From positions 636,007 through 700,006 of the forward strand of contig NZ_FMAG01000002.1 in assembly GCF_900094585.1 (NCBI RefSeq): a DNA stretch of 64,000 nt, written 5' to 3'. Shown in pieces: positions 1 through 64,000 of the stretch (the stretch's first letter is position 1; the number at the start of each line of letters is the position of its first letter). Under the pieces are notes generated by a model. It did no database searches. It was not told where the DNA came from and saw only the letters and a program-made list of their open reading frames with translations. This DNA comes from Martinezella multihospitum (lineage in GTDB: Bacteria; Pseudomonadota; Alphaproteobacteria; Rhizobiales; Rhizobiaceae). Both the position numbers and the translations under genes were made by a program.

Positions 1-863
1 AGCCCCGCGCAGATCGACTTCAGCCTCTTCGGCTCGCCGCCTGCCGCATCGAGGATGTTGCGGCCCTGAGCGTCGATGATGCTGGCATGGACATGCAGCC
101 CCGAACCGGCATGATCCGTATAGGGCTTGGCCATGCAGGTCGATTTCAGCCCATGCTTGCGAGCGGCCTGCTCGGCCACACGCTTCAGCATGATGCAATC
201 GTCGGCAGCCGCCAGCGCATCCGGGCGGTGCAGCAGATTGACCTCGAACTGGCCGGGGCCGAATTCCGCCGTCGTCGCATCCGCCGGCAGGCCTTGCGCC
301 CGCGCATAGGCGCGCAAGGTTTCCAGATAATCATCGAGAAGATCGGCGGCATCCATGTCGTAGAGCTGAAAGCCGTTCGGTTCGCCCTGATAGGTCAGGG
401 CAGCTGGCGGGGAGGGGATGCCTCTGTCGCGCCAATCGCCTGCCAGCAGGTAGAATTCCAGCTCGGTCGCGATGACGGGTGTCAGGCCGAGTAACTTGTA
501 GCGGTCGACCACGGCCGAAAGAATGGCGCGGGGATCCTGGAAGCTGGGGCTGCCATCGAGTTCATGCATGGTCGCGAGCACCTGCTTCGACCCCGCCGGC
601 GCCCAGGGCATGTCGGCGAGGGTGCGCTGGTCGGCGACGCAGGTGCCGTCGGGATCGCCGATCGTCAGCGACAGGCCGGTAATATCGTCATTGTCGTCGC
701 CCCAGATGTCGAGCGATTGCGTCGAGGTCGGCAGCCGCACGGCGCCGGACCAGACTTTCTTTTCGGCCGCAATCGGGATCTGTTTGCCTCGGAGGCGACC
801 GTTCATGTCCGAGATCAGCACCTCGATGCGCGCGTTACCTTCGGTTGCGTTGTCGGCCGCCAT
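1..863 (-). CDS. Glutamine synthetase family protein (gamma-glutamylputrescine synthetase-like), C-terminus outside the window
   Basis: Partial gene; about 287 N-terminal residues are visible and the reading frame stays open to the window edge. The translation carries glutamine synthetase landmarks: A-T-E-L-E-F in the first part of the catalytic domain and G-S-G-L-H-V near the cut end. Family members ligate ammonia or amines to glutamate using ATP. The N-terminus and the divergent putrescine-type aminotransferase suggest a PuuA-like role, gamma-glutamylating polyamines, rather than central nitrogen assimilation; that is inference. The start at 863 (M-A-A-D-N) is the only ATG in frame after the upstream stops. 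A full family member is about 450 residues. Confidence 0.85.
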   Translation of the reverse strand, partial: MAADNATEGNARIEVLISDMNGRLRGKQIPIAAEKKVWSGAVRLPTSTQSLDIWGDDNDDITGLSLTIGDPDGTCVADQRTLADMPWAPAGSKQVLATMHELDGSPSFQDPRAILSAVVDRYKLLGLTPVIATELEFYLLAGDWRDRGIPSPPAALTYQGEPNGFQLYDMDAADLLDDYLETLRAYARAQGLPADATTAEFGPGQFEVNLLHRPDALAAADDCIMLKRVAEQAARKHGLKSTCMAKPYTDHAGSGLHVHASIIDAQGRNILDAAGGEPKRLKSICAG

Positions 864-951
864 GCTCTTGAAAATCCCCCATGCTCACGGCATGGTCGTA
901 AACCAAGATAGCTTTCAGTCAAGTCTGGCTGCGTTGCAGTCTGGAGCTTAG

Positions 952-1080
952 CCCCTCACCCTAGCCCTCTCCCCGCATCGCGGGGAGAGGGGACGCATCA
1001 GCCTCCGTTCGCATGAAAGCAGCTGATTTGGTGCGAAAGCTCCTCTCCCCGTTCCACGGGGAGAGGGCCGGGGTGAGGGG
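952..1080. repeat. RIME-like composite palindromic repeat
   Basis: The two ends are inverted copies (CCCCTCACC at 952-960, GGTGAGGGG at 1072-1080). Inside are two further hairpins: CCCTCTCCCCGC/GCGGGGAGAGGG at 965-991 and CCTCTCCCCG/CGGGGAGAGG at 1042-1066. This architecture matches the Rhizobium-specific intergenic mosaic element (RIME) class. It fills the gap between two divergent genes, so it lies in both leaders. The family assignment comes from memory of its structure, not a search. Confidence 0.8.
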
Positions 1081-1148
1081 CCATGCACATAATGGCGGCG
1101 TCGGAAGACTTGCCTGACAAGCACAAATCTAAACGGGGGTACTTCACC

Positions 1149-2516
1149 ATGTCCGACACACCAAGCCGCTCCAATCTCGCCGCCCTCGATGCCGCCCATC
1201 ACCTCCATCCATTCGCGGACATGAAGAAGCTGAACGCAGATGGTGCACGCATCATTCAGCGCGGCGAAGGCGTTCATATTTTCGATGCGGAAGGGCGGAA
1301 GTATCTGGATGGCTTTGCCGGCCTCTGGTGCGTGAACATCGGCTACGGCCGCACCGAAATTGCCGACGCAGTTTTCAGGCAAATGAACGAGCTGCCCTAT
1401 TACAATACCTTCTTCGGCACGACGACGACGCCTGCGACGCTGCTTGCCGAAAAGGTCTGCGCCCATGCCGGGCCGCAGTTCAACCATGTCTTTTTCACCA
1501 ATTCCGGCTCCGAGGCCAATGACACCTGGTTCCGCATGGCGAGAGTTTACTGGGGGGCGGTGGGCAAGCCGACCAAGAAGGCCATCATTGCCCGCAGGAA
1601 CGGCTATCACGGCTCGACCGTTGCCGGCGCTAGCATGGGTGGCATGAAATACATGCATGAGCAGGGCGACCTGCCGATCCCGGGCGTCGTCCATATCGGC
1701 CAGCCCTATTGGTATGCCGAGGGCGGCGATCTCTCGCCGGAAGAGTTCGGCCTCAAGGCCGCCCGCGAACTCGAAGCCAAGATCGATGAACTGGGTGAGG
1801 ACAATGTCGCAGCCTTCGTCGCCGAGCCGGTTCAGGGCGCCGGCGGCGTCATCATCCCGCCGTCCACCTACTGGCCCGAGATCGCCCGCATCTGCAAAGC
1901 AAGGAACATCCTGCTGGTCTGCGACGAAGTCATCTGCGGCTTCGGCCGCCTCGGCGCATGGTTCGGCCATCAGCATTTCGGTGTCGAGCCCGATCTCGTC
2001 CCGATCGCCAAGGGACTGTCGTCAGGCTACCTGCCGATCGGCGGCGTGCTTGTCAGCGACCGCATCGCCGATGTGTTCATCAACGAAGTCGGCGAATTCA
2101 ATCATGGCTTCACCTATTCGGGCCACCCGGTCTGCGCGGCCGCTGCCCTCGAAAATCTGAGGATCATCGAGGAGGAAAGGCTGGTCGAGCGCGTGCGCGA
2201 CGATATCGGTCCTTATTTCGCGAGCGCCTGGGGCGGTCTCGCCGATCACGATATGGTCGGCGAGACCGTCAGCATCGGCCTCATGGGCGGCCTGCAGCTC
2301 GCTGCCGACAAATCCACCCGCCGCCGCTTCGAAAAGCCGGATGCGATTGGCTCGGCCGTGCGCAACCATGCCCTTGCCAACGGCCTGGTACTGCGCGCGA
2401 CCGGCGACCGCATGCTAGCCTCACCCCCGCTTGTCATCAGCCATGCGGAGGTGGACACCATGGTGCGCATCACGCGGGCGGCCCTCGATGCCGTCTGGGC
2501 CGAGGTGAAGTCCTAA
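1149..2516 (+). CDS. Class III pyridoxal-phosphate aminotransferase (putrescine/omega-amino acid:pyruvate type)
   Basis: 455 residues, normal for class III (ornithine-aminotransferase-like) omega-transaminases. Visible motifs are N-S-G-S-E-A-N-D (phosphate binding), D-E-V-I-C-G-F-G-R (PLP ring aspartate region) and I-A-K-G-L-S-S-G, where Lys288 should form the Schiff base. Closest in feel to SpuC-like putrescine-pyruvate aminotransferases; the substrate is inferred. It is divergent from a gamma-glutamylputrescine-synthetase-like gene, which fits polyamine use. The start at 1149 is preferred over the in-frame ATG at 1083 because the latter sits at the edge of the RIME repeat and adds 22 residues of no family likeness; ACGGGGGT lies before 1149. 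Confidence 0.9.
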   Translation: MSDTPSRSNLAALDAAHHLHPFADMKKLNADGARIIQRGEGVHIFDAEGRKYLDGFAGLWCVNIGYGRTEIADAVFRQMNELPYYNTFFGTTTTPATLLAEKVCAHAGPQFNHVFFTNSGSEANDTWFRMARVYWGAVGKPTKKAIIARRNGYHGSTVAGASMGGMKYMHEQGDLPIPGVVHIGQPYWYAEGGDLSPEEFGLKAARELEAKIDELGEDNVAAFVAEPVQGAGGVIIPPSTYWPEIARICKARNILLVCDEVICGFGRLGAWFGHQHFGVEPDLVPIAKGLSSGYLPIGGVLVSDRIADVFINEVGEFNHGFTYSGHPVCAAAALENLRIIEEERLVERVRDDIGPYFASAWGGLADHDMVGETVSIGLMGGLQLAADKSTRRRFEKPDAIGSAVRNHALANGLVLRATGDRMLASPPLVISHAEVDTMVRITRAALDAVWAEVKS

Positions 2517-3137
2517 TCAGGGCTTGAGCGCTGGTGCCGGCACGTTCCATTTCCCGGCCTTGTGAAGGGCAAGGGTCAGTGCGGCAACGTGGATGACCTG
2601 GATCATCTTGCCTTCCAGCGCCAGCTCGATCGCCTGCCAGATCGGCATGCGGATCAGGCGGATGCGTTCGGTAGGATCATCCGCCGGCTTGCTGGCCAGC
2701 TCGACATTGCGGGCGATGACGATGTGCGCAAGATTGGTATGTGTGGCTGGATTGGGCGCAAGCTTGCCGACATAATCCCAATCCGTGGATGAGAGTCCGG
2801 TTTCCTCGCGCAACTCGCGTGCTGCTGCCTCGATGGGGTTTGCATCGCTCGCATCAATGGCTCCGCCGGGAAGCTCGAGCGCCACGACACCCAATCCGTG
2901 ACGGTATTGCTGGACGAGATAGATGTGATCCTCGGCATCAAGGGCGATGATCTCAACCCAATCGGGATATTCCAGCACATAGTAGGGCGCAATCTCCACG
3001 CCCTCGGCCGTCACGCAATTGTCGGCACGAACCTTCAGCCAGCGATCATGAATCAGGTGCGTTGAACTCGCCACCCGCCAAGGCGGCAGATCCGCCGTGT
3101 CGGACAGCAGGCTTGCAATGTCGTCTTTCTCGCTCAC
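2517..3137 (-). CDS. Nudix hydrolase, ADP-ribose pyrophosphatase-like
   Basis: 206 residues. A Nudix signature is present around residues 90-115: an ELPGG-A-I-D start, then E-A-A-A-R-E-L-R-E-E-T-G-L, with the REUxEExGU core intact. The start of the box carries a short insertion compared with the canonical spacing, as is common in ADP-ribose pyrophosphatases. Such enzymes cleave nucleoside diphosphate derivatives and need magnesium. It converges tail to tail with the aminotransferase (1 nt between stop codons). The actual substrate cannot be read from the sequence. Confidence 0.85.
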   Translation of the reverse strand: MSEKDDIASLLSDTADLPPWRVASSTHLIHDRWLKVRADNCVTAEGVEIAPYYVLEYPDWVEIIALDAEDHIYLVQQYRHGLGVVALELPGGAIDASDANPIEAAARELREETGLSSTDWDYVGKLAPNPATHTNLAHIVIARNVELASKPADDPTERIRLIRMPIWQAIELALEGKMIQVIHVAALTLALHKAGKWNVPAPALKP

Positions 3138-3185
3138 GGGCGGTTCGGCTCCTGTTTCAGATAGACCCGCGCGGGCGAAAGATGC

Positions 3186-4208
3186 CTATGCGTCCTGATT
3201 GCTACGATCGAAGATCTTGCGCACGATGTAGTTCGGCGAGAGATCGTCGCGATAATAGATGCGGGCGATCATTTCGGCGAGAATGCCTGTCGTGATCATC
3301 TGCACCGACGATAGCAGCAGCACGACGCCGACCATCAGCAGCGGGCGGCTGCCGATATCGTCGCCAAAGATGAACTTGTCGATGAAGAGCCAGAACAGGA
3401 TAATCGCTGCGAGAGCGCCGAGGCCAAGGCCGAGCGAGCCGAAGAAATGCCCCGGCCGTGCCTTGTAGCGCATGAAGAACATCACGGAGAGCAGATCGAG
3501 GATGACGCGGAAGGTGCGCGAAATCCCGTATTTCGACGTGCCGTGCTGGCGGGCATGGTGGGTGACCGGCACTTCGCCGATCCGCGAGCTCGGCACGACG
3601 CCGGCGACCCAGGCAGGGATGAAACGATGCATCTCGCCCATCAGCTTCACCTGCTTGATGATCGAGGCGCGGTAAATCTTCAGGCTGCAGCCATAATCGT
3701 GCAGCTTGACGCCGGTGATGCGGCCGATCAGGTAGTTGGCGCACCAGGAGGGGATCTTGCGCAGGAGAAGGCCGTCCTGCCGGTTCTTGCGCCAGCCGAC
3801 GAGCAGGTCGAGCTGCCGCCGTTCCAGTTCCTCGACCATCGAAGGAATATCCTTCGGGTCGTTCTGCAGGTCGCCGTCCATGGTGGCGATGAGGCGGCCG
3901 TTGGCGGCGTCGATGCCGGCCTGCATGGCGGCCGTCTGGCCGAAATTGCGCTGGAGTTCGACGATGCGCAGCGTCAGCCCTTCCTGCGAAAGCGACCGGC
4001 GGGCATTGGCGAGCGTCGCATCCGTGCTGCCGTCATCGACAAGGATCAGCTCCCAAGACTTGGCATAGCCAGCCATGGCGGAACAGATGCGTTCGATCAG
4101 CGGTCCGACGCTTTCTTCCTCGTTGAAGACGGGCACGACCAGCGAAAGCTCGAGAGGGCTTGCCGGATCGGCCTGGGGGAGGGTCGACTCTGCCGTTGTC
4201 TGCAACAC
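3186..4208 (-). CDS. Family 2 glycosyltransferase, polyprenyl-phosphate type (DPM1/GtrB/ArnC-like)
   Basis: 340 residues. The N-terminal GT-A domain has V-V-P-V-F-N-E-E, D-D-G-S-T-D and the metal-binding D-G-D-L-Q-N-D-P. The C-terminus holds two strongly hydrophobic segments (about residues 235-310), the layout of enzymes that move a sugar from a nucleotide carrier to undecaprenyl phosphate at the inner face of the cytoplasmic membrane. Start codon is GTG at 4208, preceded by GGAGAAAC. It is divergent (92 nt) from a flippase-like membrane protein gene, consistent with a shared role in envelope lipid or polysaccharide modification; that link is inference. Confidence 0.9.
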   Translation of the reverse strand: MLQTTAESTLPQADPASPLELSLVVPVFNEEESVGPLIERICSAMAGYAKSWELILVDDGSTDATLANARRSLSQEGLTLRIVELQRNFGQTAAMQAGIDAANGRLIATMDGDLQNDPKDIPSMVEELERRQLDLLVGWRKNRQDGLLLRKIPSWCANYLIGRITGVKLHDYGCSLKIYRASIIKQVKLMGEMHRFIPAWVAGVVPSSRIGEVPVTHHARQHGTSKYGISRTFRVILDLLSVMFFMRYKARPGHFFGSLGLGLGALAAIILFWLFIDKFIFGDDIGSRPLLMVGVVLLLSSVQMITTGILAEMIARIYYRDDLSPNYIVRKIFDRSNQDA

Positions 4209-4300
4209 TTGTTTCTCCTAAAAGACCGACAGTACCTGCCGGACGGAACGAGCAAGAAGTCCGGTTTTAGCCTCCGCTCGCATTTGGGTGCCCTAACTAC

Positions 4301-5269
4301 ATGAAGACTCCGACGGTTGCCAGCCGACAGAATTGGTTTATTCGCAACCGAATGACGCTGCTGACGCTGGCTGTCGTGCTGGCCTATGCGGCCTTTATCG
4401 AATGGTTCTGGGGCTGGAGTTCGATCCTGGCGCAATGGGGCAAGGTCGGCGCACTGCCGATCCTTCTGGCGCTGGCGCTCCTGACGAGCACCTATTTCCT
4501 ACGCACCTGGCGCATCTACGATTATTTCCCGAAGGAAACCTCGGGCCATTTCGCGGCGCTGTTCCGCGTGACGCAGGTCCATAACCTGCTGAATATCATG
4601 ATGCCCTTTCGCACCGGAGAGACCAGCTTCCCGGTGCTGATGCGCTCCGAATTCGGCATCCCGCTGGCCCGCGGCACATCGGCGCTGTTCGTCATGCGGC
4701 TGCTCGACCTGCACGCGCTGTTGGCCGCCGCCGGTGTCGGCCTTGCACTTGCCTCGCCCTATCACGTCCTGGCCTGGATCGCATGGGCCGCCTTTCTGCT
4801 GCTACCCGTCGTGGGCTTTGCCTCCCGCCGGCCGCTGATCCGCCTTGCCGCCCGCATCCTGCCGAAGAAGGCGCAAGGGCTGGTGCACGAGCTGGAACGT
4901 GGCTTGCCGGTCGACGCCAGTGCCTTTGCGCGTGCCTGGCTGACGACCATCGTCAACTGGCTGGTCAAGGTCATGGTTCTTGCCTGGGCGCTCGGCCTCA
5001 TGAACGTCACGCCGCTATCAGCAAGTTTTGGCGGTGCGCTTGGCGGCGAGCTATCCTCCGTGCTGCCCGTGCATGCGCCTGGGGGTGTCGGCACCTATCC
5101 GGCCGGCATCACCGCCGGCGCCATGGCCTTCGGCGCTTCGAGTGCGAAGGAAGCAATCGAAAATCTCGCGCAGGCGAGCATCAATGCTCACCTGCTGATC
5201 GTGGTGTCGGCGCTGACGGGAACCGCGATCGGATTGCTGGTCTCGCGCAAGCGCGTGACTGCGCCCTGA
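4301..5269 (+). CDS. Lysylphosphatidylglycerol synthetase TM-region / UPF0104-like integral membrane protein
   Basis: 322 residues with about eight hydrophobic segments and no soluble domain. Family features are the F-R-T-G-E motif after the first segments and the P-G-G-V-G-T-Y-P loop near residue 265, typical of YbhN/AglD2/UPF0104 proteins. These resemble the flippase half of MprF but lack its aminoacyltransferase half. The divergent glycosyltransferase suggests work on a lipid-linked sugar. No strong ribosome-binding site is visible before 4301; an internal start at 4352 (M-T-L-L-T-L) would remove the charged N-terminus and is less likely. Confidence 0.8.
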   Translation: MKTPTVASRQNWFIRNRMTLLTLAVVLAYAAFIEWFWGWSSILAQWGKVGALPILLALALLTSTYFLRTWRIYDYFPKETSGHFAALFRVTQVHNLLNIMMPFRTGETSFPVLMRSEFGIPLARGTSALFVMRLLDLHALLAAAGVGLALASPYHVLAWIAWAAFLLLPVVGFASRRPLIRLAARILPKKAQGLVHELERGLPVDASAFARAWLTTIVNWLVKVMVLAWALGLMNVTPLSASFGGALGGELSSVLPVHAPGGVGTYPAGITAGAMAFGASSAKEAIENLAQASINAHLLIVVSALTGTAIGLLVSRKRVTAP

Positions 5270-5285
5270 AAGATCGCGCCGCGCT

Positions 5286-6536
5286 TCAATGCCGGGTCGT
5301 CTTATCGTCCAGCTCGGCCAGTCGCTTGCGCAGGAAGGCTTGCTCCGGTGCCTGCTGGCAGAGCGAAAGCGCCGTTTTATAGGATAGCCGCGCCTCGTTC
5401 GTCCGACCAAGTTGGCGCAGGAAATCGGCTTTCGCCGCATGGGTCAGATGATACCGCGCCATGCGTTCTTCCCCCAGTAACCCGTCGACGATGGACAATG
5501 CTGCCGCGGGGCCGTCGCGCATGGAGATAGCCACCGCCCGATTGAGTTCGATCACCGGAGATGGGCTTGCGATCAGCAGCAGATCGTAGAGCATCACCAG
5601 CTGCCGCCAGTCGGTGTCGTCGGCGGTCACGGCGCGCGCATGTTCCGCCGCGATCGCGGCCTGCAGGGCATAGCTGCCGACGCTCTCTGCGGACATGGCC
5701 CGCGCCGACAGTGTTAGGCCCTCGCGTATCTGGCCATGATCCCACAGCGCACGATCCTGCTCGACGAGCAGCACCAGATCACCTGATGCGTCGGTGCGGG
5801 CAAGTCGCCGCGAATCCTGCAGCAGCATGATTGCCAGCAACCCCTCGACTTCCGAATCCGGCAATAGCTGCAGCAACAGCCTGCCGAGCCGAATGGCCTC
5901 CGCGGCAAGATCGGCGCGCACGATCGCAGAGCCTGACGATGCCGAATAGCCCTCGTTGAAGACGAGGTAGATGACATGCAGCACCTGCGCCAGCCGTTCC
6001 GGCAGCTCGGTCTTGTCAGGCACTTCGTAAGGAATATTGGCAGCGCGTATGCGGTTCTTGGCGCGGACGATGCGTTGGGCAACGGTCGGCGGCGGGATCA
6101 GGAAGGCATGGGCGATCTCTTCCGTCGTCAGGCCGCAGACCTCGCGCAACGCCATCGCCATGCGTGCCTCGGCGGGAATTTGGGGATGACAGCAGGTGAA
6201 GATCAGCCGCAGCATGTCGTCTTCGATCTCTTCATGTTCGGCGATCTCCATCGCCTCTCCCTCCGGATAAAGGCTCTCGGCAATATCGGAGCGGGCGGTG
6301 TCGAATCGCGCCCGTCGCCTGATATGGTCGATGGCGCGAAAGCGTCCGGCGGAGACGAGCCAGGCATAGGGATTGGCCGGGATCGTCTCGTCAGTCCATT
6401 GCTGAGCCGCAGCCGCAAAGGCATCGTGAAGGGCCTCTTCGGCCCGGTCGAAATCGCCGAGCAGACGGATCAGCGTAGCCAGCACGCGGCGCGAATGGCT
6501 GCGATAAATACCTTCTATGGTCTGGTTCAGCGACAC
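5286..6536 (-). CDS. ECF sigma factor, ECF42 type, with C-terminal TPR-like extension
   Basis: 416 residues, about twice a minimal ECF sigma factor. The first ~170 residues contain sigma region 2 (D-F-D-R-A-E-E-A-L-H-D-A-F and P-Y-A-W-L-V) and region 4 (A-L-R-E-V-C-G-L-T-T-E-E-I-A). The remaining ~240 residues are helical and repeat-like, the extension that defines ECF42 and is thought to replace an anti-sigma factor. Start is GTG at 6536, only 4 nt after the stop of the preceding DGPF gene, so it is the last gene of that operon. Target promoters cannot be read here. Confidence 0.92.
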   Translation of the reverse strand: MSLNQTIEGIYRSHSRRVLATLIRLLGDFDRAEEALHDAFAAAAQQWTDETIPANPYAWLVSAGRFRAIDHIRRRARFDTARSDIAESLYPEGEAMEIAEHEEIEDDMLRLIFTCCHPQIPAEARMAMALREVCGLTTEEIAHAFLIPPPTVAQRIVRAKNRIRAANIPYEVPDKTELPERLAQVLHVIYLVFNEGYSASSGSAIVRADLAAEAIRLGRLLLQLLPDSEVEGLLAIMLLQDSRRLARTDASGDLVLLVEQDRALWDHGQIREGLTLSARAMSAESVGSYALQAAIAAEHARAVTADDTDWRQLVMLYDLLLIASPSPVIELNRAVAISMRDGPAAALSIVDGLLGEERMARYHLTHAAKADFLRQLGRTNEARLSYKTALSLCQQAPEQAFLRKRLAELDDKTTRH

Positions 6537-6540
6537 GGTG

Positions 6541-6918
6541 TCAGGATGTCTCCGCCAGGTCTCCTCGAAGCGTCAGGATACGCACTGGGCGGATTTCAAT
6601 CGCACCGTAACGCGCGGAGGGAATACGCTTGGCGATCTCGGTTGCTCCTTCGAGGTCGGGCGCTTCGATGAGATAGAAGCCGGCCAGATGCTCCTTCGTC
6701 TCAACGAATGGTCCGTCCGTCACCGAAAATGTCTTGCCATCAGGGCGGATGACGATCGATTTGTCCCGAAGTGCCAGCGCATCCGAAACGATCATGGTGC
6801 CGTCCTCCCGCAAGCCCTCGTCGAAGACGAAATGCTCGCCGATCAGATGGTTCATCTCGTTCGGCGTCAATCGTCCGTCGACATCGACTGTTGTGTAGAT
6901 CAGGCATAGAAACCGCAT
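6541..6918 (-). CDS. DGPF/YCII-related domain protein, third in the ECF42 operon
   Basis: 125 residues. Has the family signature V-T-D-G-P-F-V-E-T-K-E-H-L-A-G-F around residues 60-75 and the M-R-F-L-C-L-I-Y start. DGPF/YCII proteins have a ferredoxin-like fold; their function beside ECF42 sigma factors is unsettled. GAGAGGAC sits before the ATG at 6918. This is the most divergent of the three paralogues here (L-I-Y in place of Q-V-W-F). Confidence 0.92.
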   Translation of the reverse strand: MRFLCLIYTTVDVDGRLTPNEMNHLIGEHFVFDEGLREDGTMIVSDALALRDKSIVIRPDGKTFSVTDGPFVETKEHLAGFYLIEAPDLEGATEIAKRIPSARYGAIEIRPVRILTLRGDLAETS

Positions 6919-6935
6919 GTCTTGTCCTCTCGCTG

Positions 6936-7298
6936 CTATTCGTTCGGAAAGCGGATGTCGAAGGCCGCACGAACCTCGATCATGCCGTAGCGGGCAACGG
7001 GGAAGGTGGCGGCAATTTCGGTCGCTTCCTTCATGTCGCGCGCTTCGATCAGCACGAAGCCGCCGAGATGCTCTTTCATTTCAGTGAAAGGGCCGTCCGT
7101 CACGGCGGTTTCGCCCTTGCGCACGCGAACTGTTTTCGCAGTCTCCGGTTCGCGCAGGGCATTGGCGACGATGAGGTGGCCGCTCTCGCGCAGCCGGTTG
7201 TCGTTGTCGACGGAATCCTGCGTCAGCTTTCGTCCTTCTTCTTCGGAAAGCTTGGCGATCTCTGATGTCTCGAACCAGACCTGGCAAAGAAACTTCAT
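6936..7298 (-). CDS. DGPF/YCII-related domain protein, second in the ECF42 operon
   Basis: 120 residues. Begins M-K-F-L-C-Q-V-W-F and contains V-T-D-G-P-F-T-E-M-K-E-H-L-G-G-F. The open frame extends upstream to 7397, but GAGGAG directly precedes the ATG at 7298, that start aligns with the neighbouring paralogue, and the longer frame would overlap the first gene. Spacing is 10 nt to the upstream gene and 17 nt to the downstream one. Function beyond the sigma-factor association is unknown. Confidence 0.92.
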   Translation of the reverse strand: MKFLCQVWFETSEIAKLSEEEGRKLTQDSVDNDNRLRESGHLIVANALREPETAKTVRVRKGETAVTDGPFTEMKEHLGGFVLIEARDMKEATEIAATFPVARYGMIEVRAAFDIRFPNE

Positions 7299-7308
7299 CT
7301 GAATCTCC

Positions 7309-7668
7309 TCAAACGTCCGGGCCGAAGTTATGGATTGGCCGCACTTCGATGGCGCCGAGCTTGGCGAGCGGGATGCCGGCGGCGACGCGGATCGCATCGT
7401 TCAGGTCCTTGGCCTCGATCAGGATGAAGCCGCCGAGATATTCTTTGGTTTCGATGAAGGGGCCGTCGGTGACCGCCGTCTCGCCATTGCGGACCCGCAC
7501 CGTCACCGCCGATTTTGGCGATTGCAACGCTTCGGCTTGGATCATATTGCCGCTCGCCATCAGATCGCGGTCATAGCCGAGCGAATCCGCATCGAGCTTA
7601 TGCTTTTCTTCCTTGGTCATGAGGTCGAGCCTCGTGCCATCGAACCAGACCTGGCAGAGATATTTCAT
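7309..7668 (-). CDS. DGPF/YCII-related domain protein, first gene of the ECF42 operon
   Basis: 119 residues. Begins M-K-Y-L-C-Q-V-W-F-D and holds V-T-D-G-P-F-I-E-T-K-E-Y-L-G-G-F. The start at 7668 has GAGGAG at good spacing and matches the paralogue at 7298; the extra 28 codons upstream are cysteine- and arginine-rich with no family match. As the first gene, its upstream region (7669-7824) should carry the operon promoter, probably recognised by the sigma factor it precedes; that autoregulation is inference. Confidence 0.92.
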   Translation of the reverse strand: MKYLCQVWFDGTRLDLMTKEEKHKLDADSLGYDRDLMASGNMIQAEALQSPKSAVTVRVRNGETAVTDGPFIETKEYLGGFILIEAKDLNDAIRVAAGIPLAKLGAIEVRPIHNFGPDV

Positions 7669-7824
7669 CGCAGCGTCTCCTCTCTCAATTTGCTGACAGC
7701 CATAGACGAGCGGCCTAAGTGCAAATCGACATCCCGATCCGCAACATGACAAAATTTCTTGAGGTTGTCGAAAAAGCCCGAGCCCGGTCGACCAGTTCCG
7801 TCAACACCATAAGGAGAGACGGAA

Positions 7825-8055
7825 ATGTACAGTCTGGAAGCCGCAATCGTGCATTACTGGCAAAAGAAGACGCTGTCGGAAGAGGAGCTGCTCGACGCAG
7901 CCGATGTCGGCAGGGTCGTGTTTCGCACCTGGATCGGCATGGCGGGCTTTGCTCTGTTGATCCTGTGCCTGAGCTGGGCTGGAGAGCCCTCTGGTCATCC
8001 GGAATTGACGGCAAGCCAAAATGCAGACCGCTCTATGCCTATGTCTGAGAACTAG
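7825..8055 (+). CDS. Small hypothetical membrane protein
   Basis: 76 residues, not recognised. An acidic N-terminal half (K-T-L-S-E-E-E-L-L-D) is followed by one hydrophobic helix (about residues 38-52, G-M-A-G-F-A-L-L-I-L) and a polar tail. AAGGAGAG precedes the ATG at good spacing, which is the main support for it being real. It is divergent from the ECF42 operon with about 156 nt between start codons, so the two may share a control region. Confidence 0.6.
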   Translation: MYSLEAAIVHYWQKKTLSEEELLDAADVGRVVFRTWIGMAGFALLILCLSWAGEPSGHPELTASQNADRSMPMSEN

Positions 8056-8071
8056 GAAATAGAGGCTCGCG

Positions 8072-8398
8072 TCAAAAACGTTCCACAAAATCCGCGATGG
8101 CGTCATGAAACCTGGACACTTGATCGGCCGATGCGTCTTTTTCCGGCCAAATCGCGATCAGCGCCTCAAGATTTGTCTTGATCGCGCGGAAGGTGTCCAG
8201 AGCCTCCTGCTCACTGCCGGTAAAAACAGTGTGAGCCATATTGCCGTAAAGGCCACAGGTAATGGCAAACGGCACACGATCACACCTCTCAAGTGTGACA
8301 CGCGCGCCATCGCCATGTTCTTCGTCCAAAAGAATGATGCCGCCTTCCGAACCTTGGTGGCCAATTGTCGAGCCGCCATCAAAGTTCGTCCACGTCAC
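8072..8398 (-). CDS. Hypothetical protein downstream of AMP nucleosidase
   Basis: 108 residues, no recognised domain. It is mixed hydrophilic, without a signal peptide or membrane segment. GTG start at 8398 with GAGGAAAACAG before it. It follows the AMP nucleosidase gene on the same strand with a 41-nt gap, so the two are probably co-transcribed. The well-formed start signal, spacing and even amino acid composition support a real gene. Confidence 0.6.
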   Translation of the reverse strand: MTWTNFDGGSTIGHQGSEGGIILLDEEHGDGARVTLERCDRVPFAITCGLYGNMAHTVFTGSEQEALDTFRAIKTNLEALIAIWPEKDASADQVSRFHDAIADFVERF

Positions 8399-8439
8399 CT
8401 GTTTTCCTCGGTCAATTGCGACAACAGCCTATCGATACG

Positions 8440-9942
8440 TCACTGGAACGCCGTTTCGAAGAAGCTGCGCAGCTTGCGCGAATGCAGCGCTTCGGGCGGC
8501 ATGGCGGCCAGCTTCTGGATGGCGCGGATGCCGATCTGCAGATGCTGGTTTACCTGGGTGCGATAGAAAGCCGTCGCCATGCCCGGTAGCTTCAACTCGC
8601 CATGCAGCGGCTTGTCCGAAACGCAGAGCAGCGTGCCGTAGGGAACGCGGAAACGGAAGCCGTTGGCGGCGATCGTTGCCGATTCCATGTCGAGCGCGAC
8701 GGCGCGGGCCTGGGACAGTCGCTTGACCGGGCCTGCCTGATCGCGCAGTTCCCAGTTGCGGTTGTCGATGGTGCCGACCGTGCCCGTGCGCATGATGCGC
8801 TTCAGCTCGAAGCCTTCATAACCGGTGATTTCGGCAACGGCCGCTTCAAGCGCCACCTGCACTTCGGCGAGCGCCGGGATCGGCACCCAGACCGGCAGGT
8901 CGTCGTCGAGAACGTGATCTTCGCGCATATAGGCATGGGCGAGCACATAATCGCCGAGCCGCTGGCTGTTGCGCAGGCCGGCGCAATGGCCGAGCATCAG
9001 CCAGGCATGCGGGCGAAGCACGGCGACGTGGTCGGTGATCGTCTTGGCGTTGGAGGGACCGACGCCGATATTGATCATGGTGATGCCGGCGTGCCCTTTC
9101 TTCTTCAGATGGTAGGCCGGCATCTGCGGCAGGCGCGGCGGCGTGGTGTCGCCTTCGGGCTGGCTGGAACCGGCCTTGGTGATGATGTTGCCGGGTTCGA
9201 CGAATTCGGTATAGCCGTCACCGCCGCTCGCCATCAGGTCGCGCGCCCACTTGCAGAATTCGTCGATATAGAACTGGTAGTTCGTGAACAGCACGAAATT
9301 CTGGAAGTGCGCGGCGCTCGTCGCCGTGTAGTGGACGAGGCGGGCGAGCGAATAGTCGATGCGCTGCGCGGTGAAGGGCGCGAGCGGCGAGGGCTCGCCC
9401 GGCGGCGGGATATATTCGCCGTTGGCGATCTCGTCGTCGGTGGTGTTCAAGTCCGGCGTATCGAAGAGATCGCGCAGCGGAATGTCTTCGAAAATACTGG
9501 CGGTTGCTTCCACATGGGCGCCTTCGCCGAAGGCGAAATGGATCGGGATGGGCGTCGTTGATTCCGATACGACGACCGGAACATTATGGCTGCGCATCAG
9601 GAGCGTCAGCTGTTCCTTGAGATAGTGCTTGAAGAGCTGCGGGCGGGTAATCGTCGTCGTATAGACGCCGGGCGCCGTGACATGGCCGTAGGAGAGGCGC
9701 GAGTCGACATGGCCGAAGCTGGTGGTCTCGATGCTGACCTGCGGATAGAAGGCGCGGTAGCGAGCCGTGATCGGTGCGCCCTTGGCAAGCTTGGTGAAAT
9801 TGTCGATCAGGAACGCGGTGTTGCGATCGTAAAGCTCCGTCAGCGCTTCGACGGCCTTGCCTGGATCATCGAAAGTCCGCGGCTGGAACGGGCTGGGGGA
9901 GGAGATGTCGAGGGGTGAAAAGGGAGAGATTCTGTTGCTCAT
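8440..9942 (-). CDS. amn: AMP nucleosidase
   Basis: 500 residues, the usual length for proteobacterial Amn. It hydrolyses AMP to adenine and ribose 5-phosphate, controlling the adenylate pool. An N-terminal AMP-nucleosidase-specific domain (about residues 10-180) precedes a nucleoside-phosphorylase-like catalytic domain with I-N-I-G-V-G-P-S-N-A-K-T, M-L-G-H-C-A-G-L-R and the ribose-binding D-M-E-S-A-T-I-A-A-N-G region. The start M-S-N-R-I-S has only a weak ribosome-binding site; no better start exists upstream. Confidence 0.95.
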   Translation of the reverse strand: MSNRISPFSPLDISSPSPFQPRTFDDPGKAVEALTELYDRNTAFLIDNFTKLAKGAPITARYRAFYPQVSIETTSFGHVDSRLSYGHVTAPGVYTTTITRPQLFKHYLKEQLTLLMRSHNVPVVVSESTTPIPIHFAFGEGAHVEATASIFEDIPLRDLFDTPDLNTTDDEIANGEYIPPPGEPSPLAPFTAQRIDYSLARLVHYTATSAAHFQNFVLFTNYQFYIDEFCKWARDLMASGGDGYTEFVEPGNIITKAGSSQPEGDTTPPRLPQMPAYHLKKKGHAGITMINIGVGPSNAKTITDHVAVLRPHAWLMLGHCAGLRNSQRLGDYVLAHAYMREDHVLDDDLPVWVPIPALAEVQVALEAAVAEITGYEGFELKRIMRTGTVGTIDNRNWELRDQAGPVKRLSQARAVALDMESATIAANGFRFRVPYGTLLCVSDKPLHGELKLPGMATAFYRTQVNQHLQIGIRAIQKLAAMPPEALHSRKLRSFFETAFQ

Positions 9943-10031
9943 GAGCCATTATAGAGTGTCGTTGGTTACAAGCAAACGACGTTGCAACAGGCGGCCCGGA
10001 TTCTCGCAGCTATTTTTAGGGCTGTCCACGG

Positions 10032-10062
10032 GCCTGCGCGAGGATCGCGCGCAGGCGTTTTT
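10032..10062 (+). terminator. GC-rich hairpin followed by a T run
   Basis: GCCTGCGCG and CGCGCGCAGGC arms around AGGAT, then GTTTTT on the + strand. It abuts the stop codon of the small minus-strand gene at 10061. The T run points to termination of plus-strand transcription, although no plus-strand gene lies directly upstream, so it may serve mostly as a 3'-end stabiliser or block antisense transcription. Confidence 0.55.
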
Positions 10063-10237
10063 ATTGCACCGTCGTGCAGTAAGGCGCACCGGTCTGCACG
10101 CAGGTGAAGCTTGCGCCGAAATGCGATTGTGCGCCGCTGCGGCCGCCATGCTCGACCGCAACCGAGAAGCTGAATGCGAAGATCGCGGCAAACAGCATGA
10201 TAACAACGAAGCGCCGCGCGATGATGATCGAGTCCAT
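10061..10237 (-). CDS. Small hypothetical secreted or single-pass membrane protein
   Basis: 58 residues, not recognised. Basic start (I-I-A-R-R) and one hydrophobic segment (F-V-V-I-M-L-F-A-A-I-F-A-F), then a short polar tail with two cysteines (F-T-C and Y-C-T) that could form a disulfide outside the cytoplasm. The start at 10237 is chosen over 10270 because the hydrophobic segment then lies near the N-terminus and AGGAA is well placed. Confidence 0.5.
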   Translation of the reverse strand: MDSIIIARRFVVIMLFAAIFAFSFSVAVEHGGRSGAQSHFGASFTCVQTGAPYCTTVQ

Positions 10238-10373
10238 GTTCCTGGCCTGCCCGTGCCCTATACTGGACACTGTTTTGCCATGGTCAGGCTGAACAGGTGC
10301 TGAGATACCGGTTCATCTAGCGTTCATAAATATTACCGGGTTCGAAAAAACGTCTGCAGCTTCCGCAGGCAAA

Positions 10374-10403
10374 TAAAAAAGGCCCGCCGGCCGAGTGGCG
10401 GGC
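10374..10403 (-). terminator. Rho-independent terminator of the DUF2147 gene
   Basis: Arms GCCCGCC (10382-10388) and GGCGGGC (10397-10403) with an 8-nt loop; on the minus strand the hairpin is followed by a U-rich run (the A tract at 10371-10380). It lies 37 nt past the stop codon of the gene at 10441. Confidence 0.85.
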
Positions 10404-10440
10404 AGGCGCTGTAGTCTTTCTGGAATAGGTAAAAGCCGCT

Positions 10441-10779
10441 TTAGAGTTTCGTCCAGGTCTGCGATTTGCAGAATATCTTCAGCACGCAGCCTTGCATCTT
10501 GATCTTATTGCCGCTGACGGTGCCGGAGCCGCTATAGGTCTTGTCTTCCGAGGGATCGGTGAGCTCACCCGTATAGCTGTCGCCCTTGCCCTGCATCTTG
10601 CCGATCTGCTTGCCGGCATATTTGCCTGTCTTCAGCGTCACGCAGTAACTGTCGCCGCAAGGCGCGATGGCAGCGGTATCGCCGGCAACGGTTTTCCAGT
10701 TGCCGACGATCGGCTCTTCGGCAAAAGCGGCATTCGCGCTCAATAGCATTGCAGCAGCAAGAATGGTGGCACGGATCAT
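10441..10779 (-). CDS. DUF2147 domain secreted protein
   Basis: 112 residues. Sec signal peptide of about 20 residues (hydrophobic A-T-I-L-A-A-A-M-L-L, cleavage after A-F-A), then a small beta-rich domain starting P-I-V-G-N-W-K-T, the usual beginning of DUF2147. Two cysteine pairs (C-G-D-S-Y-C and C-V-L-K-I-F-C) suggest disulfides, so a periplasmic or outer-surface location. A strong GGAGGAAT fixes the start at 10779 rather than 10806. DUF2147 function is not known. Confidence 0.85.
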   Translation of the reverse strand: MIRATILAAAMLLSANAAFAEEPIVGNWKTVAGDTAAIAPCGDSYCVTLKTGKYAGKQIGKMQGKGDSYTGELTDPSEDKTYSGSGTVSGNKIKMQGCVLKIFCKSQTWTKL

Positions 10780-11243
10780 GATCTTATTCCTCCCCCAAGG
10801 CGCCATCCGGCTCCATGGCCGGGAACGCCGCGAGATTATCTAACGCGAACGTAAAGGTAAATATGGTTTCCGGAGCCAAAATCCCCGTTTTGTCAGGCAT
10901 CCGCACGCCGTCGAAACACGACATCGAATTCAACTGCGCTCTTTTTGTGGTGAAGAAAGAGTTTAAATCCAAATTCTAACGAAAGGTAAAGCCTGCCCGA
11001 AAATCCTTAATTTGCAAGGGAAGCGATGTTTAACAAAATCCCAAGTTTACCAAGCATTTGCACTTTGTTTGCATCGAATTAATCATGCATTTTAGGCGTT
11101 TTTTGAAAGCCGTCTGCGATAGTGAAGCCATCAAACGAGCGGGGCAAACCCGCCGACCGGAAGAACCGGAAAGCCGCGAATGACGGCAAGGTTCGGACGG
11201 AAAACAGGGCAGATACGAACAGAAGTAAACAGGGATAATAACA
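10780..11243. other. Intergenic region between divergent genes, no gene seen
   Basis: 464 nt without a supported gene. The middle (about 10840-11100) is clearly more A+T rich than its surroundings and should carry the promoters of the DUF2147 gene (minus) and the Sel1-like gene (plus). No repeat or known regulatory motif was recognised. Confidence 0.5.
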
Positions 11244-11507
11244 ATGGCACGCTTCGAAACGCCGATGTCTGGAAATGCCATGATGGGTGGTAACAGCGCC
11301 GATGCCCTTTGCGAACTGGGCGTGAACTACGCGACCGGCAGGGGCTGCAATGCAGACCTCGTTGCCGCCCACAAATGGTTGAATATCGCCGCCATCCGTG
11401 GCAGCGAGCGCGCCGCCGAGCTTCGTGCCGACGTCGCCGCAACCTTGACCAAGATGCAGCTCGCGACCGCGCTTCGCGCCGCCCGCGAGTGGATGACTAC
11501 GCACTGA
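11244..11507 (+). CDS. Small Sel1-like repeat protein
   Basis: 87 residues. The core A-L-C-E-L-G-V-N-Y-A-T-G-R-G-C-N-A-D-L-V-A-A-H-K-W resembles one Sel1/TPR-like repeat: a short helix, then G-x-G, then A-x-x-W. The second half is an alanine- and arginine-rich helix. No signal peptide. Single-repeat proteins of this kind are seen in rhizobia, with no known partner. AGGGA lies before the ATG. Confidence 0.7.
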   Translation: MARFETPMSGNAMMGGNSADALCELGVNYATGRGCNADLVAAHKWLNIAAIRGSERAAELRADVAATLTKMQLATALRAAREWMTTH

Positions 11508-11590
11508 AGCGGGCCAAACCGAATACGACGTACTGACCTCGAAGGAGGGGATGTCGGCGGACGAGGGAGAGGCGAGCCGCCGAACGATGA

Positions 11591-11627
11591 AAACCGCGAC
11601 CGGCCGGGACAAGGCAGGCGCGGTTTC
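11591..11627 (+). terminator. Possible terminator of the Sel1-like gene
   Basis: Arms AAACCGCG (11591-11598) and CGCGGTTT (11619-11626) flank a 20-nt loop; the following run (CGTCGTTT) is only moderately T-rich. Position about 85 nt after the stop codon is reasonable. Confidence 0.4.
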
Positions 11628-11638
11628 GTCGTTTCACA

Positions 11639-11682
11639 GCAATTCCAGGAAAAGTGCGTAGCGGTTTTCCGTCCGGAATTGC
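11639..11682. repeat. 44-nt dispersed palindromic repeat, copy 1
   Basis: Outer arms GCAATTCC/GGAATTGC and inner arms GGAAAA/TTTTCC around GTGCGTAGCG. A near-identical copy lies at 22065-22108. Such elements recur between genes in Rhizobiales genomes; the exact named family was not assigned. Confidence 0.85.
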
Positions 11683-11721
11683 GTAAGAAAATCAATGCTG
11701 AATATTTTCAGGGCACGCCGA

Positions 11722-12834
11722 TCAGCCAATCGCCTTCAGCACCTGAGGCAAGGCTTCGGCGAGCAGGTCGAGATCCTGCTGAGGCCCCACGCTGACACGG
11801 ATACAGCGATTGAGCGGTGCCACGCCCGGCATGCGGATGAAGACGCCGTGCTGGATCAGCCCGTCGACGATCGCGCGGGCATAGGTGCCGTCGCGGCCGC
11901 AATCGATGGCGACGAAGTTGGTGGCGGAGGCGAGCGGCAGCAGGCCATTGTCCCGGGCGATGACGCCGATCTCCTCGCGTGCAGCCCGGATCTTGCCGAC
12001 CACTTCGGCAAGATAGGCCTGGTCCTTGAGGGCGGCGAGGGCGGCCACTGTCGCAAGCCTGTTCATGCCGAAATGATTGCGGATCTTGTCGAAGGTCAGC
12101 ACGGTCTCCGGCGCGCCGATGACATAGCCGACGCGGGCGCCGGCAAGGCCATAGGCTTTGGAGAAAGTGCGGGTGCGCAGTACATTCGGCAGGTCGATCA
12201 GGGCCGAGATATCAGGCAGCGAGCTGGCAGGCCCGGTCTCGCTATAGGCTTCGTCGAGGATCAGCAGGCAGTTGTCAGGCAATGCACGAGCAAAGGCGAC
12301 GATCTTGTCGGCCTCCCACCAGCTGCCCATCGGATTGTCGGGATTGGCGAAATAGACAAGTGGTGCGTTCTCGCGCTTTACAGCCTCAAGCAGCCCATCG
12401 AGGTCCTCACGGTCATCGACATAGGGCACGGTAACGAGGCGGCCGCCGAAGCCGGCGACATGGAAATTGAAGGTGGGATAGCCGCCGAGCGAGGTGACGA
12501 CGGGCGTGCCTGGCTCGATGACCATGCGCGCGATCAGGCCCAGCAGGCTATCGATGCCTTCGCCAACCGCGATACTGGCCGGTTGAACGCCAAGATGCGC
12601 CGCCAACGCCTGCTTCAGCTCGTAATTTTCCGGATCGTTGTACATCCAGATGTCGCCGGCCCGCTCGCGCATGGCCGCGATGACGGAGGGTGCCGGCCCG
12701 AAGCCGTTTTCATTGGCGCCGATACGCGCTTTGACCGAGAGCCCGCGCTGACGCTCCAGCGCTTCGGGGCCGACGAAAGGAACGGTGGAGGGCAGGGCGC
12801 TGAGCAGCGGCGTGAAGCGCGAAAAGGCGGACAT
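11722..12834 (-). CDS. Class I/II aminotransferase, histidinol-phosphate aminotransferase-like
   Basis: 370 residues. PLP fold type I: F-A-N-P-D-N-P-M-G-S, I-L-D-E-A-Y-S-E and the lysine motif R-T-F-S-K-A-Y-G-L-A-G-A-R-V-G-Y. It resembles HisC, but no other his gene lies nearby, so it may be one of the extra HisC-like aminotransferases (HisC2 or aromatic) of rhizobia. The start at 12834 (M-S-A-F-S-R-F) is taken over 12900 because the extra residues are basic and without family likeness. Confidence 0.85.
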   Translation of the reverse strand: MSAFSRFTPLLSALPSTVPFVGPEALERQRGLSVKARIGANENGFGPAPSVIAAMRERAGDIWMYNDPENYELKQALAAHLGVQPASIAVGEGIDSLLGLIARMVIEPGTPVVTSLGGYPTFNFHVAGFGGRLVTVPYVDDREDLDGLLEAVKRENAPLVYFANPDNPMGSWWEADKIVAFARALPDNCLLILDEAYSETGPASSLPDISALIDLPNVLRTRTFSKAYGLAGARVGYVIGAPETVLTFDKIRNHFGMNRLATVAALAALKDQAYLAEVVGKIRAAREEIGVIARDNGLLPLASATNFVAIDCGRDGTYARAIVDGLIQHGVFIRMPGVAPLNRCIRVSVGPQQDLDLLAEALPQVLKAIG

Positions 12835-13012
12835 GCTGGCTTTGTTTCCCGAATTCGATTGCAGGGTGCGGCAGAATAGGCGCTTGGCGGGTGGTTGCAA
12901 GGGTGGAAAGACGCGGCCTTCGGATTGCGTCGTCGCAATATTGAAAATCCTTGTCAGTTGTCCTTAAAGGGAGTCTCGGTCGTCGCGATAGCATCGATTA
13001 ACGAGGCCTCTG

Positions 13013-13612
13013 ATGGATAAGCTCGCAATAGCGTTCCTTGCATCAAACAATGGAACCTCATTTCGGACGGTCAACGAGGCCATTCGAGCGAACACAATGA
13101 ACGCTGCTGCCGTCGTGCTGGTTAGCAATAGGGCTTCGTCGGCAGCGCTAGCCTATGCTGAGGCCAACGGTATTCCCTCGTTTCATATTCCGACGAAGGA
13201 CAGGGAAGCTGATGCGGACAAACAGCTTCGCGACACGCTGGTCGCCTATGGCGCTGAAATCGTTGTCTTATCTGGCTATCTCAAGAAACTTGGCCCGCTT
13301 ACGCTCGCTGCGTTTGATGGGCGAATATTGAATGTTCATCCGGGGTTGCTACCCAAATACGGCGGATTGGGAATGTATGGGCGAAGAGTTCACCAAGCCG
13401 TACTCGACAATCGAGAGACAGAAACAGGCGCAACAATCCACCTCGTAGACGGAGAGTATGACCACGGAAGAACTGTGGCCACAACGACTGTTCAAATCCA
13501 TCCCGACGATAACGTACCTTCGCTGGAACAACGAGTCATGGTTGCAGAATGCAATCTTTTCACCGATCTCATACGCCGCATATCAATGGGTGAACTACGC
13601 CTGCCGTTATGA
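13013..13612 (+). CDS. Formyltransferase-fold protein, PurN (GAR transformylase)-like, orphan
   Basis: 199 residues. The Rossmann-like N-terminus (I-A-F-L-A-S-N-N-G-T-S-F) and I-L-N-V-H-P-G-L-L-P-K-Y-G-G-L-G-M-Y-G match the formyltransferase catalytic loop; the Asn and His of N-V-H-P and the Asp of V-D-G-E-Y-D-H-G correspond to the PurN catalytic triad. In PurN the reaction moves a formyl group from 10-formyl-THF to GAR. No purM or other pur gene is adjacent, and base composition is visibly less G+C rich than its neighbours. It may be a purine-pathway paralogue or a sugar N-formyltransferase-like enzyme; acquisition by transfer is possible. Confidence 0.8.
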   Translation: MDKLAIAFLASNNGTSFRTVNEAIRANTMNAAAVVLVSNRASSAALAYAEANGIPSFHIPTKDREADADKQLRDTLVAYGAEIVVLSGYLKKLGPLTLAAFDGRILNVHPGLLPKYGGLGMYGRRVHQAVLDNRETETGATIHLVDGEYDHGRTVATTTVQIHPDDNVPSLEQRVMVAECNLFTDLIRRISMGELRLPL

Positions 13613-13739
13613 AATGAGACGTTCGCAAAGGCCCGAACGCAGCCACCGGCCGCGCTCCCGGGGCCGACGGCTGCGTGTTCCCTCTAATGCACGGTCGAAG
13701 TCGGAACGGCAACAGCTTGTTGGCTGCCACCGATTCCGG

Positions 13740-14492
13740 TTACAAACCTGCCTCAGCCATCCAGAGTTCAGCATCCGCACCGCCCGGAATTCGCAACGGG
13801 GCGGATGGATCGGTGGCTGCCCGCCACACTGCCTTCGCTACGTCGGGAGCATAGGTAACGGGACCGGTGTCGTCCTGTACATTCTTTATGAATTGCTGGA
13901 TCAGGGGCGCATAATCCGGATCGTCCAGACCACGCAAATGTGGACGCGCATTCTCCCCAAAGCGAGTTTCCGGCGACCGGCCTGGCAGGACAATATGCAC
14001 CCGTACGCCAAATGGCTCCATCTCGACCGATAGGGACTCGGTGAAGGCGTTCACCGCTGCCTTGCTGGCCCGGTAGATCCCAATCACCGGCAGAGTCTTG
14101 ACCGTCACCGTAGAGGTGACGTTGACGATGACGCCGGCCCGACGTTGACGCATCTGGGGCAATACGGCCTGAACCATTGCCAATGTGCCGATCGTATTTG
14201 TCTGGAACAGCGACTGCACCGTATCCGGCGCAGTCAGCTCGATTGGTGAGGGCGCTCCGAAACCGGCATTGTTGACCAATACGTCTATCGGACCGGCAGC
14301 CTTCACGGCATCCGCGATGCTTGCCGGATTGGTGACGTCGAGGGCGAGAATACGCAAGCGTTCGGAAACCGGTAGCAGCTCGGGTTTGGGCGTGCGCATT
14401 GTCGCGATGACGTCCCACCCTCGTTCAAAAAACAGTTTCGCAGTCTCCAGGCCGAAGCCAGACGAGCAACCAGTAATCAATATCGTGGACAT
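13740..14492 (-). CDS. SDR family oxidoreductase
   Basis: 250 residues, classical short-chain dehydrogenase. T-G-C-S-S-G-F-G (NAD(P) binding), N-N-A-G-F-G, and Y-R-A-S-K (catalytic Tyr/Lys) are present in order. Substrate unknown. GGAGAGG precedes the ATG at 14492; the open frame continues upstream to 14621 but would run into the divergent regulator gene. It is divergent (97 nt) from an AraC-type regulator that probably controls it. Confidence 0.92.
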   Translation of the reverse strand: MSTILITGCSSGFGLETAKLFFERGWDVIATMRTPKPELLPVSERLRILALDVTNPASIADAVKAAGPIDVLVNNAGFGAPSPIELTAPDTVQSLFQTNTIGTLAMVQAVLPQMRQRRAGVIVNVTSTVTVKTLPVIGIYRASKAAVNAFTESLSVEMEPFGVRVHIVLPGRSPETRFGENARPHLRGLDDPDYAPLIQQFIKNVQDDTGPVTYAPDVAKAVWRAATDPSAPLRIPGGADAELWMAEAGL

Positions 14493-14589
14493 GAGCCTCT
14501 CCAAACAAAAGGAATGATGCCATGGTAGTGACCGAGCGAGAGACTTTATATATGCTATAGTCTCCATTTCTTTAGCGTTAGTCCTGACT

Positions 14590-15498
14590 ATGACCGTCGA
14601 TCCCCTTGCCGAAATCGTCACGCTGCTGCAGCCGGCCGCACGCTCTTCGAAGCTGGTGGAATGCGCCGGCGCCTGGCGAATTCATCGCGAGGCCACAGGC
14701 GAGCCATTCTACTGCGCAATCCTTGAGGGGCGTTGCCGCGTAACGTTTGGAGGACAGCAGCCTTTCATCCTCCGAGCCGGCGATTTCGTGCTCGTGCCGG
14801 CCATGCGCGACCTTGTCAACGAGAGCGTCGACGCACCGGCCGGTCTGTCCGCCATGGTTCCAACGCAGTTGAGTGGCGGCCATTTCCGTGTCGGTCGCCT
14901 CGAAGGGCCGGCGGATCTGCGCATGCGCATAGGGCATTGCAGCTTCGGCGCGCCGGATGCGGCCTTGCTCGTTTCCCTCTTGCCTGATGTAGTTATCGTT
15001 CGTGCCGAGCCCCGACTCGCGACGCTGATGCAATTGGTCGGTGAGGAAACGCGCGAGCGCCGCCCGGCGCGCGAACTCGTGCTGGAACGGCTGCTGGAGG
15101 TGTTGTTGATCGAGGCATTGCGATCCGGCACGGAAACAACCGTCACGTCGAGCTTGAGTCGCGGTCTTGCCGATGAACGCCTAGCCGCAGCACTTCACGC
15201 GATACATGCGCGTCCTGCGCATCCTTGGACTGTCGCGGATCTTGCGACCGAAGCGGCCCTGTCCCGATCGGCTTTCTTTGCGCGCTTCAGCCGCGTCGTT
15301 GGCCTGCCGCCAATGGAATATCTATTGGCTTGGCGCATGGCTCTTGCAAAGCAGCTATTGCGCAGCCGCGAATTGGGGATGGATCAGGTAGCTGAACGCG
15401 TTGGCTACGGATCGGCAAGCACTTTCAGCGTCGCCTTTGCGCGATACGCAGGCATGCCGCCTGCACGATATGCCCGCGGGAACGTGCGAAGCGATTGA
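14590..15498 (+). CDS. AraC family transcriptional regulator with cupin sensing domain
   Basis: 302 residues. The N-terminal ~170 residues form a cupin-type domain (G-E-P-F-Y-C-A-I-L-E-G then F-I-L-R-A-G-D-F) of the AraC-associated Cupin_6 kind. The C-terminal ~110 residues hold two helix-turn-helix motifs (W-T-V-A-D-L-A-T-E-A-A-L-S-R-S-A-F and M-D-Q-V-A-E-R-V-G-Y-G-S-A-S-T-F). Divergently placed with the SDR gene, the usual layout for a regulator and its target. Confidence 0.92.
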   Translation: MTVDPLAEIVTLLQPAARSSKLVECAGAWRIHREATGEPFYCAILEGRCRVTFGGQQPFILRAGDFVLVPAMRDLVNESVDAPAGLSAMVPTQLSGGHFRVGRLEGPADLRMRIGHCSFGAPDAALLVSLLPDVVIVRAEPRLATLMQLVGEETRERRPARELVLERLLEVLLIEALRSGTETTVTSSLSRGLADERLAAALHAIHARPAHPWTVADLATEAALSRSAFFARFSRVVGLPPMEYLLAWRMALAKQLLRSRELGMDQVAERVGYGSASTFSVAFARYAGMPPARYARGNVRSD

Positions 15499-15514
15499 GG
15501 ACGTGAAGCCGAAT

Positions 15515-15913
15515 TTATACCGGCCGCCTTTTGCCGCGCGCAGCCATTGCCTCGGCATTGCCGATCATGAAATCGGCGCGTACGACGCGGCGCAGGGTTT
15601 CCGGTTCGATCAGGTTGATGAAGCGGACATGGACGCGGTTGTCGTTGCGGCTGACTTCGGCGCAGGCGATGCGATAGGCAAGGCCGAGGATGTTCAGATA
15701 ATAATGGGTCGGCAGCCCCACAGTCGTGGCGACGGTGAAACTCGCGCCGCCGCGCGAGATATCGGTAATCTCGGCACTGCGCACGGAAATTCCGGTCAGA
15801 CAGGGACGAACCGCCACGAGACGCGCCGGCCTCTGGACGTAGAACCGTTCCCAGCTGCGTTCGTAGACTTCGGATTTGACTTTCGCCAGATGCGTTGCGC
15901 GAAGCATTGTCAT
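15515..15913 (-). CDS. PilZ domain protein
   Basis: 132 residues, a single PilZ-like barrel. The second cyclic-di-GMP motif is clear (D-I-S-R-G-G-A-S-F); the arginine motif upstream is irregular (Q-R-P-A-R-L rather than R-x-x-x-R), so binding of cyclic-di-GMP is not assured. PilZ proteins couple cyclic-di-GMP to motility or polysaccharide output. Start is either 15913 or the next Met at 15907. Confidence 0.8.
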   Translation of the reverse strand: MTMLRATHLAKVKSEVYERSWERFYVQRPARLVAVRPCLTGISVRSAEITDISRGGASFTVATTVGLPTHYYLNILGLAYRIACAEVSRNDNRVHVRFINLIEPETLRRVVRADFMIGNAEAMAARGKRRPV

Positions 15914-16223
15914 TCCCTGTTGAAGAACAGACCGAATTCATCTCGGTTACTCTACGAACCTTGCACGGAGGTTTTGCAGAAGCGTCAATTGCATCGGTAG
16001 AATTTTAACGGGTTCGCCTTTTGTGCCGATTTGACTGCATCTTGACAGCGGGATCGGCTTCGATCATACGAAGGCTCGGTTCGAGGCGCCTGCCGCTCGC
16101 GGATGAAAATCCAAGGTGAAGTCCTCGCTGTTTTAGGTCACGGCCACTTGAGGCATGCTGACTGACGGTAATGCGAGCTCCGTTTCACGGTCGTAATTGC
16201 GTGCCTTAGCAAAGGCTGATCCT
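15914..16223. other. Intergenic region, no gene seen
   Basis: 310 nt between the divergent PilZ and Glyoxalase_8 genes. It should hold both promoters. No hairpin followed by a T run, repeat family or known operator was recognised. Confidence 0.4.
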
Positions 16224-16658
16224 ATGACGACGTATCCGTCCATAGATGAACTGAAGGCTCAGGCCCGGCGTCTGCGCCAGGCGATGGCCGAGCGTGGCGA
16301 CGACATGAGCCACTCGACGGCGCTGGAGCTGATCGCCAAGCAACACGGGCTGCGTGATTGGAACACGCTGTCGGCGCTTGCCGCAAAACCGAATGACGGG
16401 CCGGATGCGCCCTTCGATGTCGGCTCCGCCGTGCGCGGACGCTATCTGAACAAGCCCTTCACGGGCAAAGTGATAGCGATGTCGGCAAAGTCAGGCGGGC
16501 TCTACAGGATAACGATCCATTTCGACGAACCGGTCGATGTGGTGGAATTCGAGAGCTTCTCGGCGTTTCGCCAGCGCATCAACGCTCAGGTCGATGCCGA
16601 CGGCATTTCGCCGCGCAGGACATCGAATGGCCTGCCGCATCTGGTTCTCGACATCTGA
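16224..16658 (+). CDS. Glyoxalase_8-type small protein
   Basis: 144 residues. The N-terminus (L-K-A-Q-A-R-R-L-R-Q-A-M, then S-T-A-L-E-L-I-A-K-Q-H-G-L-R-D-W-N-T-L) matches the short helical domain often annotated as part of a glyoxalase superfamily protein. The C-terminal half is a beta-rich segment with no metal-binding glyoxalase residues that I can see, so enzymatic activity is doubtful. The start at 16224 fits the family N-terminus. Confidence 0.75.
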   Translation: MTTYPSIDELKAQARRLRQAMAERGDDMSHSTALELIAKQHGLRDWNTLSALAAKPNDGPDAPFDVGSAVRGRYLNKPFTGKVIAMSAKSGGLYRITIHFDEPVDVVEFESFSAFRQRINAQVDADGISPRRTSNGLPHLVLDI

Positions 16659-16722
16659 CTTCATCCTTCATCATTAGGTCTCTATCTTCGCCGCTTGCGA
16701 GCGATTCCGTCCGGATACCACC

Positions 16723-18090
16723 ATGGCGCACACGAACGAAAACAACATGTTCCTCACCGGCTGGCTGCCTGGCATCTTTGCCAAGACCGCCGCGCCGATC
16801 ATCATCATCACCACCGTCAGCGGCCTCTTTGCCGTCGTAGACGCCTATTTTCTTGGCGTCTATGTCGGCGCCGAAGCTCTCTCGGCGGTCAGCCTCATCT
16901 TCCCCGCGCTCATGCTGCTGATTGCGCTGCAGACGCTGGTTTCGAACGGCATGGCGAGCATTCTCGCCCGCCGCCTCGGCGCCGGAAATCGCGATGGTGC
17001 GAGATCGGTGTTCACCGGCGCCCATACACTGGCGCTCGCCGTCGTGGTGGCAATCAACCTCGTCTACTGGCTCGCAGCCCGGCAATTCATTGCCGTGGCT
17101 GCGGCAGGAAATGTCGATGTCGCCCGCAGTGCCGAAGCCTTCATGGGCGTCATGGTTGCCTTCGCGCCGATCAGCTTCTTCCTCTCGCTGCACCTCGACG
17201 GGCTGCGCTGCGAAGGAAAGCTCGGCTTCATGACGCTGGTGACGCTTGCCTCGACGCTGCTCAACATCCTGGCGAACTGGCTGCTGATGGCCGTCTTTCA
17301 TTGGGGTGTCGTCGGCTCGGCCGGCGGGTCGATCCTGGCGCAGTTCATCTGCCTGGCGATCGTCGTCATCTACCGCCTGCGTCGCCCCGGCGGCCTTCGG
17401 GTCGACATGGCGCTGCATGTTCACGAGTGGCGCGGCATCTTTGCCTTCGGCGCGCCGATGAGCCTCGGCTTCATCGGCATCTCGCTAAGTTCGGCGGCGA
17501 TCCTCTTCAACGTGTCGATCTGGCATCAGGGCGATTATGTGGCGACCGTTGGCGCCTACGGGATCGTTACTCGTGTCATGACCTTCGCCTATCTGCCGCT
17601 TCTGGGCTTGAGCATCGCGCTGCAGACCATATCGGGCCACAATCACGGTGCCGCGCTTCCTGCCCGCGTCGGCCACAGCGTTGTCATCGCCCTGATCTCG
17701 GCTCTGGCCTATTGCGCGGCGGTTGAAGTGATCGTCGAGCTGCTGGCAGGGCATCTAGGCTCGATCTTCGTTGCCGATCCGCTGATCGTCGCCGAGGTCG
17801 GCCGCATTCTGCCCTGGACGATCGGCGCCTATTTCCTCTTCGGGCAGGCGATCATCCTGTCGTCCTATTTCCAGTCGATCGGCGATGCCAAGCGCGGCGC
17901 GATCTTCGGTCTGTCACGATCCTATCTGTTCACCCTGCCGCTGACATTCCTGCTGCCGCTTGTCTTCGGCGAACGGGGGATCTGGATGACACCCATCTTT
18001 GCGGAAGCAGGGATGATCCTGCTCACCTGGCTGGTGCTGGCGCGCAATGCCAGGGATCGGAAATGGCGCTACGGCCTGCTGCCAGCGTGA
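16723..18090 (+). CDS. MATE family efflux transporter
   Basis: 455 residues with twelve hydrophobic segments in two related halves, the usual MATE (DinF/NorM-like) topology. These inner-membrane antiporters export cationic drugs or metabolites using sodium or proton gradients. The substrate cannot be read from sequence. It is followed closely by a strong bidirectional terminator, so it appears monocistronic. Confidence 0.92.
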   Translation: MAHTNENNMFLTGWLPGIFAKTAAPIIIITTVSGLFAVVDAYFLGVYVGAEALSAVSLIFPALMLLIALQTLVSNGMASILARRLGAGNRDGARSVFTGAHTLALAVVVAINLVYWLAARQFIAVAAAGNVDVARSAEAFMGVMVAFAPISFFLSLHLDGLRCEGKLGFMTLVTLASTLLNILANWLLMAVFHWGVVGSAGGSILAQFICLAIVVIYRLRRPGGLRVDMALHVHEWRGIFAFGAPMSLGFIGISLSSAAILFNVSIWHQGDYVATVGAYGIVTRVMTFAYLPLLGLSIALQTISGHNHGAALPARVGHSVVIALISALAYCAAVEVIVELLAGHLGSIFVADPLIVAEVGRILPWTIGAYFLFGQAIILSSYFQSIGDAKRGAIFGLSRSYLFTLPLTFLLPLVFGERGIWMTPIFAEAGMILLTWLVLARNARDRKWRYGLLPA

Positions 18091-18094
18091 AATG

Positions 18095-18127
18095 AAAAAG
18101 GCCGCGCTTTCAGGCGCGGCCTTTTGT
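18095..18127 (+). terminator. Rho-independent terminator after the MATE gene
   Basis: GGCCGCGC (18100-18107) and GCGCGGCC (18114-18121) with a 6-nt loop, A run before and TTTTGTT after. It can act in both directions, but only the plus-strand gene is close (5 nt after the stop codon). Confidence 0.9.
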
Positions 18128-18145
18128 TGGTGGGAAGCTCGCGGG

Positions 18146-18188
18146 CCATCCTCGCCCTTCGAGGCTTCGCTCCTCAGGGTGAGGATGG
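18146..18188. repeat. Intergenic palindromic repeat, first element
   Basis: Arms CCATCCTC (18146-18153) and GAGGATGG (18181-18188), with CCCTTCGAGG and CTCCTCAGGG inside. This sequence style (CCTCAGGGTGAGG / CCCTTCGAGG) is a common dispersed repeat of Rhizobiales; its named family was not assigned. Confidence 0.7.
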
Positions 18189-18262
18189 AGCGCACATCGT
18201 CGCGTAAAACAGCTTCCTGTCGGATGAGGCGAGTTCAATGTGTCGTCTTGTGCAGGAAACTA

Positions 18263-18309
18263 GCCCTCATGGTGAGGTGGCCCAAAGGGCCGTCTCGAAC
18301 CACGAGGGC
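18263..18309. repeat. Intergenic palindromic repeat, second, related element
   Basis: GCCCTC (18263-18268) and GAGGGC (18304-18309) enclose GGTGAGG and a GGCCCAAAGGGCC-like core. It shares the flavour of the element at 18146 but is not a copy. Both lie between the MATE terminator and the end of iolB. Confidence 0.6.
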
Positions 18310-18334
18310 GGGTGATTAAGAACCCGACACCTCT

Positions 18335-19132
18335 TCAGGATTTGAGCAGCCATTCGTGCTCGACGGCATTGTGGAATTTCCAGATGCGCTTCGGGCCGGC
18401 CATCACGTTGAGATAGTAGAGATCGTAGCCGTGGCAAGCGGCGCAGGGGTGATATCCCTTCGGCACCAGCGTCACGTCGCCATCCTCCAGCACCATGACT
18501 TCGTCGAGCGAACGGTCGTCGGTATAGACGCGCTGGAAGCCAAAACCCTGCGGCGGGTTGAGGCGGTGATAGTAGGTTTCCTCCAGGAAGCTTTCGTTCG
18601 GCAGATTGTCCTGATCGTGCTTGTGCGGAGGGTAGGAGGAGGTATGTCCGCCCGGCGTGATTACTTCAACGACCAGCAACGAATGCGCCGCACCATCGTC
18701 TTCCGGCATGATGTTGTTGACGTAGCGGACATTGGTGCCCTTGCCGCGTGTCAGCGCCGGGTGCGTGCCTGGCGGAATCGCGCGCGCTTCATAGGAGCCG
18801 CCACCCGGTGCCGAGCAAACGGCCAGCTCCAGATCGGTCTCGGCGATTACCGACCAGCTTGAACCAGCCGGAATATAGAGCGCATGCGGCGCGCCCTCAA
18901 AAGGGCTCATCCGACCACCGAGCAAGCCGAAATCCTTCGCACCCGCCTTGGCGCTTCCCTTGCCGCTGACCCAGACGAGGCAGACTTCGCGATCACCGGT
19001 CTCGGCCGAAGCCGTCTCGCCCGGCTTCAGGCGATGGAGATCGAAGCCGACATAGGTCCAGCCGGCGCTTTCTGGCGTGACATGGGTGACGCGGCCATGG
19101 GAGCCGTCAGGTTTGACCTTGAGATTTGGCAT
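18335..19132 (-). CDS. iolB: 5-deoxy-glucuronate isomerase
   Basis: 265 residues, normal for IolB, which converts 5-deoxy-glucuronate to 2-deoxy-5-keto-gluconate in inositol catabolism. A bicupin: P-P-H-K-H-D (metal ligands, about residue 170) and F-L-E-E-T-Y-Y-H, then G-Y-H-P (another ligand) near the C-terminus. GGAGGAACAGACCC precedes the start. Last gene of the iolC-D-E-B run. Confidence 0.96.
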   Translation of the reverse strand: MPNLKVKPDGSHGRVTHVTPESAGWTYVGFDLHRLKPGETASAETGDREVCLVWVSGKGSAKAGAKDFGLLGGRMSPFEGAPHALYIPAGSSWSVIAETDLELAVCSAPGGGSYEARAIPPGTHPALTRGKGTNVRYVNNIMPEDDGAAHSLLVVEVITPGGHTSSYPPHKHDQDNLPNESFLEETYYHRLNPPQGFGFQRVYTDDRSLDEVMVLEDGDVTLVPKGYHPCAACHGYDLYYLNVMAGPKRIWKFHNAVEHEWLLKS

Positions 19133-19206
19133 GGGTCTGTTCCTCCATTGCTTGGAAAGACACCCCTCGTGATCCTTCGATGGGACGGAGGGGCGCTCAT
19201 CTCTGG

Positions 19207-20124
19207 CTATCCCTTGGGAAAGCCTTCGGTTTCCACCGTGTAACCCGCTGCTGTCATGACGCGCATCAGCTCGGCATGACCGATCTCGGCCATTTTCTGC
19301 GGCGGTGCCTTGCGCGGATCCTGCTCGGCCTCGACCACGAACCAGCCTTCATAACCGTAACCGGCGAAGCGCTTGACGATCGCACCGAAATCGAGCGAGC
19401 CGTCGCCCGGCACCGTGAACGCGCCGAGCGCAACGGCATCGAGGAAGGACTGTCGGCTGCGATCCAGCCCATCGACGACCGATTTGCGGATGTCCTTGAC
19501 GTGGACATGGTTGATACGGGCGTGGTGGTTGTCGATGGCGCGCAGCACGTCGCCGCCGGCAAAGGCGAGGTGGCCGGCATCGAGCAGCAGCGGAATGCCG
19601 GCGCCGGAATTGCGCATGAAGGCATCAAGCTCCGGCTCGGTCTCGACGACGGCCGCCATGTGATGATGATAGGAGAGCGGCATGCCCTGTTCGGCGCACC
19701 ATTCGCCGAATTCGGTCACGCGGCGGGCATAGGCCTTCATCTCGTCATCCGAAAGGCGCGGCTTGGTGGCGAGCGGCTTGGAACGATCGCCCTGGATCGA
19801 GCGGCCGACTTCGCCATAGACGATGCAAGGCGCGTTGACGGCCTTGAACAGCTCGATCATCGGCGCGATGCGATCCTTGTTGGCGGCGAGCTCTTCGTTG
19901 ACCAGCGTGCCCGAGAACCAGCCGCCGCAGAGCGTCACGTCGGCGGCGCGCAGGATCGGCAGCATCTCGTCGGGGTTGCTCGGGAAGCGCCGGCCCTGTT
20001 CCATGCCGGTGAAGCCCGCGCCGCGCGATTGCCGCAGGCATTCTTCCAGCGATACGTCGTCGCTGAGCTCAGGAAGGTCGTCGTTCCACCAGGCGATGGG
20101 CGACATGCCGAGTTTGGCCTTCAT
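19207..20124 (-). CDS. iolE: Myo-inosose-2 dehydratase
   Basis: 305 residues. Xylose-isomerase-like TIM barrel; starts K-A-K-L-G-M-S-P-I-A-W-W-N-D-D, the typical IolE N-terminus, and includes L-L-L-D-A-G-H-L and H-V-H-V-K-D, which supply metal ligands. Dehydrates 2-keto-myo-inositol to the diketone used by IolD. An in-frame TTG sits one codon upstream at 20127; ATG at 20124 is preferred. About 75 nt separate it from iolB. Confidence 0.96.
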   Translation of the reverse strand: MKAKLGMSPIAWWNDDLPELSDDVSLEECLRQSRGAGFTGMEQGRRFPSNPDEMLPILRAADVTLCGGWFSGTLVNEELAANKDRIAPMIELFKAVNAPCIVYGEVGRSIQGDRSKPLATKPRLSDDEMKAYARRVTEFGEWCAEQGMPLSYHHHMAAVVETEPELDAFMRNSGAGIPLLLDAGHLAFAGGDVLRAIDNHHARINHVHVKDIRKSVVDGLDRSRQSFLDAVALGAFTVPGDGSLDFGAIVKRFAGYGYEGWFVVEAEQDPRKAPPQKMAEIGHAELMRVMTAAGYTVETEGFPKG

Positions 20125-20191
20125 CAATGGTCTCCTTGAAAATTGGGATGGAGGAGCGTTTCAGCTCCTCCGGAAAAGTGTCGGAAATCGA

Positions 20192-22042
20192 TCAGCCAAT
20201 GCGTTGGGCGGCGCGGGCTTTTTCATAGGCGGCGCGGGCCTTGTTGACTTCGGCGCGCGGGCTGACCTCTGGAACGGCAACGTCCCACCAGTGGCCGCCT
20301 TCGTCCGTGGTGATCAGCGGGTCGGTGTCGATGACGATGACCGAGCTGCGGTCGTTCTTCTTCGAGGCTTCGATCGCCTGTTCCAGCTCGGTGATGGAGG
20401 AAACCTTGACCGCAATCGCGCCCATGCTGGCCGCATGCGCCCGGAAGTCGATCTCGGGCATCACTTCGAACCGCGAGTCCTTCAGGAGGTTGTTGAAGTT
20501 CGCGCCGCCGGTTACCATCTGCAGGCGGTTGATGCAGCCGTAGCCGCGATTGTCGAGCAGGACGACGGTGATCTTCAGGCCGAGCATGACCGAGGTTGCC
20601 AGTTCGGAATTCAGCATCATGTAGGAGCCGTCGCCGACCATGACGACGACGTCCTTTTCCGGATGAGCCATCTTTGCGCCGAGGCCGCCTGCGATCTCGT
20701 AGCCCATGCAGGAGAAGCCGTATTCCATGTGATAGCTGCCGGGCACCGTCGCCGGCCAGAGCTTGTGCATCTCGCCGGGCAAGCCGCCGGCGGCGCAAAG
20801 CACGATGGTCTTCTCGCCGCCGATGGTCCGCGTAACCGCACCGATCACCTGGGCGTCAGAGGGCAGGGCGGCGTTGGTGGTCGCCATTGCCCGAGCGGCA
20901 GCTTCCATCCAGATCTTCTTTTCCTGCGCTGCCCTCTCGGCAAGCGCTGCCGGAGCGCGCCAGCCCACCAGACCGGCGTCGAGTGCCTTTAGACCTTCTC
21001 GAGCATCCGTCACCAGTGGGTGACTATTGTGCTTGAGCGCGTCGTAGGCTGCGATATTAAGGCCGATCATCGCCAGCTTCTCATTCTTGAACAGCGCCCA
21101 GGAGCCGGTGGTAAAATCCTGGCAGCGCGTGCCGACGGCGATCACCAGATCGGTGTCCTCGGCAATGGCGTTGGCGGCCGAGGTGCCTGTCACGCCGACC
21201 GAGCCGAGCGCCAGGGGATGCCTTTCGTCGATGGCCGACTTGCCGGCCTGCGTGACGACAACCGGAATGCCATGTGCTTCGGCAAAAGCAGTCAGTTCTT
21301 TGGCGGCCTGCGAATAGAGCACACCGCCGCCCGCCAGAATGACCGGCTTTTCCGAGCGGCGGATCAATGCGATCGCGTTGGCCAGTTCGTCGGCATCCGG
21401 TTGCGGGCGGCGCTGGGTCCAGACATGCTCTTCGAAGAAGCTTTCGGGATAATCATAGGCTTCGGCCTGTACGTCCTGGCAGAGCGAAAGCGTCACCGGG
21501 CCGCAATCAAGGGGATCGGTCAGCACCTGCATGGCGCGCTTCAGCGCCGATATGATCTGCTCGGGCCGGGTGATGCGGTCGAAATAGCGCGAGACGGGAC
21601 GGAAAGCGTCATTGGCCGAAACGGTGCCGTCGCCGAAATCCTCGATCTGCTGCAGCACCGGATCGGGCGCGCGGTTGGCAAAGACGTCGCCGGGCAGGAA
21701 GAGGACAGGGATGCGATTGACATGCGCCACGCCAGCGGCCGTCACCATGTTGAGCGCGCCGGGGCCGATGGAGGTGGTGCAGGCCATGAAACGCTGACGG
21801 AAGCTCGCCTTGGCATAGGCGATGGCGGCGTGGGCCATGCCCTGCTCGTTGTGAGCACGGAAGGTCGGCAGTTCCTCGCGCACCTGATAGAGCGCTTCGC
21901 CGATGCCGGCGACGTTGCCGTGACCGAAGATCGCCCAGACACCGCCGAAGATAGGCTGCTTCTGCCCGTCGATGATGGTCATCTGCTTCTTGAGGAAATG
22001 CGCGACGGCCTGTGCCATCGTCAATCGGATCGTCTTGCCCAT
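20192..22042 (-). CDS. iolD: 3D-(3,5/4)-trihydroxycyclohexane-1,2-dione hydrolase
   Basis: 616 residues, normal for IolD. Thiamine-diphosphate enzyme: the N-terminal PYR domain with H-N-E-Q-G-M-A-H (catalytic Glu), and the PP domain with V-G-D-G-S-Y-M-M-L-N (metal/diphosphate binding). It opens the inositol-derived ring to 5-deoxy-glucuronate. GGGAGG lies before the ATG. A 44-nt palindromic repeat sits directly upstream, between iolC and iolD. Confidence 0.97.
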   Translation of the reverse strand: MGKTIRLTMAQAVAHFLKKQMTIIDGQKQPIFGGVWAIFGHGNVAGIGEALYQVREELPTFRAHNEQGMAHAAIAYAKASFRQRFMACTTSIGPGALNMVTAAGVAHVNRIPVLFLPGDVFANRAPDPVLQQIEDFGDGTVSANDAFRPVSRYFDRITRPEQIISALKRAMQVLTDPLDCGPVTLSLCQDVQAEAYDYPESFFEEHVWTQRRPQPDADELANAIALIRRSEKPVILAGGGVLYSQAAKELTAFAEAHGIPVVVTQAGKSAIDERHPLALGSVGVTGTSAANAIAEDTDLVIAVGTRCQDFTTGSWALFKNEKLAMIGLNIAAYDALKHNSHPLVTDAREGLKALDAGLVGWRAPAALAERAAQEKKIWMEAAARAMATTNAALPSDAQVIGAVTRTIGGEKTIVLCAAGGLPGEMHKLWPATVPGSYHMEYGFSCMGYEIAGGLGAKMAHPEKDVVVMVGDGSYMMLNSELATSVMLGLKITVVLLDNRGYGCINRLQMVTGGANFNNLLKDSRFEVMPEIDFRAHAASMGAIAVKVSSITELEQAIEASKKNDRSSVIVIDTDPLITTDEGGHWWDVAVPEVSPRAEVNKARAAYEKARAAQRIG

Positions 22043-22064
22043 CGGGCGCCTCCCAAATGCTAGA

Positions 22065-22108
22065 GCAATTCCAGGAAAGGTGCGTAGCGGTTTTCCATCC
22101 GGAATTGC
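22065..22108. repeat. 44-nt dispersed palindromic repeat, copy 2, between iolC and iolD
   Basis: GCAATTCC (22065-22072) and GGAATTGC (22101-22108) with the inner GGAAA/TTTTCC arms around GTGCGTAGCG. Differs from the copy at 11639 at only a few positions. It will form a stem in the iolC-iolD mRNA 22 nt before the iolD start codon. Confidence 0.85.
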
Positions 22109-22168
22109 CAGAAAACAAAGAGATAGAACGGTTCAACGCTTCGTGAAAAGCTGAACCGCCCTAGAATT

Positions 22169-24103
22169 TCACAGGCCGCGGGTTTTGAGCCACGCTGCCG
22201 TCAGTTGCCGGAAGCGGCTGGCCATGTCGGCAATCGCTTCCTCGTCATTCATACCACCCGAGAGCCACGCGCGAGCCGCATCGGAGAAGATGGTCCGCCC
22301 AACGGCGAAGCCCTTGACCGAGGGGGCCGCCAGCGTCGCTTCAAAGCTGCGGATCAGTTCCTCCGCCGGCGCCTCCAGGCCCAGCAACACGATACCGCGG
22401 CACCATTGATCATTTTTGGCGATCACGGCATCGATTTTTTTCCAGGCAGCCGCCGATTCCTGCGGCTCAAGCTTCCACCAGTCCGGCTTGATGCCGAGCG
22501 CATAGAGCTCTTCCATCGCCGTCGGGATCGTGTCGTCGGTCAGCGGGCCGTTCTTGCTGGCGATGATCTCGACCAGCAGTTCGCGGCCGACCTTGCGCGC
22601 GGCTTCGAACAGCGTCCGCAGCTTCTCCTGCTGCTCCGCCTTCAGCTCCTTCGGATCGTCCGGATGGTAGAAGCACAGGCATTTGATGCAATGATGCAGC
22701 GGCCATTCGACGAGCTGGGAGCCGATGTCCTGGCTGAACTCGAATTTCAGCGGCTTCGATCCCGGCAATTCGACCGGGCGTCCGATCCAGGAGAAGTTCT
22801 TGGTTGCAGCATCGAAGAAGGCATCGCGCCCGAAGCGCTCGTCGATCAGCATGCCATAGCCGGGGCGACCATCGGCCACTCGCGCCGCCGCCTCGACGGC
22901 CAGCCGCTTGAAGGCGACGATCTTGTCGTGGCCAAGGCCCAGCTCGTCGCAGACGCTGACGAGCTGCGAGCGGTGGTCGATGGCGAGAGCCATCAGCAGC
23001 GGGATTTCGTCGTCGCGGCGGGTCGTCGCCCAATGAATGTGGTTGATTGCTTCGTCTTTGCGCAGCGCCCGGTGCTTGCTGCCCGTCTTCAGGAAGAAAT
23101 CGAGCTCCGTCCAGGTCGGATATTCCGGCGAGCAGAGCAGGCGGGAGACGGCAAAGGCGCCGCAGGCATTCGCCCAGGTGGCGCAGGTCTTCAAGGGCTC
23201 GCCGCGCAGATAGCCGCGCAGGAAGCCGGACATGAAGGCATCGCCAGCACCGAGAACGTTGAAGACCTCGATCGGGAAACCTTGGCCGACGATACCGGCT
23301 TCAAGGTCGTCCGAAATCGGACCTTCATAGACGATACATCCCATGGCGCCGCGCTTCAGCACGATGACGGCCGAGGAGAGGCGGCGGATTTCCTTCAGCG
23401 CGCCGAGCACATCGTCTGCGCCGGAAGCGATCATGATCTCTTCTTCCGTGCCGACGATCAGATCGCAATCCGGCAGCGTTTCCTTCATCTTCGAGGACAC
23501 GCGATCCGACTTTACATAGCGCTCGAAACCTTCGGCGTGGCCGGCAAGGCCCCAGAGGTTCGGGCGATAATCGATATCGAAGATCACCTTGCGGCCATTC
23601 GCCTTGGCGATGCGGATCGCCTTGCGCTGGGCTGCTTCGGTATTCGGTTTGGAAAAATGCGTGCCGGAGACCAGGACGGCGCCCGAAGACTTGATGAAGC
23701 CTTCGTCGATATCGTCTTCGTTCAGCGCCATGTCGGCGCAATCTGATCGATAGAAGATCATCGGCGAGACGCCTTCGGCCTCGACCGCCAGCAGTACCAG
23801 CGCCGTCAGGCGCTCCTTGTCCGTCTTGATCCCGTCGACCGCCACGCCTTCGCGGGCCGACTGCTCGCGGATGAAACGGCCCATCTGCTCGTCGCCGACG
23901 CGGGTGATGAGGCCGGATTTCAGGCCGAGCCGCGCCGTGCCGATGGCGATATTGGCCGGGCAGCCGCCAACCGACTTGGCGAAGGAGGCGATGTCTTCGA
24001 GCTTCGAGCCGATCTGCTGACCATAAAGGTCGACGGAGGAGCGGCCGATGGTGATCACATCGAGTTTTGCTTCCGGCTCTGCGCCAGGATTGTCGTGTGC
24101 CAT
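22169..24103 (-). CDS. iolC: Bifunctional 5-dehydro-2-deoxygluconokinase / DUF2090 aldolase-like protein
   Basis: 644 residues, about twice a plain IolC. Residues ~10-325 are a PfkB-type sugar kinase (G-G-C-P-A-N-I-A, and G-A-G-D-A-F-M-S-G-F with the catalytic Asp). Residues ~335-640 are a DUF2090 domain, seen fused to IolC in many Proteobacteria and thought to act as the aldolase (IolJ-like) on the phosphorylated product. GGAGGACATC precedes the start. First gene of the iolCDEB run; a GGAA-N6-TTCC operator candidate lies 173 nt upstream. Confidence 0.95.
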   Translation of the reverse strand: MAHDNPGAEPEAKLDVITIGRSSVDLYGQQIGSKLEDIASFAKSVGGCPANIAIGTARLGLKSGLITRVGDEQMGRFIREQSAREGVAVDGIKTDKERLTALVLLAVEAEGVSPMIFYRSDCADMALNEDDIDEGFIKSSGAVLVSGTHFSKPNTEAAQRKAIRIAKANGRKVIFDIDYRPNLWGLAGHAEGFERYVKSDRVSSKMKETLPDCDLIVGTEEEIMIASGADDVLGALKEIRRLSSAVIVLKRGAMGCIVYEGPISDDLEAGIVGQGFPIEVFNVLGAGDAFMSGFLRGYLRGEPLKTCATWANACGAFAVSRLLCSPEYPTWTELDFFLKTGSKHRALRKDEAINHIHWATTRRDDEIPLLMALAIDHRSQLVSVCDELGLGHDKIVAFKRLAVEAAARVADGRPGYGMLIDERFGRDAFFDAATKNFSWIGRPVELPGSKPLKFEFSQDIGSQLVEWPLHHCIKCLCFYHPDDPKELKAEQQEKLRTLFEAARKVGRELLVEIIASKNGPLTDDTIPTAMEELYALGIKPDWWKLEPQESAAAWKKIDAVIAKNDQWCRGIVLLGLEAPAEELIRSFEATLAAPSVKGFAVGRTIFSDAARAWLSGGMNDEEAIADMASRFRQLTAAWLKTRGL

Positions 24104-24275
24104 GATGTCCTCCCGTCAGGGCATGACCTCTTCTGCTTTTCAGCCTGCGCCGAGATCATGCGTTATTGAAAGTGCCGGTGTTCGTTTCGTCCCGGTTGCC
24201 ATGGATCGGACGACCATCTCCCGCGGCCGTGATCCTGGCTGTAGTGAAACATTGGTTCCGAGATTTTGTCAATTC

Positions 24276-24289
24276 GGAATGTTTATTCC
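24276..24289. promoter_or_regulatory. Candidate IolR (RpiR) operator upstream of iolC
   Basis: GGAA-TGTTTA-TTCC, matching the GGAA-N6-TTCC palindrome I recall for RpiR-type IolR regulators. It overlaps the last codons of the upstream iolR gene and lies 173 nt before the iolC start. A related imperfect copy (GAAAC-AAAT-GTTCC) lies at 25189-25202 before iolR itself. Confidence 0.6.
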
Positions 24290-25155
24290 ATTTTCGTTTT
24301 ATCTGCTTTTGTTACAGCTTTTCGCCGGCGCTCGGCGATGGCGACCGGAAAGGCCATGATCAGCGCCATCGATGCCGACAGCGAGCGGAAGCCCGCAAAA
24401 TCGGCCTCCGCAACTTCGAACCAGTGGGTCGCGCAGGCGGTAAGTGGGGAAAAGGCCGAATCGGTAATGGCGATGACGGGCACGTTGCGCGCCGCCAGAT
24501 CCTGCGCCTGCGCCAGGCTGTCGGCGGCGTAGGGCGAGAAGCTTGCGGCGATCGCTGCGTCCCTCTCCGTGGCGAAACGGGCGATCTCACCGTCGATGCC
24601 GTTCGGCGAGGCGACTATCTGGTGGCGGATATTCAGCTTGGAGAAGGCATAGCTCATGTGCGCCGTCAGCGGATAGGAGCGACGCTTGGCGATGAGATAG
24701 ATCGTTTCTGCAGCGGCAAGCACATCGACTGCTTTGGCGAAAGTATCCGTCTCGATGGTTGCTGCGAGTTTATTGATGGACTGGCTTGCCGCAGACAGGA
24801 AGCCGGAGAGGATGCCGGCCTCTTCATCTTTTATGCCAGACTGCTCGAGCGTGACGAGTCGCTCCTCGTAGCTAAGCGTGCGATCGCGCAGCCTTTCGCG
24901 GAAGATGCTCTGTAAGTCTGAGAACCCCTCATAGCCGAGGTGATGAGCAAGGCGTACTAGTGTGGACGGTTGAACTTCAGCCGCTGTCGCAATGCTGGCC
25001 GTTGTGCCGAAGGCGATTTCATCGGGATTGCCGAGTGCGAAGGCGGCTACCTGTGCGAGGCGCTTAGGCATGGCGTTCTTGCGCTCGATAATGATGCTGC
25101 GCAGACTTTCGAAGTCGCGCGGCACCCTGGTTTGCGTCTCGATATTGTTGTCCAT
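24283..25155 (-). CDS. iolR: RpiR family transcriptional regulator, likely IolR
   Basis: 290 residues. The N-terminal HTH_6 domain (residues ~10-85: A-S-I-A-T-A-A-E-V-Q-P-S-T-L-V-R) is followed by a SIS sugar-phosphate-binding domain (residues ~125-260). The RpiR family regulates sugar and polyol catabolism; placement directly upstream of iolC suggests control by an inositol-pathway intermediate. The start at 25155 (M-D-N-N-I-E) has AAGGA upstream, better than 25212, which is not supported by a ribosome-binding site. Confidence 0.9.
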   Translation of the reverse strand: MDNNIETQTRVPRDFESLRSIIIERKNAMPKRLAQVAAFALGNPDEIAFGTTASIATAAEVQPSTLVRLAHHLGYEGFSDLQSIFRERLRDRTLSYEERLVTLEQSGIKDEEAGILSGFLSAASQSINKLAATIETDTFAKAVDVLAAAETIYLIAKRRSYPLTAHMSYAFSKLNIRHQIVASPNGIDGEIARFATERDAAIAASFSPYAADSLAQAQDLAARNVPVIAITDSAFSPLTACATHWFEVAEADFAGFRSLSASMALIMAFPVAIAERRRKAVTKADKTKME

Positions 25156-25188
25156 GCGGCGTCCTTCAGCTTCCCCAACACCATCAAT

Positions 25189-25202
25189 GAAACAAATGTT
25201 CC
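25189..25202. promoter_or_regulatory. Second, imperfect IolR-like site in the iolR/dehydrogenase gap
   Basis: GAAAC-AAAT-GTTCC, one mismatch from GGAA-N6-TTCC. It sits between the divergent iolR and Gfo/Idh/MocA start codons, about 34 nt upstream of the iolR start, so it could give autoregulation and control the divergent gene as well. Confidence 0.45.
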
Positions 25203-25388
25203 ATATTCGCAACGATACCGGATTTTGAATAATTCAGCACGAATAATTTTAACACAATGATTTTAAACGAATAAATATGAATTCTGCGTTCTGGAAGAGA
25301 TTTTGCTCGCGAGGCCATGCTTGTCAAAACGGTCTAAATATTCCAAAAATCCCGCAACTTCGGGAGCGGATTTGAGGAGGAAGGGCAA

Positions 25389-26507
25389 ATGAAGCCATTG
25401 GGCGTTGGATTGATCGGCACCGGTTATATGGGCAAATGCCATGCACTGGCATGGAACGCGGTCAAGACTGTATTCGGTGATGTCGCGCGGCCGCGCCTGG
25501 TGCATCTGGCCGAAGCCAATGCCGATCTGGCAAAGGCGCGAGGCGACGAATTCGGCTTTGAAAAGGCAACGGCCGACTGGCGCGACCTCATTTCAGACCC
25601 GGATGTCGACGTCGTCTCGGTCACAACCCCCAACCAGTTCCATCCGGAAATGGCGATTGCTGCCCTCGAAGCCGGCAAGCATGTCTGGTGCGAAAAGCCG
25701 ATGGCGCCATCCTATGGTGATGCCGAGCGCATGCTGGCTGCTGCCAAGGCCTCGGGCAAAGTCGCCATCCTTGGTTACAATTATATCCAGAACCCGGTGA
25801 TGCGGCATATCAAGTCGCTGATTGCTGAAGGCGCGATCGGCACCGTCAACCATGTTCGCGTCGAGATGGACGAGGACTTCATGGCCGATCCGAACGGCCT
25901 GTTCTATTGGAAGAGCGAGCTCGCCTCCGGTTACGGCGCTTTGGACGATTTCGCCGTGCATCCGCTTTCGCTGCTCTGGTTCCTGTTCGGCCATGTCGAA
26001 GCCGTCATCACCGACATGGTGAAGCCCTATGCCGAACGGCCGTTGAAGGGTGGCGGCAGCCGCGCTGTCGAAAACCACGATCTTGCCAATGTGCTGATGC
26101 GCCTCGGCGGCGGCATTTCCGCCGTGCTGATGGCCAATCGCTCGGCCTGGGGTCGCAAGGGGCGGATTGTCCTGCAGATCTTCGGCTCCAAGGGCTCGAT
26201 CTCCTATGACCAGGAGCGCATGAACGAATTCGAACTCTATCAGGCCGAAGGCAGGGAGAGCGAACAGGGCTTTCGCAAGGTGCTGGCCGCACCCGCCCAC
26301 AAACCCTATGACCGGTTCATCCCGGCGCCTGGCCACGGCCTCGGCTTCAACGATCTGAAGATCATCGAATGCCGCGAGCTGATCCGCGCAATATCAGGCG
26401 AGGCTGCGTCAGTCGTGGCTTTCAAAGATGGTCTGCGCATCGAGGAAACGGTGCATGCCATGGCGCGATCCTTCCATGAACGCCGCTGGGTGGAAATATC
26501 AAGCTGA
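25389..26507 (+). CDS. Gfo/Idh/MocA family oxidoreductase, probable inositol-related dehydrogenase
   Basis: 372 residues. The N-terminal Rossmann fold has G-L-I-G-T-G-Y-M-G-K-C-H (NAD(P) binding), E-K-P-M-A carries the family lysine, and the C-terminal domain follows. Members oxidise inositols and other polyols. The position divergent from iolR, next to iolCDEB, points to an inositol or scyllo-inositol dehydrogenase, but this is not proof that it is IolG. GGAGGAAG precedes the ATG. Confidence 0.88.
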   Translation: MKPLGVGLIGTGYMGKCHALAWNAVKTVFGDVARPRLVHLAEANADLAKARGDEFGFEKATADWRDLISDPDVDVVSVTTPNQFHPEMAIAALEAGKHVWCEKPMAPSYGDAERMLAAAKASGKVAILGYNYIQNPVMRHIKSLIAEGAIGTVNHVRVEMDEDFMADPNGLFYWKSELASGYGALDDFAVHPLSLLWFLFGHVEAVITDMVKPYAERPLKGGGSRAVENHDLANVLMRLGGGISAVLMANRSAWGRKGRIVLQIFGSKGSISYDQERMNEFELYQAEGRESEQGFRKVLAAPAHKPYDRFIPAPGHGLGFNDLKIIECRELIRAISGEAASVVAFKDGLRIEETVHAMARSFHERRWVEISS

Positions 26508-26601
26508 GCCCGTCGGCCTAACTTTCTCCCGATCCGGGGCGCAGGGTCAGCCGTGATTGACGCTTGCGGATACAGGCGTTACCCCTGAAGTCCATAGGCA
26601 G

Positions 26602-26622
26602 CCTTCCGCGCAGCGCGGAAGG
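26602..26622. repeat. Small perfect palindrome before the reductase gene
   Basis: CCTTCCGCG and CGCGGAAGG around CAG. No T run follows, so it is a leader hairpin or protein site rather than a terminator. It ends about 30 nt before the GTG start of the downstream gene. Confidence 0.6.
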
Positions 26623-26651
26623 AGCGCCATAATAACAATGGAGTACGGATC

Positions 26652-27869
26652 GTGACGGGCAGATTGGTCATTGTCGGGGCTGGGCAGGCGGGTTTCGCGC
26701 TTGCGGCCAAGTTGCGCGGGCTGGGTGATTCGCGGCCGATCACTATCGTTGGCGCGGAGGAGAACCTTCCCTATCAGCGCCCGCCTTTGACCAAGAAGTA
26801 TCTGCTCGGCGAAATGAGCTTCGATCGCCTGCTGTTCCGTCCCGAACATTGGTATGCCGACAACAATGTCGAGATCCGCGTGTCAACCTGGGTCGAGCAG
26901 ATCGACCGCGCCGCAAAGCAGATCGTCATGCAGGACGGCTCCAGACTGGATTACGAGACGCTGGCGCTGGCGACAGGCTCAACTCCCCGCCGTCTGCCGC
27001 CCTCCGTCGGCGGCGCGCTAGAAGGCGTTTATCTCGCCCGTGACAAGCGCGATGCCGATCTTCTTGCCGGCGAAATGCGCCCCGGCCGCCGGGTACTCAT
27101 CATCGGCGGCGGCTATATCGGGCTTGAGGCCGCTGCTGTCGCGCGCCATCGAGGGCTCGAAGTAACCCTCATCGAGATGGGTGACAGGATATTGCAGCGT
27201 GTGGCGGCCAAGGAAACGGCCGACATTTTCAGAGCCATCCACAGGCAACATGATGTCGTCATTCGCGAGAATACGGGATTGAAGCAACTTGTCGGCCGCA
27301 ACGGCCACGTCGCCGCCGCGGAACTGTCTGACGGATCTACGATCGATGTCGATTTCGTCGTCGTCGGCATCGGCGTCGCGCCGAATGACAGGCTCGCCAA
27401 GGAAGCGGGCCTTGAGGTCGGCAATGGCATCACCGTCGATTCGTTTGCCCGAACCTCCGATCCCGCGATCTTCGCCATGGGCGATTGTGTAGAGTTGCCG
27501 TGGGAAGGCGGACGCATCCGCCTCGAATCGGTCCAGAACGCCGTCGACCAGGCGGAAGCCGCGGCCGCGATCATCGCTGGCGGTGAAAAGGCCTATGATC
27601 CGAAGCCATGGTTCTGGTCGGACCAATATGATGTGAAGCTGCAGATTGCTGGTTTCAATCTTGGTTACGACGAGACATTGCTGCGGCCGGGCGCCCGCGA
27701 CGGGGCGGCTTCCATATGGTATTTCAAGCAGGGCCGTTTCATCGCGGTCGACGCCATAAACGATGCAAAGGCCTATGTTACCGGCAAGAAGCTGCTGGAG
27801 ACCGACGCCAATCCGTCCAAGGAGATTCTTGCCGACCCGGCTGCCGATTTGAAGCAGCTGTTGGCCTGA
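26652..27869 (+). CDS. NAD(P)/FAD-dependent oxidoreductase, ferredoxin reductase type
   Basis: 405 residues. Two dinucleotide-binding motifs: FAD at the N-terminus (V-I-V-G-A-G-Q-A-G) and NAD(P)H near residue 155 (I-I-G-G-G-Y-I-G-L-E-A), then A-M-G-D-C-V-E-L-P for FAD. This is the rhodocoxin/putidaredoxin reductase-like architecture that feeds electrons to a ferredoxin, often for a P450 or dioxygenase; no such partner lies beside it. GTG start at 26652; an ATG at 26638 opens only M-E-Y-G-S before TGA overlapping the GTG, so it cannot be the start. Confidence 0.92.
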   Translation: MTGRLVIVGAGQAGFALAAKLRGLGDSRPITIVGAEENLPYQRPPLTKKYLLGEMSFDRLLFRPEHWYADNNVEIRVSTWVEQIDRAAKQIVMQDGSRLDYETLALATGSTPRRLPPSVGGALEGVYLARDKRDADLLAGEMRPGRRVLIIGGGYIGLEAAAVARHRGLEVTLIEMGDRILQRVAAKETADIFRAIHRQHDVVIRENTGLKQLVGRNGHVAAAELSDGSTIDVDFVVVGIGVAPNDRLAKEAGLEVGNGITVDSFARTSDPAIFAMGDCVELPWEGGRIRLESVQNAVDQAEAAAAIIAGGEKAYDPKPWFWSDQYDVKLQIAGFNLGYDETLLRPGARDGAASIWYFKQGRFIAVDAINDAKAYVTGKKLLETDANPSKEILADPAADLKQLLA

Positions 27870-27998
27870 TATGAATCTTCTCGTCGGCCGGACCATGCTT
27901 CGGCCGGCAATCGCCTATTGTTGAATCATGGAAAGAAGGTACGCAAAGGCGAAAAAGCGCTTGCGTCGATAAATGAATGGCCCTATCAGGGCCGCACC

Positions 27999-28088
27999 GG
28001 AGAGGTGGCCGAGTGGTCGAAGGCGCTCCCCTGCTAAGGGAGTATACCAGAAATGGTATCGTGGGTTCGAATCCCATCTTCTCCGCCA
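27999..28088 (+). tRNA. tRNA-Ser (anticodon GCT)
   Basis: 90 nt with encoded CCA. The acceptor arm GGAGAGG pairs with CTTCTCC (one G-U); anticodon stem CTCCC/GGGAG encloses CTGCTAA, anticodon GCT; a long variable arm (ATACCAG/CTGGTAT-like) typical of serine tRNA; T-arm GGGTTCGAATCCC. No integrase or direct repeat is visible next to it. Confidence 0.97.
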
Positions 28089-28156
28089 TTTCGGCTCAAT
28101 GCCCTCATCTGCAGATGATAGATGAATTCGGAGCCGCCAAATCCCAACGCAAGATT

Positions 28157-29071
28157 CTATCGGGAATTCCGGCCTGCGAAGCCTTCATAGCGCTTCAGAT
28201 ATGCTATGAGCGCGCGCAGCTTGGGAGCCATGTTCCGTCGATTGGGATAGTAGAGGTAGAAGCCAGGGAAATAGGGGCAATATTTCTCGAGGATCGGCAT
28301 TAGCTCGTTCCTCCCGATGAAGGGGCGAAAGCTTTCCTCCATCCCGAATGTGATTCCCGCTCCGGCGACGGCCAGCTTGATCATCACGCCCATGTCATTC
28401 GTCGTCACCTCCGGCGCGACCTCCATCCGGAATTCCTTGCCCTCGTCCGCAAACTCCCAGCGGTAGGGGACCGCCTTCGGCGAGGGACGCCAACCTATGC
28501 ATCGATGCACGGAGAGCTCTTTCGGATGTGTGGGGATGCCGAATCGGTCGCGATAGGCCGGGGAGCAGACGGCCAATTGCCGTTCTTCACCGGCGACGGG
28601 TACGGCAATCATGTCCTGCTCGATGACTTCGCCAAGCCGGACGCCGGCGTCATAGCCTTCCGATACGATGTCGAATTCCTCATCGGTGACGGTGATGTCG
28701 AGCTGGATCTCGGGGTTGGCGGCAGCGAAGCTCGCGAGAAAATCGCCGGCGAGAAATCGCTCTGCGATCGAGGAAACGGCGAGCCGCAATTGACCGCGGG
28801 GGCGCATCCGCAATGCGTCCGTCTTTTCCATCGCGGCGCGTATGTCCGATACCGCCGGCTCCACGTCCGCATAAAGCCGTTCGCCAGCCTCCGTCAGACT
28901 GACGCTGCGGGTTGTGCGCTGCAGCAGCGCGATGCCCATGCTCTCTTCCAAGCGCCGGATTGTCTGGCTGACCGCCGAGCGGGTGACGCCCAGCCTGTCG
29001 GCGGCGGCGCGAAAATTGCGCTCCTGGGCGACGAGAATAAAGACGGAGAGAGCGTTGAGATCAGGCCACAT
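28157..29071 (-). CDS. LysR family transcriptional regulator
   Basis: 304 residues. The N-terminal winged HTH (residues ~5-60: R-N-F-R-A-A-A-D-R-L-G-V-T-R-S-A-V-S-Q-T) is followed by a periplasmic-binding-like effector domain. Divergent from an SDR gene with 119 nt between start codons, the standard layout for a LysR protein and its target. Effector unknown. Confidence 0.93.
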   Translation of the reverse strand: MWPDLNALSVFILVAQERNFRAAADRLGVTRSAVSQTIRRLEESMGIALLQRTTRSVSLTEAGERLYADVEPAVSDIRAAMEKTDALRMRPRGQLRLAVSSIAERFLAGDFLASFAAANPEIQLDITVTDEEFDIVSEGYDAGVRLGEVIEQDMIAVPVAGEERQLAVCSPAYRDRFGIPTHPKELSVHRCIGWRPSPKAVPYRWEFADEGKEFRMEVAPEVTTNDMGVMIKLAVAGAGITFGMEESFRPFIGRNELMPILEKYCPYFPGFYLYYPNRRNMAPKLRALIAYLKRYEGFAGRNSR

Positions 29072-29190
29072 TGGTAAATACTGCTTTCCAAGCTGTCACA
29101 GAATGTATGTCTTATCACGACAATGAAGCTCTGTATCCTCCTCGTAGCCGGTTCCAGAAGAGAACCGTTCACATAGCAAGGAGTGATCGC

Positions 29191-29919
29191 ATGCCTATCG
29201 ATAAAGTCATTCTCATCACGGGTGCCTCCAGCGGCATCGGTGCGGGCATCGCCCGCGAACTCGCCTCCGCCGGCGCAAGGGTCATGCTGGGCGCCAGGCG
29301 CGTCGACAGATTGGAAGCATTGGCGGCCGAGATCCGGGAAAAGGGCGGCACGGTAATGACCCGCCGGCTCGATGTAACCGACAGGGCTGACGTTGCTGCC
29401 TTTGCAGAGGTGGCACGCCTGGCCTGGGGCGGCGTCGATGTGATCGTCAACAATGCCGGCATCATGCCGCTTTCCCTGATGACTTCGATGAAGGTCGAGG
29501 AATGGGACAGAATGGTCGACGTCAACATCAAGGGCGTACTTCATGGCATTGCGGCCGTTCTGCCGGAGATGACGGCGCGTGGCGCCGGCCACATTATCAA
29601 TATCGCTTCGATCGGCGCGCTCGCGGTCTCTCCGACTGCCGCCGTTTATTGCGCGACCAAATATGCCGTTCGGGCAATCTCCGACGGGCTGCGGCAGGAA
29701 TGCCGCGATATCCGCGTCACCTGCATCCATCCGGGCGTTGTCGAGAGCGAGCTGGCCGATACGATCACCGACCCGATAGCCGCCGAAGCGATGAGGTCCT
29801 ATCGGGCCGTTGCGCTGACGCCGGATGCCATCGGTCGGGCGGTACGCTTCGCCGTCGAACAGCCCAAAGATGTCGATGTCAATGAGATCGTCGTTCGCCC
29901 GACGCGGGCGGCACATTGA
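29191..29919 (+). CDS. SDR family oxidoreductase
   Basis: 242 residues. T-G-A-S-S-G-I-G, N-N-A-G-I-M-P and Y-C-A-T-K mark a classical NAD(P)-dependent short-chain dehydrogenase. AAGGAGTGATCGC precedes the ATG at 29191, while the open frame upstream to 29071 overlaps the regulator start. The stop overlaps the TTG start of the next gene, so the two are probably translationally coupled. Confidence 0.93.
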   Translation: MPIDKVILITGASSGIGAGIARELASAGARVMLGARRVDRLEALAAEIREKGGTVMTRRLDVTDRADVAAFAEVARLAWGGVDVIVNNAGIMPLSLMTSMKVEEWDRMVDVNIKGVLHGIAAVLPEMTARGAGHIINIASIGALAVSPTAAVYCATKYAVRAISDGLRQECRDIRVTCIHPGVVESELADTITDPIAAEAMRSYRAVALTPDAIGRAVRFAVEQPKDVDVNEIVVRPTRAAH

Positions 29920-30239
29920 TTCGCGGTCTCTTTGTTCTCACCCTGGCCGGCGTCGTATTCGCGCCGCCAGCACTTTCCGAGGATCAAATCGAAATGAAGC
30001 AACCGATACACACTTACGTCGGCATGTGGACAACGGCCGAGAATCATATCCGTCATGAACTCCTGCCAAACGGCCGATATATCGAAGCGCGGGGAAGTCG
30101 TGAGCGTGCCTATCAGGGGCGCTACGCGGTGACGGGTGATCATATCGACTATTGGGACGATACCGGTTTCACCGCCGATGGCAATTTCATCGATGGCGTG
30201 CTCCATCACGCCGGAATGGTGCTCTATCGAAGGAAATGA
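29916..30239 (+). CDS. Secreted Atu4866-family protein
   Basis: 107 residues. TTG start at 29916 overlaps the SDR stop (TTGA arrangement). With that start the protein begins with a Sec signal peptide (L-F-V-L-T-L-A-G-V-V-F-A, cleavage after A-L-S), then a compact beta domain (T-Y-V-G-M-W-T-T, R-Y-I-E-A-R-G, G-M-V-L-Y-R-R-K), the Atu4866 fold. The signal peptide argues for TTG rather than the internal ATG at 29994. Likely periplasmic; function unknown. Confidence 0.85.
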   Translation: MIRGLFVLTLAGVVFAPPALSEDQIEMKQPIHTYVGMWTTAENHIRHELLPNGRYIEARGSRERAYQGRYAVTGDHIDYWDDTGFTADGNFIDGVLHHAGMVLYRRK

Positions 30240-30781
30240 TGGTGTAAGGCGATATTTGGCCATTGGCGGCATGGTCTTGTTCGATGCCTGCTCGCCGCAG
30301 TCGAATCGGCCATCTCAGGGAATCACCCGCGTCCTTGCGTCGTTTTGGGACGTGGGCCGAGCCCACCAACGGCTATTGATCCCGGGTAGGCCGGCGAGGC
30401 AAGCGTCATACAGAGCTTACCAAACTCAGCAAAATCCGGCAGTTAGCCACGGAAAGGCCATTCGGGTGCCTCTTTCCAATGAGCTGCGACCATTTTTGCT
30501 GCGCACGTAAGTGCCGGTAGATTAAGGAGTTTCTTAATGAAGTCTAAATAATTGCGGCCGCCGTGTTGCTGACTTGTGTCCTTTCGGCAACAGGGCTTGC
30601 GGAAGGCTTACGCAAATCCCCCCTTCCGCGAAAATGTCGATTGCGTGACAGTGCACGTCTTGTATTTTCACTCTCGGAAGCGAGGGCGATTGATCGTCCA
30701 CTTCTTGAAACACGAGGATGGGACAGGGAATACCTTCGGGTAGTTCTCATTCTCGATATAAAACTTTGACTGGAGGTCAAT
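30240..30781. other. Intergenic region before the porin genes, no intact gene seen
   Basis: 542 nt. The last ~240 nt hold a small signal-peptide-like open frame broken after four codons (see findings), then the porin leader. No terminator for the SDR/Atu4866 pair was recognised. No repeat family was seen. Confidence 0.4.
30536..30769 (+). pseudogene. Possible remnant of a small secreted-protein gene
   Basis: AAGGAGTTTCTT precedes ATG at 30536; four codons later comes TAA. One added A in the AAA run would continue as I-I-A-A-A-V-L-L-T-C-V-L-S-A-T-G, a good signal peptide, and further frames downstream remain open. It could be a frameshifted gene, a sequencing error in a short A run, or chance. 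Low certainty. Confidence 0.3.
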
Positions 30782-31843
30782 ATGAACATCAAGAGCCTTC
30801 TTCTCGGCTCCGCTGCTGCTCTGGCAGCAGTATCCGGCGCTCACGCGGCTGACGCTATCGTTGCCGCTGAGCCGGAGCCGCTTGAGTACGTTCGCATTTG
30901 CGACGCATACGGTGCAGGCTACTTCTTTATTCCGGGCACCGAAACCTGCCTCAAGATCGGCGGTAAGGTTCGTACCGAAGGCAAGTGGTACGACGCCTAT
31001 AATCCGGACAGCCACAACGGCACGCTCTGGCACACTCGTGCTGAACTGCAGCTGCAGACGGCAACCGACACCGAATACGGCCCGCTGAAGACCAACACCG
31101 AGCTGCGTTGGGACTGGAATGACGGCGGCTCTACGGCGACCAACCTGCTGCACGCCAGCATCAGCCTCGGCGGCTTCACCGTTGGTAAGGAAGATTCTCA
31201 GTTCAACGTCTTCACCGGTTATGCCGGCGACGTCATCAACGACGACGTGGTCTACGACGGCCCGTACGAACTGAACCAGATCACCTACAACTACGACGCC
31301 GGCAACGGCTTCACGGCTGTGATCTCGGTTGAAGACAGCAACTCTGGCTCTGGTGCTACGGGTGCAAACGGCGAAGACAGCACGAACCACTATCTGCCTG
31401 ACGTCGTTGCCGGTGCTGGCTTCAAGTCTGGCGCATGGTCCTTCAAGGTCGTCGGTGGTTACGACTCGATCGTCGAAGAAGGTGCTATCAAGGCTCGCGT
31501 AGACGCCGACTTCGGCGCATTCTCGGCCTTCTTGATGGGCGGCTGGAACACAGATGGCGACAAGCTCAACAAGTACGCCGGTGCAAACGGCGCCGGTCCG
31601 GCTTCCGGTATCGGCTGGGGCGACTGGGCTGTCTGGGGTGGCGTTGGCGTTCCGGTCAACGAAAAGCTGAAGTGGAACCTCCAGCTCGCTTACACCGACT
31701 CCAAGATTTTTGCCGCTACCACGAACGTCAAGTGGAACCCGGTCAAGAACCTGCTCATCGAGCCGGAAGTCTCCTACACCAACTGGGACTCCATCAATCA
31801 GGACCAGTGGGCTGGTATCCTCCGCTTCGAGCGCACTTTCTAA
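30782..31843 (+). CDS. ropA: Outer membrane porin, RopA type (first copy)
   Basis: 353 residues. Signal peptide (L-L-L-G-S-A-A-A-L-A-A-V-S-G-A-H-A, cut after residue 22), then Y-V-R-I-C-D-A-Y-G-A-G-Y-F and many amphipathic beta strands, ending in R-F-E-R-T-F, the terminal Phe recognised by the BAM complex. Trimeric general porin of the Rhizobium outer membrane. GGAGG precedes the ATG. A closely related porin follows in tandem. Confidence 0.95.
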   Translation: MNIKSLLLGSAAALAAVSGAHAADAIVAAEPEPLEYVRICDAYGAGYFFIPGTETCLKIGGKVRTEGKWYDAYNPDSHNGTLWHTRAELQLQTATDTEYGPLKTNTELRWDWNDGGSTATNLLHASISLGGFTVGKEDSQFNVFTGYAGDVINDDVVYDGPYELNQITYNYDAGNGFTAVISVEDSNSGSGATGANGEDSTNHYLPDVVAGAGFKSGAWSFKVVGGYDSIVEEGAIKARVDADFGAFSAFLMGGWNTDGDKLNKYAGANGAGPASGIGWGDWAVWGGVGVPVNEKLKWNLQLAYTDSKIFAATTNVKWNPVKNLLIEPEVSYTNWDSINQDQWAGILRFERTF

Positions 31844-31888
31844 TCTGATCTGACCTCGGTCATTTGAGATTGTTCACTACGGTGACGG

Positions 31889-31921
31889 AAAGCCCGGCCA
31901 ATGGCCGGGCTTTCTCTATTT
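31889..31921 (+). terminator. Rho-independent terminator of the first porin
   Basis: AAAGCCCGGCC (31889-31899) and GGCCGGGCTTT with a 3-nt loop, followed by CTCTATTT. It lies 45 nt after the stop codon, so the two porins are separately transcribed. Confidence 0.92.
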
Positions 31922-32291
31922 GAGAATATAGACAAATTAGAATGCAGTCTTGAGAGTGCCCTGTATTCTTTTCCAGTCAGGGCGATCCATAGGTTGTATG
32001 TATTATCGAAGTAATCTTAAGTAGTTTCAAGCTGCCGACGTGTCGGCAATGTGACGGTTTTGCGACGTGTTTTTTGTGCAACGCACCTTTTGAAACCGCC
32101 GTCACAATTGTTCATAGTTTATCTCTGATATTGCTCTGAAAAAAACGATCTGTAGGTTCCAAATCGGAAGCGAGACTTAGCGTCTTGGTTCTCCCAGATC
32201 AGGGGTCAACTTTAAAACCGGGTGGGGTAGGGCACGTCGATTTTCTCGACGTGAATTCTCATACCTAATCGATATTGGAACTGGAGTTACT
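31922..32291. other. Promoter and leader region of the second porin
   Basis: 370 nt with no gene. It is A+T rich around 31920-32130. The final ~90 nt are the mRNA leader ending in GGAGTTACT before the ATG. No palindrome with a T run was seen here; a long leader suits post-transcriptional control by a small RNA, but this is inference. Confidence 0.45.
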
Positions 32292-33386
32292 ATGAACATC
32301 AAGAGCCTTCTTCTCGGCTCCGCTGCTGCGCTGGCAGCAGTATCCGGTGCTCATGCTGCCGACGCAATCGTCGCTGCTGAGCCCGAGCCGCTGGAATACG
32401 TCCGCATCTGCGATGCCTATGGCGCTGGCTACTTCTTCATCCCGGGCACCGAAACCTGCCTCAAGATCGGCGGCATGGTCCGTACCGAAGGCGGCTGGTA
32501 CAACGCCTACAATCCGGGTCCCGGCGGCGATCGTGGCACCTACTGGCACACCCGCGCTCAGCTGAGCGTCGACACCGCGACCGACACCGAATACGGTCCG
32601 CTGAAGACCAACACCGTCTACCGTTTCGACTGGAACGACGGCAACGCCACCACCACCAAGCTGCTCTGGGCTAACATCAGCCTCGGCGGTTTCCTGGTTG
32701 GTAAGCAGGACTCGCAGTACAACCTGTACGCAGGCTACGCCGGCGACGTCATCAACGACGACGTGATCTATGACGGCCCGTACGAACTCAACCAGTTGAC
32801 CTACAACTATGACGCCGGCAACGGCTTCACGGCTGTCGTCTCGCTCGAAGACTCCAACTCCGGTTCGGATTCATCTTCCTACGGCGGCGCTTGGGTTCAG
32901 TCCAAGGCTAACCACTACGCTCCGAACGCTGTTGCCGGTGTTGGCTACAAGGCTGGCGGCTTCGGCTTCAAGGTCGTCGGCGGTTACGACTCGATCGTCG
33001 AAGAAGGCGCTGTCAAGGCTCGTATCGATGCCGACTTCGGCTTCATGACGGCCTTCTTGATGGGCGGCTGGAACACCGACGGCAAGAAGCTGAACCAGTA
33101 TGCCGGTTCGAACCTGAACGCATCTGCTTGCCCGGCTGGCCGTGGCGATCTTTGCGGCTGGGGCGACTGGGCTGTCTGGGGCGGCGTTGGCGTTCCGATC
33201 AACGAAAAGCTGAAGTGGAACCTCCAGCTCGCCTACACCGACTCGAAGATCTTCGAAGCCACGACGAACCTCAAGTTCACGCCGGTCAAGGGCTTCCTCA
33301 TCGAGCCGGAAGTTACCTACACCAACTTCGATTCTGTGAACCAGGATCAGTGGGCTGGTATCCTGCGCTTCCAGCGCAGCTTCTAA
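32292..33386 (+). CDS. ropA: Outer membrane porin, RopA type (second copy)
   Basis: 364 residues. Nearly identical signal peptide and start to the copy at 30782, with insertions in surface loops (for example G-G-D-R-G-T and C-P-A-G-R-G-D-L-C-G, the latter adding a cysteine pair). Ends R-F-Q-R-S-F. Separate leader and terminator. The tandem pair probably arose by duplication, with loops diverging under phage or host selection; that is inference. Confidence 0.95.
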   Translation: MNIKSLLLGSAAALAAVSGAHAADAIVAAEPEPLEYVRICDAYGAGYFFIPGTETCLKIGGMVRTEGGWYNAYNPGPGGDRGTYWHTRAQLSVDTATDTEYGPLKTNTVYRFDWNDGNATTTKLLWANISLGGFLVGKQDSQYNLYAGYAGDVINDDVIYDGPYELNQLTYNYDAGNGFTAVVSLEDSNSGSDSSSYGGAWVQSKANHYAPNAVAGVGYKAGGFGFKVVGGYDSIVEEGAVKARIDADFGFMTAFLMGGWNTDGKKLNQYAGSNLNASACPAGRGDLCGWGDWAVWGGVGVPINEKLKWNLQLAYTDSKIFEATTNLKFTPVKGFLIEPEVTYTNFDSVNQDQWAGILRFQRSF

Positions 33387-33414
33387 TTCGGTTCGCCGAA
33401 AAGAGTTTGACAGA

Positions 33415-33477
33415 TCTTCCGATCAGACCTCCGATCGGAAGAGGAAAGGCCCGGTCTCCCAACCGGGCCTTTTGCTT
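33415..33477 (+). terminator. Double hairpin terminator of the second porin
   Basis: A first hairpin CTTCCGATC (33416-33424)/GATCGGAAG (33433-33441) is followed by GGCCCGGT (33448-33455)/ACCGGGCC (33462-33469) and TTTTGCTTT. The second hairpin is the intrinsic terminator; the first may protect the 3' end. Confidence 0.9.
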
Positions 33478-33512
33478 TGGGCCGATGTCGAACAGTGCGC
33501 GGGTGCCTGTTG

Positions 33513-34406
33513 TCAAAACCCTGAGATGAAATGCCGGATGGCATCCGGAATATCGCCCAAATGTAAAATCGGGGCATGTCCTTGCCCTCTCGCGATCTTG
33601 ATGGCCATTCCCGGATGGCGGTTTGCCATCTCGTCCGTTGAGGTCTGTGTCAGAAGCTTCGAATTTTCCCCGCGAATCACCATCAGTGGAATATCTTGAA
33701 ACGCTTGGAATTGCGGCCAGAGATCTGGAATCGGCGCTTCCAGGTCGAGTGCCTGCATCTGCGCCGCGATGGCGGGATCGCAATCTGCAACCGGCTTGCC
33801 GTCACGTAAGATATAGATGGCCCGCGCCATGTCCTGCCAATCCTCTTCGTCAAGCGCGCCAAAGGCGCTGCCATGGTTTTCCCGAAGGATCTCGATCGCC
33901 TCGTCCCAATTGGCAGGTTTCTTGTCCCGGTTGAGATAGTCGCGGATATCCGCCAATCCGATCTTATCGAGGACTGGACCGATATCGTTGAGAATCACCG
34001 CCCTGAGGATATCCGGCCGGCGGGTTGCGAGCATGTGGAGAACCAGTCCGCCGCGCGACGTGCCGATGAAGATGGCCCGATGAATTCCGAGCGCAGCGCA
34101 AACCGTGAGGACATCTTGCCCTTCCACGATGAGATTGTAGTGGGATTTGTCCTCATCCCATTCGGATGCCCCGCGTCCGCGGGCATCGAGCGTGATCACT
34201 CTGCGCGGGGCTACCGGGTCCTGTGACAGAAGCAGCGCCAGCTGATGAAAGTCCCGCGAGTTGCGCGTCAGACCGGGCAGGCAGAAGACGGGTGTTCTGG
34301 CCTTCGTGGTCGTCTCGTCGCCGGCATAGTCCCTCACATGGAGCTTCAGGCCATCGTCCGCTGCGATCGTTCTGGCAAGAAAACCGCTTTCGTCGTCGCT
34401 GCGCAT
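33513..34406 (-). CDS. Alpha/beta hydrolase
   Basis: 297 residues. Nucleophile elbow G-T-S-R-G (around residue 120), an oxyanion region P-V-F-C-L-P-G-L-T-R-N, and H in G-Q-G-H-A-P-I-L-H-L near the C-terminus complete an alpha/beta-hydrolase triad. Substrate unknown; esterase or dienelactone-type activity is possible. It converges with the porin operon. Confidence 0.9.
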   Translation of the reverse strand: MRSDDESGFLARTIAADDGLKLHVRDYAGDETTTKARTPVFCLPGLTRNSRDFHQLALLLSQDPVAPRRVITLDARGRGASEWDEDKSHYNLIVEGQDVLTVCAALGIHRAIFIGTSRGGLVLHMLATRRPDILRAVILNDIGPVLDKIGLADIRDYLNRDKKPANWDEAIEILRENHGSAFGALDEEDWQDMARAIYILRDGKPVADCDPAIAAQMQALDLEAPIPDLWPQFQAFQDIPLMVIRGENSKLLTQTSTDEMANRHPGMAIKIARGQGHAPILHLGDIPDAIRHFISGF

Positions 34407-34532
34407 GCGCCATCCCTCGTACTTTGGCCGTCACGAGGGATGTAACGTCATTTCCGTAGCCTACACAACTGCGGTTATTGGCTGAAGCATATCGCTGAAG
34501 GCCGTGTGGCGGCATTGCGATCGTGATGGGCC

Positions 34533-36596
34533 TTAGCCGCGGCCGTCGACCAGATCGTGTACGATGTCGGCCTTCTGTCCCAGCCGCGCCTTGTAGACCT
34601 GATAGTTTTCCATCACGCGCTGGACGTAGTTGCGCGTCTCGGGGAAGGGGATGCGCTCGATCCAGTCGATCACATCGTCGAGCGACTTGCCGCGCGGGTC
34701 GCCATAGCGGCTGATCCATTCCGGCACCTTGTTCGGTCCTGCATTGTAGGCAATGAAAGTCAGGATGTAGGAGCCGCCGAAGGTGTCGATCTGCTCGCCG
34801 AGATAATGGGCGCCGAGCGTGGCGTTGTAGCCGGCATCCTGTGTCAGCTTGTCGGCGGAATAGGCCATGCCGTGCCGGCCGGCAACGGCCTTTGCCGTCT
34901 TCGGTAGCAGCTGCAGCAGGCCGCGGGCATTGGCAGAGGAGACTGCGGCCGGGTTGAAGGCGCTCTCCTGCCGGGCAATGGCATAGGCGAGCGCTTTGCC
35001 GGAGCCCGAAATATTGGCATTGTCCGGAATGACGCCGATCGGGAAGGCGAGCGCTGCGACGTCGATGCCGCGTCCATAGGCGATCTTGCCGATCTGCAGC
35101 GAAAGCTGGTGATTGCCGGAACGCTCCGCGCGGGCAGCTAGCATGGCGACTTCGCCGGGGCTATCCAGCTGTTTTGCCAGGGCACGATAGAGCGCGTCGG
35201 CACGCCATCCGTGTCCTGCCGCCTCGAGCCGCGAAATCGCCTGTACCGCCTCGCGGCCCTGGAAGCGCTGGCGATCCGTGGCCGAAGGCGAGGGATAGGT
35301 GACGTTGAGTGTGCGGCGGCCAAGCTTCTCGGCGGCAAGCTGCCCGTAGAAGGTGCTCGGATAGGAGGCGGCTTTCGCGTAGAAATCGGCAGCCTTGCCC
35401 GGTCCACCCGCCTCGGCGGCGCGGCCGAGCCAATACCAGCCGCGCGATTGCGAGATCGGCCCGTTCGAGACCTGCAGGATCTTTCGGAAATGGGCCGACG
35501 CGTTTGCGCCGTCCTGCAGGCCGCGCAGAGCGTACCAGCCGGCATGGAACTCGGCCTCGCCGACATCCTGCGGGGTTTCTGCGACGCTGGCGTCGACGAC
35601 GCGATAGGCAGCCTTGAACTCGCCCTGATCCACCAGGCCGCGGCTGACGATGCGCTGCTCGGCCCACCATGCGCCGGGACTGACAAGCGCGCTGCGGTCT
35701 TGCGGCATCTGTGCCAGAAGATTGGCGGCATCGTCATATTTGTTCTGGCGACGCAGGTTTTCGATCCGCATGAAGAGATAGGCGGGGTCCTTGCGCCATT
35801 GCGTGTCGATGGCTGCGATCAGCGCGTCGGCTTTCGGCGAGCGATCATTGACCGCCGCCCAGGCCTTGTAGAGCGATTGCGCTCTGCCGAGATCACCGAA
35901 GCGTTTGGCCTGCGCGGTCCGATCGCGGTAAAGCAGATAATCCATGCGTGCCTTGTGATCGGCGGGCGAAAGCAGGCTGGGGAATTCCGCAAGGATCTTG
36001 TCCTCGAGAGGCTTGTCCAATGGCTCATCGCGCCAGATCTTGCGGATCAGCTTTCCGGCCTGTGCCGACGCACCGCGCGCCATAAAAGCACGCGAGAGGA
36101 TGATGCTGCCCTCCACGGTCTCCGGCTGCGAGTTGCCGAAGGCGGCAAGGACTTGATCCGTTGCTGGATTTTCTGTGTAGAGCGCCCGCTCGGAATTGGC
36201 GCGCAGGCTGCCGAGCCCTGGCCAGCCGACAAGCTCGCGGGCGGCAGCGGCAATTTCGCCAGAGGGAATCCCCGGCTGGCCCGACGTGGCGATCGCCCAG
36301 GTCAGGATATGGCGGTCAAGCGTGCCTTCGCTCATGCCGTTACGGATAGCAAGCGCCTGCATCGGGTTCTTGTTGGAAAGGGCGTCGAGGCCTGCTTTGA
36401 GGTCGCCGCTGATGGGCGCGATAGCGCCGCCGCGCGGGATCGCAGCCGTGCTCATAGGGTCCGGCGCCATGGCGATATAGGCGTTGGCGCTCGTCGGTAT
36501 CTGCTGGCCGGGAAGCTGCGAGGCAACCGCGCCCCAGGCGACCGCCAAGCCCACGGCGGTCCATATCATGATAGGTCTCTTCATCCGGCTACTCAC
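34533..36596 (-). CDS. Soluble lytic murein transglycosylase
   Basis: 687 residues, an Slt-type periplasmic enzyme. N-terminal hydrophobic segment (I-M-I-W-T-A-V-G-L-A-V-A-W-G), a long helical superhelix region (~60-480), and a C-terminal lysozyme-like domain with R-Q-E-S-A-F-N-P (catalytic Glu at about 540), G-L-L-Q-L-L-P and Y-N-A-G-P. Cleaves peptidoglycan with formation of 1,6-anhydro-muramic acid. Start is 36596 or 36584 (M-K-R-P-I-M). Confidence 0.93.
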   Translation of the reverse strand: MSSRMKRPIMIWTAVGLAVAWGAVASQLPGQQIPTSANAYIAMAPDPMSTAAIPRGGAIAPISGDLKAGLDALSNKNPMQALAIRNGMSEGTLDRHILTWAIATSGQPGIPSGEIAAAARELVGWPGLGSLRANSERALYTENPATDQVLAAFGNSQPETVEGSIILSRAFMARGASAQAGKLIRKIWRDEPLDKPLEDKILAEFPSLLSPADHKARMDYLLYRDRTAQAKRFGDLGRAQSLYKAWAAVNDRSPKADALIAAIDTQWRKDPAYLFMRIENLRRQNKYDDAANLLAQMPQDRSALVSPGAWWAEQRIVSRGLVDQGEFKAAYRVVDASVAETPQDVGEAEFHAGWYALRGLQDGANASAHFRKILQVSNGPISQSRGWYWLGRAAEAGGPGKAADFYAKAASYPSTFYGQLAAEKLGRRTLNVTYPSPSATDRQRFQGREAVQAISRLEAAGHGWRADALYRALAKQLDSPGEVAMLAARAERSGNHQLSLQIGKIAYGRGIDVAALAFPIGVIPDNANISGSGKALAYAIARQESAFNPAAVSSANARGLLQLLPKTAKAVAGRHGMAYSADKLTQDAGYNATLGAHYLGEQIDTFGGSYILTFIAYNAGPNKVPEWISRYGDPRGKSLDDVIDWIERIPFPETRNYVQRVMENYQVYKARLGQKADIVHDLVDGRG

Positions 36597-36801
36597 AAAA
36601 CAAACAGGCCCCTTCCATTTGCCAAATGCTATATTAACGAAACCTTACCGGTGGTCCGAATTTCAATCAATTATGATATCGGAAACTGCCCTTAACCATT
36701 CAAAGCGCGCTTGTCGCCGTCAAGCCGGCGCTTTATGGTGCGCGGATTCATAACCATGGATTGCGGCTGAAGCATGAATGCCGCGCCGCTAGGAGACTTG
36801 C

Positions 36802-37686
36802 ATGTTCCAGGGATCCATTCCCGCTCTCGTTACGCCCTTTACTGACGCCGGCAAGGTGGACGAGACATCCTTCGCCTCGCATGTCGATTGGCAGATAAAA
36901 GAGGGCAGCAAGGGACTGGTGCCCGTTGGAACGACGGGTGAATCTCCCACCCTCTCGCATGACGAACACAAGCGCGTAGTCGAGCTCTGCATCGAAATCG
37001 CCAACAAGCGCGTTCCGGTGATGGCAGGCGCTGGCTCGAACAACACGCGCGAGGCGGTCGAGCTGGCACAGCACGCCGAGAAGGTCGGCGCCAATGCGGT
37101 TCTGGTCGTCACACCCTATTACAACAAGCCGACGCAGAAGGGCCTTTATGCGCATTTCGCCGCCGTGGCGGAAGCGGTGAAGCTGCCGATCTATATCTAC
37201 AACATTCCGGGCCGTTCGGTTGTCGATATGACGCCTGAGACGATGGGTGCGCTTGCCAAGGCCTACGCAAATATCGTCGGTGTGAAGGATGCGACCGGCA
37301 AGATCGAGCGCGTCTCCGAGCAGCGCATCAGCTGCGGCCGCGATTTCCGCCAGCTTTCCGGCGAGGATGCAACGGCGCTCGGCTTCAACGCCCATGGCGG
37401 CGTCGGCTGCATCTCGGTCACGGCCAATGTCGCGCCGCGCCTGTGTGCGGAATTCCAGGCGGCGACGCTTGCAGGCGATTATGCCAAGGCTCTCGAATAT
37501 CAGGATCGCCTGATGCCGCTGCACAAGGCGATCTTCCTGGAGCCCGGTCTCTGCGGCGCCAAGTATGGTCTTTCCCGTCTTGGCCGCATGAGCCGCAACG
37601 TGCGTTCGCCGCTCCTGTCGACCCTGGAACCAGGCACGGAGGCTGCGATCGATGCGGCCATGCGCCATGCCGGCCTCCTGAACTAA
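36802..37686 (+). CDS. dapA: 4-hydroxy-tetrahydrodipicolinate synthase
   Basis: 294 residues. TIM-barrel class I aldolase: [19 protein letters not shown] (catalytic Tyr region) and Lys162 in G-V-K-D-A-T-G forming the Schiff base with pyruvate. First committed step of lysine and diaminopimelate synthesis. GGAGACTTGC before the ATG. Divergent from the lytic transglycosylase and followed by smpB, a common alphaproteobacterial order. Confidence 0.96.
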
Positions 37687-37717
37687 CGGCTCACAGGCAC
37701 GCTGCCGAAACTCTGCA

Positions 37718-37756
37718 AGACCGCTCTCTTCACAAGGAGGGCGGTCTCGCTTATTT
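37718..37756 (+). terminator. Terminator after dapA
   Basis: AGACCGCTCTC (37718-37728) and GAGGGCGGTCT (37737-37747), one G-U pair, 8-nt loop, then a weak T tract (CGCTTATTT). The stop codon of dapA is 32 nt upstream and the smpB start 64 nt downstream. Confidence 0.75.
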
Positions 37757-37819
37757 AGGGGACAGGAACTTGGCACGCCTTCGGCCGCTGCCGAATGAGG
37801 CAAGAAAAGAAGAAGAATC

Positions 37820-38299
37820 ATGGCACCCAAAGGCAGCCAGCGCGTGGTGAACAGGGTCGTGGCGGAAAACCGCAAGGCTCGCTTCAACTACGAGATCATC
37901 GATACTTATGAGGCAGGGCTCGTGCTGATGGGCACGGAGGTCAAGTCGCTGCGTGAGGGCAAGGCGAATATCGCCGAATCCTACGCGTCGGATGAAGGCG
38001 ACGAGATCTGGCTGATCAACTCCTATCTGCCGGAGTACCTGCAGGCAAACCGCTTCAATCACGAGCCGCGCCGCCGCCGTAAGCTATTGCTTTCCAGCCG
38101 CGAAATCGGCCGGCTGCGTTCGGCGATCAATCGCGAGGGCATGACTCTGGTGCCGTTGAAAATCTATTTCAACGACCGCGGCCGCGCCAAGCTGGAACTG
38201 GCCCTCGCCAAGGGTAAGAAGCTGCATGACAAGCGCGAATCCGAGAAGGAACGCGATTGGAACAGGCAGAAGAGCCGCCTGCTGAAGGACAATGGGTGA
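37820..38299 (+). CDS. smpB: SsrA (tmRNA)-binding protein
   Basis: 159 residues, normal SmpB length. Contains the conserved core [14 protein letters not shown] and the basic C-terminal tail (R-E-S-E-K-E-R-D-W) that enters the ribosomal A site. Needed for tmRNA-driven rescue of stalled ribosomes; the ssrA gene itself is not in this window. Confidence 0.97.
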
Positions 38300-38465
38300 G
38301 GGTGAGGAGCGGTCGGGCAAAGCCCGAGCAATCGGTCCAGTGAATCGATTGCAGCGACGAACGCCCCTTCTACGAGCTCGGGATGCCTCAGCGAAGGGCC
38401 GGCTGCCGCGGCAAAACGAAATGGCTCCGCTGCGGCAACCCTAACTTGTCCGATGCAGTCCCAAA

Positions 38466-39050
38466 TTATTCTTCTGTATCCGCCGGGGCGTGACTGGGCT
38501 CAGCGGTGCGCGCAGGGCGTTCCGATGCTTCGCGGCCGATTTCCGCCTTCAGCGTTACGAGGTCGATGAAATGATCGGCTTGGCGGCGCAGATCGTCGGC
38601 GATCATCGGCGGCTGGGTCGCCATGGTCGAAATCACAGAAACCTTGCGTCCGCGGCGCTGGAGGGCTTCCACCAAGGTCGTGAAGTCGCCGTCGCCGGAG
38701 AAGATCACCAGATGATCGACGGTCTCGGATTGCTCCATGGCGTCGATCGCCAGCTCGATATCCATGTTGCCCTTGATCTTGCGGCGCCCCATGGAGTCCG
38801 TGAATTCCTTGGCCGGCTTGGTGACGACCTTGTAGCCGTTGTAATCGAGCCAGTCGATCAGCGGGCGGATGGAGGAATATTCCTGATCCTCGATCAGAGC
38901 CGTGTAATAATAGGCGCGCAGCAGATATCCGCGCTTTTGAAATGCTTTCAGGAGCTTGCGGTAGTCGATATCGAAGCCGAGGCTCTTGGATGCAGCGTAG
39001 AGATTGGCGCCGTCTATAAAGAGTGCAATTTTTTCGCGTGGGTCAAACAT
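38466..39050 (-). CDS. NYN domain protein (LabA/DUF88 family), putative ribonuclease
   Basis: 194 residues. Starts with the PIN-like NYN signature: A-L-F-I-D-G-A-N-L-Y, later D-I-E-L-A-I-D-A-M and H-L-V-I-F-S-G-D-G-D-F, supplying the acidic residues of the metal site. The C-terminal ~25 residues are low-complexity. Members act as RNases in some bacteria; here the target is unknown. It converges with smpB and is divergent from rpoZ. Confidence 0.88.
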   Translation of the reverse strand: MFDPREKIALFIDGANLYAASKSLGFDIDYRKLLKAFQKRGYLLRAYYYTALIEDQEYSSIRPLIDWLDYNGYKVVTKPAKEFTDSMGRRKIKGNMDIELAIDAMEQSETVDHLVIFSGDGDFTTLVEALQRRGRKVSVISTMATQPPMIADDLRRQADHFIDLVTLKAEIGREASERPARTAEPSHAPADTEE

Positions 39051-39361
39051 CTCTTACATATCCACTGTTATAAAAACGTAATCACTTCATTCAAAGGCTA
39101 GCTAAAACAATGCCTTGTAAGGCGTTGCAGAATAATTCGTATTACTTTATGAATTATTCATATAATCGAGATTTAGGGCACGAAATGTGATATTCCAAGC
39201 AACCAAAGGTGGAAACAGCCGTTTGTCTAGGGGAATTTTAGCACTTTCCCAGAGGGTGCAAAGGCACTGAAACAGGAAAAACTTGAATTTGCCATCGTTT
39301 GCTTGTATCGGCGTGCTACTCCGAGACATGATGACGACATCACGACCGCAAAGGACAGGCA
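39051..39361. other. Intergenic region before rpoZ, no gene seen
   Basis: 311 nt, distinctly A+T rich at 39060-39190 and including the perfect palindrome ATGAATTATTCAT (39148-39160). This should carry the divergent promoters of the NYN gene and rpoZ. Confidence 0.5.
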
Positions 39362-39760
39362 ATGGCCCGTGTCACAGTAGAAGATTGCATTGATAAAGTA
39401 GAGAACCGGTTCGAGCTCGTGCTGCTCGCCAGCCACCGCGCCCGCCTGATTTCGCAGGGCTCCTCGATCACCATCGACCGCGACAACGATAAGAACCCGG
39501 TCGTTGCGCTGCGCGAAATTGCCGATGAGACGCTGTCGCCCGACGATCTCAAGGAAGATCTGATCCACTCGCTGCAGAAGCATGTGGAAGTGGATGAGCC
39601 CGAGCCCGATCCGGCAAGCCTGCTGGCCGCAGGTGCTTCCGCCACCAGCGAAGAGGAAGAAGACCTGCCGGAAACCGTTACTTTCGACCAGATGTCGGAA
39701 GAAGAACTTCTGGCCGGTATCGAAGGCCTGGTTCCGCCGGAAAAAAGCGACGATTACTGA
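39362..39760 (+). CDS. rpoZ: DNA-directed RNA polymerase subunit omega
   Basis: 132 residues. [10 protein letters not shown] and [14 protein letters not shown] define the omega fold; the acidic tail is longer than in E. coli, as usual in alphaproteobacteria. It stabilises RNA polymerase and contributes to ppGpp response in E. coli. Followed by rsh, the common order rpoZ-rsh. Confidence 0.97.
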
Positions 39761-39807
39761 TCGTTGACCTTGATGCTCCGGGCAGGAGCGATATGATGGC
39801 AAGATGC

Positions 39808-39843
39808 GTGCGCCGGTCAGAAGACTGGCGCGCTTTTGTTTTT
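39808..39843 (+). terminator. Intrinsic terminator between rpoZ and rsh
   Basis: GTGCGCCGGTC (39808-39818) and GACTGGCGCGC (39823-39833), 11 bp with two G-U pairs and a 4-nt loop, then TTTTGTTTTT (39834-39843). Ends 18 nt before the rsh start codon, so it lies in the leader of any rpoZ-rsh transcript. Confidence 0.88.
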
Positions 39844-39860
39844 GCTGGAGTAGCTTTGGA

Positions 39861-42083
39861 ATGATGCGGCAATACGAGCTTGTCGAGCGCGTGCAGAAAT
39901 ACAAGCCCGATGCCAACGAAGCTCTCCTCAACAAAGCCTATGTTTATGCGATGCAGAAGCATGGCCAGCAGAAACGTGCCAGCGGCGACCCCTATATTTC
40001 CCATCCTCTCGAAGTTGCTGCGATCCTGACGGATATGCGTCTGGATGAATCGACCATCGCGGTCGCGCTTCTCCATGACACGATCGAGGATACGACGGCG
40101 ACGCGCGCCGAGATCGACGAGATGTTCGGCGAGGACATCGGTCGCCTGGTCGAAGGCCTGACGAAGATCAAGAAGCTCGATCTCGTCACCAAGAAGGCCA
40201 AGCAGGCCGAAAACCTGCGCAAGCTGCTGCTTGCCATTTCCGACGACGTGCGCGTGCTTCTGGTGAAGCTTGCCGACCGCCTGCACAATATGCGCACGCT
40301 CGATCACATGTCGCCGGAAAAGCGCGCCCGCATCTCCGAGGAAACGATGGAAATCTATGCGCCGCTCGCGGGCCGCATGGGCATGCAGGACATGCGCGAG
40401 GAGCTGGAGGAGCTTTCCTTCCGCCATATCAATCCGGAAGCGCATGATACCGTCACGAAGCGCCTGGAGGAGCTCTCACGGCGCAACGAAGGACTCGTCA
40501 AGAAGATCGAGACCGAGCTGCGCGACCTGCTCGTCGCCAACGGCCTTGCCAACGCCATGGTCAAGGGCCGGCTGAAGAAGCCCTATTCGGTCTTCCGCAA
40601 GATGCAGTCGAAGTCGCTCTCTTTCGAGCAGCTCTCCGATGTCTACGGCTTCCGCCTTCTCGTCGACGACATTCCCTCCTGCTACCGGGCGCTCGGCATC
40701 GTCCACACCCGCTGGCGTGTCGTTCCTGGCCGCTTCAAGGACTATATCTCGACGCCGAAGCAGAACGACTATCGCTCTCTGCACACGACGATCGTCGGCC
40801 CCTCCAGCCAGCGCATCGAGCTGCAGATCCGCACCAAGCGCATGCATGAAATCGCCGAGTTCGGCATCGCCGCCCATACACTTTACAAGGACGGCGCGAA
40901 CGGCAATGGCGACAACGAACTCGCCTCGCGCGAAAGCAACGCCTATTCCTGGCTGCGCCATACCATCGAGGCGCTGGCCGAAGGCGACAGCCCGGAAGAG
41001 TTCCTCGAGCACACGAAGCTCGAGCTGTTTCAGGATCAGGTCTTCTGCTTCACACCCAAGGGCAAGCTGATCGCCCTACCGCGCGGCGCAACCCCGATCG
41101 ACTTCGCCTATGCCGTCCACACCAATATCGGCGACACCACGGTTGGCGCCAAGATCAACGGCCGCATCATGCCGCTGGTGACGCGGCTGAACAACGGCGA
41201 TGAAGTCGAGATCATCCGCTCGGGCGTGCAGGTGCCGCCGGCCGCTTGGGAAGAGATCGTCGTGACGGGCAAGGCACGCGCCGCCATTCGCCGCGCCACC
41301 CGCCTTGCCATCCGCAAGCAATATGCCGGCCTCGGCCATCGCATTCTGGAACGCACCTTCGAACGCGCCGGCAAGGTCTTCTCGCGCGATGCTCTGAAGC
41401 CCGCCCTGCATCGCCTCGGCCAGAAGGATGTCGAGGATGCGATTGCCGCGGTCGGGCGAGGGGAGATGTCGTCGCTCGATGTTTTGCGCGCCGTCTACCC
41501 CGATCATCAGGATGAACGCGTGACCGTGAAGCCTGCCGGCGACGAGGGCTGGTTCAACGTCCGCAGCGCCTCGGGCATGATCTTCAAGATCCCCGGCAAG
41601 AACAAGGCCGAGGTTTCCGACGGCGCCGATCTCGATGCGCCGCCGATCCGCGGCATCTCCTCGAATGTCGAGGTGCATTTCGCGCCGACCGGCGCCGTTC
41701 CGGGCGACCGTATCGTCGGCATCATGGAAAAGGGCAAGGGGATTACCATATATCCGATCCAGTCGCCGGTCCTGCAGCGGTTCGACGACGAGCCGGAACG
41801 CTGGATCGATGTGCGCTGGGATCTGGACGAGGCCAACAAGTCCCGTTTTGCCGCACGCATCCTGATCAATGCCCTCAACGAGCCGGGTACACTGGCGAAG
41901 GTGGCGCAGACCGTTGCGGACGTGGACGTCAATATCCGCGTGCTCAACACCGTTCGGGTTGCAGCCGACTTCACCGAGATGGCCCTCGACGTCGAAGTCT
42001 GGGATCTGCGCCAGCTCAACCAGTTGCTGGTACAGCTCAAGGAGCTGGACTGCATCGCGACCGTAAAGCGCCTCTATGAGTAA
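39861..42083 (+). CDS. rsh: Bifunctional (p)ppGpp synthetase/hydrolase
   Basis: 740 residues, the single long RSH of alphaproteobacteria. Order: HD hydrolase (H-P-L-E-V-A-A-I-L, L-L-H-D-T-I-E-D-T), synthetase (G-R-F-K-D-Y-I, S-L-H-T-T-I), TGS near residues 390-450, and C-terminal ACT. It makes and removes ppGpp in response to starvation. The ATG at 39861 follows TTTGGA; upstream codons to 39804 overlap the terminator hairpin and are not part of the protein. Confidence 0.96.
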   Translation: MMRQYELVERVQKYKPDANEALLNKAYVYAMQKHGQQKRASGDPYISHPLEVAAILTDMRLDESTIAVALLHDTIEDTTATRAEIDEMFGEDIGRLVEGLTKIKKLDLVTKKAKQAENLRKLLLAISDDVRVLLVKLADRLHNMRTLDHMSPEKRARISEETMEIYAPLAGRMGMQDMREELEELSFRHINPEAHDTVTKRLEELSRRNEGLVKKIETELRDLLVANGLANAMVKGRLKKPYSVFRKMQSKSLSFEQLSDVYGFRLLVDDIPSCYRALGIVHTRWRVVPGRFKDYISTPKQNDYRSLHTTIVGPSSQRIELQIRTKRMHEIAEFGIAAHTLYKDGANGNGDNELASRESNAYSWLRHTIEALAEGDSPEEFLEHTKLELFQDQVFCFTPKGKLIALPRGATPIDFAYAVHTNIGDTTVGAKINGRIMPLVTRLNNGDEVEIIRSGVQVPPAAWEEIVVTGKARAAIRRATRLAIRKQYAGLGHRILERTFERAGKVFSRDALKPALHRLGQKDVEDAIAAVGRGEMSSLDVLRAVYPDHQDERVTVKPAGDEGWFNVRSASGMIFKIPGKNKAEVSDGADLDAPPIRGISSNVEVHFAPTGAVPGDRIVGIMEKGKGITIYPIQSPVLQRFDDEPERWIDVRWDLDEANKSRFAARILINALNEPGTLAKVAQTVADVDVNIRVLNTVRVAADFTEMALDVEVWDLRQLNQLLVQLKELDCIATVKRLYE

Positions 42084-42275
42084 TATTCGCTGCCCATAGC
42101 CATCGATCCGGGCAGGCTGCATATTTTGTGATCATTTTATGACCAAAATCGAGCGGCTTTCCGGATCGCTATGCGCTGAACGCATGGCTGTGTGTATTTT
42201 CGAGCGGTGGTAATTAACCTTTATCGCGCCTATCTTCTGGTCATCGAAGAAACGAAACTGAGATGAGAAAAGACA

Positions 42276-42425
42276 ATGTTTAGCCCGATCAAGAAAATCG
42301 CCCGTGCCCTGCGTGTTCCGAGTGTTGAAGAACGCGAAATGGCTTACCTGAATGGTTCGCATGACCGTTTTGACCTTGAGTATCGGCAGCGTCAGGTCGA
42401 CCGCGGTCTGTTCCGCACGCGTTAA
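42276..42425 (+). CDS. Small DUF3563 family protein
   Basis: 49 residues: begins M-F-S-P-I-K-K-I-A-R, then E-E-R-E-M-A-Y-L-N-G-S-H-D-R-F-D-L-E-Y-R-Q-R, the DUF3563 core, and ends G-L-F-R-T-R. Basic and amphipathic, no membrane segment. Function unknown. A small SD-like GAGA lies before it. Too short for many gene callers. Confidence 0.85.
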   Translation: MFSPIKKIARALRVPSVEEREMAYLNGSHDRFDLEYRQRQVDRGLFRTR

Positions 42426-42646
42426 TCGCTATTAATACTTAAAAGACCAGGAGGGGCGCGTCGTTGTTGCGCCCTTGGAGCATCCCGATCTTGCGGGATT
42501 GCTTTCGGCAAATGAAGCGAGCGTCCATTTTCTGCGTCCAGCGCCGATGACGTTCCAAAAAAGAGCCGTACTTTCGGTTCTTAATCAGTGCATGATACGT
42601 TCGGCCGCTCTTGTCACGACGGCCCCCATTGCACTAGATAAGCCGC

Positions 42647-43234
42647 ATGCTGTTTCGTCGCCGAAAACCACTGACATTCAAGGAAAAGTTGCGAGAGCAC
42701 CTTTGGCCCCGCAAGGGTTTTGTCCGCTCGTTCCAATATTTCGGTAAGCGCCTCGTTCGCCTCGCCGCGTCGCCGCATTCGGTTGCGGCCGGCTTTGCAG
42801 CGGGCATCGTCGTGTCCTGGACGCCGTTCATCGGTGTGCATTTCGTCATGGCGATCGTCATTGCCTATCTCGTCGGCGGCAATGTCATTGCCTCCGCGCT
42901 CGGCTGTCTGGCTGCCGGCAATCCGATTACCTACCCCTTCATCTGGGCTTTGACCTGGGAGATCGGTCATCTGATTCTGGCGCGTGACAGCGGCGGCCAG
43001 GGCGGCAGCATCGATCTGCCCGCGCTGTGGCACAAGGGCGATCTCACGCAAATCTGGGATCCGGTTTTGAAGCCGATGCTGATCGGCGGCATTCCGCCTG
43101 CCATTGTCACGGGCGTAATCGTCTATGCGCTTACCTATTATGGTGTGAAGACCTTCAAGACGCGCCGCAAGGAGCGCCTGATGGAACGTGCCCGCGAGCG
43201 GCTGGCACTCGCCGAAAACGCATCGAGCGTCTGA
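42647..43234 (+). CDS. DUF2062 domain membrane protein
   Basis: 195 residues. A basic N-terminus (R-R-R-K-P-L-T-F-K-E-K-L-R-E-H-L-W-P-R-K-G) leads into two hydrophobic helices with P-F-I-G-V-H-F and a third near residue 150, typical of DUF2062 inner-membrane proteins. It lies within the rsh-acpS-lepB-rnc-era block, a position conserved in rhizobia. Role unknown. Confidence 0.9.
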   Translation: MLFRRRKPLTFKEKLREHLWPRKGFVRSFQYFGKRLVRLAASPHSVAAGFAAGIVVSWTPFIGVHFVMAIVIAYLVGGNVIASALGCLAAGNPITYPFIWALTWEIGHLILARDSGGQGGSIDLPALWHKGDLTQIWDPVLKPMLIGGIPPAIVTGVIVYALTYYGVKTFKTRRKERLMERARERLALAENASSV

Positions 43235-43273
43235 CGTGCCTGACCTCGTCCGGACCGCCAGGAGGGCCTTCCC

Positions 43274-43678
43274 ATGATCATCGGCATAGGCAGCGATCTT
43301 ATCGACATCCGCCGGGTCGAGAAGACGATCGAACGTTTCGGCGCCCGGTTCACCGAGCGCTGCTTTACCGATATCGAGCGCGCCAAGTCCGAGCGCCGCA
43401 AGAACAAGGCGGCCTCCTACGCCAAGCGCTTTGCCGCCAAGGAAGCCTGCTCCAAGGCTTTGGGCACCGGGTTGGCCCAGGGTGTCTTCTGGCGCGACAT
43501 GGGTGTCGTCAATCTGCCAAGCGGCAAGCCGACGATGCAATTGACCGGCGGTGCCGCCGAAAGAGTGGCGGCCATGCTGCCGCCAAATCATCGCGCCGCC
43601 ATTCATTTGACCATAACGGATGATTTTCCTCTTGCTCAGGCTTTTGTGATCATCGAAGCGCTACCGATGGATGCCTGA
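43274..43678 (+). CDS. acpS: Holo-[acyl-carrier-protein] synthase
   Basis: 134 residues. [13 protein letters not shown] (metal-binding Asp) and [10 protein letters not shown] (catalytic Glu-Ala core) are diagnostic. Transfers phosphopantetheine from CoA to apo-ACP. Lies 39 nt after DUF2062 and upstream of lepB. Confidence 0.96.
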
Positions 43679-43792
43679 ATCACGACTGTATGTCGCTTTT
43701 GGCATCCGCGCCATTGCCGCGATGATGTGAAGCGAGTAGACAGTGCCTGAATGCAAGTGCGCCGGTGGGGTGCGAAAAAGGAATAAGACTGC

Positions 43793-44539
43793 GTGTCCGA
43801 GAAAGCCGTAAAACAGCAGAACGCCCTGTGGGAGAACATCAAGGTCATCGTTCAGGCTCTTGTCCTGGCCATGATCATCCGCACGTTTCTCTTTCAGCCA
43901 TTCACCATCCCGTCAGGCTCGATGATGCCGACGCTTCTTGTCGGCGATTACATCTTCGTCAACAAGTTCGCCTACGGCTATTCCAAGTATTCAATGCCGT
44001 TCTCGCCGGATCTGTTCAGCGGCCGCATCCTGGGCAGCGAGCCGAAGCGCGGCGACGTCGTGGTCTTCCGCTTCCCGCCGAATCCGGATGTCGACTACAT
44101 CAAGCGCGTGATCGGCCTGCCTGGTGATCGCATCCAGGTCAAGAACGACATCCTCTACATCAACGGTCAGGCCGTTCCGCGCGAGCCGCATGGCACCTTT
44201 TCGTCGGACTACAGCCAGGAGCCGGGCAACAACATCGCCGTCTACAGCGAGCGCTTGCCGGATACCGGCAAGGTCTATGACACGCTGGATCTCTCGCCGA
44301 ATTCCCGTGGCGACAACACTCAGGAATATGTCGTTCCGCCGGGCCATTATTTCATGATGGGCGACAATCGTGACAATTCCGACGATAGCCGTTTCGATGT
44401 CGGCTATGTCCCTGCTGAGAATCTGATCGGCCGCGCCAGCATCATCTTCTTCTCGCTGGGTCACGACACCTCGTTCCGTGAAGTCTGGAAATGGCCGACC
44501 AACATGCGTTGGGACCGTATTTTCAAGGTTGTCGAATGA
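43793..44539 (+). CDS. lepB: Signal peptidase I
   Basis: 248 residues. One N-terminal transmembrane helix (V-L-A-M-I-I-R-T-F-L-F), then P-S-G-S-M with nucleophile Ser43 and D-Y-I-K-R-V-I-G with general base Lys104; later G-D-N-R-D-N-S-D-D. Cleaves Sec and Tat signal peptides at the outer face of the inner membrane. GTG start, with AAAAAGGAA upstream. Confidence 0.97.
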   Translation: MSEKAVKQQNALWENIKVIVQALVLAMIIRTFLFQPFTIPSGSMMPTLLVGDYIFVNKFAYGYSKYSMPFSPDLFSGRILGSEPKRGDVVVFRFPPNPDVDYIKRVIGLPGDRIQVKNDILYINGQAVPREPHGTFSSDYSQEPGNNIAVYSERLPDTGKVYDTLDLSPNSRGDNTQEYVVPPGHYFMMGDNRDNSDDSRFDVGYVPAENLIGRASIIFFSLGHDTSFREVWKWPTNMRWDRIFKVVE

Positions 44540-45255
44540 CGAAGGCGCAGACGCTCTCCCAGGCGGATCGTGCCAGGCTTGAGGCCGCTATAGGCCACGA
44601 ATTCGCCGAAAAGGAGCGTCTCGACCGCGCGCTGACTCATGCCAGCGCGCGTACGCACAAGACGGGCAACTATGAACGGCTGGAATTTCTCGGCGACCGT
44701 GTACTCGGCCTGTGCATCGCAGAATTGCTCTTCAAGACCTTCGGCGCGGCGACGGAAGGCGAGCTTTCGGTACGTCTCAACCAGCTGGTGAGTGCAGAGA
44801 CCTGTGCCGAAGTCGCCGATGAGATGGAGCTGCATCTTTACATCCGCACTGGCGCCGACGTGAAGAAGCTGACGGGAAAGCGCATGCTGAACGTGCGTGC
44901 CGATGTCGTCGAAAGCCTGATTGCCGCGCTCTATCTGGATGGCGGGCTCGAAGTCGCCCGCGCGTTCATCCTGCGATTTTGGGAGCGTCGCGCCATCCGG
45001 CCGGAGGGTGCAAGGCGCGATGCCAAGACGGAATTGCAGGAATGGGCGCATGCGAAATTCGGCGTCACCCCGGTCTACAGGGTTGATGATCGCAGCGGAC
45101 CGGATCATGATCCACGCTTCACCGTGACGGTGGAAGTGAAGGGAACGACGCCCGAGACGGGAATAGAACGCTCCAAGCGCGCGGCCGAGCAGGTGGCCGC
45201 AACGCGGATCCTGGAGCGTGAAGGTGTATGGCAGCCTCAATTGACTGAGACCTAA
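44536..45255 (+). CDS. rnc: Ribonuclease III
   Basis: 239 residues. Nuclease signature E-R-L-E-F-L-G-D-R-V-L (residues ~48-58) and a C-terminal double-stranded RNA-binding domain (residues ~165-235). It overlaps the lepB stop by ATGA, so translation is coupled. Followed by two palindromes in the 125-nt gap before era, of which one is a perfect 22-bp stem. Confidence 0.97.
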   Translation: MTKAQTLSQADRARLEAAIGHEFAEKERLDRALTHASARTHKTGNYERLEFLGDRVLGLCIAELLFKTFGAATEGELSVRLNQLVSAETCAEVADEMELHLYIRTGADVKKLTGKRMLNVRADVVESLIAALYLDGGLEVARAFILRFWERRAIRPEGARRDAKTELQEWAHAKFGVTPVYRVDDRSGPDHDPRFTVTVEVKGTTPETGIERSKRAAEQVAATRILEREGVWQPQLTET

Positions 45256-45260
45256 CTGCT

Positions 45261-45310
45261 AGAGCATGATTCCGAAAAGTGTCAGGGGATTTCGGACGAC
45301 ATCATGCTCT
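45261..45310. repeat. Palindromic repeat between rnc and era, first element
   Basis: AGAGCATGAT (45261-45270) and ATCATGCTCT (45301-45310), with TCCGAAAA and TTTCGGA inside. The wording resembles common dispersed palindromes of Rhizobiales. Confidence 0.8.
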
Positions 45311-45323
45311 ACTTCTTTGAGTT

Positions 45324-45376
45324 TAGAGCGGACCCAGATTTTAGGCCGGTTCGACCTAAAATCTGGGTCCGCTCTA
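45324..45376. repeat. Perfect 22-bp inverted repeat in the rnc-era spacer
   Basis: Arms at 45324-45345 (TAGAGCGGACCCAGATTTTA and two G) and 45355-45376 are perfect complements, around the 9-nt loop CCGGTTCGA. No T run follows, so it is not a simple terminator. Either a dispersed repeat or a processing stem; it ends 4 nt before the first possible era start. Confidence 0.9.
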
Positions 45377-45380
45377 GGGA

Positions 45381-46337
45381 ATGACGGAAAAAATGAGCAA
45401 TCAGCAGGATACGCCCGCCGAAGACGGCGCGGTTGAACATATCGGCCCGACGCATTCGGGCTTCGTGGCCCTCATCGGCCCCACCAATGCCGGCAAGTCG
45501 ACGCTGGTCAACCGGCTCGTAGGCGCCAAGGTTTCGATCGTCAGCCACAAGGTGCAGACGACGCGCGCGATCGTGCGCGGCATCGCCATTCACAACAACG
45601 CGCAGATCGTCTTCATGGACACGCCCGGCATCTTCAAGCCGCGCCGCCGGCTTGATCGCGCAATGGTGACGTCTGCCTGGGGCGGAGCCAAGGATGCCGA
45701 CCTCATCATGCTGCTGATCGACAGCGAGCGCGGCTTGCGCGGCGATGCCGAGGCCATTCTGGAAGGTTTGAAGGACGTTTCCCAGCCGAAGATCCTGGTC
45801 TTGAACAAGATCGACCGCGTCCGCCGCGAGGATCTGCTGGCGCTTGCCGCCGCCGCTAACGAGAAGATCGCCTTCGAACAGACCTTCATGATCTCGGCGG
45901 AGAACGGCTCCGGCTGCGACGACGTGATGGATTATCTGGCAAAGACCTTGCCGGAAGGTCCCTGGTACTATCCCGAGGATCAGATTTCGGACTTGCCGAT
46001 GCGCCAGCTCGCCGCGGAAATCACGCGCGAAAAGCTGTTCCTGCGCCTGCACCAGGAGCTTCCCTATTCCTCGCACGTCGAGACGGAGAAGTGGGAAGAG
46101 CGCAAGGACGGCTCGGTGCGCATCGAGCAGGTGATCTATGTGGAGCGCGACAGCCAGAAGAAGATTGCGCTCGGCAAGGGTGGCGAAACGATCAAGGCGA
46201 TCTCGACTGCGTCGCGCAAGGAGCTCTCCGAAATTCTGGAGCAGCCCGTGCACCTGTTCCTCTTCATCAAGGTCCGTGAGAACTGGGGAGACGACCCCGA
46301 GCGTTTCCGGGAAATGGGGCTCGACTTCCCGCATTGA
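45381..46337 (+). CDS. era: GTPase Era
   Basis: 318 residues. G1 G-P-T-N-A-G-K-S-T, G3 D-T-P-G, G4 N-K-I-D, then a C-terminal KH domain with the G-K-G-G-E-T-I-K loop. Assembles the 30S ribosomal subunit by chaperoning 16S rRNA. Either 45381 or the ATG at 45393 (with GACGGAAAA before it) may be the start; the first has a very tight ribosome site next to the inverted repeat. Confidence 0.97.
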   Translation: MTEKMSNQQDTPAEDGAVEHIGPTHSGFVALIGPTNAGKSTLVNRLVGAKVSIVSHKVQTTRAIVRGIAIHNNAQIVFMDTPGIFKPRRRLDRAMVTSAWGGAKDADLIMLLIDSERGLRGDAEAILEGLKDVSQPKILVLNKIDRVRREDLLALAAAANEKIAFEQTFMISAENGSGCDDVMDYLAKTLPEGPWYYPEDQISDLPMRQLAAEITREKLFLRLHQELPYSSHVETEKWEERKDGSVRIEQVIYVERDSQKKIALGKGGETIKAISTASRKELSEILEQPVHLFLFIKVRENWGDDPERFREMGLDFPH

Positions 46338-46422
46338 TGGAACTTTGCTTCCCTGAGCGCTTTATATTGCAGTGGTTTATCAGGCATATGGCTCATGCCG
46401 CTGCAACTTGAGGGAGCGTTTC

Positions 46423-47178
46423 ATGGCGAAGGCAGCTGCGACTGTGCATGGACAACGCACGCCCTGCCAGCAATGTCCGCTAAGATCCCTGCCGCATTTT
46501 CGCGAATTTGACCGCGACGAGCTGAATTTCGTCAGCGGCTTCAAGAAGGGCGAACTTCTTGTCGACGCCGGTGCCACGATTTTCCTCGAAGGCGCGCATA
46601 GCGCCCACCTTTTCACCATCCTCTCGGGCTGGGGCTTCCGCTACAAGACGCTGGAGGATGGGCGCCGCCAGATCCTGAATTATGTGATGCCTGGCGACCT
46701 CATCGGATTGCAGGGTTCGATCATGGGCGAGATGCAACACTCGACAGAGGCGCTTTCGCCGATATCGCTTTGCGTTTTCGAGCGCACGGAATTGATGACG
46801 CTCTACAATTCCCACCCTTCGCTGGCCTATGATCTGACCTGGATCGCCTCGCGTGAGGAGCGGATACTGGATGAACATCTTCTAAGCATAGGCCGCCGCT
46901 CTGCACTCGAGCGCGCAGCCTATCTGATCGCGTATCTGCATCAGCGCGCCCGTGCTCTCCGCTTGTTCAACGGCAGCAAGACCATCCCGATCCGGCAGCA
47001 GCACGTCGCCGACACGCTTGGTCTTTCGGTGGTCCATACCAACAAAACATTGAAAAAGTTGGCGGCGCGGAAGCTGCTGTTCTGGCATGAGCGAGGCTGT
47101 GAGGTTTTGGACGGCGAAGGGCTTGCTGAGCTTGCCGGTTGGGACGGCCTTGATTCGGTCAGGCGCCCCTTCATTTGA
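46423..47178 (+). CDS. Crp/Fnr family transcriptional regulator with partial FNR cysteine set
   Basis: 251 residues. Cyclic-nucleotide-binding-like domain (residues ~25-135), long helix, and Crp-type HTH (V-A-D-T-L-G-L-S-V-V-H-T-N-K-T-L). Cys15, Cys18 (C-Q-Q-C) and Cys117 reproduce the spacing of E. coli FNR Cys20, Cys23, Cys122, but the position of FNR Cys29 is Pro24, so one cluster ligand is missing. It may sense oxygen weakly, bind the cluster by another ligand, or use another signal. TGAGGGAGC before the ATG. Confidence 0.9.
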   Translation: MAKAAATVHGQRTPCQQCPLRSLPHFREFDRDELNFVSGFKKGELLVDAGATIFLEGAHSAHLFTILSGWGFRYKTLEDGRRQILNYVMPGDLIGLQGSIMGEMQHSTEALSPISLCVFERTELMTLYNSHPSLAYDLTWIASREERILDEHLLSIGRRSALERAAYLIAYLHQRARALRLFNGSKTIPIRQQHVADTLGLSVVHTNKTLKKLAARKLLFWHERGCEVLDGEGLAELAGWDGLDSVRRPFI

Positions 47179-47508
47179 GGGCAGCTCTTTGCGCAAACAA
47201 CATGTCTTTTTTAAATGCTGACAACAACTGTATCAGCATAGATTATTGTCATCGTCACTTTTCCACCAGTTTCACCTTTTACTAACCCCGGCGGCAAAAG
47301 CGATTGGAGCATGGTGACGAGCCCATAGTACCGCAGTGCAAAAAGTGCGAAGCGGATTGGAGGCGAAGTCATGTCACAAGAGACTGAGCCAAAACGGATG
47401 GGCAAAACCATCCATTCAAGACGGGCCGATGATTGGCGCCGGAGGGATAGATGCGGGACTTTTTACGGGGTGCGCCAACTGGCGCGTACGTGCAAGGATG
47501 GCGCTGAT
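47179..47508. other. Intergenic region between the Crp/Fnr and response-regulator genes
   Basis: 330 nt. A second possible start for the next gene at 47371 has a strong GGAGG and would add 46 basic residues; whether that region is coding is unclear. A small hairpin GGATGG/CCATCC lies at 47396-47413. No terminator or repeat recognised. Confidence 0.4.
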
Positions 47509-47880
47509 ATGACGTTTCAGCGCGTCCTTATACTGGAAGATAATCTTATCATTGCCATGGAGGCGGAGGAAATTCTTCACCTCGTCGGAATTCAACAGAT
47601 TGAGATTGCTTCGAATCTGGAACAGGCGGTCAACGCCGTTCATTCGGAACATTATGATTTTGCAATGCTCGACGTGAATCTTGGGGAGTCGACCAGTTTC
47701 GGCTTTGCCCGATTGCTGATGGAACGCGGCATTTCCTTCGGCTTCGTCAGCGGCTATTCCGATACACTCGATTTTCCGGCAGATCTGCGGCATGTGCCGC
47801 TTTTGAACAAGCCTTTCGACGAGCAATCCATGCGCCTCTTCGTAGAGAAGCTGGCCGGCAGCTCCCCGCTCGCTATGTGA
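47509..47880 (+). CDS. Single-domain response regulator
   Basis: 123 residues: a bare receiver domain with E-D-N (residues 10-12), phosphoacceptor Asp55 in M-L-D-V-N, Ser81 and Lys101 (N-K-P-F-D). No output domain, so it probably acts by protein interaction like CheY-type or Sma0114-type regulators. AAGGATGG precedes the ATG at 47509. A longer form from 47371 has a GGAGG site but no receiver-family likeness in the extra 46 residues. No histidine kinase gene is adjacent. Confidence 0.85.
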   Translation: MTFQRVLILEDNLIIAMEAEEILHLVGIQQIEIASNLEQAVNAVHSEHYDFAMLDVNLGESTSFGFARLLMERGISFGFVSGYSDTLDFPADLRHVPLLNKPFDEQSMRLFVEKLAGSSPLAM

Positions 47881-47938
47881 CAGCGGCAGCCATTTGTCCT
47901 AAACTCGAATCGCAAAAATCTTTCGGGGCAACCGGCTG

Positions 47939-48718
47939 ATGCAGTGGCAGGACCATGCGATCATTCTAGGCGTCAAACGTCTCGGCGAGACCAGCGTCGT
48001 TGCCGAAGTGATGACGCGTACCCGCGGCCGCCATATGGGATTGGTGCGATCCGGCCGCTCGCGCGCCATGCAGCCGGTGCTGCAGGCCGGCAATCTCGTC
48101 GAAGTCACCTGGCGGGCGAGACTGCATGAGCATCTCGGCGAATTTCGCATGGAGCCGGTTACGCTCAGAGCTGCGCGGCTTATGGAAACCGCCACCGCTG
48201 TCTATGGCGTGCAGGCGATGGCCGCACTGCTGCGGTTGCTGCCGGAGCGCGATCCGCACCCGCATCTCTACGATGCGCTCGATGTCATCCTTGAAAACCT
48301 GCAGAATCCCGCCGACGCCGGCGAACTCTTCGTGCGCTTCGAGCTTGCCGTGCTGAACGATCTTGGTTTTGGCCTCGATTTGACGGAATGCGCGGCAACC
48401 GGCGTGCGTGAGGATCTGGCTTTCGTTTCGCCGAAGTCCGGGCGTGCCGTTTGCCGGGCAGCCGGCATGCCCTGGGCAGACAAGATGTTGGCGCTGCCGC
48501 CGTTTCTCTCAACGGGCGCTGTGGTCGCTGCGGATCGGGAAAGCCTTTCTGCCGCCTTCCGCCTCACCGGCTTCTTCCTGCATCGGCACGTCTACGAGCC
48601 GCGCGGCATAGAGATCGCGGCGGCGCGCAACGGCTTCATGCAAGCCGCGCTGAAGGCGGTTGCCGTCGCTTCCCTGGATGACGATCTGGCATCGCCGGGT
48701 CTCGCCGTCAAAGGCTGA
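47939..48718 (+). CDS. recO: DNA repair protein RecO
   Basis: 259 residues. OB-fold N-terminus ([17 protein letters not shown], then G-L-V-R-S-G-R-S-R) and a helical C-terminal domain with C-A-A-T-G (no full zinc-finger set). Loads RecA onto SSB-coated single strands in the RecFOR pathway. The usual order rnc-era-recO is interrupted here by the Crp/Fnr and response-regulator genes. Confidence 0.95.
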
Positions 48719-48746
48719 GCGGCGAGACGCCCGCAACGGGGTTATT

Positions 48747-49595
48747 CTAGCGCCGCTTGAGCGCCCAGCCTTCCGGCCGTTCCTCTAGTACCGTGACGGT
48801 ATCACCAATCTTCACCGTGCCTTCGCCGCGCGGTACGGCGTTCCAGCCGAAGAGCGGGCCGGGGACGCGCCGGTCGGCGGACATGCGGATGCGGCCCATG
48901 GCGGGTATCGGGTTCGGCACGTCGCGCGAGCCGGTCTGCTGATCCTGCGTTGTCATGATGCAGCGCGAGCAAGGCTTGACGAGATCGAGGCGGATGCCGC
49001 CGATCTCGATGGCGGCCCAGCGGTCCTCCGGCCATTCCTCGTCGATATCGATGACGATATTCGGGCGGAAGCGCTCCATGCCGATTGCGCCTTCGCCGTG
49101 AGCGGCAAGGTTGGCGTTGAGCGCCTTCAGCGAGCCGGTCGTCGTGACGAGGATCTGGTATCCGTCGGCAAATGTGACCGGCGTGTCCTCTCCCGCCCAT
49201 TCCGGGCTGGCAATGCGCTTGGCAAGCCTGTCGAAGAAGACCATCTTGACCTCGCGATCCAGCCAGGCCGACAGGGCCTTGTTGGTTTCCTCATCCGCGA
49301 CGGACGCATTGACGGCTGATTTCCAGACGACGATGTCCATGCGGTTGTCGGGGTGCGGCGGCGGCACGATGATATCGGGCTTGCCCTCCATCTTCAGGCG
49401 CAGATAGGAGGGTGCTGGCTGGATATCGATCCGCGCCAATGCCTGTAATTCGCGCTGGGTAATGAAGTTGCCCGAGGGATCGACCAGCATGGCGCGGCGA
49501 TCTCCCGCCAGCCCGAAGGCATCGATGGCTGCCGACGGAATGGCGATGCCGCGCGCGCTCTTGAGGGGATAGATGAAAAGATCGCTGACGCGCAT
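48747..49595 (-). CDS. MOSC domain protein, YcbX-like
   Basis: 282 residues. N-terminal MOSC beta-barrel (Y-P-L-K-S-A-R-G) and C-terminal MOSC domain with conserved cysteine in K-P-C-S-R-C-I-M, the residue that would bind a molybdenum cofactor. Related proteins reduce N-hydroxylated compounds. Downstream of an HD-domain gene with a 9-nt gap, so probably co-transcribed. Confidence 0.92.
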   Translation of the reverse strand: MRVSDLFIYPLKSARGIAIPSAAIDAFGLAGDRRAMLVDPSGNFITQRELQALARIDIQPAPSYLRLKMEGKPDIIVPPPHPDNRMDIVVWKSAVNASVADEETNKALSAWLDREVKMVFFDRLAKRIASPEWAGEDTPVTFADGYQILVTTTGSLKALNANLAAHGEGAIGMERFRPNIVIDIDEEWPEDRWAAIEIGGIRLDLVKPCSRCIMTTQDQQTGSRDVPNPIPAMGRIRMSADRRVPGPLFGWNAVPRGEGTVKIGDTVTVLEERPEGWALKRR

Positions 49596-49604
49596 GGATA
49601 GCCC

Positions 49605-50258
49605 TCAAATTTCGTCGATGAACATTGCCAGCACGGTTTTCAGCCGGTCGTGCCGTGCTTCGGCAAACCTGGCCCCGGTCTCGGTCTGGAATCCATCCGC
49701 CAGTTTGAACAGCTTTGTCTCGAAATGGTCAATGGCGAAGCGCTTGTCGTCAAGCGGCCGCTCTGCCGCAAGCGGATCGAAGGGATCGTAGAGGCCGGAG
49801 CCGAGACGTCCCGCAATGTAGAAGCAGCGAGCCGCGCCGACCATGCCGATCGCATCCAGCCGGTCGGCATCCTGCAGGATCTTCGCTTCCAGCGTTTCCG
49901 GCGGCAGGTTGGCGGAGAAACTATGCGTGGTGATCGCATGCGCCGTCGCCGCAATATCTTCGTCCGCCCAGCCGAGCTGCCGCAGAATGCCCGAGGCCTT
50001 TTCAGCAGCGAGCCGCGACGCCTGCGCGCGATGCGGCGAATTCTTTTCGACGGCAACGCAATCATGCAGCAGCACGGCAGCGGCGAGAATCCGGGCATTG
50101 CCGCCTTCTTCGGCCTGGATGGCCATGGCATTGCGGAAGACGCGCAGGATATGGGCAATATCGTGCGAACCGTCATCGCCATCGGCGGCGTGGGGGATGA
50201 GATCCGCAGCCAGTGCTTCGAACGGGGCAAAGGCCCGCGCCATCTTGTCGGTGTCCAT
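49605..50258 (-). CDS. HD domain phosphohydrolase
   Basis: 217 residues. H-D (in S-H-D-I-A-H), L-L-H-D-C-V-A, and D-A-D-R-L-D-A-I-G provide the metal-binding histidines and aspartates of the HD superfamily. YedJ-like proteins with this pattern are phosphohydrolases of unknown substrate. Precedes the MOSC gene in the same operon. Confidence 0.9.
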   Translation of the reverse strand: MDTDKMARAFAPFEALAADLIPHAADGDDGSHDIAHILRVFRNAMAIQAEEGGNARILAAAVLLHDCVAVEKNSPHRAQASRLAAEKASGILRQLGWADEDIAATAHAITTHSFSANLPPETLEAKILQDADRLDAIGMVGAARCFYIAGRLGSGLYDPFDPLAAERPLDDKRFAIDHFETKLFKLADGFQTETGARFAEARHDRLKTVLAMFIDEI

Positions 50259-50328
50259 AGTCGCACTTGCTCCGGGATGATCAGTCGGCAGGTTCTTTCC
50301 TCCTACCGGGCGAATGGATTCGCCGCAA

Positions 50329-53091
50329 TCACTCCGTCGCTTTCTTGCGCGTCAGGATCTTTTGGTAGAACAGCCCGATGCCGATCAGCACGGCGCCGAG
50401 GCCAATGAAGGACAGCGCCCGCAGAAAGCCTTCGAGGTTCGCCATATCGATGAGGAAGGCCTTGACGACGGCGATGAAGACCAGCACCGCCGAGGCGATG
50501 CGCAGGCTCCGGGCTTCGAAGCGGGCGCCGAGCCCCAGAAGCGCGATGCCGATCAGCAACCAGACGACCGAGTAGGAATAGAGCTCGCCCTGGATGAAAC
50601 CGTTCCAGAAGGGAATGTACTCGCCCTGCCAGAAGCGGCGCACCGACAAGGTTGCCCATGCAAAAGCCATGACGGCCGCCGCGACGGCCAGCATGCTGAC
50701 ATAGGGCAGGGGGCGTCGGTTGCGGGCAAAGAGCGCCAATCCGCCATAGGCGATCGCTGGCAGAAAATAGGCAAGCAGCAGCAGATTGAAGAGCGGGATA
50801 CCACCCGTGCTCTCGCCCGTCATGAACGGATTCAGCCCCAGCAGATGCAGGGTGAGGATCATGAAGACCGAAATGACACCGAGCGCCATGCCACCGTAAC
50901 GGAAGACAGGGCTCGCGGCGCTCAGATCGAGCGCCATCAGCGTCGCGGAGGCACCGATCGCCAGCAGCGTGTAGATCGACTGTTCGCCGAGCGTCGGAAC
51001 CGCATCATTAAGCACGCCGCCATTCATGGCATGGCGCACGAGGATGGCAATGGTCAGCAGCACGAGGAAACAGGCGAGCGCCTGCAGGGCATTGCGCAGC
51101 CGCAGGCTCGGCGAATGGCGCGTGATGAAGGCGGCTAGGACGGCAAGGGCGGCCGGAATGCCGTAGCCGGCAAGCAGCATGTTGAAGACCGGCGTCGTGC
51201 CAAGCTCGGCCGGGTCGACGATCGTCGGCTGCCAGGTGATGCGCCCCATGGCGATGACCAGCGCGGCAACCATGGCCCACGGCAGAACGAGCCAATTGCG
51301 CAGACGTCCCGCCAGCAGATAGGCGATGCCGAGAACCGGCAGCAGGATCGTCGCGGTGGCATGATGCGCAAGCGTATGCAGGGCGAAGACGGCGGCGGCA
51401 AAAGAGCCGGCGGCGAGGATGTTCGTCGGCAGGTTCAGCCCTTCGCCGTCGCTGCGGTTCTGCCATTCTGCAAGCGCGATCAGCGCAAGGGCCAGCCCGA
51501 TGCCGTAGAGCCCGTGCAGCCAGTCGAGCGTCCAGTTGCCGAAGTTGACGAAGCTGATCGTGGCGATCGCCAGCGGCGTGGTGGCCATGACAAGGCTCCA
51601 AAGCGCGGCATAGGGTTTTTCTTGGCCAGCAAAGCGCCTGAGGAAAAAGGCACCGATCAGTACGAAGAGGGCGCCGAGGCCGAGCACTTCATAGAGCACC
51701 GTGCTCTGTAGGCTGGCGGTTCCATCCGTACTTGCGGATTCGAGCCCGGCGATCCAGTTGGTCAGAATGCCGGACGCGCCGACGACGGCGACAAGCGCCG
51801 ACAGGATCGTCGCCCAGGCCGCATGCAGGCGACCGGCGCCGAAGGCCGCGACCGCCGCAACGATCGCCGCAAACATGAATGTGGCGTCGACAATGGGGTA
51901 TCCATGTTGAAGACTGTAGTTGACGAGGCAGAGAGACACCGTAAGCGCGCCAACCGCTGCCGTCAGCGTCATGCCGAGCGGCTGCCGGGCAAGAAATGCA
52001 GCCCATCCCATGTCGGCGCCGGGCCGCGGAGGTGCGTCTTCGGTGGGCACGGTTGCAATGTCTTCCTTCGCCGTCTCGGAGATCGGATAGCGCCCCGGCC
52101 AGAGGAAGATGGTGCCGCCGATCATCGCCAACATGGCAAGCGTAACCGGCGCCAGATCGACGGCCGGGCTGAAGGTGATGTAGAGCAGAGGCCAGAGACT
52201 CAGCAGCCCGTTCGCGAGGGACGGGGCGATTAACCAGCGGCGCAGGCGCGACGCCAATAGGGTCGCAAGCCAGGTCAGGACGAGATAGCCGAAGAGAATC
52301 CAGGGCCTTGGCGCGGTCGAAGCGATCAGGGCAGGGGTTGCCATCGACGCCAGCAAACCAAGGCCGGCAAGCGCCTGTCCATGCAATAGCGATAGCCCGA
52401 GTGTGGCGAGCGAGATCAGTGCGAGAAGAATGAAGGCGGTCGTGGGGCCGATGAATTCGTAGATGGCATGTGCGGCATAGGTGGAGCCGAACAGTGCGAC
52501 GACGCCGGCTGCCGTCAGCACGCCGGGGATCATCGCATTCTGGAAGGCATTGTTCAGAACCGGCGCGGCGCGACGGCGGATCACTTCGCCTGCGGCAATC
52601 AGGACAAGGCCGAAGAGTGCAGCAAGAACAAGCCGGACGCCGGGGCTGAGAAGACCGCTCTCGATCGAATATTTGACCATGAAGATGCCGCCGAGCGCCA
52701 AAGCAATGCCGCCGACCCAGACGGCCCAGCGTGCGCCGATCGTGCTCTCCAGGCTTTCCTTGGTCTGCGTGGATGTCTGGCTGGCAAGAGGGGCGGCCTT
52801 TTCCTCGACCGTATCCGCGACATTGTTTGCGGCGAGGGCCGGCTGCTCGATACCGGACGTCGAAGTGTGTTCGATCGCCACTTTCGGCTCGTCTTCGATA
52901 GGCTGTTCAGCAGCAAGAGCCATCGAATCTGTCACGGGAACCGATTCGGCCGCATCCGCCGTCAGCACCTTGCCCGCGAGAGCATTTTGCAGCTCCTGAA
53001 CGCGCGCTTCCAGCTGCTTTATCCTTAGGTTGTGGCCTCGCAGTACCAGGATGCCGACGACCAGGATGACGAGCGGTAACAATTCCATCAT
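50329..53091 (-). CDS. Large DUF2339 polytopic membrane protein
   Basis: About 920 residues. One N-terminal helix, a coiled-coil-like stretch (K-Q-L-E-A-R-V-Q-E-L), a Ser/Thr/Glu-rich linker, then more than twenty hydrophobic segments to the C-terminus: the DUF2339 arrangement. Function unknown, conserved in many Proteobacteria. The start at 53091 follows GGAGAAGAC; a frame upstream to 53121 has no such site. Confidence 0.88.
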   Translation of the reverse strand: MMELLPLVILVVGILVLRGHNLRIKQLEARVQELQNALAGKVLTADAAESVPVTDSMALAAEQPIEDEPKVAIEHTSTSGIEQPALAANNVADTVEEKAAPLASQTSTQTKESLESTIGARWAVWVGGIALALGGIFMVKYSIESGLLSPGVRLVLAALFGLVLIAAGEVIRRRAAPVLNNAFQNAMIPGVLTAAGVVALFGSTYAAHAIYEFIGPTTAFILLALISLATLGLSLLHGQALAGLGLLASMATPALIASTAPRPWILFGYLVLTWLATLLASRLRRWLIAPSLANGLLSLWPLLYITFSPAVDLAPVTLAMLAMIGGTIFLWPGRYPISETAKEDIATVPTEDAPPRPGADMGWAAFLARQPLGMTLTAAVGALTVSLCLVNYSLQHGYPIVDATFMFAAIVAAVAAFGAGRLHAAWATILSALVAVVGASGILTNWIAGLESASTDGTASLQSTVLYEVLGLGALFVLIGAFFLRRFAGQEKPYAALWSLVMATTPLAIATISFVNFGNWTLDWLHGLYGIGLALALIALAEWQNRSDGEGLNLPTNILAAGSFAAAVFALHTLAHHATATILLPVLGIAYLLAGRLRNWLVLPWAMVAALVIAMGRITWQPTIVDPAELGTTPVFNMLLAGYGIPAALAVLAAFITRHSPSLRLRNALQALACFLVLLTIAILVRHAMNGGVLNDAVPTLGEQSIYTLLAIGASATLMALDLSAASPVFRYGGMALGVISVFMILTLHLLGLNPFMTGESTGGIPLFNLLLLAYFLPAIAYGGLALFARNRRPLPYVSMLAVAAAVMAFAWATLSVRRFWQGEYIPFWNGFIQGELYSYSVVWLLIGIALLGLGARFEARSLRIASAVLVFIAVVKAFLIDMANLEGFLRALSFIGLGAVLIGIGLFYQKILTRKKATE

Positions 53092-53361
53092 GTCTTCTCC
53101 ATGGGCGATCCGCCGTAGCATATACGAAAGCGCTCGCCGGGTAAGATTAGATAGTCAGATTCCCCTATGATTCCAGTGGATTATACCGAATTGCCTCATA
53201 ATGGATTGCGAAGGAAACATTAGGAAATTCAGATTTACCACTTGGGAACTATGGTTAATACTCATTAACAATTTGTCTTTACCGGCAACGCGAAGCAGCT
53301 TAAAAGCGATTCATAGTCCAACTCTGAATGTATTGCGTACAAACGACGTCGCATGAGGCGG

Positions 53362-53376
53362 CTCCTACCTCAGGAG
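53362..53376 (+). promoter_or_regulatory. Short hairpin covering the SD of the first EF-hand gene
   Basis: CTCCT (53362-53366) pairs with AGGAG (53372-53376), the ribosome-binding site of the downstream gene. Only five base pairs and a 5-nt loop, so a weak stem; it might slow translation until opened. Confidence 0.35.
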
Positions 53377-53382
53377 GTTTGT

Positions 53383-53721
53383 ATGTCCCATGTTTCTTCC
53401 GTATCCAACAGCTCCTACCCGTATCGTGGCACGCTTTCGCGTCTCGATTCGAATGGCGACGGTCTTTTAAGCCAAGAAGAACGCTCGGTGGACGAACGCC
53501 CCGGCATTCTCGAGGCCAACAATACCGACGCTACTGCCGATGGTTCGAACAGTGCGTTGAGCGGCCTGATTGCTAAGCTCATGCAGTTGCCGAGCGCCGA
53601 TACCGCTTCCACGGCCAAGTCACCGGAATCCAATGTCGGCTTCGACCTTGATCTGATGTCGCCGATGGATGCCTATAACAGCACATACGGCCAGTATGAC
53701 GTCGGCAGCATAGCGGCCTGA
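53383..53721 (+). CDS. EF-hand domain protein with C-terminal TYGQYD motif
   Basis: 112 residues. One clear calcium loop D-S-N-G-D-G-L-L-S-Q-E-E (residues ~22-33). No signal peptide; Ser/Asp/Asn-rich. The end reads Y-N-S-T-Y-G-Q-Y-D, shared with the larger EF-hand protein at 54621. CAGGAGGTTTG is an excellent ribosome site. Function unknown, perhaps exported calcium buffering as for rhizobial calsymin; that is inference. Confidence 0.85.
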   Translation: MSHVSSVSNSSYPYRGTLSRLDSNGDGLLSQEERSVDERPGILEANNTDATADGSNSALSGLIAKLMQLPSADTASTAKSPESNVGFDLDLMSPMDAYNSTYGQYDVGSIAA

Positions 53722-53867
53722 CGCGCACTTTCATCCGATGTAAGGCGGCCGCCGGGATGTCGGCAAGCCGCCTTATCATTTTGATTAGGGTCATTTTTTC
53801 CACTCGCCGGAACCCTCATGCCTGCCATGCGTTGGGCAATTGCCACGCAGAACAGGGAGGGTGTTCC

Positions 53868-54380
53868 ATGAAGCGGATCATGATCGTTGCAATTCTCGCT
53901 CTTGCAGCAGCGACGCCTGCGGCAGCGCAAACCCAAAGTCAGAATACCGCCACTGCTGATTTCGTCGGCCTCGACGGCAAGCAGGCCGGCCGGGCGACGT
54001 TGACCGAGGGCAAAAAGGGCGTGCTGATCGAGATGGAAGTGTCCGGCATGCCCGCCAATCGCTGGGTCGCCTTCCATATCCATGAAAATAGCCGTTGCGA
54101 CCATACGCACGGCTTCGAGTCCGCCGGTGGTCATTTCAATCCCACCAAGGCGGAGCACGGCTTTCTGGCCGCCAACGGGCCGCATGCCGGCGATATGCCC
54201 AACCAGTATGTCGATCAGGATGGCAAGCTGCGCGCCCAGGTCTTCAACGGCATGGTGTCGCTGAACGGCAAGAACGGCATCCGCGGCCGCACGCTGATGA
54301 TCCATGCCGACTCGGATGATTACCGCAGCCAGCCCGTCGGCGGCGCCGGCAAGCGCCTGGCATGTGCCGTCATTCAATAG
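53868..54380 (+). CDS. sodC: Cu/Zn superoxide dismutase
   Basis: 170 residues. Signal peptide (I-M-I-V-A-I-L-A-L-A-A-A-T-P-A-A-A), so periplasmic. Metal ligands: H-I-H in F-H-I-H-E-N, H in G-G-H-F-N-P, the Zn set H-G-F-L-A and D-M-P, and H in M-I-H-A-D-S-D-D-Y; cysteines in S-R-C and L-A-C for the disulfide. GGGAGGGTG before the ATG. Flanked by the two EF-hand genes. Confidence 0.96.
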   Translation: MKRIMIVAILALAAATPAAAQTQSQNTATADFVGLDGKQAGRATLTEGKKGVLIEMEVSGMPANRWVAFHIHENSRCDHTHGFESAGGHFNPTKAEHGFLAANGPHAGDMPNQYVDQDGKLRAQVFNGMVSLNGKNGIRGRTLMIHADSDDYRSQPVGGAGKRLACAVIQ

Positions 54381-54620
54381 GAAAGCAGCCAATAGAGGCT
54401 CGAAAATGATTCGAGCATTGAGCCGGTGGAAATTCAAGCAACGGTTGTTCCGGTCGCGTAAGCGCCCACCGGCAATATGATTCGATGGCTGTCAATTATG
54501 GTTAATGGTGAATTAACACCAATCTCAATCCGCGAGGCAAAACGGCCTATCCTGTTTGCAGATGACTAAGCGTGCCGGGGTCTTTCAACCACGCGATGGC
54601 ATTTGCCGTAGGAGATTTGG

Positions 54621-55283
54621 ATGAGCGGGGTTTCTTCAATTGGAAGCAGCATGACGGCTGCCTCGTACAGTCCCCTGGATAAGAATCAGGATGGTGTCGT
54701 GGATGCTCAGGAGCTGGAGGCGGCGGCGCAATCCGGCCTCCTGTCGGCGAGCATTGTCAACGACGAGAATGGCGACAGCAGCAGCGATCCGAGCGCCACG
54801 GACGTCTTTTCCGGCAATCTGGCGTCGATGCTGTTGCAGATGCAGCAGAACACCCAGTCAAGCAGCTCCACGTCAGGGGACGGCTCTTCCAGCGAATCCC
54901 CCATGGACCAGCTGTTTGCCAGCCTCGACACCAATCAGGACGGCACGATTTCGCAGGACGAGTTCGTCGCCGGGCGTCCGAAGGACATGAGCCAAAGCGA
55001 TGCAGAAGCCTTGTTCAAGAGCCTGGATACACAAAACGCCGGCTCCCTGACCAAGGATCAGTTCGCCGAGGGCCTCGATGCTCTGAAATCGTCGGATGTT
55101 TCCGCCGCCGATATGCTGTCTCTGGAGCCGAGTACGAGCGACAGCAATCCAACGGATGCCGCGACGCTTGCCAAGGATCAGGCGCTGGACGTCTTGCTGA
55201 ACAACATGCAGGAACCGTCGTCGCTTTATCAGAACACCTATGGCCAGTATGATCCGGACCAAACGGATGGCGTCGCCGTGTGA
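54621..55283 (+). CDS. EF-hand domain protein, larger, with TYGQYD motif
   Basis: 220 residues. EF-hand loops D-K-N-Q-D-G-V-V-D-A-Q-E and D-T-N-Q-D-G-T-I-S-Q-D-E are complete; a third (D-T-Q-N-A-G-S-L-T-K-D-Q) has lost some ligands. Ser-rich linkers. Ends Y-Q-N-T-Y-G-Q-Y-D-P-D, matching the tail of the protein at 53383. No signal peptide. TAGGAGA precedes the ATG. Confidence 0.88.
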   Translation: MSGVSSIGSSMTAASYSPLDKNQDGVVDAQELEAAAQSGLLSASIVNDENGDSSSDPSATDVFSGNLASMLLQMQQNTQSSSSTSGDGSSSESPMDQLFASLDTNQDGTISQDEFVAGRPKDMSQSDAEALFKSLDTQNAGSLTKDQFAEGLDALKSSDVSAADMLSLEPSTSDSNPTDAATLAKDQALDVLLNNMQEPSSLYQNTYGQYDPDQTDGVAV

Positions 55284-55340
55284 TCGCGGTGGTTCATTGC
55301 TGTGAAACGAGCGGAGATTGCGAAACGCGATCTCCGTTTT

Positions 55341-55874
55341 TTATGCGCCAGTGCTCAAGGCGGCCAAGGGCAGCATGAAAGGCGCATTGCCGTCAGTATC
55401 TGCGCCACGGCCGATCTCTTTGACTGCGGCAACGAGACGCCCCCGGCGCCCGAGCATGTCATCGCCGATGGCGACCAGCCGGGCATTCGGCGTGGCGAAT
55501 GGCGAACTCGCGCGCAACCGATGCGCAAGCGCCAGATCGTCTTCTTCCGGGTGAACGACCAAAGCCGCGATCAGTGCTGCCGCTGGCGAGCGCGAGACGC
55601 CCATCCAGCAATGGATGAGCAAAGGCGCGCTTCGATCCCAACCGGTCGCGAAATCGATGATGGCGCGGACATGCGTCTCCTGCGGGGCGACGAGATCGCC
55701 GGTCCCGGCAAAGTTGATGTCGTTCATGTTGAGCAGCAGATGCCGATCCGCCTTGATGACGGCAGGCCGATGAAAATTCTGCTCCTTGGCCATCAGGCTG
55801 ATCATTTCGCGCGCGCCATGGCGAACGGCCATTTCGGCGATGCGCGCCAGCGGCGATATGACGATCGCGGTCAC
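55341..55874 (-). CDS. Protein-tyrosine/dual-specificity phosphatase-like protein
   Basis: 177 residues. The active-site loop is I-H-C-W-M-G-V-S-R-S, i.e. H-C-x5-R, with an Asp (D in N-F-A-G-T-G-D region or D-F-A) as possible acid. Substrate unknown. It overlaps the stop of the upstream HD gene by 4 nt (ATGA), third gene of a coupled operon. Confidence 0.88.
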   Translation of the reverse strand: MTAIVISPLARIAEMAVRHGAREMISLMAKEQNFHRPAVIKADRHLLLNMNDINFAGTGDLVAPQETHVRAIIDFATGWDRSAPLLIHCWMGVSRSPAAALIAALVVHPEEDDLALAHRLRASSPFATPNARLVAIGDDMLGRRGRLVAAVKEIGRGADTDGNAPFMLPLAALSTGA

Positions 55875-56488
55875 GCGCCGATCCTCATGGCAGCACGCTC
55901 CGCCTCGATCGTCTCGAAGCGCTTGAGGAACAGCCGTTGTGCCTCGATCGCCGGCACGGGATCGATCGGCAGCATCTCGCGTGTGATATCGCGCGGCTGG
56001 CCGAAGAATTTGCGGGCTTCATCGGGCGTGAAGCCGGCAAGCAGCGTCGCCTCGAAGTAGGCGGAGATCGTATCGGCCTTCTTGATCTTTTCCTTGAGCT
56101 TTGGCGCGCAATGCGGGGGCAGGGTGAAGCGTCGGTAGATCGCCGCTTCGAGCCGCTTCTCCACGACCTTGTAATCGCCGCCGACGACGGACTTGAACGG
56201 CGAGATCATGTCGCCGATCACATATTCCGGCGCATCATGCAGCAAGGCGGCAAGCAGTTCGTCCGGCGTTGCCGGATTGAGGTGGCGAAAGATTGCCTCC
56301 ACGACAAGGCTGTGCTGTGCCACCGAAAAGGCGTGATCGCCGGAGGTCTGCCCGTTCCAGCGGGCGACACGGGCAAGCCCGTGCGCGATGTCGCCGATCT
56401 CGACATCGAGCGGCGATGGGTCGAGCAGGTCGAGCCGGCGCCCGGATAGCATGCGCTGCCAGGCGCGCGTCGCCTTGGCGGATATCAT
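55871..56488 (-). CDS. HD domain hydrolase, YfbR-like 5'-nucleotidase family
   Basis: 205 residues. H-S-L-V-V-E, L-L-H-D-A-P-E-Y and D-T-I-S-A-Y-F-E give the HD metal site. Resembles YfbR/HDDC2-type deoxyribonucleoside 5'-monophosphatases. Overlaps both neighbours by 4 nt, so translation is coupled with the YgfZ-like gene upstream and the phosphatase downstream. Confidence 0.9.
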   Translation of the reverse strand: MISAKATRAWQRMLSGRRLDLLDPSPLDVEIGDIAHGLARVARWNGQTSGDHAFSVAQHSLVVEAIFRHLNPATPDELLAALLHDAPEYVIGDMISPFKSVVGGDYKVVEKRLEAAIYRRFTLPPHCAPKLKEKIKKADTISAYFEATLLAGFTPDEARKFFGQPRDITREMLPIDPVPAIEAQRLFLKRFETIEAERAAMRIGA

Positions 56489-57324
56489 GCCGACGCCTCA
56501 TCGGCGCTGGTGGGGAAGGAGAGGCCGGACCAGGCTGGAAGAGAGACGGTGATGTCGACACCGCCAGCTTTTATCGGAGCCTCTTCGGCAATGGCTTCGC
56601 CGGCCCGGTCGATGCGGACGATGGCAAGGCCCATATTGCCGGCGGTTGAGCCGAGCGTGCCGATCGGCTTGCTGCCGACAGTCAATTCCGTGCCGGAGGG
56701 CGGCAATTCGGCGCTGCCGTTGACGATGACGACCCGCCTGCGTGCCGTGCCGCGATGGTGCATGCGGGATATCACTTCCTGGCCGATATAGCAGCCCTTG
56801 CGGAAGCCCAGGCCGCCGTTCAGATCCATCAGCACATCGTGCGGGAACGCGTCCTGCAACGCGAAATCACGGCCGGAAACGGTGATGCCATTGGCGATCC
56901 GCAGCGCGTCATAAAGCGTCTCGGGATCGCTGCCATGTTCACCGGGCGTCCGCGTCAGGAGAATTCCAGCCTTGGCGAAGCGGCTGTCTCTTGGTCCATC
57001 CGTTGAGGCATCTCCCCATGCGACCGTGACGCCCTGTGCGTCCTCCGCGGCGAAATCGACTTTGGCACGCAAGCGATACATCGTGAGCCGCTTGAGCAGG
57101 CCTTCCCGCTGCGCCGTGTCGGTTTCAACCAGAAAGCCGGGGCCATCCCGCCAGATCATGAAGTCGAACAGGATCTTGCCTTGCGGCGTCAGCAGCGCGC
57201 CGGGGCGCGCCTCGTCGGCGCCAAGCGAGGCGAGATCGGTGGTGATGAGATTGTGCAGGAACGTCTCCGCCTCCGCGCCGGTGATGCGGATGAAGGAGCG
57301 CTCTCTCAGGAATACGGCTGGCAT
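56485..57324 (-). CDS. ygfZ: YgfZ-like folate-binding protein (Fe-S cluster maturation)
   Basis: 279 residues. The hallmark R-K-G-C-Y-I-G-Q-E (conserved Cys) lies about two-thirds in, and the fold is that of the T-protein GcvT. YgfZ/Iba57 proteins help repair or build certain Fe-S enzymes, using tetrahydrofolate. Start at 57324 (M-P-A-V-F-L) after GCGGAAC; the open frame continues to 57489 without family likeness. First of three coupled genes. Confidence 0.93.
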   Translation of the reverse strand: MPAVFLRERSFIRITGAEAETFLHNLITTDLASLGADEARPGALLTPQGKILFDFMIWRDGPGFLVETDTAQREGLLKRLTMYRLRAKVDFAAEDAQGVTVAWGDASTDGPRDSRFAKAGILLTRTPGEHGSDPETLYDALRIANGITVSGRDFALQDAFPHDVLMDLNGGLGFRKGCYIGQEVISRMHHRGTARRRVVIVNGSAELPPSGTELTVGSKPIGTLGSTAGNMGLAIVRIDRAGEAIAEEAPIKAGGVDITVSLPAWSGLSFPTSADEASA

Positions 57325-57397
57325 GATTGTTCCGCTGATTTGGCCTATCACGCAGAGGTAGGGCCTTCGGCGGGGAACCGCAAGTGCCCCGGCAGGA

Positions 57398-58156
57398 TCA
57401 TTCGCCCGAGGTGAAGAATTTCCAGCGGCCGTCCGGCGTGATGCCGACGCGATAGAAATTATAGCCGCCAAATTCCAGCATGTCGGCATAGTCGCCGGCC
57501 GTCACGATGCGCATTAGATCGACCTTCTCCGGCGTGGAGAGCGTCTTGATGTCCTTCTCGGCGAAATAGGGCCAGACATAGACTTCGTCAGGAGTTCCCT
57601 GACCGACATGGGCAAAGCCGGTCGACATGATATCGAGGAGAATGGACAGGATCTCGATGCCGTCGGGATCGCCTGAAAGGTCATGCAGGGTCTTGATAGG
57701 ATCTTCGCCGGGGTCGTCGGCGGTGACCTGCGTCTGCTTGAGCCCGCCGCCGACATTCATCAGCGGGCGCAGGCGCTCGAGATCGCCGGAAGCAGCAGCT
57801 TCCACGATCGCGGTGCGCAGCTTCTTTACGGGCTCCGGTGCCTTGTCGATATCGTAAAGGAATTCGACCGATTTGTTCGTGTTCGAAGTATCGCCGCTGC
57901 TCTGGCCGGCCTGCTTGTTGATCAGCGGATCGGGCATTGGCAGCGCGTTATTGGCGGGCGCTTCCAGCGCCTGTTCGATCGGTTTCTCGTTCTTTTTCGG
58001 AGTGGACTGTGCTGCGTCTTTCGCCTGGGGGGGCGGCGGGTTGAGCTGGGAAAAGGCATTGGCCGGTAGCGGCAAGGCGGTGCTGCCCAAAAGCAGGGTT
58101 ACGGCAGCGAACGAGGCAATGGAACAGGTGAGCGCACTGCCTGGAAAGATACGCAT
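57398..58156 (-). CDS. Hypothetical secreted protein
   Basis: 252 residues, not recognised. Signal peptide (S-F-A-A-V-T-L-L-L-G-S-T-A-L-P, cut after A-N-A), a Pro/Ala/Lys-rich linker, then a folded domain ending Y-R-V-G-I-T-P-D-G-R-W-K-F-F-T-S-G-E. No catalytic motif visible. Starts at 58156 because the preceding frame is basic and has no ribosome site. Follows a 93-residue gene on the same strand. Confidence 0.8.
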   Translation of the reverse strand: MRIFPGSALTCSIASFAAVTLLLGSTALPLPANAFSQLNPPPPQAKDAAQSTPKKNEKPIEQALEAPANNALPMPDPLINKQAGQSSGDTSNTNKSVEFLYDIDKAPEPVKKLRTAIVEAAASGDLERLRPLMNVGGGLKQTQVTADDPGEDPIKTLHDLSGDPDGIEILSILLDIMSTGFAHVGQGTPDEVYVWPYFAEKDIKTLSTPEKVDLMRIVTAGDYADMLEFGGYNFYRVGITPDGRWKFFTSGE

Positions 58157-58172
58157 TAGCAATCTCTGAGTG

Positions 58173-58454
58173 TTATTGCAGGGTACGGTTCGGAGAGAAT
58201 TCACCAGCGAGCATGCGTTCACGCAGCGATTCGAGCAAGGCTTCGGCGCCCTGTTCCCCTTGAATCCGGATCGTCTCGCGAATGGCGTGGGCGATGGCTG
58301 CGTCGGCGATGATTTCGGGCTCGATGCCATCTGCCATGCCGTCGGCCCAAGCTTCATTCTGGTATTCCAGCGCTGCCTGCATCTTTTCATGAACGATCAT
58401 GTCGTCGATTTCGTTCAGGCTGGTTTCCATTGTTTCTTTCCTCGAGACGTTCAT
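58173..58454 (-). CDS. Hypothetical protein, acidic-helical
   Basis: 93 residues, not recognised. Predicted mostly helical, rich in Glu and Ala (E-K-M-Q-A-A-L-E-Y-Q-N-E-A). Two possible starts: 58454 (GTAAGGAC before it) and 58430 (CGAGGAAAG before it). 16 nt upstream of the secreted-protein gene; probably one operon. Confidence 0.7.
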   Translation of the reverse strand: MNVSRKETMETSLNEIDDMIVHEKMQAALEYQNEAWADGMADGIEPEIIADAAIAHAIRETIRIQGEQGAEALLESLRERMLAGEFSPNRTLQ

Positions 58455-58534
58455 GTCCTTACCACTTGCTTAATAACTCTATCAGCCTTTTCCCAAAACG
58501 ACACGGCTCGCTATGAAAAGAGGTTAATAAATCG

Positions 58535-58969
58535 TCAATTTCCAAAGCGTGCGGTGATTTCTGTCGCCAGTGTTGCACCTTCGTTACGGTATCGCTCTTC
58601 CGCGACGCGGGCCTGCGGCGTGCAATTCGTGTAAACCGATGCAAAGGACCGATATCCACGGTTGAAGGCCGCAGTGAGCCTTTCTTTTCGTTTCGGCTCG
58701 CTCTTGGTCTCCGTGTCGAGCAAGTGCTGCATGTCGCCGCGCCATCCGTCTTCCCGCGTCGGGCTGCACAGATTGCGCAAATAGTCGATCGAGCCGAGAA
58801 TTTCGGAGAGCCGGGAGAGCTGCTCGTCATAGGGCGCAGGCTGCTCGGTATTCGCATTATCGGCCGCCTGTGCCGGTGGCGCGCTTGCTGCCGGCTGTGC
58901 CGCAGCGGGAAAGGCTACGGCAAGCGCGATGCAGATCAGAAGCGGTCGGCCAAGGCTGTTATGAATCAT
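58535..58969 (-). CDS. TIGR02301 family secreted protein
   Basis: 144 residues. Signal peptide (L-L-I-C-I-A-L-A-V-A-F-P-A-A-A) and a helical domain with R-N-L-C-S-P-T-R-E-D-G-W-R and N-R-G-Y-R-S-F-A and C-T, the conserved core of TIGR02301. Two cysteines may form a disulfide. Likely periplasmic; role unknown. Start at 58969 (M-I-H-N-S-L). Confidence 0.88.
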   Translation of the reverse strand: MIHNSLGRPLLICIALAVAFPAAAQPAASAPPAQAADNANTEQPAPYDEQLSRLSEILGSIDYLRNLCSPTREDGWRGDMQHLLDTETKSEPKRKERLTAAFNRGYRSFASVYTNCTPQARVAEERYRNEGATLATEITARFGN

Positions 58970-59063
58970 GTAACCATGTTGACCGGACAAGCATGACGGG
59001 AACAAGGCGGGGCAGGTGGTTTCCACGCCGATATTGCTCAGCATCGTTAATTTCGGCGCCGAG

Positions 59064-59483
59064 CTATGCGTTTGCTGCAGCAAGTCGTTCCACGCATTCG
59101 AGCACGCTGGCCGGGACGGGCAGCGTGCGCACCTCCTCCAGCGTGTACCAGCCAATGGCAGCTGCATCGTCGGCGGCTTCGGCAACCGCATCCACATCGG
59201 CATCCACAAGGAAGACCGAGAGCAGGAAGTGGCTCGTCAGGGTTCCGTCTGCCGCGTGGGAGCGCAGGTCGTAGGTCTCGAACAGGCGGGGATTGCGGGC
59301 TGATATGCCTGTTTCCTCCTTGAACTCGCGCAGTGCCGCGTCGGCCGGCGTCTCTCCTTCTTCGGCCCGCCCTCCCGGAAAGGCGTACATATCGGCGGAC
59401 GGCGGATTGCTGCGCAACACCAGCAGGAAGCGACCGTTGCGTTCGAGAATGGCGGAGGAAGCAGGGCGAGGATTGGAGGTCAT
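59064..59483 (-). CDS. Nudix hydrolase
   Basis: 139 residues. Perfect Nudix box: G-x5-E-x7-R-E-F-K-E-E-T-G-I starting at about residue 40. Short single-domain type of the MutT/NUDT class; substrate unknown. Start at 59483 is preferred since upstream codons to 59750 are basic and overlap the divergent ynfA region. Confidence 0.92.
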
Positions 59484-59647
59484 GGATCGCTTTGCATTCG
59501 GACAGGAAGATCGACGCGCGATGGCAACGAGCCATCTGCGACCAATTTCTACAGGAAACGGCGCTTGCTGTCCCGCGGGAAAGCCCCTTAACTCGCTCGC
59601 GGCCAAGGCAACGATTCTTAATGTGCCGAATACGGGGACGATCGGGG

Positions 59648-59968
59648 ATGATCTACGGGCTATATGCTTTGGCGGCTCTCGCCGAAATAGCGGGCTGCTT
59701 TGCGTTCTGGGCGTGGTTGCGTCTGTCGAAGCCCGTCTGGTGGCTCGCACCTGGCCTTGTCTCGCTGGCGCTCTTTGCCTGGCTGCTGGCGCTGGTGCCG
59801 AACGAGGCGGCCGGGCGCACTTTTGCTGCCTATGGCGGCGTCTATATCGTTGCCTCCATTCTGTGGCTCTGGCTCGCCGAAGGGCGGCTGCCGGATCGAT
59901 GGGATATTTCGGGTGCCGTCATCTGCCTCGTCGGGGCGGCGATCATTCTCCTCGGACCACGCGGCTGA
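59648..59968 (+). CDS. ynfA: UPF0060 (YnfA) family inner-membrane protein
   Basis: 106 residues with four hydrophobic helices: [36 protein letters not shown] and [11 protein letters not shown]. This is the YnfA layout, related to small multidrug transporters. It is divergent from the Nudix gene. Ribosome site is weak (GGGGA). Confidence 0.9.
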
Positions 59969-60011
59969 CCTTAGGCTTGACCCGGCGCCTTGCGGGTGCA
60001 ACACAGGCCTC

Positions 60012-60776
60012 ATGTGCGGACGTTTCGCTTTGACATCGACAGCAGACCAGGTGGGCGAAGCGCTCGGCGTCCTGCTGAATGACGGTTTTCCCGCGCGCTA
60101 CAATATCGCGCCGACGCAGCCGATCCTTGTCGTCATATCGGGCGACAGGCAGCGACCAGGCAGCAATTTGCCGGATCGTCGCGCCTTGCTCGTGCGCTGG
60201 GGCTTCATGCCCGATTGGGTGAAGGACCCCAAGGATTTCCCGCTGCTGATCAATGCACGGGCGGAAACGGCGATCGGCAAGGCCTCCTTCCGCGCGGCCA
60301 TGCGCCATCGCCGCATCCTCATCCCGGCATCCGGCTTCTACGAATGGCATCGGCCGCCGAAGGAAAGCGGCGAGAAGCCGCAAGCCTACTGGATTCGCCC
60401 TCGCAGGGGCGGTGTCATCGCGTTTGCCGGGCTTATGGAAACCTGGTCGTCGGCCGACGGTTCGGAAGTCGATACGGGTGCGATCCTGACGACTGCGGCA
60501 AACAGCGCCATTCGATCTATCCATGACCGAATGCCCGTCGTCATCAAGCCGGAGGATTTTGCCCGCTGGCTCGATTGCAAGACGCAGGAACCGCGCGACG
60601 TTCTCGATCTGATGAAGCCGGTCCAGGAGGATTTCTTCGAGGCGATCCCGGTTTCGGATCGTGTCAACAAGGTTGCCAATATGGGACCGGAGGTGCAGAC
60701 ACCCGTAACGCTCGATCCTGTCAGGAAGCCGCCGAAGAAGGCGGATCCGGAAGATGGCCAGCTAAGCCTTCTCTGA
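60012..60776 (+). CDS. SRAP (SOS response-associated peptidase) family protein
   Basis: 254 residues. M-C-G-R-F places the catalytic Cys2 after removal of Met; N-A-R-A-E-T, then S-G-F-Y-E-W and H-D-R-M-P-V complete the HMCES/YedK active site, which caps abasic sites in single-stranded DNA. Ends in D-G-Q-L-S-L-L, a clamp-binding-like tail (Q-x-S-L-L). Separate from ynfA by 43 nt. Confidence 0.94.
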   Translation: MCGRFALTSTADQVGEALGVLLNDGFPARYNIAPTQPILVVISGDRQRPGSNLPDRRALLVRWGFMPDWVKDPKDFPLLINARAETAIGKASFRAAMRHRRILIPASGFYEWHRPPKESGEKPQAYWIRPRRGGVIAFAGLMETWSSADGSEVDTGAILTTAANSAIRSIHDRMPVVIKPEDFARWLDCKTQEPRDVLDLMKPVQEDFFEAIPVSDRVNKVANMGPEVQTPVTLDPVRKPPKKADPEDGQLSLL

Positions 60777-60852
60777 GCGGCCGCCATTTTAGCGGCCAGT
60801 GACCGGAAATGCTGCCTGCCGGTATTGGTCGGCTGTGGGCAGAACTATATTC

Positions 60853-60993
60853 TCAGGCGATCTTCTTCTTGAGAGGCTTTGTCTTCAGCATCAGATGCGC
60901 TGCAAGAACGGCTTTCAGGCCCAGCGGACGATAATGCTTGCTGGGATCGATCTTTGCCTGCGGTTGTGCCGGCTGGTCTTTCTTCTGCGTCAT
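60853..60993 (-). CDS. 46-residue basic protein
   Basis: Starts M-T-Q-K-K-D-Q-P-A-Q, then H-Y-R-P-L-G-L-K-A-V-L-A-A-H-L-M-L-K and ends L-K-K-K-I-A. GAGGAGTGAAAC before the ATG is an excellent ribosome site. Basic and amphipathic, no membrane segment. Not recognised. It faces away from the SRAP gene and lies antisense to any read-through from it. Confidence 0.7.
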   Translation of the reverse strand: MTQKKDQPAQPQAKIDPSKHYRPLGLKAVLAAHLMLKTKPLKKKIA

Positions 60994-61320
60994 GTTTCAC
61001 TCCTCACCATGCTCCCCCGGAGCATTTTTCGATTCACAGTCGAGTAGTGCTTTTTGTCGTAAATCATGACAAATCGAAGGCGTTTGCCAATCAGCTTTTG
61101 TAAACAACGACCATATTTCGAGAGATTAGCGCCGAAACCTCGTGTAGAATCCGCACTGCCGCAATGTTCGAATCTGCGGAAATATCGCGCGGATCTGGCT
61201 TCCCATTAGGCCGATGAGCGATCGTCATGTCTCTGATTGATAAGGGAGACTTACAGACTAGCGGTTGCAGCGCGGCGACGCCGTCAAAGGGCCATTGCGC
61301 AGCGGTTTGATATGCCGGTC
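60994..61320. other. Intergenic region upstream of the 46-residue gene and downstream of pssA
   Basis: 327 nt. A plus-strand intrinsic-terminator-like hairpin lies at 61009-61029 (ATGCTCC/GGAGCAT with a T run). The rest is unremarkable, with moderate A+T content; no gene or repeat recognised. Confidence 0.45.
61009..61029 (+). terminator. Terminator-like hairpin downstream of the SRAP gene
   Basis: ATGCTCC (61009-61015) and GGAGCAT (61019-61025), 3-nt loop, then TTTTT. It could end SRAP transcription after passing antisense over the 46-residue gene; on the minus strand the same hairpin lies in the leader of that gene. Confidence 0.6.
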
Positions 61321-62181
61321 CTAGATATGCCGGCCGATGTCGTCGTTGGAATCGTCGACATTGGGATCGGCGGGACCGTTGATGGTGTAGGTGCCGTATT
61401 TCTTCGCCCACGAGCGTGCGCCGAAGGGCAGGGACAGCAAATAGATGACGACGGTCACGACCATGACATGCCACGTATAGCTCATCAGCAGCGCAACATA
61501 GACGACAAGGCCGAGCATGATCGGCAGCACCAGGTCGCGCCTTACGCCGTTGCCTTCCGATTTGCCGGACCATACGGGCAGGCGGCTGACCAGCAGGAAG
61601 CCGATGAGAACCGTGTAGGCTGCACCCCATAAGGCGAAGGTGCGGTCCGGCGTCAGCCCGAGAAAGCCGAGATAGACCGGCAGCAGCACCAGCATTGCGC
61701 CGGCAGGCGCCGGTACGCCGACGAAATATTCCGATTGCCAGGAGGCCTTGTGCTCGCGCTCGGCCATGACGTTGAAGCGGGCGAGCCGCAGGCCGGCGGC
61801 GATCGTGTAGATCAGCGCCGCGATCCAGCCGAGCGAGCGGGCCTGATCGAGCAGGAAGACATAGACGACGAGTGCCGGCGCGACGCCGAAATTGACGATA
61901 TCGGCGAGCGAATCCATCTGCGCGCCGAACTTCGAGGTGGCCTTCATCAGGCGCGCGACGCGCCCGTCGATGCCATCGAGGAAGGCTGCGACCAGCACGG
62001 CTGCAACGGCGAGCTCGTAGCGGCTTTCGAAAGCGAGGCGAATGCCCGTCAGGCCCGAGCAGATCGCCAGCACGGTGATCATGTTCGGCACGATCAGCCG
62101 CAACGGAATTTCCCGGAGACGCGGCCCGCGCGCTTCGTCGTTAGGCCCATGCGGCTCGAAAGGCGGAAAAGGCGTCTTCAT
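61321..62181 (-). CDS. pssA: CDP-diacylglycerol-serine O-phosphatidyltransferase
   Basis: 286 residues. The CDP-alcohol phosphatidyltransferase signature D-G-R-V-A-R-x8-G-x3-D-x3-D is complete, followed by several membrane helices. Makes phosphatidylserine from CDP-diacylglycerol and serine at the inner membrane. 20 nt after psd on the same strand: the psd-pssA operon of rhizobia. Confidence 0.96.
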   Translation of the reverse strand: MKTPFPPFEPHGPNDEARGPRLREIPLRLIVPNMITVLAICSGLTGIRLAFESRYELAVAAVLVAAFLDGIDGRVARLMKATSKFGAQMDSLADIVNFGVAPALVVYVFLLDQARSLGWIAALIYTIAAGLRLARFNVMAEREHKASWQSEYFVGVPAPAGAMLVLLPVYLGFLGLTPDRTFALWGAAYTVLIGFLLVSRLPVWSGKSEGNGVRRDLVLPIMLGLVVYVALLMSYTWHVMVVTVVIYLLSLPFGARSWAKKYGTYTINGPADPNVDDSNDDIGRHI

Positions 62182-62201
62182 CTCGCTCGTGTTCCTACGG
62201 T

Positions 62202-62900
62202 TCAGCTGCGGCGGCTAAGGGTTGCGCCCTTGGCCGAGCCGAATTCGGCAATGACGGTTTCACCGGCAATCGCCCGCTGGCCGACTGCAACGCGCGGCGA
62301 AGCACCTTCCGGCAGGAAGACATCGAGGCGCGAGCCGAAGCGGATGAGGCCGATGCGCTCGCCGGCATCCAGCGGCTCGTTCGGATGGACGAAGCAAAGA
62401 ATGCGGCGGGCAACGAGGCCGGCGATCTGCACGACGCCGATCTCGCCATGCTTGGTTTCGATCACGAGGCCGTTGCGCTCGTTCTGTTCGCTGGCCTTGT
62501 CGAGTTCGGCATTGAGGAAGCTGCCTTGGCGATAGGCGACGTTGGTGATGCGGCCGCGCATCGGCGAACGGTTCACGTGGCAATCGAAGACGTTCATGAA
62601 GACCGAGATACGCAGCATCGGCTGGCTGCCGAGATTGAGTTCGGCCGGCGGCGTCACCATCTGCACGCTTGAAACCTTGCCGTCGGCAGGCGATATCGCC
62701 AGATCATCGTCCTGCGGCGTCATACGCTCGGGATCGCGGAAGAAATAGGCGCACCATAAAGTCAGGATCAGACCGATCCAGAAGAGCGGCTTGAAGATCC
62801 AGCCCAGTACCAGCGACGCAACGAAGAAGCCTGCAATGAAGGGATAGCCCTCTTTGTGTACGGGAACGATGACGTTGCGTACGCTGTTCATCAAGCTCAT
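62202..62900 (-). CDS. psd: Phosphatidylserine decarboxylase
   Basis: 232 residues, the short proteobacterial type. N-terminal membrane helix ([13 protein letters not shown]), then I-R-F-G-S-R near the C-terminus, the Gly-Ser self-cleavage site that makes the pyruvoyl group. Converts phosphatidylserine to phosphatidylethanolamine. First gene of the pair with pssA. Confidence 0.96.
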
Positions 62901-63206
62901 CTACGGCCTACTCCGTTAGGGCGCCCTCACCAGGAACCGGGCTCCGGTTCTTCGGCAAGGTCATGCCAGTCAAAAGAATGAGAACAAGATAAGCGGTCTT
63001 GCTCTGAATACCAGTCGAGCGTGACTACAGGCAAAACCTGTCATGGGCAATGCTTTCGCACGCTCGTCCTCAACGCAATCCGCATCGAGCAAGATGCCAA
63101 TGTTCCCCTGACTTGAAAAGTGTTGCCTGTGGAAACCCGTGCAGGACGCAATGAAAAGGCCGCCGATGATGGCGGCCTCCTATGTTCTGCGTCGGCCGAT
63201 CGGAAA
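62901..63206. other. Intergenic region before psd
   Basis: 306 nt. A perfect hairpin GAACCGG/CCGGTTC (62934-62950) lies in the psd leader 34 nt before its start codon, and the acid phosphatase terminator lies at the other end. No gene. Confidence 0.45.
63154..63180 (-). terminator. Terminator of the acid phosphatase gene
   Basis: GGCCGCC and GGCGGCC arms around GATGAT; on the minus strand the U-rich side is given by the AAAA at 63154-63157. 27 nt past the stop codon. Confidence 0.85.
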
Positions 63207-63905
63207 TCAGAGGCCGAGAGCGGCGCGCAGTTCCGCCTTGGCGCCTTCGTATTCGGCCTTGTAATCGTCATGCGTCATGATTGTTTCAGCGATGACGGTG
63301 CCCGCAATGCGGCCGGCTTCGATGTCGGAAGCGTAATGGATGCCGCCGACGACGCGGTTGTGGCCGTATTCCCAGGCGCGGGCCATGATGACGGCGCGCT
63401 TCTCCGGCACCATGTTCGCAAGCACGATGCCCATCAGCGTGCCGAGCGTGGTATGGCCCGACGGATAGGAGCCGGACTTTGAAAGGGGCACGATCGGCTT
63501 GACCAGATCGCTGTAGAGATGCGGCCGCGGACGCTTCCAGACATCCTTGGCCGGATCGACGACAGCGCCTTCGGTCTCAACGATACGATCGAAGAAGGCA
63601 GAAAACTTCGGCAGGTTTTCCTTGGTGAATTTCGGATTGTCGATGACGTCGGAGAAGCGCCAGACGTTCTCTTCGGCATCGGCCACGGCGCGAGCCGCCA
63701 TTTCCGGCGTGCGGGTCACCTGGATCGTCAGGATTTCGCCGAGTTCCGCCTTCATCTGTGCGGAATCATTGGCGGGCGGAGGCGGCAGCAGATCGAGGAG
63801 ATTGATCTCCTTGGCATCGCTGAACGGCTTGGCATCTTCGGCGAAAACCGGCGAGGCAAGGCCGACGACGAGCAATAGGCTTAAAGCTTTGGCAAAAGTA
63901 CGCAT
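63207..63905 (-). CDS. Class A nonspecific acid phosphatase (PAP2 family)
   Basis: 232 residues. Signal peptide (L-S-L-L-L-V-V-G-L-A-S-P-V-F-A), then the PAP2 set K-x6-R-P (K-D-V-W-K-R-P-R-P), G-S-Y-P-S-G-H-T and N-R-V-V-G-G-I-H-Y-A-S-D, so periplasmic phosphomonoesterase of the PhoN type. The first residue of the third motif is Asn-Arg rather than Ser-Arg. It is followed by a terminator. Confidence 0.92.
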   Translation of the reverse strand: MRTFAKALSLLLVVGLASPVFAEDAKPFSDAKEINLLDLLPPPPANDSAQMKAELGEILTIQVTRTPEMAARAVADAEENVWRFSDVIDNPKFTKENLPKFSAFFDRIVETEGAVVDPAKDVWKRPRPHLYSDLVKPIVPLSKSGSYPSGHTTLGTLMGIVLANMVPEKRAVIMARAWEYGHNRVVGGIHYASDIEAGRIAGTVIAETIMTHDDYKAEYEGAKAELRAALGL

Positions 63906-64000
63906 TTTCGGGGCTCCGTTGAAAAGACCCTCGTACCTAGCAAGCTGCTATCTCAGGCTCGTGACAGCCATCGGTGCATAAGTGCTGCGCCCAATGCCTG

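Follow-up and report, generated by a model that had tools for sequence, protein, structure and literature searches.

The closest known relatives of the repeat analyzed here are RIME/CIR-type repeats. RIME elements are said to have been introduced by Osteras et al. in 1995, and CIR repeats were reportedly introduced by Chen and Shapiro in 2003. RIME1 has a two-palindrome form. In Escherichia coli, the leader of the rnc transcript mediates autoregulation of the gene. PMC6121014 reports a lepB-rnc-era operon as the location of the S. meliloti RNase III gene. RIME (Rhizobium-specific intergenic mosaic elements), as characterized by way of PMC2573895, are rhizobial, intergenic, dispersed, and mosaic, as is the repeat considered here. 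CIR (CcrM-associated intergenic repeats) are described in PMC2229807 as about 110 bp long and made of two inverted-repeat arms and a linker, a description to which the 117-bp repeat of the window can be likened. Bru-RS1 and Bru-RS2 of Brucella, described in PMC2266754, are alphaproteobacterial palindromic repeats tied to an element that inserts at TA/YTAR and may be likened to the window repeat by the same kind of description.

The window, meaning the whole 64-kb stretch of DNA that was analyzed, comes from a genome of 7.3 Mb, and Rhizobium species hold the closest Era matches. It contains a lepB-rnc-era cluster in which the genes flanking the repeat were identified with Pfam models as those for RNase III and Era, with signal peptidase upstream (Table 1). 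In the spacer that follows the rnc stop at 45255, the sequence-only reading had noticed a perfect 22-bp inverted repeat with a 9-nt loop, and this description is exact: the arms at 45324-45345 and 45355-45376 pair perfectly. With the loop taken as 3 nt, the same hairpin reads as 25 bp at 96%. It is the longest perfect hairpin of the window, where the runners-up have 12 bp (loops of 3 to 20 nt), and about 1.6e-7 perfect hairpins with arms of at least 22 bp would be expected in 64 kb from base composition. A second palindrome, previously placed at 45261-45310, is real as well; it is imperfect and extends from 45260 to 45311. The two palindromes are parts of a single element of 117 bp that spans 45260-45376 between rnc and era. 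The predicted RNA fold of 45256-45395 has a free energy of -66.6 kcal/mol (z = -8.4), and none of 200 shuffled sequences was as stable. A search of 43500-47500 with Rfam gave nothing above the gathering score, the only sub-threshold match being to a microRNA (24.8 of 50 bits), and Rfam gave no match in loci L003, L055, and L144.

Table 1. Features of the lepB-rnc-era region and of the repeat in its spacer
Feature	Coordinates	Strand	Evidence
lepB, signal peptidase I	43793..44539	+	Pfam PF10502
rnc, RNase III; 4-nt overlap with the lepB stop	44536..45255	+	Pfam PF14622, PF00636, PF00035
Whole repeat: module A, 12-nt linker, and module B; ends TAGAGC...GCTCTA	45260..45376	+	Same layout at 19 of 22 own-genome sites
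Left TA, presumed target-site duplication	45260..45261	.	Single TA at empty sites
Module A, imperfect palindrome TAGAGCATGAT...ATCATGCTCTA	45260..45311	+	RNA fold; own-genome copies
Linker joining the modules, CTTCTTTGATTC-like in most family copies listed	45312..45323	+	
Module B, 22-bp perfect hairpin; arms homogenized in this strain only	45324..45376	+	Arms asymmetric in orthologues L138-L142
Right TA, presumed target-site duplication	45375..45376	.	Single TA at empty sites
ACGGA, probable ribosome-binding site of era; lies outside module B	45384..45388	+	Sequence; GGA there in most spacers listed
era, from the start codon conserved in relatives	45393..46337	+	Pfam PF01926, PF07650; all 80 named loci have an ATG aligned here

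The spacer insert is one copy of a dispersed repeat. In its own genome the element is present at 22 sites, 19 of them with both modules, one with module A and a degenerate module B, and two with module B only; two weaker A-like matches (L047 and L048) were left out of this count. Across the genus, the repeat consensus was matched in at least 134 of 148 genomes, with a best E value of 1e-18 or lower in at least 104, and at least 58 of 199 genomes in a family sample had a match, mostly to module A alone in other genera among the matches listed. These counts for genus and family are minimum values, because few candidates were scored per genome (five in the genus searches and four in the family search). 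Copies were collected from 111 submitted loci, three of which (L151, L162, and L164) yielded none. The resulting 108 copies, a part of the listed matches that was chosen from those scoring best against a query including the window copy, came from 66 genus sites, and 18 of these sites are represented by orthologues in two or more genomes. An intergenic position was observed for some sites. Plasmid records with a match numbered 450, including 360 from Rhizobium and 77 from Sinorhizobium, the latter at 71 to 74% identity among the matches listed.

Several individual copies deserve mention. Two genomes of genus g73, outside the window's own genus, have full copies with both modules at 91 to 95% identity (G219 and G300), nearer than the copies in other listed genera, which may reflect either recent spread or close kinship. 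Module A alone occurs as close pairs in other genera (G292:C43:384-434 and 446-496; G296:C12:224918-224964 and 224978-225022), which suggests that the modules may also spread or duplicate separately. One own-genome copy (L008; C18, about 110437-110540) is followed directly by an ATG, with a second ATG 17 nt on, and may again lie in a short gene spacer.

At rnc-era, the element was found at one of the 80 named Rhizobiaceae loci (L053, R. hainanense). In 75 of the 80, rnc ends no more than 61 bases from the Era match or overlaps it, and these spacers are therefore too short to hold the element; longer spacers at L126 and L128 do not have the repeat. A match spanning the whole insert was found in at least 6 of the 148 genus genomes, the window strain included, and the insert is restricted to a small clade. 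L053 and L139 are identical over rnc and era and are probably one species seen twice. The sequence-only reading had offered, as its alternative to a regulatory role, a dispersed repeat that landed at rnc-era, and had proposed asking whether the stem is kept there or scattered in relatives. The single named locus, together with the 22 own-genome sites, supports that alternative: the repeat is scattered, although at least five other genus genomes do carry the insert between rnc and era. In a tree of rnc and era, a locus without the insert (L054) was nested among the carriers, with an ultrafast bootstrap of 99 for the group that excludes carriers L141 and L142. This placement implies later loss of the insert, probably a single loss in the L054 lineage; the tree rests on one gene pair, for which recombination is possible. 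Carriage by six genus genomes shows that the insert can at least be tolerated; a weak effect, or weak selection, is possible.

The same rnc-era place holds a different TA-GAGC-bounded insert in R. miluonense (L055) and in one R. lusitanum (L057). It occupies L055:2325-2500, with the ends TA-GAGC...GCTC-TA, and has a diverged relative at L057:2326-2500. The relatives between these two in the tree are empty, which implies either two separate insertions at this place or repeated loss of the insert.

The empty rnc-era site reads CTGCCTAGAAACG in L056 and L059. The flanks at this locus show drift: the left one is shorter by one C, and the right one has GGGA versus GAAA. For two other own-genome copies, on contigs C18 and C12, the two flanks were joined, the 148 genus genomes were searched with them, and the fetched junctions were read. 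The empty sites were gap-free or nearly so. At the C18 site, 17 of the 30 loci read had a single TA in a YTAR context, for example, GAA(T/C)TAAGGACGG; at the C12 site, the same was true of 12 of 24 loci that were empty, for example, CCT(C/T)TA(G/A)TACC; 6 of the 30 loci for the C12 site gave the left flank alone and were excluded from the latter count. The junction had another dinucleotide in 13 of the 30 and 12 of the 24 loci, respectively. Of eight short spacers compared at rnc-era, four were likewise without TA (L058, L060, L066, and L071). The TA-less junctions read as drift in mostly more distant relatives, yet two close ones, L261 and L270, are among them. Because a single TA is found at two empty sites, and a CTAG at rnc-era, the junctions suggest that insertion takes place at YTAR and duplicates the TA. 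Duplication of TA at the rnc-era site itself would follow the same pattern; the window copy has TA at both ends, and 76 of the 108 copies start with TA. In the table of a 2007 review (PMC2229807), this type of repeat is marked "?" for target duplication; the empty sites suggest that its target TA is duplicated. Titles and abstract openings in the literature, where duplication was not queried by name, gave no IS630 link or target duplication for this repeat type.

The perfection of the stem is private to this strain. The five other genus carriers at rnc-era have unequal B arms, of a GGATTC type on the 5' side versus a TCATCC type on the 3' side, and the longest perfect arms in these orthologous inserts are 6 to 9 bp, compared with 22 bp in the window copy. 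The exact perfect variant was found in 1 of the 148 genus genomes, at the rnc-era site only. Perfect stems as long or longer were found at unrelated sites (L206, L170, and L038). Symmetric B arms were found in 10 of the 108 copies, 6 of which have the usual 5' arm twice and 4 the usual 3' arm twice, and about 97 of the 107 readable copies are asymmetric, L138 and L140 having been called by eye and L046, with its degenerate module B, being unreadable. Three orthologous sites combine a single symmetric copy with asymmetric ones: rnc-era, L206 versus L019 and L219, and L211 versus L198 and L217. Template switching at inverted repeats has been described for RNA hairpins (PMC8794818). It is favored here because homogenization runs in both directions, as that mechanism would produce, and most likely the window B arms were made identical by replication template switching, that is, by quasi-palindrome correction. 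The 5' arm of the window copy also changed from TT to CC. At least two steps are therefore required, the substitution having come before the arm copying or along with it. In other copies the outer bases of module B co-vary on both arms (GATACGG/CCGGATC in L157, GATGCGG/CCGCATC in L166, and GAACAGG/CCTGTTC in L212), which may reflect either compensation or arm copying.

The repeat has the termini TA-GAGC...GCTC-TA, as do IS630-family elements of the same genus. Thirty IS630 loci were searched for their ends, one of them in the window's own genome and 29 taken from the best genus matches. A TA-flanked end pair was found in 17 of these, in every case TA-GAGC...GCTC-TA, and the other 13 gave none above the thresholds. 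When a profile of 23 IS630 ends was applied, the scores of the module B ends were reached by 0.5 to 9% of window positions and those of the module A ends by 36 to 87%. The link between IS630 and the repeat is thus partial, because past GAGC the ends of module B are modestly IS630-like and those of module A have no similarity. The other repeat, in L055, has a right end that is strongly IS630-like. No autonomous parent element was found among the 30 loci in which IS630 ends were sought or in the PF13340 search of the own genome. Identical IS630-family copies of about 1,042 bp, with ends TA-GAGC...GCTC-TA and a transposase apparently in two overlapping frames, terminate four contigs of the own genome (L133-L136; C6, C9, C12, and C18) and therefore probably break the assembly. 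One PF01797 protein, which bears on a REP/RAYT origin, is present in the same genome.

From these termini, an IS630-type driver of the repeat appears likely. It is possible, but rather unlikely, that the mover is instead a transposase of another type that duplicates TA at YTAR, such as an IS711-like member of the IS5 family, the family to which IS711 belongs. IS711 duplicates the TA of YTAR and, as described in PMC2266754, is associated with the Bru-RS palindromic repeats. However, PF13340, the sole IS5-type model applied, had no match in the own genome, which does contain IS630-family copies with TA-GAGC ends. For the hairpin itself, the location of a 22-bp perfect stem directly after rnc invites the proposal that it is a regulatory RNase III site, at which a cut separates rnc from era and feeds back on the enzyme's own message. 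Repeat hairpins of the Correia/NEMIS type are reportedly cleaved by RNase III in transcripts (PMC10969869, PMC2229807), and by analogy a cut separating rnc from era at the window stem is possible. However, 79 of the 80 named loci have no insert, the five orthologous stems are broken, a relative nested among the carriers lacks the insert, and stems of equal or greater length stand at unrelated sites. Judged by its occurrence in relatives, the stem is not a conserved regulatory switch; a selected device is disfavored because the stem is unconserved, the orthologous stems are broken, and the nested relative is without the insert. We therefore regard a regulatory RNase III site as improbable.

It had also been suggested that the stem masks the era start, which would lower era translation. 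The stem does end 4 nt before the first possible era ATG, at 45381, as the sequence-only reading had noted, but relatives conserve the start codon at 45393, downstream of the stem, and the 45381 position has ACG instead of ATG in relatives such as L055-L060, with L054 as an exception. An in-frame ATG lies 10 to 18 codons ahead of the aligned Era core in all 80 named loci, with 15 codons in the window. The ATG at 45393 is unpaired in the predicted RNA fold, and the GGAA at 45386-45389 is weakly paired with the linker, this 4-bp pairing being the sole predicted involvement of the GGA of ACGGA. Because the conserved start and ACGGA lie outside module B and GGA is weakly paired, masking of era is very unlikely, and, with era keeping its conserved start beyond the stem, the effect of the element on rnc-era expression is probably small. 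The stable stem after the rnc stop might alternatively be an intrinsic terminator or a stabilizer of the rnc 3' end. The sequence after 45376 is GGGAATGACGG, which has no T-run, a terminator scan was empty there, and termination would sever era from its operon, so that we give this proposal hardly any credence.

The favored explanation, in which we have high confidence, is that a copy of a RIME/CIR-type, MITE-like repeat was inserted at a YTAR between rnc and era with duplication of TA and that its module B arms were homogenized later, in this strain alone. A non-autonomous two-palindrome repeat would have inserted at the YTAR in the lineage ancestral to a small clade of Rhizobium, duplicating its TA target, and an IS630-type transposase would have moved it. 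Later, template switching would have made the module B arms identical in this strain alone. A bolder proposal, which we consider quite doubtful, is that rhizobial repeats of this kind are IS630-driven YTAR MITEs whose stems are perfected in place by template switching, here building an RNase III site in the rnc message. If it were true, the new RNase III site would link the level of the enzyme to the separation of rnc from era. With insertion and later homogenization as the preferred explanation, selection is not needed to explain why an RNase III operon contains so conspicuous a perfect hairpin, a mobile repeat and arm homogenization being enough. The element is an ordinary dispersed repeat at a place that catches attention, and its interest lies in the empty sites that bear on TA duplication, in the partial link to IS630, and in the homogenization replicates. 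Orthologous copies with versus without homogenized arms are natural replicates for the origin of perfect hairpins and for effects on the expression of neighboring genes.

Comparison with the described systems places the repeat most closely beside RIME and CIR. It is a dispersed palindromic repeat of rhizobia, as RIME are, with 22 sites in its own genome and 108 copies at 66 genus sites, and it matches several S. meliloti plasmid records over its full length at about 74% identity, which is suggestive, the likeness to RIME being one of description. CIR have 5'-TA-3' termini (PMC2229807), as does the window copy. They are also described there as having GANTC at or near the terminal loop; here GANTC is present in 104 of the 108 copies, in the 5' arm of module B in 94 of the 108, and the window copy is without it in module B. 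RUP of Streptococcus pneumoniae, described together with IS630-Spn1 in PMC2229807, is a 107-bp non-autonomous element with a TA target and IS630-like ends, as here, but its ends are reportedly highly similar to those of its own IS, whereas in the present repeat the similarity is modest for module B and nil beyond GAGC for module A. Correia/NEMIS repeats of Neisseria are likewise TA-bounded hairpin repeats that occur in transcripts, with RNase III processing reported (PMC10969869, PMC2229807); they belong to a different organism and are likened to the window repeat by description. Among these systems, the window element is a further repeat of the RIME/CIR kind.
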